A stretch of DNA of 32,432 nucleotides. It comes from a virus. Shown piece after piece: positions 1-32,432 of this stretch. Within the stretch, counting starts at the first letter, position 1; every line of letters starts with the position of its first letter. Both the position numbers and the translations under genes were made by a program. The notes beneath the pieces were generated by a model. It searched no databases. It worked only from the letters and a program-made list of their open reading frames with translations, and was not told where the DNA came from. The DNA is taken from positions 1-32,432 of the IMG/VR virus record IMGVR_UViG_3300046169_000041. One strand, 5' to 3'.

Positions 1-57
1 GTCTCCACAACCTTCGGTTATGAGAGCCTGGTTGCATATGTGGTTGACAATCAATAG
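1..57 (+). CDS. possible C-terminal end of a gene cut by the left edge
   Basis: Frame 1 is open from the first base to a TAG at 55-57 and reads VSTTFGYESLVAYVVDNQ, which has the composition of a normal protein end. Only 18 residues are visible, so no family can be named. An inverted repeat (62-76) follows immediately. The same frame hits further stops right after. It could also be chance. Confidence 0.25.
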   Translation, partial: VSTTFGYESLVAYVVDNQ

Positions 58-598
58 CTTCGGAGCTTCCAGCTCCTCAGATCCTGACAGAAGCGTAAAA
101 GCAGAGCCTATCCTAGTTCGCGCCAGCGCTAAGGCACTGTCGCTCAAGGACTTATCAGCCACTGGAAGCATACGCCCACTCCACAAGCTACAGTGTCCAA
201 TCGCTCGCCCTTTCGTTAGCTACGCTGACGTGTCACACAGCCTATCACAGGTCACGGTCGAGTCGGACAGCTCCACGCATTGTCGTTCATCGTGCTGTCG
301 ACTTCCTCGTTTCACGCGACCTCTTCAATACAGATTGTGGCCGTTGTCTAATCGTCACATCGTCTGATTTTACACGCTCCGATTACAATGATTGTGCCTC
401 ATCAACAGAACCTGGCCATCAGGTTTTGCTCCGTCTTTGTCATAACCACGCTTCATCTCCACGATGGGTTGCTGTGAAATCGGTATCATCACACATTGTA
501 AATGTGGATGATAAGCTGGTCCGCCCAAGCAATCAGAGATTGCAAGTGGCGACCGCTTCGATTTTCCCCGACCATCGTTCCGTTCGCCTTTTGTGATT
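58..598. other. stretch without a confident gene, GC-richer than the rest
   Basis: No ORF here looks like a normal protein. A plus-strand ORF at 20-367 is Ser/Arg-rich and a minus-strand ORF at 370-651 overlaps the real gene at 599. Frame 3 on the plus strand is open from about 117 to 596 but lacks a good start. The one clear local structure is an inverted repeat at 62-76 (GGAGCT, TCC loop, AGCTCC). By eye the GC content is higher than in the rest of the window. It could be a control or end region of the phage genome, or a gene broken by indels; the sequence does not decide. Confidence 0.4.
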
Positions 599-820
599 AT
601 GACAAACACTACACAAAACGCAGAAGTCCAGAACCTGTCTGGCACAATCATCGCAATCGGAGCTAAATCAGACGATGGCGATTACCCAACTACAATCCGT
701 CTTGAGGACGGTCGCTACGAGAAAGTCTGGCACGGTGATCGCCTTCAGCGCGGATCTTCCATCCAACTCGACCTTGTGACCTGGGCCAACGGCTGGGTTG
801 ACAAGTACATCGTAGGGTAA
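599..820 (+). CDS. small beta-rich hypothetical protein (73 aa)
   Basis: The product is 73 aa, starting MTNTTQNAEV. It alternates short beta-prone stretches (SGTIIAIG, PTTIRLEDG, IQLDLVTW, WVDKYIVG) in the manner of a small beta barrel, possibly OB-like, but no family is recognised. An in-frame GTG six bases upstream (593) is an alternative start; ATG at 599 was preferred. No Shine-Dalgarno site is visible. A rho-independent terminator follows 5 bases after the stop codon, so this gene ends a transcript. Its codon use is GC-richer than that of most of the window, like the flanking left end. Confidence 0.6.
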   Translation: MTNTTQNAEVQNLSGTIIAIGAKSDDGDYPTTIRLEDGRYEKVWHGDRLQRGSSIQLDLVTWANGWVDKYIVG

Positions 821-824
821 CCAC

Positions 825-850
825 AAGGGGCTGAGCAATCGGCCCCTTTT
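825..850 (+). terminator. rho-independent terminator after the 73-aa gene
   Basis: The stem GGGGC (827-831) pairs with GCCCC (842-846), extended by AA/TT outside, with a loop of about 10 nt and a TTTT tail. It starts 5 nt after the TAA of the preceding gene. Confidence 0.75.
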
Positions 851-877
851 ACCTTGTTCCGTTCCGCAATCAATCTA

Positions 878-891
878 GCGAGCAAGCTCGC
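878..891. repeat. short perfect inverted repeat
   Basis: GCGAGC and GCTCGC are separated by AA (878-891). It lies between the terminator at 825-850 and the long hairpin at 934-976, in a gene-free stretch of about 190 bp. It could be an operator half-site pair; no function is shown. Confidence 0.5.
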
Positions 892-933
892 AGCAGATGA
901 TTAACAACAACACCCAACAAAATATACCTTCGG

Positions 934-976
934 CTTTTGGTCGGTCGCTCGTCTGGGCGAGGCGACCGACCAAAAG
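934..976. repeat. strong inverted repeat with 15-bp perfect arms
   Basis: The left arm 934-948 (CTTTTGGTCGGTCGC) is the exact reverse complement of 962-976. A further three pairs (TCG with CGA) form across a one-base bulge, leaving a loop of about 6 nt. There is no T-tract on either side, so it is not a standard terminator. It lies just upstream of the first AT-rich plus-strand genes. A binding site, replication element or RNA structure are all possible. Confidence 0.7.
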
Positions 977-1006
977 GCCTCATCAATATTAACCACACAC
1001 ATACAT

Positions 1007-1147
1007 ATGAATACAATAATCAAAATACTTAACATTACTATCACTAACTTAACAAAAGTGAGAGATAGATTAGTGGATAGAAATGTCAACAAGTTCATAC
1101 GCAGAATGAATAAGCAAAACACATACATAGAAATGAGAGGTATGTAA
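1007..1147 (+). CDS. possible small basic protein (46 aa)
   Basis: An ATG at 1007 opens a 46-residue frame rich in Ile, Asn, Lys and Arg, with a hydrophobic N-terminus (MNTIIKILNITIT) and a basic second half. No family is recognised. Its stop overlaps a second short frame starting at 1147 (TAATG), which runs to about 1299 inside the next gene and is less likely to be real. There is no Shine-Dalgarno site. An opposing minus-strand frame over 901-1164 exists but reads as low-complexity hydrophobic sequence and is treated as a shadow. Confidence 0.35.
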   Translation: MNTIIKILNITITNLTKVRDRLVDRNVNKFIRRMNKQNTYIEMRGM

Positions 1148-1202
1148 TGATACGTTATGAACAATATCCTTTTCTCAAATACATTACCAACCTATTAACA
1201 TC

Positions 1203-2129
1203 ATGGATCAAGAGATACAAGAAACAATACACCAAATACACAGTACCGAACGCTACACTGACGCAAACAGAGAAGCGTGGAGACAACTGTTCCAACTAGC
1301 AAAGCTACAAGCATCACGTCTCAAGCTACAGACTAAGTACCAAAAGTATCGCAAAGATATGATTGTACCTCGTCAAGCTGATGACATACTTGTACGCAAG
1401 ATCGTTGACGACTGGATGGCATACGACAACACATCTAACATTACTCATAGCCATCCTGATGACAACCGCACAGCCGACGACATGTCCTGTATGCAAGCAA
1501 TCTCTAATCAGAAAAAGCAGTTCATGCAAGAGATACTAGAGCAACTAGCTATCACCACATGTCCTACTGCACGTGAGCAACTCTGGCATCTATATGACCA
1601 AGAAGTTGACACAACCTTACGCTCTACTGATTACGAAGCATACGCAGAGTTCGGCAGTGCAGCTGAGTTCTACGAGTTCCGTGACAGTACTCAACACGAC
1701 GAGTCAGTACGCTATCACGAATATCGTGACGACTGCAAACTACTCACCGGTATAGATCCTGACGACAACAGATACACCGGCACTCCAGCCAAACGTGATA
1801 TCGACGGCGTCATTACCTTCGAGTCCAAAATGCAGTCTGACTACATCGACAATCTACGCGGTGCACAAGGTGTGCTCAACGGACTGTACACCAACAGTTA
1901 TCCTGAGCCCAACTACTACACCAAAGATCAAAAGCGTCGACTACGTAGTACATTACTAGACTCAGACAACCCTGATGATATCAAACTCGCTACATACATG
2001 AAACCTATGACACCTGCACGTCGTATGAAACTACTACGCCAACGCAAAGACAAACTCGAAGAGTTAGGTTATATACCACGTGGCGTACAACCACGTAAAT
2101 ATGACCAAAGAACCAAGAGAGAGGTATAG
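1203..2129 (+). CDS. hypothetical protein, charged, 308 aa
   Basis: A 308-residue soluble protein with no signal peptide or membrane segment. It is rich in Asp, Arg, Tyr and Gln, with helical N-terminal two thirds (for example residues 20-55 and 100-140). The C-terminus is strongly basic (RRMKLLRQRKDKLEELGY near 275-292), which could bind nucleic acid. No family motif is recognised. The ATG at 1203 was chosen because the frame has no earlier convincing start; it has no Shine-Dalgarno site. It is followed 6 bp later by a membrane protein gene in the same direction. The position at the head of the plus-strand cluster suggests an early gene; that is inference. Confidence 0.7.
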   Translation: MDQEIQETIHQIHSTERYTDANREAWRQLFQLAKLQASRLKLQTKYQKYRKDMIVPRQADDILVRKIVDDWMAYDNTSNITHSHPDDNRTADDMSCMQAISNQKKQFMQEILEQLAITTCPTAREQLWHLYDQEVDTTLRSTDYEAYAEFGSAAEFYEFRDSTQHDESVRYHEYRDDCKLLTGIDPDDNRYTGTPAKRDIDGVITFESKMQSDYIDNLRGAQGVLNGLYTNSYPEPNYYTKDQKRRLRSTLLDSDNPDDIKLATYMKPMTPARRMKLLRQRKDKLEELGYIPRGVQPRKYDQRTKREV

Positions 2130-2135
2130 ATTGTT

Positions 2136-2444
2136 ATGGATTTGATACTATTCTCACTTATATCAGCAATCGGTTTCGTCCTTGTGCTCACCAGAGCGCT
2201 TGGACTTAAACGGTTGCTTAAATGGCGTAAAGCCCTCGATGTTATACTTACCTTTGGTATGCCAATGCTAATGGTTGGTACATTCTCAGGTATGATGACG
2301 TCATTCTTTACTGGACTTTGGTTCACAATAATCACTTGGCTGTTGCATACCATAGTGAACCAAGATATACGGCAGCTATCATTTTATGGTAGCCAAGAAA
2401 AAGATAAAACAATTGCTGGTAGCTATCGCTCCTCTCGCTCTTGA
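2136..2444 (+). CDS. small integral membrane protein (102 aa)
   Basis: Three hydrophobic stretches are visible: residues 3-20 (LILFSLISAIGFVLVL), 35-53 (DVILTFGMPMLMVGTFSGM) and 58-74 (GLWFTIITWLLHTIV). This predicts two or three membrane spans. The C-terminal 25 residues are hydrophilic and Ser/Lys/Arg-rich, and overlap the start of the next small frame. The family is not recognised. A holin or superinfection-exclusion role is conceivable, but it sits far from the lysis-like genes on the other strand, so no role is assigned. Confidence 0.55.
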   Translation: MDLILFSLISAIGFVLVLTRALGLKRLLKWRKALDVILTFGMPMLMVGTFSGMMTSFFTGLWFTIITWLLHTIVNQDIRQLSFYGSQEKDKTIAGSYRSSRS

Positions 2445-2556
2445 TATGTTAAAAATAGCACTCACTAGATATACATACAGAGTTTTAAGAGATGTTAATA
2501 GGTCGGAGCAGCACCAGCACACATACAATAGACACCAGTTCCGGAGTGGTCGGTAA
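2386..2556 (+). CDS. possible small basic protein (56 aa)
   Basis: An ATG at 2386 opens a 56-residue frame beginning MVAKKKIKQLLVAIAPLALD, with a lysine-rich start, a short hydrophobic helix and an Arg/His/Gln-rich tail. It overlaps the end of the membrane-protein gene by 59 nt in another frame. The natural-looking N-terminus favours a real gene, though the overlap is larger than others in the window. A later in-frame ATG at 2446, just after the upstream stop, would give a 36-aa version. The family is not recognised. Confidence 0.4.
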   Translation: MVAKKKIKQLLVAIAPLALDMLKIALTRYTYRVLRDVNRSEQHQHTYNRHQFRSGR

Positions 2557-2576
2557 AAAGCTCACGGTTTGGTGCA

Positions 2577-2615
2577 GTCACACTCTTGACTATTCAGGAG
2601 TGTGACACACTTTTT
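2577..2615 (+). terminator. rho-independent terminator-like hairpin before the sigma-like gene
   Basis: GTCACACTC (2577-2585) pairs with GAGTGTGAC (2598-2606) across a 12-nt loop, followed by ACAC and a T5 run (2611-2615). It lies just upstream of the ATG at 2621, so it either ends the preceding transcript or attenuates the next gene. Confidence 0.65.
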
Positions 2616-2620
2616 ACAAA

Positions 2621-2869
2621 ATGCAATTCAAAGACATAGATTTCCAGTCAGCGTTTACAAACCTGACGGACCAAGAACAACACATACTAGAGATGAGGTT
2701 TGGTCTTAATGGTAACAAACAAGTTAGTTTGTACCAGATAGGTCAACAATTAAACCTGACACGTGAACGTATACGACAGATAGAAGCTAAAGCACTACGT
2801 AAACTACGTAGACCTGATGCAGTCAGATCGTTACTTAAAATGTCAGATCAAGAAATAGAAGAAGGGTGA
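2621..2869 (+). CDS. sigma-70 region 4 (sigma4-like) protein, stand-alone
   Basis: The 82-aa product is little more than sigma-70 region 4. Residues 15-28 match the start of region 4 (LTDQEQHILEMRFG), and residues 38-64 carry the helix-turn-helix with the highly conserved RERIRQIEAKALRKLR pattern that in bacterial sigma factors contacts the -35 element and the RNA polymerase beta flap. Regions 1-3 are missing. Such a protein could recruit or redirect host RNA polymerase, compete with host sigma, or act as a plain DNA-binding regulator; these options are inference. A terminator-like hairpin precedes the gene and the ubiquitin-like module follows. The region-4 assignment is firm; the mode of action is not. 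Confidence 0.85.
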   Translation: MQFKDIDFQSAFTNLTDQEQHILEMRFGLNGNKQVSLYQIGQQLNLTRERIRQIEAKALRKLRRPDAVRSLLKMSDQEIEEG

Positions 2870-3027
2870 GACCCATAGGACCCCACCCTCTTCTAATGAA
2901 CAACATATGATAACAATACAACCAAGATAATCGGCTATGTTTGCAATAAATCATTTACAACATCATATGTCAATCATAGAGAGGTAGATTTTGGTCATTA
3001 TGGCCATTGAACAACAATATATATATC

Positions 3028-3261
3028 ATGGAAAGTACACATACACTAACTATTCGCTACGGTCTTACAAACAGTATCACACGTAGCTTTTCTACAGACA
3101 CTAGAGTATCAGATATCTTATCAGATACTTCAGTTCTTGCAGCCCTGTCTGCACCAGAGTCAGTATCTGCCGTATCCAACGGTCAGACACTTGGTCGTGA
3201 CATGCTTATCGGCAACTACGACACCATTACTCTTGAGCAACAAGCATCAAGCAAAGCCTAA
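3028..3261 (+). CDS. ubiquitin-like (beta-grasp) protein, 77 aa
   Basis: The predicted order is strand (THTLTIRYG), strand (TRSFSTDTRV), helix (VSDILSDTSVLAALSA), strand (VSAVSNGQ), turn, strand (DTITLEQQ), which fits a beta-grasp/ubiquitin-like fold of the usual size (about 75 aa). The tail is flexible and ends SSKA, not Gly-Gly. The assignment rests heavily on context: the next genes encode E2-like, E1-like and JAB proteins, the partners of a Ubl in PRTRC and related bacterial modules. ATG at 3028 was preferred to an in-frame TTG at 3007. There is no Shine-Dalgarno site; an AT-rich run precedes the start. A terminator follows 33 nt after the stop. The alternative is an unrelated small beta protein. 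Confidence 0.6.
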   Translation: MESTHTLTIRYGLTNSITRSFSTDTRVSDILSDTSVLAALSAPESVSAVSNGQTLGRDMLIGNYDTITLEQQASSKA

Positions 3262-3293
3262 TTTCTACAAGACGTAGAGATTAGTATTGTATC

Positions 3294-3330
3294 GGTCGGC
3301 ACACATACCAGTGTGCCGGCCTTATTTTTT
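3294..3330 (+). terminator. rho-independent terminator between the Ubl and E2-like genes
   Basis: GGTCGGCACAC (3294-3304) pairs with GTGTGCCGGCC (3311-3321), 11 bp including one T-G wobble, with a 6-nt loop and a T-rich tail TTATTTTTT (3322-3330). The E2-like gene starts 6 nt later, so readthrough or a second promoter would be needed for the enzymes. Confidence 0.85.
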
Positions 3331-3336
3331 ACACAT

Positions 3337-3591
3337 ATGGAAAACACAATTACAGAAGAAATTATACTACAACCTGACGGTAAGTTCTACAAGCGCAAAG
3401 CAGTTACTACGTATCTGATGTCGCAAGAGGAAGCTATCCAGAAGGTCAAGGCTAAGCCTATCTATCAAGTATGTCCAATACCTTTCACTGAAGAAGGTAA
3501 CACATTCTTTTCATCTTATGCTGGGGACGACACACATGCGTTTTACTACACCACCGAGATTGGTCAGTACCCATTCCAGGTGCACACCTAG
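3337..3591 (+). CDS. E2-like protein, N-terminal part (frame-broken gene)
   Basis: The 84-aa frame from the ATG at 3337 begins MENTITEEIILQPDGKFYKR and stops at TAG 3589-3591. The reading appears to continue in another frame. The plus frame two positions over is open from 3501, and from about 3570 it reads PIPGAHLEPLEDSEGNTKY, joining smoothly into the E2-like protein at 3627. Adding one C to the CCC at 3570-3572 would fuse the two into about 265 aa, close to the size of PRTRC protein B. No catalytic residue is in this part. No obvious slippery heptamer was found at the junction, so an indel (sequence error or mutation) is more likely than programmed shifting. It could also be a separate small gene. 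Confidence 0.6.
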   Translation: MENTITEEIILQPDGKFYKRKAVTTYLMSQEEAIQKVKAKPIYQVCPIPFTEEGNTFFSSYAGDDTHAFYYTTEIGQYPFQVHT

Positions 3592-3626
3592 AACCACTGG
3601 AAGATTCAGAGGGTAATACAAAGTAC

Positions 3627-4133
3627 TTGATCTGTCCAGCAAATGCAGCGTTACCTGAGCAAGGTGGCATACGTAACAACCAACTAGAACAAGTACCTGC
3701 TTATCAACCAAACTCTGACGAACGTCTATTTATTACTAACCGGTATACATATGACGATCGTGAGATTATAGCAGACGAGCCTACGTTGTTCTTGTACGAT
3801 GCTGACACAGAAAAATCATACTCACTTAACTTACCGAACATCTTTGACGGTGGTCGTATTTGTACAGGTAACAGTATACCACGTAGCATTACTGGTTATG
3901 CACCACAATCTCTTGGGTTTCACATAGCACGTATACAACATATCATGACGTCGCTTGCAAACAACGACCTACGTTCACGAGATCTAGAGTACAAACACTT
4001 GCACTTCGACATAGTGGGTAAGCATCTCAATCCTGTTAAACCAAAAGACGGCAGTAAATCATTCTTCCAAGAAATTACTAACGAACAAGTATTATTGTTC
4101 ACAACCTGGCTAAACAATGGACAAGCTATATAG
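3627..4133 (+). CDS. E2-like ubiquitin-conjugating protein (PRTRC-B/Prok-E2-type), C-terminal part
   Basis: The key segment is LNLPNIFDGGRICTGNS (residues 67-83, counting from TTG 3627). An N-x-x-x-G-G-R-I-C-x-G pattern like this marks the active-site Cys of the prokaryotic E2-like proteins of PRTRC modules (Cys79, codon at 3861). The E2 would carry the Ubl from E1 to a target. TTG 3627 is probably not the true start: the same frame is open back to 3501 and seems to be the continuation of the gene at 3337, broken by one base. Its end overlaps the next gene by 17 nt, so translation is likely coupled. The E2 call comes from one motif plus neighbours; the rest of the sequence is divergent. Confidence 0.55.
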   Translation: MICPANAALPEQGGIRNNQLEQVPAYQPNSDERLFITNRYTYDDREIIADEPTLFLYDADTEKSYSLNLPNIFDGGRICTGNSIPRSITGYAPQSLGFHIARIQHIMTSLANNDLRSRDLEYKHLHFDIVGKHLNPVKPKDGSKSFFQEITNEQVLLFTTWLNNGQAI

Positions 4134-4458
4134 TAATCTAAGCAACTGCGAACTAGCAGCCGGCAACAGCAATGTTAGCGCATACTTTGAACGCGAACAC
4201 ATGAACGATGGACTAACATACCATCTAGCTGATCGTATCAAACGTACCGAGGAAATGCGTACTGACTCGTACAAAATTGAGTGGCACGACACTGGTCTAA
4301 CTCCACAAGATATACGTATCTTACAAAAGATAATATGTAAACAATATCCAGACTCTGGTCGTAAACGTGGTGCTATCCTCAGATACATCAAACACTTCAA
4401 GAAAGAATCTGACCACACTGGTCACAAATTATACCAAATATGTCAAAACCAAAACTAA
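4117..4458 (+). CDS. hypothetical protein inside the Ubl module (113 aa)
   Basis: A 113-aa, basic, probably helical protein with no membrane segment. It overlaps the E2-like gene by 17 nt and the E1-like gene by 19 nt, so it is embedded in the operon and likely made together with them. Two Cys residues (Cys11 and Cys89) and a C-terminal basic helix (RKRGAILRYIKHFKKE, about 82-97) are visible, but no known motif. PRTRC operons also hold small proteins of unknown function; a match to one of these cannot be judged from sequence alone. It may be a conjugation target adaptor or a subunit of the complex; this is speculation. Confidence 0.65.
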   Translation: MDKLYSNLSNCELAAGNSNVSAYFEREHMNDGLTYHLADRIKRTEEMRTDSYKIEWHDTGLTPQDIRILQKIICKQYPDSGRKRGAILRYIKHFKKESDHTGHKLYQICQNQN

Positions 4459-5162
4459 ATGCACTAATCATCGGTGCTGGTGGTGTTACATCGTACATGC
4501 TACCTGCACTCAAGAACAGCTTCGACCTGGAAGCTAACATCATTGACGGTGACAAACTAGAGAAAAAGAATCTAGACCGTCAATTGTTTCGTACCAATAT
4601 GGTTGGCGAATACAAAGCCAAAGCATTGATGCGTCAATACAACTTTAGACAAAAAGATGGTCAAGCTATCTGTCAATACTTTGACAAAGGTATGCTTGAG
4701 ACACCTTACAAAATATTCTTTTCCCAAGCTGATGTGTACATATGTGCAGTCGACAACCATCCAGCTCGCAAAGCAATCATCGAGACAGCAGTGAGATATC
4801 GTAAGCCTGTCGTGGTGTGCGCCAACGAGTACCATACTAGTCAAGCATTCATATTTGACCCATCACTTGCACCTACACAGTGTCAAACATATCATCCGTT
4901 TGAACGCTATCCTGAAATCAAGACTGACAAGTCTGGTAGTCCTATCAGCTGTCAGGGCGAAGCACTAGAATCTGACCCACAACTTGCTATTGCCAATCAA
5001 ATGGCTGCAACCTTTGGTAACTATCTAGTGTGGTCTTGGTTCGGTATGCCACACAAAGCTGATATGATTGACTACAAACCTGTAGAGTTTCAATCAACGT
5101 TCAGTAAAATGCAAACTAAAACAATGGAGGACTTTAAATATGTCGCAGAAGTACGTAGTTAA
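4440..5162 (+). CDS. ThiF/E1-like Ubl-activating enzyme (PRTRC ThiF type)
   Basis: The 240-aa product has the E1/ThiF Rossmann fold: glycine-rich loop GAGGVTS (12-18), D-x-D..E..NLDRQ (36-48, with the conserved Arg47), and ICAVDN with the Mg-ATP Asp105. The C-terminal part ISCQGEALESD (169-179) followed by ANQMAA and a Trp-rich helix matches the SC-x-x-EAL pattern of PRTRC ThiF-family proteins; Cys171 is the candidate thioester Cys. The enzyme would adenylate the Ubl C-terminus with ATP and pass it to the E2-like protein. It is short for an E1, as in PRTRC. The gene overlaps both neighbours (19 and 23 nt). The ThiF call is firm, the PRTRC subtype likely. Confidence 0.85.
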   Translation: MSKPKLNALIIGAGGVTSYMLPALKNSFDLEANIIDGDKLEKKNLDRQLFRTNMVGEYKAKALMRQYNFRQKDGQAICQYFDKGMLETPYKIFFSQADVYICAVDNHPARKAIIETAVRYRKPVVVCANEYHTSQAFIFDPSLAPTQCQTYHPFERYPEIKTDKSGSPISCQGEALESDPQLAIANQMAATFGNYLVWSWFGMPHKADMIDYKPVEFQSTFSKMQTKTMEDFKYVAEVRS

Positions 5163-6180
5163 CGATAACAAAGTATACCAGGTAAACGACAATAAGTTGT
5201 TTACTACATACAGCGAAGTAGAAGTACCTGAGCAAGAAGTCGTACCTGTGTGGAAGGGTGCTAAAATACCACTTAACATGTGGCATAACATTGTTAAGTT
5301 CTGCAAACATTCGTACGATGAACTTAAATCAGAAACACTGATCTACTTGTTCTATGACGAAGACGCAGAACAGCCGTGGTCTTGGTGGGTACCACCACAA
5401 TCTACAGCTGGTATGACTGTCAAGTCTGACCCTGATCATCCTGACTATGCAGTACAACGTGCACAATATCCTGACACTATGTTTGGTACTGTACACCATC
5501 ACTGTGCTACATCAGCGTTTCAGTCAGGTACTGACGAAGCTGACGAGACACAGCGCGAAGGCTTACACTTTACTGTCGGCAATCTTAACAAAGACAACGA
5601 CTTTGATGTACACTTTCGTATGACAATTGGCGACAACCATTGTGAAATTGATGCACACGAGTACATTGAAATGGAAGTAGATCCATTCAAGCGTAACACA
5701 CGTGTACCAAAAGCTACACGTAATCACATACGTACTGAACTACACAAAGTTGACATTAAAAACATCAACAGTGACATGCCAGACTTCACAGCAGAAATGG
5801 CTAACGTAAGTAAAACATACGGCAGCAAGAAAAAACAACCTGCACTAGGTAGTTGGTATGACGAACCTTATTATTATACGTCAAAAAAAAACGAGGACGC
5901 ACTGGATATAACTCAAAGAGATATAGCAGATGAATTTGTTAATGCTATACTACTAGACCCTAAATATGAACAAATACTTACTAACTACTATCGCTATCGA
6001 ACTGATAAGAACAAGCTTTCGTTATTTACAGCAGGAGCTGTATTCGATACGGACGTCGCAGAAGACCTATCAGAACTCTTCCACGACTACCAATACCAAC
6101 GAGACAAACCCAACGACTACCAGTACGCTGAAGAACAGGTTAAAGACATTTTTGGCAGAACAAAAGTCAAACGGACTTGA
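5140..6180 (+). CDS. JAB/JAMM (MPN) metalloprotease, Ubl-processing or deconjugating
   Basis: The zinc motif H-x-H-x7-S-x-x-D is present exactly: His119, His121, Ser129, Asp132, with Glu65 in a beta-like stretch (SETLIYLFY) as the upstream acid. Such enzymes cut at the Ubl C-terminus, to mature it or release it from targets. The gene has one of the few clear Shine-Dalgarno sites (GGAGG, upstream of the ATG at 5140) and overlaps the E1 gene by 23 nt. The region beyond residue 200 is extra compared with a minimal JAB domain (PRTRC protein A is about 200 aa) and is unrecognised. An A9 run (5883-5891) lies in it. The end looks shifted: removing one T from TTTTT (6149-6153) would replace the last residues with a natural-looking tail ending at 6268. 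Confidence 0.8.
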   Translation: MSQKYVVNDNKVYQVNDNKLFTTYSEVEVPEQEVVPVWKGAKIPLNMWHNIVKFCKHSYDELKSETLIYLFYDEDAEQPWSWWVPPQSTAGMTVKSDPDHPDYAVQRAQYPDTMFGTVHHHCATSAFQSGTDEADETQREGLHFTVGNLNKDNDFDVHFRMTIGDNHCEIDAHEYIEMEVDPFKRNTRVPKATRNHIRTELHKVDIKNINSDMPDFTAEMANVSKTYGSKKKQPALGSWYDEPYYYTSKKNEDALDITQRDIADEFVNAILLDPKYEQILTNYYRYRTDKNKLSLFTAGAVFDTDVAEDLSELFHDYQYQRDKPNDYQYAEEQVKDIFGRTKVKRT

Positions 6181-6218
6181 CTTCTCACAAAACGACCTTA
6201 TATACGGACTCAACAACT

Positions 6219-6626
6219 ATGAGAACGGAGAAGGATTTCAACCAATGGATAAGGAGACAACTATATGAAACAACTAATGGTAACTGCGTTGTACAACGCA
6301 TTGAAAATACTACGTCAAACGGTGTGCCTGACATTATGGCTATTACACCAGACCATGTATTTCTTATTGAAAGTAAATTTGAAACTGTTAAGGTTCGTCC
6401 GGAACAAGCAGCATTCCAAATTAAAGTTAACGAAACCACAGCAGGACTCGACCATCCGTGTATATGCGTCACCCTCACTGGATATCCAAAGACTAAGAGA
6501 TTGGTTGTAAACGTATTTGATAGATCAGCAGTTACAACTACTGGCATCAAATGTAAACACCAACTAGAGTTTACTCTTGATAATGAAGGCTTTAAAGAAT
6601 TTTATAATTACTTTCCTCGAACCTAA
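6219..6626 (+). CDS. VRR-NUC domain nuclease
   Basis: The 135-aa product carries the VRR-NUC core: NGVPDIMAI (G-x-PD with the metal-binding Asp), then FLIESKFETVKVRPEQAAF, the E-x-K pair and the downstream Gln of this PD-(D/E)xK family. These enzymes cut branched or flap DNA and in phages often serve as Holliday-junction-type nucleases in recombination or packaging. The length (about 135 aa) is typical of phage stand-alone versions. ATG 6219 was preferred over TTG 6177, because residues between them look out of frame. It lies between the JAB gene and DNA polymerase, and starts the replication/recombination part of the plus-strand cluster. Confidence 0.8.
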   Translation: MRTEKDFNQWIRRQLYETTNGNCVVQRIENTTSNGVPDIMAITPDHVFLIESKFETVKVRPEQAAFQIKVNETTAGLDHPCICVTLTGYPKTKRLVVNVFDRSAVTTTGIKCKHQLEFTLDNEGFKEFYNYFPRT

Positions 6627-6789
6627 TTACAGGTCAATCAGAAAACGTGGTTACTCCTACTACCGTGGTTAGCAAAAAGTAGGACTAGACGATGATCCCA
6701 AGCGTCTGATCAAGGCCTATGGCCTAGCATCCACCAAGCAACTCATCCATTCTAGATACCCTGGTCAGCAATGACCAGCCAATTTATAT
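6627..6789 (+). other. structured intergenic region, candidate RNA or regulatory element
   Basis: This 163-bp gap has no ORF but several inverted repeats: TCCTAC/GTAGGA (6655-6660 with 6679-6684), AGACG/CGTCT (6687-6691 with 6703-6707), AGGCC/GGCCT with TAT loop (6713-6725), and CTGGTCA/TGACCAG with a GCAA tetraloop (6761-6778). A direct repeat CGTGGTTA occurs at 6646 and 6664. GNRA loops are typical of folded RNA. There is no T-tract after the last hairpin, so it is not a simple terminator. It is not a tRNA (no T-arm). Confidence 0.45.
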
Positions 6790-7032
6790 ATGACAAAAAT
6801 AGATCCAACATACGAATCAAGCAACAGTGGTAAAGAATTTTACGAAGCCATTGATAAAAAAGCTAAAGACATACTAAAGAATGACCCATACTTCCAGTAT
6901 AGAGAAGCTGTAAAGAAAGCACAGCAGTCAGGTCTAATAAGACAAAAGACTACTGAAGAGATACACAATGACTTGAAAAAGAAACGTTGGATAAAGATTA
7001 ATAGAGAAATTAAGAAAAACGAAGAAGAATAA
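6790..7032 (+). CDS. small charged hypothetical protein (80 aa)
   Basis: An 80-aa, highly charged helical protein rich in Lys and Glu (for example EEIHNDLKKKRWIKINREI in the second half), with no Cys or membrane segment. The family is not recognised. Its TAA overlaps the ATG of DNA polymerase by one base (TAATG), so translation is probably coupled and it may be a polymerase-associated or regulatory protein; this is inference. The start lies after an AT-rich stretch (TTTATATATG) without a Shine-Dalgarno site. Confidence 0.65.
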   Translation: MTKIDPTYESSNSGKEFYEAIDKKAKDILKNDPYFQYREAVKKAQQSGLIRQKTTEEIHNDLKKKRWIKINREIKKNEEE

Positions 7033-8858
7033 TGCAACAACCTTTATTTGCACCAGAAGCAACTTGGCGACCTCCAAATATTTTACCTGAGTTAGATACT
7101 GTTATATCAATTGACTTAGAAACTTGTGACCCTAACTTAAAACGTAGTGGTCCTGGTTATAAACGAAAGGATGGCAAAGTCATAGGTATTGCAATAGCTG
7201 ACAAACACCATACTTTATATTTACCATTTGACCACTTAGGTGGTGACAACCTGGACAAGGGTATAATTGTATCATATGTAAAAAATGCGTTAAGCAGATG
7301 CAGTGAAGTCATTATGGCTAATGCATCGTATGACCTTGGCTGGCTTGAGACTCTAGGGGTAGAAGTCTCATGTCCAGTTAGGGACATACAAATAGCAGAA
7401 GCATTGATTGATGAAGAATGTTTTTCTTACTCGTTAAATAATCTAGCTAAAAAATACTTAAACTTAAATAAAGATGAAGAAGGTTTACGTGAAGCAGCAG
7501 ACGCATTTGAAGTTAATGCTAAAGGAGAAATGTGGAAGCTACCTGCAAGATATGTAGGTAAGTATGCTGAAGCTGACGCTAGATTAACATATGACATATA
7601 CCAATATCAAATACCTATACTTAAAGAGGAAGACCTATGGAAAGTATGGGAACTAGAAACAGAGCTTATACCGGTGCTACTACACATGACAATGAAAGGT
7701 GTACCTGTTAACTTAGATGCTGCAGAAGTACTTAACAAGCAACTTAAACAACGTGAAGCTAACTTACGTAAACAGTTTGGTACGCTAGACATATGGTCGC
7801 CACCTAAACTAGCAAAACATTGTGAGAGCTTGGGACTAATAGTGCCTCGTACAGAAAAAGGTAATCCATCTGTATCTAAAGAATTTTTACAAACATGTGA
7901 ACACCCAGAAGTAAAACTCATATATGAAGCAAGAATTGTCAACAGACTTAGAAAAGTATTTATACAAGATATCATCTTACATCAAAATTACAAAGGTCGG
8001 ATACACGCCGATTTTAAACAAACCGCTAGTGATAGTGGGGGAACCAGATCAGGAAGATTATCATCAGCTAATCCGAATATGCAACAAGTACCCAAACGTA
8101 GTGACATTGGAAAAGCTATTCGACAACTATACATCGCTGAACCTGGAAGCTTATGGTGCAAAGCTGACTATTCATCTCAAGAACCCAGACTCCAAGTCCA
8201 CTACGCTCTTCTTGGACAATTTGGCAGACCCCTTCCAGGCGCAACAGAAGCCTTAGATGCATTTACACGTGGTGAAAAACTATATACATTCTTTGAAAAA
8301 ACGACTGGTTTACCTTACGACACCTGCAAAATGCTTTGCCTTGGGATTTCGTATGGGATGGGCAACAAGAAAATGGCAAGGACGCTTGGCATATCAGATG
8401 AACTTTGCACGGATACAATGCGAAAATTTAATAAAGAAGCTCCGTTCTTAAAAGTATTGTTTGACAACTGTATGAACACAGCTAACCAACGTGGCTACAT
8501 CAAAACTATACTTGGTAGGAGAGCTCGTTTTGACTTTTGGATACCATCATTTAATGACCAACCTGTAAAAACACTAAAAATTGCAAAAGGAAGATACAAA
8601 GACAAACCGCTCTTCAGAGCCTTTACATCTAAAGCACTCAATAGACTTATCCAAGGTTCCGCTGCAGATCAAGCTAAGCAAGCAATGGTTAACGCATATA
8701 AAGCTGGATTTGACATGAGACTACCAGTGCACGATGAGATTAATGCTATGGTTAGTAGCGAAGCAGAATCTAAACAACTAGCAACAATTATGGAAGAAGC
8801 AATACCACTCAAAGTACCAGTCGTAGCAGATATAGATTTAGGAGGTACATGGTGTTAA
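7032..8858 (+). CDS. polA: family-A DNA polymerase with 3'-5' exonuclease
   Basis: The 608-aa, T7-type enzyme would replicate phage DNA. The proofreading domain is at the N-terminus: ISIDLETCDP (Asp28, Glu30), ANASYDLGW (exo II) and YAEADARLTYD (exo III). The polymerase domain has motif A KADYSSQEPRL, motif B CKMLCLGISYGMGNKK (from Lys433) and motif C LPVHDEI. At the position matching E. coli Phe762 this enzyme has Leu437 (codon 8340-8342). In marine phage surveys Leu here has been linked to slower or temperate-type replication, whereas Phe and Tyr occur in many lytic phages. It lacks the 5'-3' exonuclease domain of bacterial Pol I, as usual in phages. Downstream genes follow closely, several of them overlapping. 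Confidence 0.95.
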   Translation: MQQPLFAPEATWRPPNILPELDTVISIDLETCDPNLKRSGPGYKRKDGKVIGIAIADKHHTLYLPFDHLGGDNLDKGIIVSYVKNALSRCSEVIMANASYDLGWLETLGVEVSCPVRDIQIAEALIDEECFSYSLNNLAKKYLNLNKDEEGLREAADAFEVNAKGEMWKLPARYVGKYAEADARLTYDIYQYQIPILKEEDLWKVWELETELIPVLLHMTMKGVPVNLDAAEVLNKQLKQREANLRKQFGTLDIWSPPKLAKHCESLGLIVPRTEKGNPSVSKEFLQTCEHPEVKLIYEARIVNRLRKVFIQDIILHQNYKGRIHADFKQTASDSGGTRSGRLSSANPNMQQVPKRSDIGKAIRQLYIAEPGSLWCKADYSSQEPRLQVHYALLGQFGRPLPGATEALDAFTRGEKLYTFFEKTTGLPYDTCKMLCLGISYGMGNKKMARTLGISDELCTDTMRKFNKEAPFLKVLFDNCMNTANQRGYIKTILGRRARFDFWIPSFNDQPVKTLKIAKGRYKDKPLFRAFTSKALNRLIQGSAADQAKQAMVNAYKAGFDMRLPVHDEINAMVSSEAESKQLATIMEEAIPLKVPVVADIDLGGTWC

Positions 8859-8998
8859 CAGAGTTTACAGTAACAGAAACATACAAAGTCAAAGCAACCA
8901 CTATTGACCAAGTACAAACAGCCATCAGTAATGATGACTTTAGTGAGATTGAGGTGGAGGTTGATGAACGTAAAGTAACCATAGAACCAAATTTATGA
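8849..8998 (+). CDS. small acidic hypothetical protein (49 aa)
   Basis: A 49-residue frame starting MVLTEFTVTETYKVKATTID and ending at TGA 8996-8998. It overlaps the polymerase end by 10 nt and the next gene by 4 nt (ATGA). The sequence has alternating beta-type segments and an acidic middle, typical of small phage proteins. GGAGGT at 8841-8846 is a Shine-Dalgarno-like site for the ATG at 8849 or the GTG at 8852. The family is not recognised; it fills the gap exactly, which supports it being real. Confidence 0.6.
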   Translation: MVLTEFTVTETYKVKATTIDQVQTAISNDDFSEIEVEVDERKVTIEPNL

Positions 8999-9273
8999 AA
9001 CAATCAATATTAGTAGAAGCAGCTAGATTAGTCGACACTGACAGAGCCGAAGATTACGGTGACCCACGTGACGATTTTAAAAGAATTGCGACCATATGGT
9101 CAACATTATTAGAGAATAAGTTGAATACCGACTTGACATCTGATGAAGTTGGAGCAATGATGATCGCCCTCAAGTTATCACGTTCCGTGTTTAACAAGAA
9201 ACGAGATAACTGGATTGACATAGCAGGCTACGCACACTGCGCTGACCTGTGTACAAACTATAAACAACAATGA
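8995..9273 (+). CDS. DUF6378-like phage protein (92 aa)
   Basis: The pattern ILVEAARLVDTDRAEDYGDP near the N-terminus, DDFKRIATIWS, MMIALKLSRS and DIAGYAHCAD is that of the phage protein family named DUF6378, of full length here. These are all-alpha proteins; a relation to MazG-like nucleotide pyrophosphohydrolases has been considered, but no catalytic motif can be demonstrated here. The gene overlaps the small ORF before it and, by ATGA, the gene after it, so it is part of the replication operon. The family is likely, the function unknown. Confidence 0.7.
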   Translation: MKQSILVEAARLVDTDRAEDYGDPRDDFKRIATIWSTLLENKLNTDLTSDEVGAMMIALKLSRSVFNKKRDNWIDIAGYAHCADLCTNYKQQ

Positions 9274-9863
9274 ACGATGAAATATTATCAGAAGCTGAAG
9301 AATACAGCAAAAGCCTTAGTGTCGAAGATGCAGTCGACTCTACAGAGAACGTTGAAACCAACGATCTTACAGAAATCACTCAGTTGGGTAAAGAACTTGC
9401 CGAACTCGATAACAGCATACTTGAAGCGGAAGCAGAAGTAAGTAACCTAAAGCAAAAGCGCAAGCATATAGCAGAAGAGCTAATGCCTGACCTTATGGCT
9501 AAATACGGTCTCAAGCTAATACAACTTGATGACGGTCGTAAAATACAAGTTAACAACTTTGTTGACGCACGTATCAAAGACCCAACTACAGCGTTCCAAT
9601 GGCTACGTGAAACTAACAACGATAGTATTATTAAAAACGATATTACTGTCAGCTTAGGTAAAGGAGATGATGCACTTGCTCAGCAGGTTGTAGCAACTCT
9701 TAAACATGAGCACGACATAGAAGCTCAAGTACGCATTGGAATACACAATATGACTCTAAAATCTTTTTGCAGAGATGCTTTGGACAACCCAGAGCTTGCA
9801 GAATCATTACCTCGTGAGGCTTTCGGTATCTACGAAGGTCAACGAGCGAAAATAACTAACTAA
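9270..9863 (+). CDS. coiled-coil hypothetical protein in the replication cluster (197 aa)
   Basis: Residues 1-35 are acidic and probably disordered. Residues 36-75 form a likely coiled coil (ELAELDNSILEAEAEVSNLK and onward). The rest is a mixed alpha/beta domain beginning YGLKLIQLDDGRKIQVNN. No enzyme motif is seen. Similar coiled-coil plus small-domain proteins lie next to single-strand-binding proteins in other phages, and here the next gene is an SSB candidate 17 bp downstream. The start overlaps the preceding stop (ATGA). The function is not known. Confidence 0.65.
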   Translation: MNDEILSEAEEYSKSLSVEDAVDSTENVETNDLTEITQLGKELAELDNSILEAEAEVSNLKQKRKHIAEELMPDLMAKYGLKLIQLDDGRKIQVNNFVDARIKDPTTAFQWLRETNNDSIIKNDITVSLGKGDDALAQQVVATLKHEHDIEAQVRIGIHNMTLKSFCRDALDNPELAESLPREAFGIYEGQRAKITN

Positions 9864-9880
9864 CAGAAATAAGAAACATT

Positions 9881-10609
9881 ATGGCATTCGACATATCAAC
9901 AGTCGCAGGACAAGGTACTGAGAATCTCGATTCAGGAGGTTCATCACTACCGTTCATTAAAATACTACAGGACTTGAGTCCTCAACTAAAAGCTCAAAAA
10001 GATGAATACATCGAGGGCTCAAAATCCGGTGATCTAATGTATGCTAAAACACAAAGCATCATTGATCAACCAGCAAGAATTGTACCTTGCTATACTAAAT
10101 CTATCTACACAGAGTGGATCCCACGTGCTCGTGGTGGAGGCTTTGTAGGTAATCACGGTCTAAACGTAGTCAGCAACCCTAACTACGAGAAAGGTCGTGA
10201 AAGACAATACGACGAATGGCTTGGCGAGAACGAGCTTAAGTTTACTACATACTGGTTTGTTCTATTAGAACTAAACGGTAAGTGGGAACAAGCAGTTATC
10301 CCATTCACATCTTCTCAGTTACGCGTATCACGTAAACTAACTGGTGACATCAATAAGTTCCGTTATGAATCAATGGACGTGACGCCACCATTATTTGCAC
10401 AGTCTTGGGAGCTCTCTGCAGTTCTAGAGACAAGTAAGAATGGCGATGACTACTACAACTTCAACTTCGCAGAACCGAAAGTCCTTGACTTTGAGGCTGA
10501 TGAAGTATTGTTGTCTTTGGCATCTGATACATTCAAAAGTGCATCTGATACACCTTTGTTACAGACAAGCGATGAGCCTACTCTGTTAACAACAGAACAA
10601 CCGTTCTAA
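9881..10609 (+). CDS. candidate single-stranded DNA-binding protein (242 aa)
   Basis: A 242-aa protein with a beta-rich core (for example FTTYWFVLLELNGKWEQAV, residues 126-144) and a low-complexity tail rich in Ser, Thr, Asp and Leu ending TTEQPF. Phage and bacterial SSB proteins often end in a flexible tail with a terminal Phe, which binds polymerase or helicase partners. Size, position between replication genes and a strong terminator right after the gene (implying an abundant product) fit an SSB. No signature motif proves it. Alternatively it is a recombination-associated phage protein of unknown function. Confidence 0.45.
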   Translation: MAFDISTVAGQGTENLDSGGSSLPFIKILQDLSPQLKAQKDEYIEGSKSGDLMYAKTQSIIDQPARIVPCYTKSIYTEWIPRARGGGFVGNHGLNVVSNPNYEKGRERQYDEWLGENELKFTTYWFVLLELNGKWEQAVIPFTSSQLRVSRKLTGDINKFRYESMDVTPPLFAQSWELSAVLETSKNGDDYYNFNFAEPKVLDFEADEVLLSLASDTFKSASDTPLLQTSDEPTLLTTEQPF

Positions 10610-10620
10610 ACCGTTATCTT

Positions 10621-10660
10621 ACCTCCTGCCCATTATCTTTCGTGGGCAGGAGGTTTTTTT
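10621..10660 (+). terminator. strong rho-independent terminator
   Basis: ACCTCCTGCCCA (10621-10632) and TGGGCAGGAGGT (10643-10654) form a perfect 12-bp stem with a 10-nt loop, followed by a run of T. It separates the SSB candidate from the primase gene, which starts 6 nt downstream and so needs readthrough or its own promoter. Confidence 0.93.
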
Positions 10661-10666
10661 CTTTTT

Positions 10667-12208
10667 ATGATTCCATTAGCAGACCTAGCATTTAAATTTT
10701 ACGACCTCTTTGTATGTAACAAAGATGTGTACGGACAGACAACACTTACTGGTAAAACCAGAGACCGTGACGGCAAAGCCGACTCACGTAGCATGTTAGT
10801 AAAGTCAGAACTTACAACTGATGTGTGGGAAGACCACCTTCGTGGTAGTAAGCTTATTGGCTGTACACCATTGTTTAACGAAGACCAAGTCAAGTGGGGT
10901 GCATTAGACGTAGATGTATACCAAGACTCTAATACAATTGAAGATATACTTAAACTTGTAGTAGAACATAAACTACCGTTTGTTGTATGTCGTTCTAAGT
11001 CTGGTGGTGCACACGTATATATGTTCTTCTCAGAACCAGTAAACGCAGCAACAGTTATTGACAAACTTAAATCCTTTTCTGCATTCTTTGGACAAGGTGC
11101 TTGTGAGATATATCCAAAGCAACCAAAGATAGGTGACAGAAAAGACAACAGTAAGTACGGCAACTGGATAAATATGCCTTACAGTGGCAACCCTACATTA
11201 CAGTATGCATTCGATAATAAGGGTAAAGCACTTAACCCACAAGAATTTTTAGAACTAGCTAACGAAAGAAAGCTATCAAAAGAAGAGTTTGTATCGTTAG
11301 ATGTACCAACAATAGATAACGAGAAACTTCCAGAAGGCCCACCGTGTCTTAATTACATATTTCAAAATCGTACTCAACATTCGGAGTCTCGGAATGTGAC
11401 TCTATCAAACGTCGCTGTATACTTAAAGAAGGCGCATCCGACAGAGTGGAAGCAGCTACTCCATAAATATAACAGGTTATTCCAAGAGCCACTAGAAGAT
11501 AGAGAAGTTGAGTCAATAGTAAATTCATATTCGAAAACAGACTACAAGTATCAATGTGCAAGTCAACCATTGTGTAAATATTGTGACGCAAAATTATGCG
11601 GTCAACGCAAGTTTGGTATAGGTCAAGAAGAGTTTCTACCTAACAACCGTTCACTTATACAACTAAAATCAGATCCACCATTGTGGTTCTTAACGCTAGA
11701 TGACACAGAAATACAACTTACTACTGAGCAGTTTGACAACTTTAATATGTTTAACCAACGTGTTATGGAACGATTACTCGTCAAGTTCCCACCTATCAAA
11801 CAAGCTGACTGGGTTAAACAACAGAATTTATTACTCAAGAACTGTACACAAATAGACATACCATTCGAGATGACCCCTGTCGGTCAATTTGTAGAGTATG
11901 TGTCTATGTTCTGTGCTACAGCTAGTGATAACCCTAACAACATAAAACTTGGACCGATAAAACAAAACGGTTGTTTCTACTTCCGTATGGTTGACCTTAA
12001 AGATTATTTAAGTCAGCAGAGGTTCAAAGAATTACCTGATAACAAGATATTGTCTGTGATCAAACAAGTAATAAAAGCTGATGCTGTTACACATGCCATT
12101 AAAGAACCTGTAAGACTTAACGTTCGTTGCTGGCGTGTTCGTGAAGAATCACTACAAATAGATCCTGCAATACCACTACCAAATTTACAAAATGATAATC
12201 CCTATTGA
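10667..12208 (+). CDS. archaeo-eukaryotic-type primase (PrimPol/AEP)
   Basis: The 513-aa product shows the AEP catalytic pattern: WGALDVDVY with Asp81 and Asp83, then CRSKSGGAHVYMFF (residues 108-121) with the S-G-x-x-H histidine (His116), and WINMPYSG (167-174). It would make primers for DNA synthesis, possibly also DNA. A Cys cluster follows (Cys297, Cys303, Cys306, Cys311) and then FGIG, a pattern that can bind zinc or an Fe-S centre. The residues between (ESRNVTLSNVAVYLKKAHP) resemble a primase C-terminal helical domain. No helicase domain is fused; two helicase genes lie just downstream. It starts right after a terminator and overlaps the transglycosylase gene by 17 nt. Confidence 0.8.
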   Translation: MIPLADLAFKFYDLFVCNKDVYGQTTLTGKTRDRDGKADSRSMLVKSELTTDVWEDHLRGSKLIGCTPLFNEDQVKWGALDVDVYQDSNTIEDILKLVVEHKLPFVVCRSKSGGAHVYMFFSEPVNAATVIDKLKSFSAFFGQGACEIYPKQPKIGDRKDNSKYGNWINMPYSGNPTLQYAFDNKGKALNPQEFLELANERKLSKEEFVSLDVPTIDNEKLPEGPPCLNYIFQNRTQHSESRNVTLSNVAVYLKKAHPTEWKQLLHKYNRLFQEPLEDREVESIVNSYSKTDYKYQCASQPLCKYCDAKLCGQRKFGIGQEEFLPNNRSLIQLKSDPPLWFLTLDDTEIQLTTEQFDNFNMFNQRVMERLLVKFPPIKQADWVKQQNLLLKNCTQIDIPFEMTPVGQFVEYVSMFCATASDNPNNIKLGPIKQNGCFYFRMVDLKDYLSQQRFKELPDNKILSVIKQVIKADAVTHAIKEPVRLNVRCWRVREESLQIDPAIPLPNLQNDNPY

Positions 12209-12551
12209 GTTTATTATGCTACTGTCAATGGTTGAATCTATTGGCAATCCACATGCTATTGGCCGTCACGGCGAACTAGGTATGTTACAAATGACATCAG
12301 CTTATGTACAAGATGCAGCAGAGTTTGCTAACAAAGATTGGACACACGAAGATGCTATTGACGAAGTACTAGCTATTAAAATTTTCCGTGCTTATATGGC
12401 ACGCTATGCAACAGAAGAACGACTAGGTCGTCCAATAACTTTGGAAGATGTAGCTCGTATACACAATGGTGGTCCTAACGGCTACCTTAAAAAATCAACA
12501 CAACTATATTGGGACAAAGTACAATGGGCAATGAAACAACAATCTATGTAG
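12192..12551 (+). CDS. lytic transglycosylase (SLT-type)
   Basis: The 119-aa product has the SLT signature: SMVESIGNPHAIGRHGELGMLQM (in pieces VESIGNPHA and GELGMLQM) with catalytic Glu15, and ARIHNGGPNGY further on. Such enzymes cleave the glycan of peptidoglycan. No signal peptide or membrane segment is seen. It sits between the primase and helicase genes on the plus strand, overlapping both (17 and 28 nt), not in the lysis-like group on the other strand. It could be an endolysin needing a holin, or a virion-associated enzyme; in T7 this activity is part of gp16. The family call is strong, the role open. Confidence 0.8.
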   Translation: MIIPIEFIMLLSMVESIGNPHAIGRHGELGMLQMTSAYVQDAAEFANKDWTHEDAIDEVLAIKIFRAYMARYATEERLGRPITLEDVARIHNGGPNGYLKKSTQLYWDKVQWAMKQQSM

Positions 12552-14038
12552 CAAGTGCTGGTACAGGTAAGACCACAACACTAATGGACTTACTTACAGA
12601 CTGCTTAGAACAGACAAATCCAAAAAAGATTTGTTTTACAACTTTTACTAAAGCTGGTGCTCAAGAAGCTATTGACAGAGCATTAGTTAAAAATCCTAGC
12701 TATGTGCTGTCAGACTTTGAAGGCTTTAGTACGTTGCACGCTCTTTGTTATAGACGTGTACCACGTAAGCAAATGCTTAACAACGAAGACTACAAGTTGC
12801 TATCAGAACTTACTGGTTACAGTATTACTGGTAACACAGCTTACGATTCGTCAGGTATGATGTACTACAACAACACAGGTGACCGTATACTGTATTACAA
12901 TAGTTTAGGTCGTAACCTTAAGATTTCAGCAAAAGAAGTACTAAACTTACAGATTGGTGCTAAGTTGACAGCTGAACAGCTTGACGATTTTAATAATTTC
13001 TATATAGAATTTAAGACACAAAAAAATAAATATGATTTTACTGATCAACTCGAACAATATATTGCACAAGATATTCGACCTAATTTTGATTATGTATTTA
13101 TTGATGAAGCTCAAGACCTTTCTCCTTTACAGTGGGATGTCGTGGATTTTATATCTGAAGGAGCTACCAAAGTATTTATAGCTGGTGACGATAAACAATC
13201 TATATTTAAGTTTGCAGGTGGTGACCCAAGTTCCCTTATTAACAAACAAGGTAACCGTATCGTACTTGACACATCGTATAGACTACCAGCTAAAGTTTTA
13301 AATTATGCAGAAAAAATTGCTTCACGAATCGAAGAAAAGCAAGACTATGCAGTGGTCTCGAAAGACAAAGGAGGGCACGTTGAGCATATCCATAGTCTCG
13401 GCGAAATAGATATGTCCGAAGGGACTTGGTTCTTGTTATGTCGTAACAAATCATTACTACATATCTTTGAACATGAGTTAATGCGCAAACGTCAGTTGTT
13501 TGTGTCAAGTAGTCCTAACTCTCTATTCAACCAACAGCAAATAAAATTTATACATATATGGGAACAATTACGTCGTGGTTACAAATTTAAAGCAATTGAT
13601 ATTAAAAAACTATACCACGATTATTTACCTACTGGTTCTGTAGTTAAACGTGGTTTTAAGAAACAATTAGATCTTATGCCTGACGATGAGATGTTTGGTA
13701 AAGAAGAGTTAATAGATAACTTTGGACTAGTATCAACAAACAAATGGGACAAAGTATTTAGACTGCCAGATTTTACAAAAGAAATACTGTTACACGCAGA
13801 GTCACAAGGCAAGCTTGACAAAGCATCAAACATAGAAGTTAATACTATTCACGCAACAAAAGGTAGAGAGGCAGATAATGTAGTTATACTTCCAGATATG
13901 TCTGGTATAACATACAAAGGAATGCTAAAAGATCCTGATAATGAACATCGTGTATTTTATGTAGCAGCTACTAGAGCTAAACAAAATCTATATTTACATT
14001 CTCCAATAACAACACAGTTTTATAAACTACCAAGATGA
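12524..14038 (+). CDS. UvrD/Rep-like superfamily 1 helicase
   Basis: The 504-aa product has the SF1 motifs in order: Walker A ASAGTGKTTT (I), FTTFTKAGAQEA (Ia), VFIDEAQDLSPLQ (II), IAGDDKQSIFKFAGGD (III), LDTSYRLP (IV), NTIHATKGREADNVV (V) and VFYVAATRAKQNLYLHSP (VI). It unwinds DNA 3'-5' using ATP in replication or recombination; the polarity is inferred from the family. It is shorter than cellular UvrD, with reduced accessory domains, as in phage versions. ATG 12524 was chosen over TTG 12509. It overlaps the upstream and downstream genes, so translation is probably coupled. Confidence 0.93.
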   Translation: MGNETTIYVASAGTGKTTTLMDLLTDCLEQTNPKKICFTTFTKAGAQEAIDRALVKNPSYVLSDFEGFSTLHALCYRRVPRKQMLNNEDYKLLSELTGYSITGNTAYDSSGMMYYNNTGDRILYYNSLGRNLKISAKEVLNLQIGAKLTAEQLDDFNNFYIEFKTQKNKYDFTDQLEQYIAQDIRPNFDYVFIDEAQDLSPLQWDVVDFISEGATKVFIAGDDKQSIFKFAGGDPSSLINKQGNRIVLDTSYRLPAKVLNYAEKIASRIEEKQDYAVVSKDKGGHVEHIHSLGEIDMSEGTWFLLCRNKSLLHIFEHELMRKRQLFVSSSPNSLFNQQQIKFIHIWEQLRRGYKFKAIDIKKLYHDYLPTGSVVKRGFKKQLDLMPDDEMFGKEELIDNFGLVSTNKWDKVFRLPDFTKEILLHAESQGKLDKASNIEVNTIHATKGREADNVVILPDMSGITYKGMLKDPDNEHRVFYVAATRAKQNLYLHSPITTQFYKLPR

Positions 14039-15453
14039 TATACAAAACAAAACCACTTAAGCACCAAGAAGATGCAGTAATGCGATTCTACAATAAACCG
14101 TACGGTGCATTGTTCTGCGAAATGGGCACAGGTAAGACTAAAATAATGTTAGACATCTTACAAAACCCTAACAACACAAGCCATACACATTTTGACGCTG
14201 TTGTAGTTGCACCTAATGGTTTGCATCATAACTGGGCACTTAACGAAATACCTAAACACATTAACAATGTAGAAGTGTACTGTTGGAAAGGCCCTATCAA
14301 AAGCAAACGTGGTAAACAAGACTTTGCTAGATTTTGTAAACATACAGGTAACCGTGCATTCTTGATTAACATAGAAGCTTTACGGACTAAACCTGGCTAC
14401 ACTACTACTGAAACTTTCACAAACACATTCAAACAAAACTCACACTTTATTGTTGATGAGTCTACTTGTATCAAGAATCCTAAAGCGATACAAACTAAGA
14501 ATGTTCTAAAATTGTCTGCTAATGCACTGCGTAGATGGGTCCTTAATGGTACACCAATTACTCAATCTCCTTTGGATCTGTTTACGCAGTGTAGATTTTT
14601 AAGTAAGGATGCTATACCTTACAACACATACACAGCATTTAAACATCAGTTTGCTATAGAACAGACTATGAACATGGGTAATAGGTCTTTTCGTAAGATA
14701 GTAGGGTTCCAGAACCTAAACAACCTAACTGAGCTTATAGAGCCATTTACGTTGCGTATAGAGAAAAAAGATTGCTTAGACTTACCAGATAAAACTTTTG
14801 AGAAAGTAGTTGTACCTATGACACCAGAACAAGAACGTATATATCAATCAATGAAAAAAGATTGTATTGCTATGCTTGAAAATGGTGACTTAGTTACTAC
14901 TACTTTAGCTCTAACTAAAATTATAAAACTGCATCAAATATTGACAGGTTTTGTAACAACAGATGATAACATAGAACACGCTATTGATAACAACAGGATA
15001 GCCGCACTTCTGCAAATAGCAGAGACCACACGGCCTTTAGTTGTATTCTGTGCTTATAAAAACAATGTAAATAATGTACGTGAGGCATTAGCGGATAAAT
15101 TCCCTGATGCCAACATCGTCGAATACACTGGAGCCATATCAGATAAAGTTCGTAACGAAGGTGTTCGTCAATTCCAAGATGGTGAAGCTGATTTCTTTAT
15201 TGCTACATCAGCTGCAGCTAAGGGCTTGACACTTCACAGAGCCTCTACTATGGTTTACTTCTCAAACAACTACAGCTTAGAAACTAGATTACAAAGTCAA
15301 GATAGAATACACCGTATCGGTCAAAACGATAAATGTACCTACATTGACTTGGTAGTGCCAAATACTGTAGACGATAAAATACTAAACAGACTTAAAGAAA
15401 AGAAAGAGTTATCTAGCATGGTGTTAGACGACTTAATAGAAATAATAAAATAA
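14035..15453 (+). CDS. SNF2-like superfamily 2 helicase/ATPase
   Basis: The 472-aa product has the SF2 SNF2-type motifs: MGTGKT (Lys34, I), VVVAPNGLHHNW (Ia), IVDESTCIKNP (II, DEST), WVLNGTPI (III), then VVFCAYKNN, ATSAAAKGLTLHRAS (V) and SQDRIHRIGQ (VI). Members move along duplex DNA with ATP; phage versions are usually annotated as DNA helicases of unknown specific role. It directly follows and overlaps the SF1 helicase (ATGA). No DnaB-type replicative helicase is present in the window, so one of these two may be the replication helicase. The family is clear, the role is inference. Confidence 0.93.
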   Translation: MIYKTKPLKHQEDAVMRFYNKPYGALFCEMGTGKTKIMLDILQNPNNTSHTHFDAVVVAPNGLHHNWALNEIPKHINNVEVYCWKGPIKSKRGKQDFARFCKHTGNRAFLINIEALRTKPGYTTTETFTNTFKQNSHFIVDESTCIKNPKAIQTKNVLKLSANALRRWVLNGTPITQSPLDLFTQCRFLSKDAIPYNTYTAFKHQFAIEQTMNMGNRSFRKIVGFQNLNNLTELIEPFTLRIEKKDCLDLPDKTFEKVVVPMTPEQERIYQSMKKDCIAMLENGDLVTTTLALTKIIKLHQILTGFVTTDDNIEHAIDNNRIAALLQIAETTRPLVVFCAYKNNVNNVREALADKFPDANIVEYTGAISDKVRNEGVRQFQDGEADFFIATSAAAKGLTLHRASTMVYFSNNYSLETRLQSQDRIHRIGQNDKCTYIDLVVPNTVDDKILNRLKEKKELSSMVLDDLIEIIK

Positions 15454-15454
15454 C

Positions 15455-15613
15455 ATGCATTACACAACTCTCGAAATACTAGAAAAAGGACTTACCTCAA
15501 TGACTAAAGCTTGCAATGCTCTTATAGACCAGAACAAAGAATTAGTACTTGAAATTAAAGAAATTAAACAAAGTATCAAGGCTACAAAAGCTGAGATCGA
15601 AACCCATAAATAA
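15455..15613 (+). CDS. small helical hypothetical protein (52 aa)
   Basis: A 52-aa frame starting MHYTTLEILEKGL, one base after the helicase stop and ending one base before the next ATG. It is a heptad-like amphipathic helix rich in Lys, Glu and Ile (ELVLEIKEIKQSIKATKAEI), so probably a coiled coil. The exact fit between its neighbours argues that it is real. The family is not recognised. There is no Shine-Dalgarno site. Confidence 0.6.
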   Translation: MHYTTLEILEKGLTSMTKACNALIDQNKELVLEIKEIKQSIKATKAEIETHK

Positions 15614-15614
15614 T

Positions 15615-16586
15615 ATGTTAAAATCTGACGTAGCAAAAAAATATATTCAAAAGTACCCTGAGCACGGCAACCGTACAGTTGCCCAATTAGTTGTTAAAGA
15701 ACACCCCAATCTATTTCCTACTTTAGATGCAGCACGTTCTTGTATACGACGTATACGAGGTAACAATAGCAATGCTCAAAGAAAATATGCAGACCCAGAA
15801 CTTAAACGACCAAACGGCAAAGCCGGAGAATACAAGATACCTAAATCACTCAACAAGAAAAAATCAGTGGTTAAGATTCCAGATGGGACAACTCTCATCT
15901 TATCTGACGTTCATATTCCATATCACGATGTTGATAGCTTGGAGTGCGCTCTATCTCATATTGACAATCCTACTAATATTTATCTTAATGGCGACTGCGT
16001 CGATTTTTTCGCTGTAAGCCGTTGGGACAAGGATCCTGATGCACGAGACCTAGCTGGTGAGTTACAAGCTTCTAGACAGTTTCTTATGCATTTACGAGAG
16101 CGTTTCCCAGATGCCAACATATACTTTAAAATAGGTAACCACGAAGAACGTTGGGAAACTTATCTATGGCGTAAAGCACCAGAAATATGTGGTGTGCCAG
16201 ACTTTAAACTATCCAAGCTACTAAGATTCGAAGAACTAGGGATCGAGGAAATAGGAGGCCGTCAGCTTGCTAGGGCTGGGGGTCTTTGGATTTTGCATGG
16301 GCATGAGTTTCCTGGAGCATTTGATCCAGTTAACTTTGCTCGTACTTTACAAGTTAAAACAGGTGTCTGTGCCATTGGCGGACACAAGCACAAAACCAGT
16401 CAACATTCCGTCAGGAACATGGATAACAACACTGTCTCCTGTTGGAGTGTCGGATGTCTCTGTGATCTTGACCCTGACTATATGCCGGTGAATCAGTGGA
16501 ACCGAGGGTTCGCTGTCGTCACTCACTCTGGCAAAAAATTCAGCGTGGATAACTACAGGATTGTTGATGGAGAAGCCCACCGTTAA
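15615..16586 (+). CDS. metallophosphoesterase (calcineurin-like)
   Basis: The 323-aa product has the full set of metal ligands: SDVHIPYH (Asp98, His100), NGDCVDF (GD), IGNHEERW (GNHE), LHGHEFPG (GHE) and IGGHKHKTS (GHxH). It is a phosphatase, phosphodiesterase or nuclease of this superfamily, possibly SbcD-like or a cyclic-nucleotide enzyme; sequence does not decide. The first 50 residues (TVAQLVVKEHP, ARSCIRRIRG) are helical and may form a DNA-binding helix-turn-helix. ATG 15615 was preferred to TTG 15549, which lies in the previous gene. Last plus-strand gene: it overlaps the end of the opposite tail-fibre gene by 4 nt. Confidence 0.9.
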   Translation: MLKSDVAKKYIQKYPEHGNRTVAQLVVKEHPNLFPTLDAARSCIRRIRGNNSNAQRKYADPELKRPNGKAGEYKIPKSLNKKKSVVKIPDGTTLILSDVHIPYHDVDSLECALSHIDNPTNIYLNGDCVDFFAVSRWDKDPDARDLAGELQASRQFLMHLRERFPDANIYFKIGNHEERWETYLWRKAPEICGVPDFKLSKLLRFEELGIEEIGGRQLARAGGLWILHGHEFPGAFDPVNFARTLQVKTGVCAIGGHKHKTSQHSVRNMDNNTVSCWSVGCLCDLDPDYMPVNQWNRGFAVVTHSGKKFSVDNYRIVDGEAHR

Positions 16587-19270
16587 TTGTGACCGTACGT
16601 ATAGTTTGGTTTAGAATAATTACCTTCAGTCTTACTAGATAAGACTGATTGTGAAGTATAGTCACTTATACTGTACACTACAATATCAGCTAATAGTATA
16701 TCTTCGTTAGGTGTAACCACTGTTATATTACCACTAGCTACATTAGCTGGGTTACGTTGAGAAGACACTATTAAAAATCTATTTGGTGTAGCACCAGCTC
16801 CTGCTTTATCTGAACCACTAAACAGTGATCCAAACGACACAGTAGCTTTAGTCCATTGACCACCAACTATTGGCTCAGACGCTGTGCCTGTATGAGTTTC
16901 AGATGATGCACCGATATGCCAATACTTACCAACAGCAGCATGTCCTGATGGTACAAAGTACTTAAACGATACTTCACCATTTGCTGCTTCTTCGTATTTA
17001 TCTAAAGATATACCTAAAGTTATTTTAGCTGTATTATCACCACCTCCAGAAACACCACGAATAGCTGCCATTGAGCTTGGTATAAAACCATTACCATAAT
17101 AGGCAGCCATATTAGATTCAATGTACGGTCTAATAGAACTTGTGTCTTTATTAAAAACTATAAGTTCGTGTACCTTACCATCTATATATGAACCACTACT
17201 ACCATGTGCACCAATAGATGCATTTGTACCTGTAGTAATATTGTGGTTACCAGATGCATTAGTTGGAGTTGTTATAGACGCATATTGGTTACCATTCATA
17301 CTAAATGTAGTATTAGTAGTGCCACCAATTAAAGACATAATAGCTGCTTTGTTATCAACTTTAGCTAACAGCCCATCATTATCATTTGATATAAGAGTTG
17401 TTGCTGCAGTTAGTGGACTCATTCTAGTAGAAAAAAGACCAATACCTATTGTTTCAGATATGCTATTACTAGCACCAGTAGCACCATTAGTATACCAATA
17501 ATCTGACCCTTGAGCTGCTGATGTATCATTACAACTAGCACTCAAATAAATTGATGCTGCATTGTTTGTAGATAATGTTAATGCTGTAGTAAGATGTGTA
17601 CCAAAGTAATTTACATTACCGTCACTATCTGTATCAATAGCTGGATATGTAGTAAGATCGCTAAACTCAATAGCTGCTTTATTATCTAGTGTAATGATTT
17701 CACCATATTTTGCTAACCAAGGTTGCTCACGTTCATTGGTGTTTCTAGCATTCTTTTCATTACCGTTACCTAACTCACCTACCTGATCGTACCAACATGG
17801 TACTCTAGCTGAGTGGTCAATAGTAAGTTCTAAATCTTCAACAGATAACTTACAACCTTCGTTAATTAAAAACGCTAAAGAATTAAAACCGTAGTCTAAA
17901 CTACCAGCTGTATTATTAGTATCATCAGTTCTACCATAACCAACAAAATGGTATTTACCTTTTCCAGTTATATTAACATCAGATATAAGTTCTGTGCCAT
18001 TTGCATCTACAAAAATCCAAGTTGAACTACCGCTAACGTTATTAGCTGCTCTAAAAGTTACACGAGCTGGGTTAGCTGGATTATCAGTAACAAAATCTGT
18101 AACAGTAAATGATACAGTAAACTTAGTATGTGCAGCATCGTACTCTTGTATCTTAGTATCAATTGCACGAGTAACTCTAACGTTAGTTTGTGCTTGCCCA
18201 GATGTATCGTTTAATGTTTTTACAGTAAAGCTATTATCACCTAATGTAAATGACTCTGCTGAAGGCTCGTATGAGCTATGCATAGTTATAGGCTGTGTTT
18301 CTTTAGTCTGTAAGAACTTACCTAATGTTTTTTCTGGTGTAAAGTGTGTATCATATGCAGTACCTGCAGTTGGAGGCGACAAATGTTCTACTGTATTCTG
18401 TATTGGAGAATCAACAGATGTGTTACCAAATCTATCAACAAACACATCAGCTTCTACTTGGTCACCTCTTCGTACTTTTACTACTTGAGTTGGGTTCTTA
18501 ATAATCTGAATGTTTCTGTATTCAGCAGTAGCAAACCCTGTCAAATCAGTAGCGCTACTTGTTGATGCAATACGACAAGCTAAATCTATAAAGTCATGTG
18601 TACCAGAAGTAGGCTTATGTGTTATAGAAAATGGTTGAAACTCTGAACTTGTAATAATACCAACACCACCAGTACCATCTTGTGCATCAAAATATGCTTG
18701 AGCTACTGCATCAGTACCTGCAATATCTATTCCAGTAATTCGTGCTTCTCCTTTAATTGTGTAGGTAGCATCAGTTCCAAGCCCATCAAAACGAAGTACT
18801 TGTGTGTAAGCTCCTATTCCAGTACCTGGATTTCTTGCTTTGATTCTAATTAAGTTGTCTTGAAAAACAATGCTTTGATCAGAAGCAGTACTGATATTTG
18901 AAAAAGTACGGTACACTAAACCAGTGTGAGGACTTTCAATAGGTACTGCATTTGCTTCTAAAATATTTGTAGATATAGAACCTTGAATTAAATTATCTGC
19001 TGAATCAAATATTTCTTGGTCAGCGTTTGGTTTGTCTGATACTTTACGAAGACTGTAAGCTGCACCTTTTTCTGAGTCAGTTGTTACAAAATCTGCTGGT
19101 AATTTATTAACCTCACGTATAACTTCTAAGTCTACATCTGTTCCATTTTTATTTAGTTGTTGTGAACCGTATCCACCACTAGCATCTTCGTGTAGTGTAT
19201 ACACAACTTTACGTTTATACTCTGGTCTTGTACGAAGACTAGTATGAGACCTGTAGTTATCTAAGGACAT
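16583..19270 (-). CDS. tail fibre / receptor-binding protein with ConA-like (LamG) domain
   Basis: The 895-aa product is Ser/Thr/Asn/Gly-rich with many beta strands, typical of a phage fibre or adhesin. From about residue 480 it has the ConA-like pattern: PCWYDQVGELGNGNEKNA, then KAAIEFSD, and near its end VHELIVFNKDTSSIRPYIE with ESNMAAYYGNGF, which is common in phage receptor-binding domains that fold as a jelly roll and may bind sugars. The last 170 residues (TAKITLGISLDKYEE onward) form another beta-rich domain. It is the last gene of the minus-strand structural cluster and ends within the convergent phosphoesterase gene. A promoter and a 27-aa ORF lie upstream. The fibre role is an inference from composition and position. 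Confidence 0.75.
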   Translation of the reverse strand: MSLDNYRSHTSLRTRPEYKRKVVYTLHEDASGGYGSQQLNKNGTDVDLEVIREVNKLPADFVTTDSEKGAAYSLRKVSDKPNADQEIFDSADNLIQGSISTNILEANAVPIESPHTGLVYRTFSNISTASDQSIVFQDNLIRIKARNPGTGIGAYTQVLRFDGLGTDATYTIKGEARITGIDIAGTDAVAQAYFDAQDGTGGVGIITSSEFQPFSITHKPTSGTHDFIDLACRIASTSSATDLTGFATAEYRNIQIIKNPTQVVKVRRGDQVEADVFVDRFGNTSVDSPIQNTVEHLSPPTAGTAYDTHFTPEKTLGKFLQTKETQPITMHSSYEPSAESFTLGDNSFTVKTLNDTSGQAQTNVRVTRAIDTKIQEYDAAHTKFTVSFTVTDFVTDNPANPARVTFRAANNVSGSSTWIFVDANGTELISDVNITGKGKYHFVGYGRTDDTNNTAGSLDYGFNSLAFLINEGCKLSVEDLELTIDHSARVPCWYDQVGELGNGNEKNARNTNEREQPWLAKYGEIITLDNKAAIEFSDLTTYPAIDTDSDGNVNYFGTHLTTALTLSTNNAASIYLSASCNDTSAAQGSDYWYTNGATGASNSISETIGIGLFSTRMSPLTAATTLISNDNDGLLAKVDNKAAIMSLIGGTTNTTFSMNGNQYASITTPTNASGNHNITTGTNASIGAHGSSGSYIDGKVHELIVFNKDTSSIRPYIESNMAAYYGNGFIPSSMAAIRGVSGGGDNTAKITLGISLDKYEEAANGEVSFKYFVPSGHAAVGKYWHIGASSETHTGTASEPIVGGQWTKATVSFGSLFSGSDKAGAGATPNRFLIVSSQRNPANVASGNITVVTPNEDILLADIVVYSISDYTSQSVLSSKTEGNYSKPNYTYGHN

Positions 19271-19271
19271 A

Positions 19272-19355
19272 TTAGTATGTGCCTGTAGTTACAGATATAG
19301 TTTCTTTTGTAATATCAGGACTTGCTGATGTAGAACTTGTAGTTTCTTTTGGCAT
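19272..19355 (-). CDS. possible 27-aa peptide upstream of the fibre gene
   Basis: The minus-strand ATG (19353-19355) opens 27 codons, MPKETTSSTSASPDITKETI, ending TAA at 19272, one base before the fibre ATG. The Ser/Thr-rich sequence is low complexity. It starts immediately after a promoter-like element (19363-19390), so it may be a leader peptide coupled to the fibre gene or simply an upstream open frame. There is no other support. Confidence 0.35.
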   Translation of the reverse strand: MPKETTSSTSASPDITKETISVTTGTY

Positions 19356-19362
19356 AAAATTT

Positions 19363-19390
19363 GTTATAGACTAAATTATTAGTATGTCAA
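19363..19390 (-). promoter_or_regulatory. sigma-70-like promoter, minus strand
   Basis: Read on the minus strand: TTGACA (19390-19385), a 16-bp spacer, TATAAC (19368-19363). Transcription would start about 7 bases on, near 19356, where the ATG of the 27-aa ORF lies, so the transcript would be almost leaderless. Its geometry matches the promoter at 24163-24190. It drives the 895-aa fibre gene. Confidence 0.6.
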
Positions 19391-19391
19391 G

Positions 19392-20147
19392 TTAAAAGTT
19401 GTAGTTGTAGAAATACATTTTACCATCAAAGTCCATTTCTTGAGAATCATCTCCAGAGAAAGCTTCATATGTTATTACATCTCCAGGAGCAACTTCTCTC
19501 ATAAAATTTAATGAGCCACCAATAAAAGATTCAAAACTAAGATTCATATCTTCAGTGCCATTTATAAACAACTTAAAAAATTGTATATACCTGTATATTG
19601 ATGTACCAGAATAAACATAAAAATTTGCTGGTCTTGTACTAGAAAACACACCTTGAAGATGTATATACGATGTTCCAGTATTTGGTACTGTAATTGAATT
19701 AGTGTTTAATCCGCTAGTAACATGTGCTCCTCCACCATCAACACCTTGTGTATTTAATCCATAAGCTGCAGCAGACAGATTTTCAAACGATGTTGCTGGA
19801 CTGTACCCACTATTGCTAACAGTATTACTGTCATTTAAACGAAAAACATCAATGGTAGGTAATGCTTTACTTTTTACATATTCTTTTATAGCAGCTGAAG
19901 TTACTAAATGTGTATCTCCTACTGTAGTATCTATATTAAATTCAGCATTGTTTTCTTTTATAAGTAAATTTTGATCTATCTGACTAACACCAATATCTGT
20001 TAAAGAATCGTCTACATAAGTTTTTACTCCTTGACTAGTTACCATTTTAGTACTAGGACTTTGCGGTGTTGCGTCAGCTCCAACAACGTTTAAAATTGCG
20101 TCTTCAATTTGTTGTGCAGTAGCGTTTATTGTAAATGGTGTAGTCAT
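19392..20147 (-). CDS. tail fibre/appendage protein with YVD-type modules (251 aa)
   Basis: A 251-aa protein. The N-terminal half has two copies of a short module, TSQGVKTYVDDSL (about residue 37) and TSAAIKEYVKSKA (about 83), seen once in the neighbouring gene. Such modules are common in marine phage appendage proteins. The second half is beta-rich (GTSYIHLQGVFSS, MDFDGKMYFYNYNF at the end), suggesting a jelly-roll head. Start MTTPFTINATAQQIEDAIL resembles the start of the next gene upstream, so the two probably arose by duplication. The role is presumably structural; the receptor target is unknown. Confidence 0.65.
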   Translation of the reverse strand: MTTPFTINATAQQIEDAILNVVGADATPQSPSTKMVTSQGVKTYVDDSLTDIGVSQIDQNLLIKENNAEFNIDTTVGDTHLVTSAAIKEYVKSKALPTIDVFRLNDSNTVSNSGYSPATSFENLSAAAYGLNTQGVDGGGAHVTSGLNTNSITVPNTGTSYIHLQGVFSSTRPANFYVYSGTSIYRYIQFFKLFINGTEDMNLSFESFIGGSLNFMREVAPGDVITYEAFSGDDSQEMDFDGKMYFYNYNF

Positions 20148-20149
20148 AA

Positions 20150-20689
20150 TTATGCAAAAGCTCGTGTTATTAATCTCCAGTTATTGGCTATAGGGTCTCC
20201 TCCAATAATCTGTAAATAAGGACTTGTTAAAGTTCCGTTTGGATCTACGACGTATAGTGAATTGTTATTATTTAACATACCTACAGATGTATTACTAAAT
20301 CTGTAAGAACAAGAAAATTGAACAATTCTTGTAAACTCGCCAGTAAGGTATCCGTTATTAGAAGAAATGCATTTAAGAAAAGTCTCAACAAACAAAGGAG
20401 TTACACCAAGATTGTGATTAAAAGATATTTCAAAAGGACCAGTTGTTGAAGGTATTACAGTTTCAGCACTTTCAAACATTTTAGAAAATAGCTGACTACC
20501 TGCAGTAGTAACACCATTTACTTCTTTAGAAGTAGCAGTAGAGATTTGACCATCTACATAGTTTTTAATTACATTAGAATTAACTAAATTTGCACTAGAA
20601 CTTAAAGTACCTGATGTAACTGTAGATTCTACTTTTGTAATTGCGTTAGATATAGTATCTGCTGCATGTGGTATAGTGTAAGTACTCAT
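20150..20689 (-). CDS. tail fibre/appendage protein, paralogue of its neighbour (179 aa)
   Basis: The 179-aa product starts MSTYTIPHAADTISNAITK, similar in layout to the 251-aa neighbour, and carries one NSNVIKNYVDGQI module (about residues 39-51). The remainder is beta-rich (GPFEISFNHNLGVTP, SLYVVDPNGTL). The two genes are separated by 2 bp and likely share a transcript. A trimeric appendage piece is plausible. The paralogy rests on the N-terminal halves only; the C-terminal domains differ. Confidence 0.6.
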   Translation of the reverse strand: MSTYTIPHAADTISNAITKVESTVTSGTLSSSANLVNSNVIKNYVDGQISTATSKEVNGVTTAGSQLFSKMFESAETVIPSTTGPFEISFNHNLGVTPLFVETFLKCISSNNGYLTGEFTRIVQFSCSYRFSNTSVGMLNNNNSLYVVDPNGTLTSPYLQIIGGDPIANNWRLITRAFA

Positions 20690-20692
20690 AGT

Positions 20693-20995
20693 TTAACATT
20701 TCCATCTACGCCTAGCTTGACGTATTCTTGAATTAGGGTCATTCCTAGTTTTAGCAGAACTGCGTTTAAGCTGACCAGCAGACCTTGCACAATATGACTT
20801 GCGACGTTTAGATGCTTTACTGCCTTTTTTAACTTTACCAGTTACAGCAGTTTTAAGCTTAGATCCAGGGTTAGCACGGCGATAAGCTGCTACGCCCTTT
20901 TTGGTCATACCAGCTCCTGATTTAGTTTTCCTATAATTGCCACCTTTACCAGTGGTTTTTCTAATAGGATTTTCAGCTTTTCTTTTTCTTGCCAT
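20693..20995 (-). CDS. small basic virion-type protein, DUF6321-like (100 aa)
   Basis: A 100-aa protein with very high Lys and Arg content. The segment GVAAYRRANPGSKLKTAVTG, then SKASKRRKSYCARSAGQLKR, is a conserved pattern of a phage and giant-virus protein family (DUF6321). Its charge suggests DNA binding, perhaps packaged with the genome; this is inference. It overlaps the 96-aa basic gene upstream by 23 nt. The C-terminus (RIRQARRRWKC) is Arg-rich with a terminal Cys. Confidence 0.75.
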   Translation of the reverse strand: MARKRKAENPIRKTTGKGGNYRKTKSGAGMTKKGVAAYRRANPGSKLKTAVTGKVKKGSKASKRRKSYCARSAGQLKRSSAKTRNDPNSRIRQARRRWKC

Positions 20996-21263
20996 TTTTT
21001 CTTAAAGATTTAACTCTCCTCGGTTTCCCTGCAGGTTGACCGATTCGTTTCTTTTGTGCTATACGAGAACGTTTTTCCGAACTTGACATCTCCCCAGCAG
21101 TCACAGGTGTTTTTTTGCTTACACGTTTTGAGGGTCTGCAATAAGGCGTGCCTCGCTTTTCGCCCTGTTGTCGTCCACAAGGCTTTCCAGACCGCACATC
21201 TTTCCACTTTTCCTTGAACCATCTCTTCAGAGCTAGTCCCTTCGCTGTCTTTCTTACCGCCAT
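20973..21263 (-). CDS. small basic virion-type protein, DUF5872-like (96 aa)
   Basis: A 96-aa, Lys/Arg-rich protein. The residues LKRWFKEKWKDVRSGKPCGR and GTPYCRPSKRVSKKTP, with paired Cys residues, form a conserved pattern seen in small phage and giant-virus proteins (DUF5872). It may bind metal through the Cys residues and nucleic acid through its charge. The tail is nearly all Arg, Lys and Ser. Its ATG sits directly after the stop of the 41-aa basic gene. The family name is from memory of the pattern and needs a profile search. Confidence 0.7.
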   Translation of the reverse strand: MAVRKTAKGLALKRWFKEKWKDVRSGKPCGRQQGEKRGTPYCRPSKRVSKKTPVTAGEMSSSEKRSRIAQKKRIGQPAGKPRRVKSLRKNGKKKKS

Positions 21264-21389
21264 TTATTTCTTCGTCCCCCAATTCTTTGCTCCTTTCTTT
21301 CTACATTTGGCTATAGCCCCAGAAGCGTAGGCACTAGGAAAAACCTTGTACCTTGCTTTTACTTTTCTATAACATGCGTCTTTTGCCAT
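21264..21389 (-). CDS. 41-aa conserved small basic phage protein (KARYKVFPSAYASGA family)
   Basis: This short gene reads MAKDACYRKVKARYKVFPSA then YASGAIAKCRKKGAKNWGTK. The YKVFPSAYASGA..KCRK.GA.NWG pattern is well conserved in marine phages and some giant viruses, so the gene is real despite its size. It starts at the TAATG overlap with the stop of the 153-aa gene and its TAA is directly followed by the ATG of the 96-aa gene. Two Cys (6 and 29) and many Lys/Arg suggest a nucleic-acid-binding virion protein. The role is not known. Confidence 0.85.
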   Translation of the reverse strand: MAKDACYRKVKARYKVFPSAYASGAIAKCRKKGAKNWGTKK

Positions 21390-21850
21390 TACATCCAAGG
21401 GCTTTCTTTAGTTTTTTCAAGTAAGCTTTGTTTTTTGTTAATTTGATTTATAAGTTTATTTGCTTCGTTTTCTGATATTGTTCCTTCTTCCAGTTGATCC
21501 TTTATCGCTTGTACCTTTTGACTCCCTACTCTTAACGCCCTACCTCGTAAAATTTTAATAACAGTTTTAGTCATTCCTTGTTCCATAGGACTCGTCGTAG
21601 GAGCACCATCAGGAGCTATTTTACGAATAGTAGGGTTAGCTTTTTCTAAATTCTTTTGAATTGTTTGAACTGGTTTACTACTAGCAACTTTTTCAGACAC
21701 ATTCATAAATGTATCGTACAGTTTTTTTCTGTTTAACTGACCTGTAAGTTTAGGTAAAACATTTTTAGCAAGTTGTTGCCCAGCCTTAGTGACAATAACT
21801 CTACCTGCAGCCGTAACTATTGGCCATGCTAATGGAATAAACGCAGGCAT
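21389..21850 (-). CDS. hypothetical structural-cluster protein (153 aa)
   Basis: A 153-aa, basic, mostly helical protein. A hydrophobic N-terminal stretch (PAFIPLAWPIVTAAGRVIV, residues 2-20) could be a membrane segment or signal. The second half holds a helical hairpin with an EEGTISENEANKLINQI loop. Its family is not recognised. Its ATG overlaps the TAA of the 24-aa gene by one base and its stop overlaps the 41-aa gene, so it is tightly packed in the small-protein group. It could be a minor virion protein. Confidence 0.6.
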   Translation of the reverse strand: MPAFIPLAWPIVTAAGRVIVTKAGQQLAKNVLPKLTGQLNRKKLYDTFMNVSEKVASSKPVQTIQKNLEKANPTIRKIAPDGAPTTSPMEQGMTKTVIKILRGRALRVGSQKVQAIKDQLEEGTISENEANKLINQINKKQSLLEKTKESPWM

Positions 21851-21924
21851 TATTTTTTACGTTTTGTAGTCTTTTTTGTAGGTCTTCCAACCTTACTTCC
21901 ATATGTTCCTTTTCCGTATGGCAT
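21850..21924 (-). CDS. 24-aa basic peptide (MPYGKGTYGSKVGRP type)
   Basis: The frame reads MPYGKGTYGSKVGRPTKKTT followed by KRKK. Very short peptides of this MPxGKGTYGxxxGRP type recur in marine phage genomes next to the small basic proteins, as here. Its TAA overlaps the ATG of the next gene by one base. It is Gly-rich, then Lys/Arg-rich. The function is unknown. Confidence 0.65.
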   Translation of the reverse strand: MPYGKGTYGSKVGRPTKKTTKRKK

Positions 21925-21926
21925 AA

Positions 21927-22118
21927 TTATTTATTTTGGTTAGCTTTTAGTCTTTTCTTTGCTTTTTCGACTCTTTCTAGTCGATCTTGCTCTTTTTTCT
22001 TGTCTCTATCGTAAGCTGTTGTACCACGAGGATCAAGGGCTCTGTCTAGTTGTTGACCTATTTGTTTTATTTTAGCTTTGAACTTTTTAATTGTTTTTGG
22101 AGATATATTTACACTCAT
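21927..22118 (-). CDS. small basic helical protein (63 aa)
   Basis: A 63-aa protein almost entirely charged and helical (KKFKAKIKQIGQQLDRALD, then DRLERVEKAKKRLKANQNK). Net charge is strongly positive. Its ATG overlaps the stop of the holin-like gene by one base. No family is recognised. It might be a DNA-binding or spanin-unrelated accessory protein; nothing in the sequence decides. Confidence 0.6.
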   Translation of the reverse strand: MSVNISPKTIKKFKAKIKQIGQQLDRALDPRGTTAYDRDKKKEQDRLERVEKAKKRLKANQNK

Positions 22119-22525
22119 TATTTGCTTACTGCTGCACTGCCAAAGTAGAAGGATATGATACTTATGACAGCTGTTTTAATTTCTGGTAGGATGATGTATC
22201 CATTTAAGTTTTGGTAGTTTGTACCTTTAAAAAGTCCAAACCAATTACTATAATCTGTAGCAATAGTAACTCCTCCCTCACTATTTGCTAAGATAAACGG
22301 TGCAATAATTACACCAAATAAAACTGTTAATACGATAATACGTCTAGTCCAAGCACCAAACGCACCAACTCTAGCTGCTGCCGCATCTGCACTTTCGTCT
22401 GATGCTTTCTGTTTTTCAATAAGGCCTTTAGTAAGTGCCGCTTGGTTTTGTACCAACGTACCTATTAATTTAAAAATGAAGCCAGAAGCTCCACCGCCTA
22501 ACATTGCTAATAATTCAGGAGTCAT
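22118..22525 (-). CDS. holin-like membrane protein (135 aa)
   Basis: The 135-aa product has an amphipathic N-terminal segment (LLAMLGGGASGFIFKLIGTL), a charged middle, then WTRRIIVLTVLFGVIIAPFI (about residues 59-78) and a C-terminal hydrophobic segment IKTAVISIISFYFGSAA, with a soluble loop between. The layout, size and RR flank match phage holins of the 3-TM type found in gene-transfer agents and alphaproteobacterial phages. Holins open the inner membrane for the endolysin. It lies beside another small membrane protein gene (22528-22686), which supports a lysis role. The muralytic enzyme found in this window is the transglycosylase on the other strand. Confidence 0.6.
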   Translation of the reverse strand: MTPELLAMLGGGASGFIFKLIGTLVQNQAALTKGLIEKQKASDESADAAAARVGAFGAWTRRIIVLTVLFGVIIAPFILANSEGGVTIATDYSNWFGLFKGTNYQNLNGYIILPEIKTAVISIISFYFGSAAVSK

Positions 22526-22527
22526 GA

Positions 22528-22686
22528 TTATAATTCTTTAAGGATTTTTATAATCGACACAACCATAAATGTCAAGGTCGCAATACCTACTAATATACTA
22601 ATAACTAAATTTACTTGTGCTAGTTCAACAGTAGCAAATAAACCACTTATTCCTAGTATTGTTCGTGTTGTGCAATCTTCAATCAT
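22528..22686 (-). CDS. small membrane protein next to the holin-like gene (52 aa)
   Basis: A 52-aa frame starting MIEDCTTRTI, with a single long hydrophobic helix (VNLVISILVGIATLTFMVV, about residues 26-44) and a basic end (KILKEL). The start overlaps the upstream stop (TAATG) and the stop lies 2 bases before the ATG of the holin-like gene, which supports a real gene. It may be a second holin, an antiholin or a spanin-type protein, but no such motif is visible. Confidence 0.65.
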   Translation of the reverse strand: MIEDCTTRTILGISGLFATVELAQVNLVISILVGIATLTFMVVSIIKILKEL

Positions 22687-22913
22687 TATGCAATATTAAG
22701 TGTGTCTACAGTAGCAGCTTCTTCTTCTGCTGTTAAGGTTGTATACTCTGTTACGTCTAGTGCAACCTCACCGTCATCAGTAAATATCGGTCCTGTAAGG
22801 TACTTTGTAGTGTTAGTAGGGTCTTGCCAATAAGGTAAGTTCTGTGCACGTCCTTCTTCTTCAGCTTTTGCTAAAGCTTCTTCTTCAGTAGAGTATATTA
22901 GAAATTTTAACAT
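22686..22913 (-). CDS. hypothetical acidic protein (75 aa)
   Basis: A 75-aa protein beginning MLKFLIYSTEEEALAKAEEE. The layout of a short beta strand, a Glu/Ala-rich helix and then beta strands (TKYLTGPIFTDDGEVALDVT) recurs in small proteins of marine phage structural regions, but no named family is recognised. It is 1 bp downstream of the ConA-like fibre gene on the same strand, which suggests a fibre-associated accessory or chaperone; this is inference. Confidence 0.55.
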   Translation of the reverse strand: MLKFLIYSTEEEALAKAEEEGRAQNLPYWQDPTNTTKYLTGPIFTDDGEVALDVTEYTTLTAEEEAATVDTLNIA

Positions 22914-22914
22914 A

Positions 22915-23661
22915 TTAGTAGTTTGCTGAAAGTTCTGTGTGGATAGCTACTTGTTGCTCAGCAGTTACTACTGAGGCAAATACAACTAGTGTACTTGCTT
23001 GTACTCCTCCATTAAATCCAAATATAAACATATCTTGGTTAATAGTTTCACCTAAATTTGTTGTAAGTCTATTAATTTCAGTTGCACCATCTTCGTACAA
23101 ATATAGTCTAGTGTAAGGTCCTACTCCAGGAGCAGATTCTCTAGCAAATGTTGCAACATAAGTTTTTTGTGGTGATGAAAAACCACTTGTAAACTCCTCA
23201 ACTGTAACAGATGACGGTGGATAAGTTGTTCTCATACTAATACCTGTATCGGCACTAAAGTCTCCACCCCCTGTTATAATAGCCCTATGACCTCTAGATA
23301 AAAGACCAACAGGTGCATTTTCATATATACCAAACGCAGGATAATCTGTAAATCCTATACTTCCTGCTGTCTTATCCATTGACATCACCAAAGAAGCTGG
23401 TTGAGCTGGTCCATTGTTTAAAGTGTTGCCATCAAATGTACTACTAATAGCAGATACTGCAGCTGATCCACTAGCGACATCTGTTTGTATATATGACTTA
23501 GCATATTGGTTTACTGAGTACTGCTGTACTGCATTATCAGTTGAGTTGTATTTAGGTTGAACATACGCACTAACCTGAAACAAATCGTAGCTACCTTTTT
23601 GATCATACATCCTAGAAACAAAAGTATCAGCCTGAGCTATACCAACTAGTATAAGTACCAT
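22915..23661 (-). CDS. ConA-like fibre protein, C-terminal part (frame-broken gene)
   Basis: The 248-aa frame continues the domain begun in the frame at 23627-23869. The junction DFTATELTDG..ILVGIAQADTFVSRMYDQKG, with the WYDQ-like motif (here MYDQ), is the known continuation of this ConA-like fibre domain. It ends with LVVFASVVTAEQQVAIHTEL, the usual last strand. The frame change needs only one base less in the TT of ACTTAT (plus positions 23653-23654, AA). The ATG at 23661 is then probably an internal codon, though translational restart is possible. It likely mediates surface recognition; fibre assignment by family pattern and location. Confidence 0.65.
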   Translation of the reverse strand: MVLILVGIAQADTFVSRMYDQKGSYDLFQVSAYVQPKYNSTDNAVQQYSVNQYAKSYIQTDVASGSAAVSAISSTFDGNTLNNGPAQPASLVMSMDKTAGSIGFTDYPAFGIYENAPVGLLSRGHRAIITGGGDFSADTGISMRTTYPPSSVTVEEFTSGFSSPQKTYVATFARESAPGVGPYTRLYLYEDGATEINRLTTNLGETINQDMFIFGFNGGVQASTLVVFASVVTAEQQVAIHTELSANY

Positions 23662-23869
23662 CAGTTAGTTCTGTTGCAGTAAAATCTCTTTCAATAGGCG
23701 AGCTATTTGGATTCCTTAATCTTATAACATTGCTACTTGTTCCATAAAGGTCGTGTGTACTCCAAGCACCAAAAGCATCCAACAAAACAGAAGGTCCAGG
23801 TATCACACCATCGACACGCTGCACTGCTGATTTAACAACAGACTGCACAACTGGCTCTGAAAGGGGCAT
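23627..23869 (-). CDS. ConA-like fibre protein, N-terminal part (frame-broken gene)
   Basis: The 80-aa frame starts MPLSEPVVQSVVKSAVQRVD and enters the conserved fibre segment LLDAFGAWSTHDLYG, VIRLRNPNSSPIERDFTATE. It then stops after WYSSG, exactly where the family sequence should go on. The rest is found in another frame (22915-23661). Joined, the two parts give about 317 aa. Either the sequence has one extra base, or the gene is broken or uses a frameshift. Confidence 0.65.
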   Translation of the reverse strand: MPLSEPVVQSVVKSAVQRVDGVIPGPSVLLDAFGAWSTHDLYGTSSNVIRLRNPNSSPIERDFTATELTDGTYTSWYSSG

Positions 23870-24156
23870 TATATTTTATTTAGATTAACTGAAACACCAG
23901 CAGATCCAATACTAGATGCGTCAAATTTAACAGTACTGTTTCTAGGGATTGTTATAATAGCATTATAGTCGTCAGTAATTTCTAAGTCTGTTCCAACAGC
24001 TGTTGTAAGAACTGAGTAATTTGTACCATCAATACTAACTAATACTTTTACAACACCACCAGGATTTACAGTTCCGTTGACATCAAGAAAATATTGACCC
24101 CCATCACTGTTACCAATTTCTACAGTTTTGTTTTCTGAGTTTATAAGTGTAAGCAT
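23869..24156 (-). CDS. small beta-sheet structural protein (95 aa)
   Basis: A 95-aa protein with almost only beta strands and turns: QYFLDVNGTVNPGGVVKVLV, TNYSVLTTAVGTDLEITD, YNAIITIPRNSTVKFDAS. It looks like an Ig- or jelly-roll-like domain, such as head or tail decoration proteins. The family is not recognised. It is the first gene after a strong promoter (24163-24190); its ATG is within a few bases of the predicted transcription start. Its stop overlaps the start of the ConA-like fibre gene. Confidence 0.65.
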   Translation of the reverse strand: MLTLINSENKTVEIGNSDGGQYFLDVNGTVNPGGVVKVLVSIDGTNYSVLTTAVGTDLEITDDYNAIITIPRNSTVKFDASSIGSAGVSVNLNKI

Positions 24157-24162
24157 AATTTT

Positions 24163-24190
24163 TTTATATATAAGTTAAAGTTTGTGTCAA
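24163..24190 (-). promoter_or_regulatory. strong sigma-70-like promoter, minus strand
   Basis: Read on the minus strand: TTGACA (24190-24185), a 16-bp spacer, TATAAA (24168-24163). It fills almost the whole 37-bp gap between the 1632-aa gene and the 95-aa gene. Transcription starting about 7 bases past the -10 element would begin at the ATG (24156-24154), leaving virtually no leader. Other T/A-rich -10 choices one to three bases away are possible. It would express the fibre and lysis genes separately from the internal virion genes. Confidence 0.7.
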
Positions 24191-24193
24191 CCG

Positions 24194-27100
24194 CTATTCC
24201 TGTATTTTAGCGTCTTCTGCACGTTCTAGTAAATCTTTTTGCATTTCAAGCATAGCTTCACCAGTTACAAAGCCTACAGCTTTCTCTAATACAGGGCCTA
24301 ATACTGGATATTGTTGACCAGTAAACGGCTCTAACGCTTTACCAAAGTCACCTTTTAACAAATCAATCGCTTGACCTGTAACTGGTGAAAACAGCTCAGA
24401 AGGTCCAAATACAGCTGCGTCTACACCCAATTCACCAATTGTTAACAACCCTGATTGTTTAAGTATTCGTAACAAATCAAACTTAGTCATGTTTAGTGGG
24501 TTAATAGGTTCTCTAAACTTAGCCAAATCTTTCATTATTGTAGTCATATAGGCAAATGCAATAGCCATACCTATATACGTTACTAAGTGAGCCATCTTAA
24601 ATCCGTTAGATTTGTTGTCTCCAGAATAACCATGTAAAAAACGTCTATACACAACACGTGACATACCAAGCATAAACGATGAATACTGTAACGCTGTACG
24701 TGCAGCTTCACCAGCCAATGTGCCGGATTCTAAACCTAAACGTGACAATGCTTGTGCTCCTACATCTGGCTCCATAACACCTTCTTTCATATACTGTAAA
24801 TAAAAAGATGATATTTTTTCTTGTAACCTAGGTCTAGTTACAGATGACGGTGCTAATCTTGGAATCCCATCAGGAGCAACTTCTACATACTTTACTAACG
24901 AGCCTAGTTCTTTTGGTGTAAATCCAAACTCTAATAATCGATCGACTAGCTTAGAACTTCCTTTACCTTGTATAGCTTCTGCCAATGAACTAGACAACAC
25001 ATCTATAAATATCTGTTGATGCGTAGCTGTTAAACGCTGAAGACCATTAACCTCAAACACAACTTGACCAGCAAAACCCATAAAACCGTCAACTTTTTCA
25101 CCAGTCACTACTTTTTGAGCAATTGTACGTAACAACAAATCAAATCCAGCTCCTTGTGATCTATACCAAGCAGCCATTTCTTTGTTCTTACCTCTAAACT
25201 GTGTATCAATAGCTTTTTTGTAGCTACTTACAAAAGTACTAAAATTAAAGTCAGCATCTAAATATTGTAAAGTCGCTATTGTAAGAGGCACATCAGATAA
25301 AGCTGACATACCAGAACCTGCTAAATATAGTACATTAGAACCTTGTCTTACGTTTTGAAAAAGTTTAGCCATATGCACATCTACAGGATTGTCTAACATT
25401 CCTGTAATTTGCTTTGCTGTCATATCAAATGTTTTATACCCAGGTGTTTTAGTCAACCCTTGAGTACGAGCAACATTCATCAACGAAGCATATGGGTCAT
25501 GCCCTAAGTTCTTTATAAGTGCAATCTTTTCTGAACGCCCACGTATTTGATCTAATAGCAAACGACCGTGGTTTTTAAAGTTACTAAACTTAACTAAAGC
25601 TTCTACTTGGTACTCTGGTTTGTAAGCAATTTTAGAGGTTTTACGTAACACACCAGCAATAGATTTATTAGCTGTGGCAACATCATCCATTGCATATTCA
25701 CCAGCTTTAATAGCTGTGTACATATTGTTTACAAAGTCACTTAAAACAAACTCTTTTATATTACCAGTTTTAGAATCTTCCATGATACCACCGTGACGTT
25801 TAAAAGTAGTATCAGCATCTAAAACTTTCATCATATAGTCGTAGAACACTTTTTTACCCATACTTTCTACTACTTCTCTGCTATATGTAACGCTATACCC
25901 AGTAAATGCATTGCTTTCACGGATGTTTACGCCAAGCTTACTTATAGCTGCTAGTTGACTTTTATTTACAGTTTTAACTAACTCAATATAGTCTTCAAAT
26001 TCTTTTATGCCTTTCATCCTGTCAACAACTGCATTGTCTCGAATGCTTTGCATAACATCCATATGAAAAGCTAATGAAGCTTGCTCTAAGTTTTCACCGT
26101 ACACTTTCTTTGCTTTTTGAGTTGAGAAATTCTTATTATAATATGTTGACATATACTTAGTTGGGTCTTCACCTAAGAACAACTCAAGCATATCGTTATC
26201 TACTACATACTCTACAAGAGGAATTTGGTCGTTAATAATTTGTGCATCAATACGGTTTTGCACTGACGGACCTCTTTGTACACCCTCACGTAAACTGCCG
26301 TCTAGTTCAGTCTTTAACTGTTTTAGTTTTTGTTTTTTAAGAGTAGTGCCACTTAGCTTACCAATAAGATTTTGCTCAACAGTTTTGTTATGAAGCAAAC
26401 GAAGAACCATTGCTCTATCTTCTTCTGCTAAATACTTAGCTATCTTACCTAACTTTTGACCAGGAGTTGCGTCTTGGTTTATTAATATAAAACCAATACG
26501 AGATAATGTTTCTGGTGGCGCACCAGCTTCTTTTAGCTCAGACAACGCTGATTTTACTCCTTCTATAGTTGTATCTTTACGAAGCGCTCTTGTTACAATA
26601 GCTTTACGAGATGCACTGCCTTGTAGGTTTAAAATAATACTGTCAACAACAGGTACGATATAACCTAACCCATTTTCCTCTAATGTAGTAATTACTTGAG
26701 CTATATGATCTTGTCTACCTTTTTCGCCTTTACTTTGTTTAGGTAGTTTAAGTAGCATAGGAACTAACGCTTCATCTCCAACAATATCAGCTATACGAGA
26801 TTCTAAATAAACTATTGGATCAGCTTGTTGTCTACCTAACTCTTTAGCTCTAGCTTCAAGACTTGGATTTTTATATGACGGCTGATAAGGTTTAGGCCCT
26901 TGTTTTGAGTCTGCTTTTAAATCTTTACTTTGTGCTATACCTTTTTTCAATTGAGCTAATTTAGTAGGCGAAGCACCTTCGTCTCTCATACGAGTAAGAA
27001 TGTCTTTTATTGTTGCAGCTACATTATCGGCATCTTTAAGGTTATCCATATCCTTAAAAAACTCTTTGCGATTTAATCGGAGTACTTCAACTGCTTTTTC

Positions 27101-29092
27101 AAAAGCTTTTTGGAGTATGTCCATAAGTCTTTTAAACAAATTAGGTTTGTCTTTTTTTAAACCATTTAAAAACTCAGGTCTAGTAAAGTACCACTCCATA
27201 AGAAGAGGTACTTCTTCAACTGCAGTCTTAGGTACTCTTGCTCTGTTACCATACGAGTACTGAGGATAAATAGCTTCAATCCAAGGAAATTTATCCAAAT
27301 CAAATACAAACTGTCCGTCTTCTTCGTAACCAATACGTTTAATTTCTTTTGCTAGTATCCCTTTTAGCTCAGGTCTTGAGTTTACATACTCTTGTAGTTC
27401 TAAATAATACTTTGGAGTTAAGTCCTGCATAATGTGCCCAAACTCGTGCAATATGGTAGATCCAGCTCTAGCACCTAACGCATAAGTAGGAGCGTTTCGT
27501 AGATCACCATCAAACATTGTATAAATATCAGCAATCTCAATACCTAACTTACCAAAAGTAACTTGACCTAATGGTCTCTTTCTACCTGCAATTCTTTCCC
27601 AAACAAAGTTTTCCATTGCTATATCGCCTTTAGGTAAACTTCTTACTGTTACAGGAACATGAGCTTTACCTAACAGTGCTTCACCTATAATATTAGTAAG
27701 CTCAACAACCATTTGTTTGTATTCTAAGTGATTGCCTTTAGCTAACCCTACTAACTCTCCAGATGTTTGCAGTTCTTTAACAGGGTCTGTTTTAGGACTT
27801 TTTGCTTCAGCTCCAAAATCTCTTGCAGAATACGATATCATACCAATATCAGGTATAACAGTACGCTCAGACACTATTTCAGCGTCTTCAGCAATACGTA
27901 ACCCATACTTGTCTTTTAAGTAAGTTATATCTTCTGGTGTAAGTTTAGTAAAATTACCTTCTGTTATAGCGTCTGCGAGACGACCAACATGTGATCTAAA
28001 ATCTTTTTCATTTTGTACTATCGAGCCATCTTTATTACGGTAGCTTAGTGCTAAGTCTTGTGTTATTGCACCTAATAGTGTGCCTACCTCTTGTTGGTGA
28101 AACACTGAAGCAAGATTTACAGCGTCTTCAGGTGTCAAATCTTTAGGGTTTACTTTACCTTCTGAAATTGCTTTAAGTCTTGGGTCATTTATTATTAATT
28201 TTCTAACGTGTTCATCACCGTAGTTTTTAAGAACTTGAGAGATTTCAATAACTTTTTCACCGCCATAGTTTGTCTCTCTAAGAGAAACTTCATCAGTAGA
28301 AAGATTTGGATTACGAAAATCTTTTATAGTTCCGTCCATTACATCTTTGTACTCTTTATAAGCGTTATATTGGTCTCTTATTTTAGCATTTCTTTTATAG
28401 TCTGACTTAAACTTAAGTGCTGATAAACCTCCTGCAAACAACACAGTCGACATTGCAGTGTGCTTAAAGTGATCCATTGTATAATCTATAACACCAACAT
28501 TATTTAACATATGAGAATACCCATACTCTAAACCTCCAGAAACTAGCATATAGTCACGGATATTTTTAGTTGTTGAATGCAAAGCTGATAAAACAGGCTT
28601 CCCTGCAGCAGCTGTTAACCTAGCTGAAGCTGCAGCACGACTAGCACCAAACACAGCACCTTTACCAAACGTAGCCCCTGATACAGCTACGTTTACAGGA
28701 TCTAAAAAACCTGTTACAAGACTAGTACCAAACTGAGATAAATCTCTTCGCACACCAGACTGCTGTTCATTTATCTCTCGCAACTGAGCTGCTTTTCTAA
28801 TTCGATACATTAACTGCTCAACTGTTTCATCAGCATCAAAGTCTAACCCAAGTTTAGGAGCATATGAACTATCGTATACATCTTGAGACACTTTCTGTCC
28901 TTCAGTGTAGTCTTTATTTATGTTTAGATTATACCAATCTACTGCAGTAGCTGTAGGCCCTAAAGCTATTGCATTTTGCATTGCTGCAAGGTTAGAACGT
29001 ACAAGACCAAAATCTGTAGATGAGTAACCTTGAGATACTTCGTCAATTGATTTTAGTCTTGCTAGTGAGTTAGTCGGTCTAGCGTCGTTCAT
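24194..29092 (-). CDS. large internal virion protein (gp16-like) with HEFGH metallopeptidase motif
   Basis: A 1632-aa protein, third in a run of three that matches T7 gp14-gp15-gp16 in order and rough size; gp16 forms part of the ejected channel for DNA entry. Residues 545-557 read GSTILHEFGHIMQ, with zinc-ligand His549 and His553 around Glu550 (HExxH), typical of metallopeptidases. T7 gp16 instead has a transglycosylase at its N-terminus. Near residues 140-250 there are hydrophobic, Ala/Gly-rich stretches, and near 1505-1530 a membrane-like segment (HLVTYIGMAIAFAYMTTI), compatible with membrane passage. A long helical middle (residues 700-1300) is typical of internal proteins. The ATG overlaps the upstream stop (TAATG). 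No shorter family match was recognised. Confidence 0.75.
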   Translation of the reverse strand: MNDARPTNSLARLKSIDEVSQGYSSTDFGLVRSNLAAMQNAIALGPTATAVDWYNLNINKDYTEGQKVSQDVYDSSYAPKLGLDFDADETVEQLMYRIRKAAQLREINEQQSGVRRDLSQFGTSLVTGFLDPVNVAVSGATFGKGAVFGASRAAASARLTAAAGKPVLSALHSTTKNIRDYMLVSGGLEYGYSHMLNNVGVIDYTMDHFKHTAMSTVLFAGGLSALKFKSDYKRNAKIRDQYNAYKEYKDVMDGTIKDFRNPNLSTDEVSLRETNYGGEKVIEISQVLKNYGDEHVRKLIINDPRLKAISEGKVNPKDLTPEDAVNLASVFHQQEVGTLLGAITQDLALSYRNKDGSIVQNEKDFRSHVGRLADAITEGNFTKLTPEDITYLKDKYGLRIAEDAEIVSERTVIPDIGMISYSARDFGAEAKSPKTDPVKELQTSGELVGLAKGNHLEYKQMVVELTNIIGEALLGKAHVPVTVRSLPKGDIAMENFVWERIAGRKRPLGQVTFGKLGIEIADIYTMFDGDLRNAPTYALGARAGSTILHEFGHIMQDLTPKYYLELQEYVNSRPELKGILAKEIKRIGYEEDGQFVFDLDKFPWIEAIYPQYSYGNRARVPKTAVEEVPLLMEWYFTRPEFLNGLKKDKPNLFKRLMDILQKAFEKAVEVLRLNRKEFFKDMDNLKDADNVAATIKDILTRMRDEGASPTKLAQLKKGIAQSKDLKADSKQGPKPYQPSYKNPSLEARAKELGRQQADPIVYLESRIADIVGDEALVPMLLKLPKQSKGEKGRQDHIAQVITTLEENGLGYIVPVVDSIILNLQGSASRKAIVTRALRKDTTIEGVKSALSELKEAGAPPETLSRIGFILINQDATPGQKLGKIAKYLAEEDRAMVLRLLHNKTVEQNLIGKLSGTTLKKQKLKQLKTELDGSLREGVQRGPSVQNRIDAQIINDQIPLVEYVVDNDMLELFLGEDPTKYMSTYYNKNFSTQKAKKVYGENLEQASLAFHMDVMQSIRDNAVVDRMKGIKEFEDYIELVKTVNKSQLAAISKLGVNIRESNAFTGYSVTYSREVVESMGKKVFYDYMMKVLDADTTFKRHGGIMEDSKTGNIKEFVLSDFVNNMYTAIKAGEYAMDDVATANKSIAGVLRKTSKIAYKPEYQVEALVKFSNFKNHGRLLLDQIRGRSEKIALIKNLGHDPYASLMNVARTQGLTKTPGYKTFDMTAKQITGMLDNPVDVHMAKLFQNVRQGSNVLYLAGSGMSALSDVPLTIATLQYLDADFNFSTFVSSYKKAIDTQFRGKNKEMAAWYRSQGAGFDLLLRTIAQKVVTGEKVDGFMGFAGQVVFEVNGLQRLTATHQQIFIDVLSSSLAEAIQGKGSSKLVDRLLEFGFTPKELGSLVKYVEVAPDGIPRLAPSSVTRPRLQEKISSFYLQYMKEGVMEPDVGAQALSRLGLESGTLAGEAARTALQYSSFMLGMSRVVYRRFLHGYSGDNKSNGFKMAHLVTYIGMAIAFAYMTTIMKDLAKFREPINPLNMTKFDLLRILKQSGLLTIGELGVDAAVFGPSELFSPVTGQAIDLLKGDFGKALEPFTGQQYPVLGPVLEKAVGFVTGEAMLEMQKDLLERAEDAKIQE

Positions 29093-31884
29093 TATTTTTG
29101 TTCTTGTAAAGCATTAACTAAAGAAGGGCTTATGCCTTGAGGAGAAACTGAATATGCTCTTGGTGGAATCCCTAATTTTAAATCATTTCCAATTGCCCCA
29201 ACTACAGTAATAGTTTTTGAATTGTACGGACCAAATATGTCTTCGCTTTGGACATCTTGAATTTTATTTCTTCTTATATTGTAAGTTTTACTATAAGCAG
29301 TAACAGGATTTGCAGGGACTCTAACTTCTCTACCTTTTAAATCTGTAAACGGAACAAATTTTCCTGTTTTACCATCTTGTTTTAACATAATATAAGTATC
29401 TGACTCAACCTCGTAAACAATCTTAGTTCCACCACGTTCATCATGACCTTCTTTAAGACCAAACAAACCAAGTATTCTTCCTTTATATTGTGACGATACT
29501 ATTGTATTCTTAACAGAGCCGTTTACAAAAGCAAGCATATTATACCTAGATTTATCTGAAGAATATTTTTCGGTTTGTAAAGGATCTTCTTGCATGCTTT
29601 CGTAAAAATCTTGAACATCTATGTCGTACATCTGATACGCCATTGCAGCAACAGTTATATAAGTAGTTTCAGCCACATCAACATCAGACCTAGTATCAAA
29701 CTCTCTTTGTTGAATATTCTTACCAAGAACATTCATTATCATATTATTGGGGTTTCTTGGCATCTCAGAATCAATTAACTGCAACGCAGATGGAGCTAGT
29801 TCAATCTCAACTCCTCTGTTACTATGCTCAAATGACATGTACCTACCGTAATTAGGAGATATATTTGTATCCCACCAATTTGCTAACTGTACAGCTATTT
29901 GTTCTTTAGTGTTTCCTTGATCTAAACCTTGTTTAACAAAGTTGCTCATTAATGTATTATAAAACACAAACTCTGTGTTATTATTTAATCCTTTAGCTTG
30001 TTGCATAGCATGATAAGCATCAATTACAGGAGTTAATGATTTGCTTTGGACTGTCTGTGTTGTTAGGTCATCTGCTGATATATCCCCAATATACTCCATA
30101 ACACTTGCTACTTCTGCTTTAGACACCTCATCCATGCCTGATATAGGAACAGCGTAAGAAACTATATCTTGTGCATCTTGTCTAGCAAAAGGAGACGCTA
30201 AAATTTTAGCTACCATTACCTGAGCGTCGTTTAATTGTTTTCCACCTTCTCCGTTAACATAGTACATTAACGCTGTGCCTAAATTAGGATTTCCTAAATT
30301 AGATGCTATTAGTTGGTCAACCTTGTTTTGCATTACTTCGTCACTAAGATATCCATTGTCTTGAATATCATACAAAGGTCTTAGATCTGCTACGACTTTT
30401 GGTAGTTTTGCAAAGTCACCGTACTTCACAGTATCTATATCGCCGTTTTCATTTTCAAAGTTGTAAAGTCTATTAGTAACTTCGTCTTCATATATTCGTT
30501 GAGCTGTAGACCAGTCTTGGGATTTTATTGCATTATCTAACTCAGGAAAAATATACCTATATACATCAGGTCTGTTATTTGCAATCCCTTCATTAACTTG
30601 TGCTATAATGCCTTCAACGTATGAAGTTACTTCTTTTAAAGCTTTATCATTTAATGAGTATTGAAAACTTTCAAGCTCACCAGTTTCTTCGTTTTCATAG
30701 GTGTGAGTTAAAGCACCTTGTAAAAAAGACATAACATCAGAGTCTTCTCCAACTAAAGAAGACATTATGACTTCTTGTAAAAGTGTTTTAGAACCTAACA
30801 CTTCAACTTTATTACCATTGTCATCTACCTCTATTTCTTTTAGTGGAGATATAAGCAACATATATTGTTGCACTTTTTCCATTGTCTCTCGTTGATCATC
30901 GCTTGCGTATTTAAGAGTAGTAGCATCTATTGTAAGTAACAATTTATTTAAAAAACCTACATTTTTATGAAAGTTTTCAAAGCTAGGATCTTTACCTAAA
31001 GCTAATAACGAATTTTGCCCTTTATCTAACACATTCTGAATATGCTCTTGAGCAAAAGCTTCTTGATTATCTAAGATGTTCTTTCTTAACTGTTTTGTGT
31101 TAATACTGTTTGTACTTAATCCATAAGCTGTACCGTACTCATTTAAAATATTGCGTGCATATGCTTCTCTTTCATTTAAATCCTCTAATGTGTGAGAAGA
31201 TGCTAAATACACTTCTAAGTTATCTTTTAAAAGCCTACTTACAGGATTATTAAAAGCAACTCTTTGTTCAGTCGAGTCACTATTTAAAAACAATGGTGCT
31301 ACTTGTTCACTTTCTGGATTAAAAGACTCAATAAGGTTTTTAAATTGTAACTCACTTTCATTATCAATAGTCGGATTGTTAGCCCAAAAACTATTAAAAT
31401 TTTCTTGAACACCTTTAACATAATTTATTTTTTTATCTAAAAAACTTTTGTTTAAAGCTTCAAACTCAACTGCACGAGTCCTAGCTTTATACATATAACC
31501 AAGCTCTCCTAAAGCTCCAGCAGATAACTTAGATGATTTAATCTTTTGTTTTTCGTCTGGACTTAAATAATTATTTAAATCAATAGATTCATACTTATTT
31601 TTAAAATTAAGCTTTAGCTCTTCAACATCGACATCTTCTCTATTGTTTTTAATAGCATCAACTAACGTACTATAGTCATCCTCCAACGAAGACATTGCAT
31701 TATATCTTGCATCATTTATTAACAATTTTTGATTGTTTTCATGCATCTGAAATAACGCACCAGAAATATTTTGAGCCAATCTACTTGCGCCTGTATCCAA
31801 ATTAGTTACACCAGGTAACGGATCAAACGAACCTTGTGGTAATGTTTGTTGTTGTGGAGATGAAGTGTCTAATTTTATTGCCAT
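29092..31884 (-). CDS. internal virion protein (gp15-like position), 930 aa
   Basis: A 930-aa, mostly helical, acidic soluble protein, second in the T7-like order of internal core proteins (gp14, gp15, gp16). The N-terminus (TSSPQQQTLPQGSFDPLPGV) is Gln/Pro-rich, followed by long helices. No catalytic motif is seen. In T7, gp15 lines the ejection tube. Assignment rests on size, composition and gene order, not on a sequence motif; alternative: another core or tail protein. The end overlaps the next gene by one base, so the two are likely made in fixed ratio. Confidence 0.6.
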   Translation of the reverse strand: MAIKLDTSSPQQQTLPQGSFDPLPGVTNLDTGASRLAQNISGALFQMHENNQKLLINDARYNAMSSLEDDYSTLVDAIKNNREDVDVEELKLNFKNKYESIDLNNYLSPDEKQKIKSSKLSAGALGELGYMYKARTRAVEFEALNKSFLDKKINYVKGVQENFNSFWANNPTIDNESELQFKNLIESFNPESEQVAPLFLNSDSTEQRVAFNNPVSRLLKDNLEVYLASSHTLEDLNEREAYARNILNEYGTAYGLSTNSINTKQLRKNILDNQEAFAQEHIQNVLDKGQNSLLALGKDPSFENFHKNVGFLNKLLLTIDATTLKYASDDQRETMEKVQQYMLLISPLKEIEVDDNGNKVEVLGSKTLLQEVIMSSLVGEDSDVMSFLQGALTHTYENEETGELESFQYSLNDKALKEVTSYVEGIIAQVNEGIANNRPDVYRYIFPELDNAIKSQDWSTAQRIYEDEVTNRLYNFENENGDIDTVKYGDFAKLPKVVADLRPLYDIQDNGYLSDEVMQNKVDQLIASNLGNPNLGTALMYYVNGEGGKQLNDAQVMVAKILASPFARQDAQDIVSYAVPISGMDEVSKAEVASVMEYIGDISADDLTTQTVQSKSLTPVIDAYHAMQQAKGLNNNTEFVFYNTLMSNFVKQGLDQGNTKEQIAVQLANWWDTNISPNYGRYMSFEHSNRGVEIELAPSALQLIDSEMPRNPNNMIMNVLGKNIQQREFDTRSDVDVAETTYITVAAMAYQMYDIDVQDFYESMQEDPLQTEKYSSDKSRYNMLAFVNGSVKNTIVSSQYKGRILGLFGLKEGHDERGGTKIVYEVESDTYIMLKQDGKTGKFVPFTDLKGREVRVPANPVTAYSKTYNIRRNKIQDVQSEDIFGPYNSKTITVVGAIGNDLKLGIPPRAYSVSPQGISPSLVNALQEQK

Positions 31885-31888
31885 ATTT

Positions 31889-32432
31889 TTATCCTATTGA
31901 TGCGTAGTTCATAGCTGTAGAACTTATAGTACCTACTGCTTCGTTTATACCTTGAGCGTAAGCTATGCCACCTTGTGCTTGTAGTCCGTAAGCTTCTAAG
32001 TTTGCTTTATACTTTGCAAAGTCAGCATTAGCTAAACCTAAATCATACACAAGTTTTGTTTTTCTTTGAAGCTCTTTTTCTTGTACATCAGCTTGATAGG
32101 TTGCTTGTGATACTTGGTAATCATAATCAGTAAGTAGTTTATAAGCTCGTGATTCAGCTGCTTTTAAATAATCGTAACTAGAGTAGTTGCCTGATGTTTT
32201 CAAAACTAGTTTAGAAAACTCATCTACCATAGATTGAGCTGTGTCAACGTATTTTCTATCTGCTTCAGCTAAAGCTTTGCTTTTGTTATGGTTTAAAATG
32301 TTTACCTGAGACTGAAGCTCGTTAACTTTACCGACGGTATTATTAATAGTTACAACACTGTTGTAGTCACCAAGGTCTTTAGCAGCTTCAGCTTTTTGCT
32401 TAAACAACGCTTCTTGAAGTTTAGCAGTCCGA
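31889..32432 (-). CDS. internal virion protein (gp14-like position), 5' end cut by the window
   Basis: The frame is open to the window edge on the minus strand (codons for RTAKLQEAL precede the TTG at 32405-32407), so the true start lies outside. About 180 residues are visible, highly helical and Ala/Lys/Gln-rich (for example AEADRKYVDTAQSMVDEFSK), ending in a small Gly/Ala-rich segment. Position and composition fit T7 gp14, the smallest internal core protein, which inserts in the outer membrane during ejection. Four bases separate it from the 930-aa gene. Confidence 0.6.
   Translation of the reverse strand, partial: RTAKLQEALFKQKAEAAKDLGDYNSVVTINNTVGKVNELQSQVNILNHNKSKALAEADRKYVDTAQSMVDEFSKLVLKTSGNYSSYDYLKAAESRAYKLLTDYDYQVSQATYQADVQEKELQRKTKLVYDLGLANADFAKYKANLEAYGLQAQGGIAYAQGINEAVGTISSTAMNYASIG

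Follow-up and report, generated by a model that had tools for sequence, protein, structure and literature searches.

Why does a phage carry, beside its DNA polymerase gene, five genes that together resemble a ubiquitin-like (Ubl) conjugation system? The locus lies in a window of 32,432 nucleotides, the whole stretch of DNA analysed here (IMG/VR virus record IMGVR_UViG_3300046169_000041), and a first-pass annotation had described it as a phage-encoded module. The content of the window agrees with that description, as it holds virion and replication genes in a layout common to many phage contigs. The five genes run in one direction on the + strand, as do all the features described below, in the order Ubl, E2-like, X, E1 and JAB; they overlap by 17 nt (E2/X), 19 nt (X/E1) and 23 nt (E1/JAB), just as first described. 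The E1, E2 and JAMM motifs pointed out by the annotation each occur once in six frames, with an expectation by shuffling of no more than 0.02 for each. In every one of the five genes dN is far below dS, and the catalytic residues of E1, E2 and JAB show no variation across 37 to 50 distinct sequences.

Components of the module

The E1-like gene (4440..5162) encodes a putative adenylating enzyme of 240 residues with Cys171 as its catalytic cysteine. It matches Pfam ThiF (1.3e-15) and, over residues 5-201, PRTRC_ThiF (E 3.2e-13), the score of 49.6 bits lying below the NCBIfam TIGR03736 cut-off of 144.75; hhalign aligns it to PRTRC ThiF with Prob 99.5 over 195 columns that include the catalytic SC...AL block. 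We take these profile matches to show homology to the PRTRC-type ThiF enzymes. The best matches of the E1 profile among PDB sequences were SUMO SAE2 (1.7e-5), NEDD8 E1 (1.9e-5) and bacterial BubCD (2.9e-5), with MccB ranking behind these conjugation E1s. We discarded a match to an Acinetobacter 'MoeB', which is surrounded by genes of bacterial metabolism.

The JAB/JAMM protease gene occupies 5140..6180, with its native end near 6268. Its product matches PRTRC_A (2.7e-5) at 23.8 bits, below the TIGR03735 cut-off of 101.8, and the PRTRC_A profile retrieved 60 ORFs at E<0.01, every one of them a JAB, which at the profile level shows the two to be homologous. The JAMM signature, a glutamate plus HxHx7SxxD, is invariant in 50/50 sequences, all five residues included (E65, H119, H121, S129 and D132 in the numbering of the related contig L001). 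A tblastn search with JAB against isolated phages gave no match.

X (4117..4458; 113 residues) is part of the module in every relative and ends, among the aligned members, in an invariant GRKRGAILRYI. Its members share no common Pfam family, and X matched neither PRTRC E and F nor the extra proteins of the modules of KLEB27-3, Cytobacillus, Arash and DAC15.

The first gene (3028..3261) encodes the putative modifier, a protein of 77 residues that had been put forward as a beta-grasp candidate. Structure prediction bears this out: the AlphaFold2 model (pLDDT 88) resembles ubiquitin/SUMO/ISG15-like chains with Z up to 10.2, Foldseek pairs it with SUMO1 at E 7e-4, and the protein is predicted to have the beta-grasp fold of the ubiquitin superfamily. 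Its sequence gave no match in Pfam or NCBIfam, TIGR03738/Prok_Ub included; it showed no sequence match to PRTRC_C and was not retrieved by the PRTRC_C profile, and neither its profile against PDB sequences nor tblastn against isolated phages gave a meaningful match. The tail reads Q-A-S-(S/C)-K-A in 32/32 distinct homologues (QASSKA in the window), so that all finish in Lys-Ala and a C-terminal glycine occurs in 0/32. The glycine-less tail counts against a conjugation cascade, and the missing match to PRTRC_C counts against one of the PRTRC-like class. However, the G76A variant of ubiquitin is activated by E1 and conjugated, and a terminal alanine is therefore compatible with conjugation. Some Ubl families that lack the C-terminal glycine were already noted by Iyer, Burroughs and Aravind (2006; PMC1779556).

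The E2-like gene (3337..4133) is of the Prok-E2_D/PRTRC_B kind. Among 4761 ORFs its family was ranked first by the PRTRC_B profile (best E 2.9e-4), and hhalign against PRTRC_B together with the phage E2_D set gave Prob 87 and a pairwise E of 4e-6, the similarity being confined to the region around the cysteine of NIFDGGRICTG. This catalytic-type cysteine is invariant in 37/37 sequences; it had been recognised as such in the first-pass annotation but numbered Cys79, whereas it is Cys176 of the intact protein. Compared with the PDB, the predicted model (pLDDT 77) returned no UBC chain among the matches listed, which were unrelated and reached at best a Z of 5.6 (CapZ), under the noise level of the tool. 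No meaningful match was found with the E2 profile among PDB sequences, and none by tblastn against isolated phages; E2 seeds retrieved 5 of 50,697 phage records. The restriction of similarity to the cysteine region and the model without a UBC match both count against a cascade. Overall, the assignment of the four genes as Ubl, E2, E1 and JAB and their resemblance to PRTRC modules stand, on profile matches for E1 and JAB, a fold match for Ubl and a profile match to the motif region for E2.

Two frame breaks in the window copy

The annotation had placed the E2 start at TTG 3627, which proved to be wrong: the start is ATG 3337, and in the window the loss of 1 nt at about 3577 splits the gene into 3337-3591 and the frame of 3627-4133; at this point the window has CATTCC-AGG and contig L001, 96% identical to the window and used here as the reference, has CATTCCCAGG. 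JAB carries a 1-nt insertion at about 6145, because of which its ORF ends at 6180; the frame of 5966-6268 would otherwise continue, so that the C-terminal approximately 45 residues are out of frame while the catalytic domain is unaffected. The JAB frame is unbroken in L001-L005. Neither the broken frames nor the missing glycine of Ubl had been mentioned in the first-pass annotation.

We considered a programmed frameshift in E2 and rejected it, since E2 is a single ORF with the extra C in L001 and 46 of the 47 loci with a complete E2, some of which are parts of one contig, have a single intact ORF, the window being the sole exception. That the module is decaying in this genome, the two frameshifts abolishing a function that the relatives keep, is possible but doubtful. 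The only two frameshifting indels relative to L001 among the compared genes fall in E2 and JAB, and every other complete E2 locus is intact, as decay would have it; against this, an error of sequencing or assembly would also yield two single-base indels, and the Ubl and E1 frames are unbroken in the window. Decay would be compatible with any other explanation of the module.

Relation to known ubiquitin-like systems

The prediction of PRTRC-like Ubl systems dates from 2006 (PMC1779556), and we found no target or function for them, and no paper on phage-encoded PRTRC-like modules, in the open-licence PMC literature. The closest description is operon class 6d of Iyer, Burroughs and Aravind (2006; PMC1779556), which comprises bacterial operons, several of them on mobile elements, that encode Ub-like, JAB, E1-like and E2-like proteins and a novel alpha-helical protein. 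As in class 6d, the phage module has the four enzyme and modifier types as separate genes in one operon together with an extra protein, and its E2 has the conserved cysteine in a region that matches PRTRC_B/E2_D. It appears to differ in E2: class 6d E2s have an absolutely conserved histidine C-terminal to the cysteine (PMC1779556), whereas the likely counterpart column in the phage proteins (N-x-D-L), in a weakly aligned region, holds N, A, S, R, W, V or T and never histidine. It also differs in X, which is short, with its invariant GRKRGAILRYI, and has no detectable relation to the extra proteins of other modules.

The E1, JAB and E2 proteins are related at the profile level to those of PRTRC plasmids (TIGR03734-TIGR03738; for example, Hydrogenophaga pPBL-H3_B2-1), and the Ubl tail ASSKA resembles the PRTRC_C tails VGTKG and AGAKG, although it ends in alanine. 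The plasmid order is ParB-E-C-F-B-A-ThiF, in contrast to Ubl-E2-X-E1-JAB, and all scores of the phage module are under the curated cut-offs. The absence of ParB had been claimed for the window; PRTRC ParB (TIGR03734) indeed gave no match at E 0.1 there or in six longer related records, which are possibly fragments. Given the missing ParB and the scores below cut-off, the phage module is not, as judged by profiles, PRTRC proper.

Related modules occur in isolated phages, namely Bacillus phage vB_BauM_KLEB27-3 (gp194-196), Salmonella phage Arash (gp246-248) and Bacteroides phage DAC15 (JAB-ThiF), which likewise have adjacent E1 and JAB (and Prok-E2_D) genes. However, these are unrelated phages with bigger genomes, another gene order and other extra proteins, without similarity to X. 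Bil, Bub and CBASS Cap2/Cap3 share the E1-E2-JAB logic, and BubCD is among the nearest solved structures to the phage E1; these systems are bacterial, and the matched PADLOC models are E1-E2 multi-domain proteins, whereas the phage enzymes are each a protein of their own, of PRTRC type, encoded in a core part of the phage genome.

Synteny with PolA and proposed function

The annotation had correctly set the module between a sigma-like gene and the replication genes. Upstream is a small sigma-70 region 4 protein of 82 residues (2621..2869; Pfam Sigma70_r4 1.7e-16, phrog_351 2.9e-17), a homologue of which precedes Ubl in part of the relatives only; we treat it as a neighbour, at most a candidate member of the module. 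Downstream come a VRR-NUC-like nuclease gene (6177..6626, with the ATG start probably at 6219; Pfam VRR_NUC 0.0047, which falls below cut-off, and phrog_93 endonuclease 6e-8) and a family A DNA polymerase gene, PolA (7032..8858; Pfam DNA_pol_A 9.1e-54). With PolA as the anchor, and among contigs whose PolA shares 70% identity or more and that extend 5.6 kb or further upstream, the full module lies in order upstream of PolA in 20/20 distinct contigs, the VRR-NUC-like gene standing between JAB and PolA in every case; in outgroup contigs (PolA 38% identical) it does so in 0/2. This fixed position throughout the close relatives examined is new, and the module is a core, not an accessory, feature of this phage lineage. 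Compared at the nucleotide level with isolated phages, 24 kb of the window gave no match. A scan of bacterial genomes found a single relative; this contig, 19 kb long and assigned to a Sneathiella MAG, has the same phage gene order, so it is probably a binned phage contig and was set aside as evidence on the host.

We believe it quite probable that the module is a conjugation cascade, even though the frameshifts in the E2 and JAB of the window also count against it. The account we favour, and hold to be reasonably likely whether the target is a replication protein or another, is a reversible PRTRC-like cascade of the class in row 6d of Iyer et al., 2006, situated in the replication gene block. 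E1 would adenylate the C-terminal carboxylate of Ubl, that of an alanine, and then form a thioester with it on Cys171; the invariant Cys176 of the E2-like protein would take Ubl from E1 and pass it to a lysine of the target; JAB would cleave the tag off again; and X, which belongs to this phage lineage only, may select targets or assist E2. The target would most likely be a DNA-replication protein of phage or host. Given a cascade, we rate the chances of a replication-linked role as roughly even, and only tentatively propose that a SUMO-like cascade with an Ala-ending modifier is a core part of DNA replication, tagging phage or host replication proteins from which the phage's own JAB removes the tag. 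Elsewhere, too, related JAB/E1 genes have replication or repair genes as neighbours: dnaX and delta' on a plasmid from Lysinibacillus, dnaN/dnaX on one from Chroococcidiopsis and a UDG gene in phage DAC15, a few examples rather than a statistic. The neighbours may be just an early gene block, and synteny is by itself no proof of a role in replication.

Bil is a bacterial Ubl cascade in antiphage defence. So is the cascade of CBASS (Jenson et al., 2023; PMC10097602), and the module might accordingly serve counter-defence or host takeover, Ubl being conjugated early to host defence, nucleoid or transcription proteins, or host Ubl tags (Bil, CBASS Cap2) being competed with or stripped. An early-type gene block would suit such early action, and E1 is weakly similar to the PADLOC E1-E2 defence models (best 3.6e-9). 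However, X and Ubl have no meaningful match to defence-system models; the named families closest to JAB, and among the closest to E1, come from PRTRC plasmids rather than from Bil or Cap2; and typical anti-defence cargo is variable, whereas this site is fixed in 20/20 relatives. We found nothing specific in support of the roles first suggested (countering defence, tagging host proteins, protection from other phages), and consider counter-defence rather unlikely: presence in every close relative examined, fixed beside PolA, is easier to reconcile with a core function, perhaps one linked to replication, than with accessory anti-defence cargo. A non-conjugating use, with E1 and Ubl in sulfur transfer or Ubl as a non-covalent scaffold for replication proteins, would suit the glycine-less tail invariant in 32/32 and the E2 model without an E2 fold match, but is improbable, as the invariance of all E2, E1 and JAB catalytic residues is unexpected in scaffolds, the families identified in the window include no rhodanese, desulfurase or thiamine or molybdopterin gene, and a terminal alanine is no bar to conjugation. 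In the scaffold variant the E2-like protein would be a binding partner and the tail a docking peptide.

Returning to the cascade, the invariant glycine-less tail of its modifier is a clear puzzle for biochemistry. A Ubl system is fixed beside the DNA polymerase across a phage lineage whose genome offers few possible targets, and with so short a list what such cascades modify becomes directly testable. The findings suggest that the basic life cycle of these uncultured phages depends on protein tagging, which would extend Ubl conjugation from bacterial defence towards the core biology of phages.

Genome setting and conservation of the module

The viral record comprises 32,432 bases and carries, on the plus strand from 2621 to 8858, genes for a small sigma-70 region-4 protein, the 77-aa Ubl (3028-3261), the E2-like protein (3337-4133), the 113-aa protein X (4117-4458), the E1-like protein (4440-5162), the JAB (5140-6180), a VRR-NUC-like nuclease and a family-A DNA polymerase (PolA). 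Since relatives of Pam3 gp33/gp34, an AEP-type primase, UvrD- and SNF2-type helicases and a metallophosphoesterase follow 3' of the polymerase, and virion genes, with one product related to internal virion proteins, occupy the opposite strand, the source is a phage and the module sits within its replication block. The active-site motifs and gene overlaps of 17-23 nt described in the first-pass annotation were correct on re-checking the sequence. A 1632-aa protein encoded at 24194-29092, related to virion structural and internal virion proteins with an endolysin domain (phrog_684, 2.4e-26; phrog_342, 2.2e-8), suggests a podovirus-like virion.

Searches with Ubl gave 14 loci and searches with PolA gave 80; L029 apart, every Ubl locus carries this gene set as far as its contig extends. 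Where at least 5.6 kb lay 5' of PolA, Ubl, E2, X, E1, JAB and the nuclease occurred in identical order and strand in all 20 distinct contigs whose PolA reached 70% identity or more; none of the six was found in either of two outgroup contigs, where PolA identity is 38%. Given enough DNA, each gene was always present (Ubl 16/16, E2 18/18, X 24/24, E1 27/27, JAB 32/32, nuclease 40/40). This fixed synteny, together with catalytic residues that stay invariant in each protein (32 to 50 distinct sequences) and dN well under dS in the module genes, indicates that selection maintains the module and that it is inherited together with the polymerase.

A Sneathiella MAG contig (NZ_NZMB01000001.1) carries the entire module and PolA in phage order; it is probably a phage contig binned into the MAG, and possibly a hint of the host.

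Relationships of the module proteins

The E1-like protein matched Pfam ThiF (1.3e-15) and, over most of its length, PRTRC_ThiF (3.2e-13), and an hhalign comparison with seven PRTRC ThiF sequences from plasmids gave Prob 99.5 over 195 columns. By sequence, the solved structures closest to it are those of SUMO E1, NEDD8 E1 and Citrobacter BubCD. The JAB matched PRTRC_A (2.7e-5), and its JAMM set of E, HxH, S and D is complete and invariant across distinct sequences. The E2-like protein gave, as a single sequence, a weak Pfam match from a fragment (Prok-E2_D, E 0.15). Its family nevertheless ranked top among 4761 ORFs with a PRTRC_B profile built in this analysis, and profile comparison with PRTRC_B and the phage E2_D set brought two motifs into register, the Cys motif and N-x-D-L downstream of it (Prob 87); phage Arash gp248 taken by itself gave the alignment at Prob 65. 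A structure search with its predicted model returned no UBC match, so the label 'E2-like' rests on the E2_D relation. E2s of class 6d, a Ubl operon type, carry a conserved His (PMC1779556), whereas here the best-corresponding position, at a weakly aligned spot, is variable.

Ubl matched no sequence family and is confidently predicted to adopt a ubiquitin/SUMO/ISG15 fold. Its C-terminal end is Q-A-S-(S/C)-K-A in 32/32 distinct sequences, whereas PRTRC_C tails include RAVGTKG and RAAGAKG; judged from these short strings, the tail looks like the PRTRC_C motif with its final Gly replaced by Ala. Silent-site divergence of Ubl between two relatives, L001 (about 6588-6818) and L008 (5428-5658), is 0.13, against 0.86 in the adjoining E2 and 0.52 in X, which may reflect either local recombination or nucleotide-level constraint. 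Protein X matched no recognised family; GRKRGAILRYI is invariant among its aligned members.

PRTRC proper is found on plasmids, while related sets occur in isolated phages: JAB, E2_D and ThiF in Bacillus phage KLEB27-3; an E2-like protein (by motif), PRTRC_A and a ThiF-type protein in Salmonella phage Arash; and JAB and ThiF in Bacteroides phage DAC15. In Arash (OQ632216.1, 1519-4539), the E2-like (N..GDGNMCVG) and ThiF-type E1 genes, both annotated 'structural protein', flank the PRTRC_A-like JAB gene; Vibrio phages D69, D148 and D181 encode the E2 relative. A Cytobacillus plasmid (L015, 547-888) has a short unit in tandem duplicate, each copy ending KAGTKG; this arrangement, close to genes of the Prok-E2_D, JAB-like and ThiF kinds, resembles a two-unit polyUbl.

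Proposed role and alternatives

We propose that conjugation would be reversible, proceeding through Cys171 of E1 and Cys176 of E2 with removal by JAB, and that its target would most likely be a replication protein. Replication or repair genes adjoin several of the related phage and plasmid loci, which supports, but does not prove, a replication-linked role. Alternatively, the module may tag host or defence proteins; its core status argues against a typical accessory counter-defence gene, although a counter-defence function needed by every lineage member is possible. Ubl might instead be used non-covalently or, with E1, as a sulfur carrier. Activation and conjugation of ubiquitin tolerate a terminal Ala, though removal is then poor, so a Ubl that lacks the Gly may still be conjugated.

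Decay in the window genome alone would fit the disrupted E2 gene, which starts at 3337 and lacks one C near 3577, and the JAB gene, where one additional base near 6145 puts the final ~45 codons out of frame (both relative to the 96% identical contig L001); every other complete E2 locus is unbroken. Ubl, E1 and the catalytic part of JAB are intact, and the two indels could be either error or mutation.

The module is real and class 6d/PRTRC-like, and is distinctive in being core to a phage lineage and in having a modifier without the Gly.
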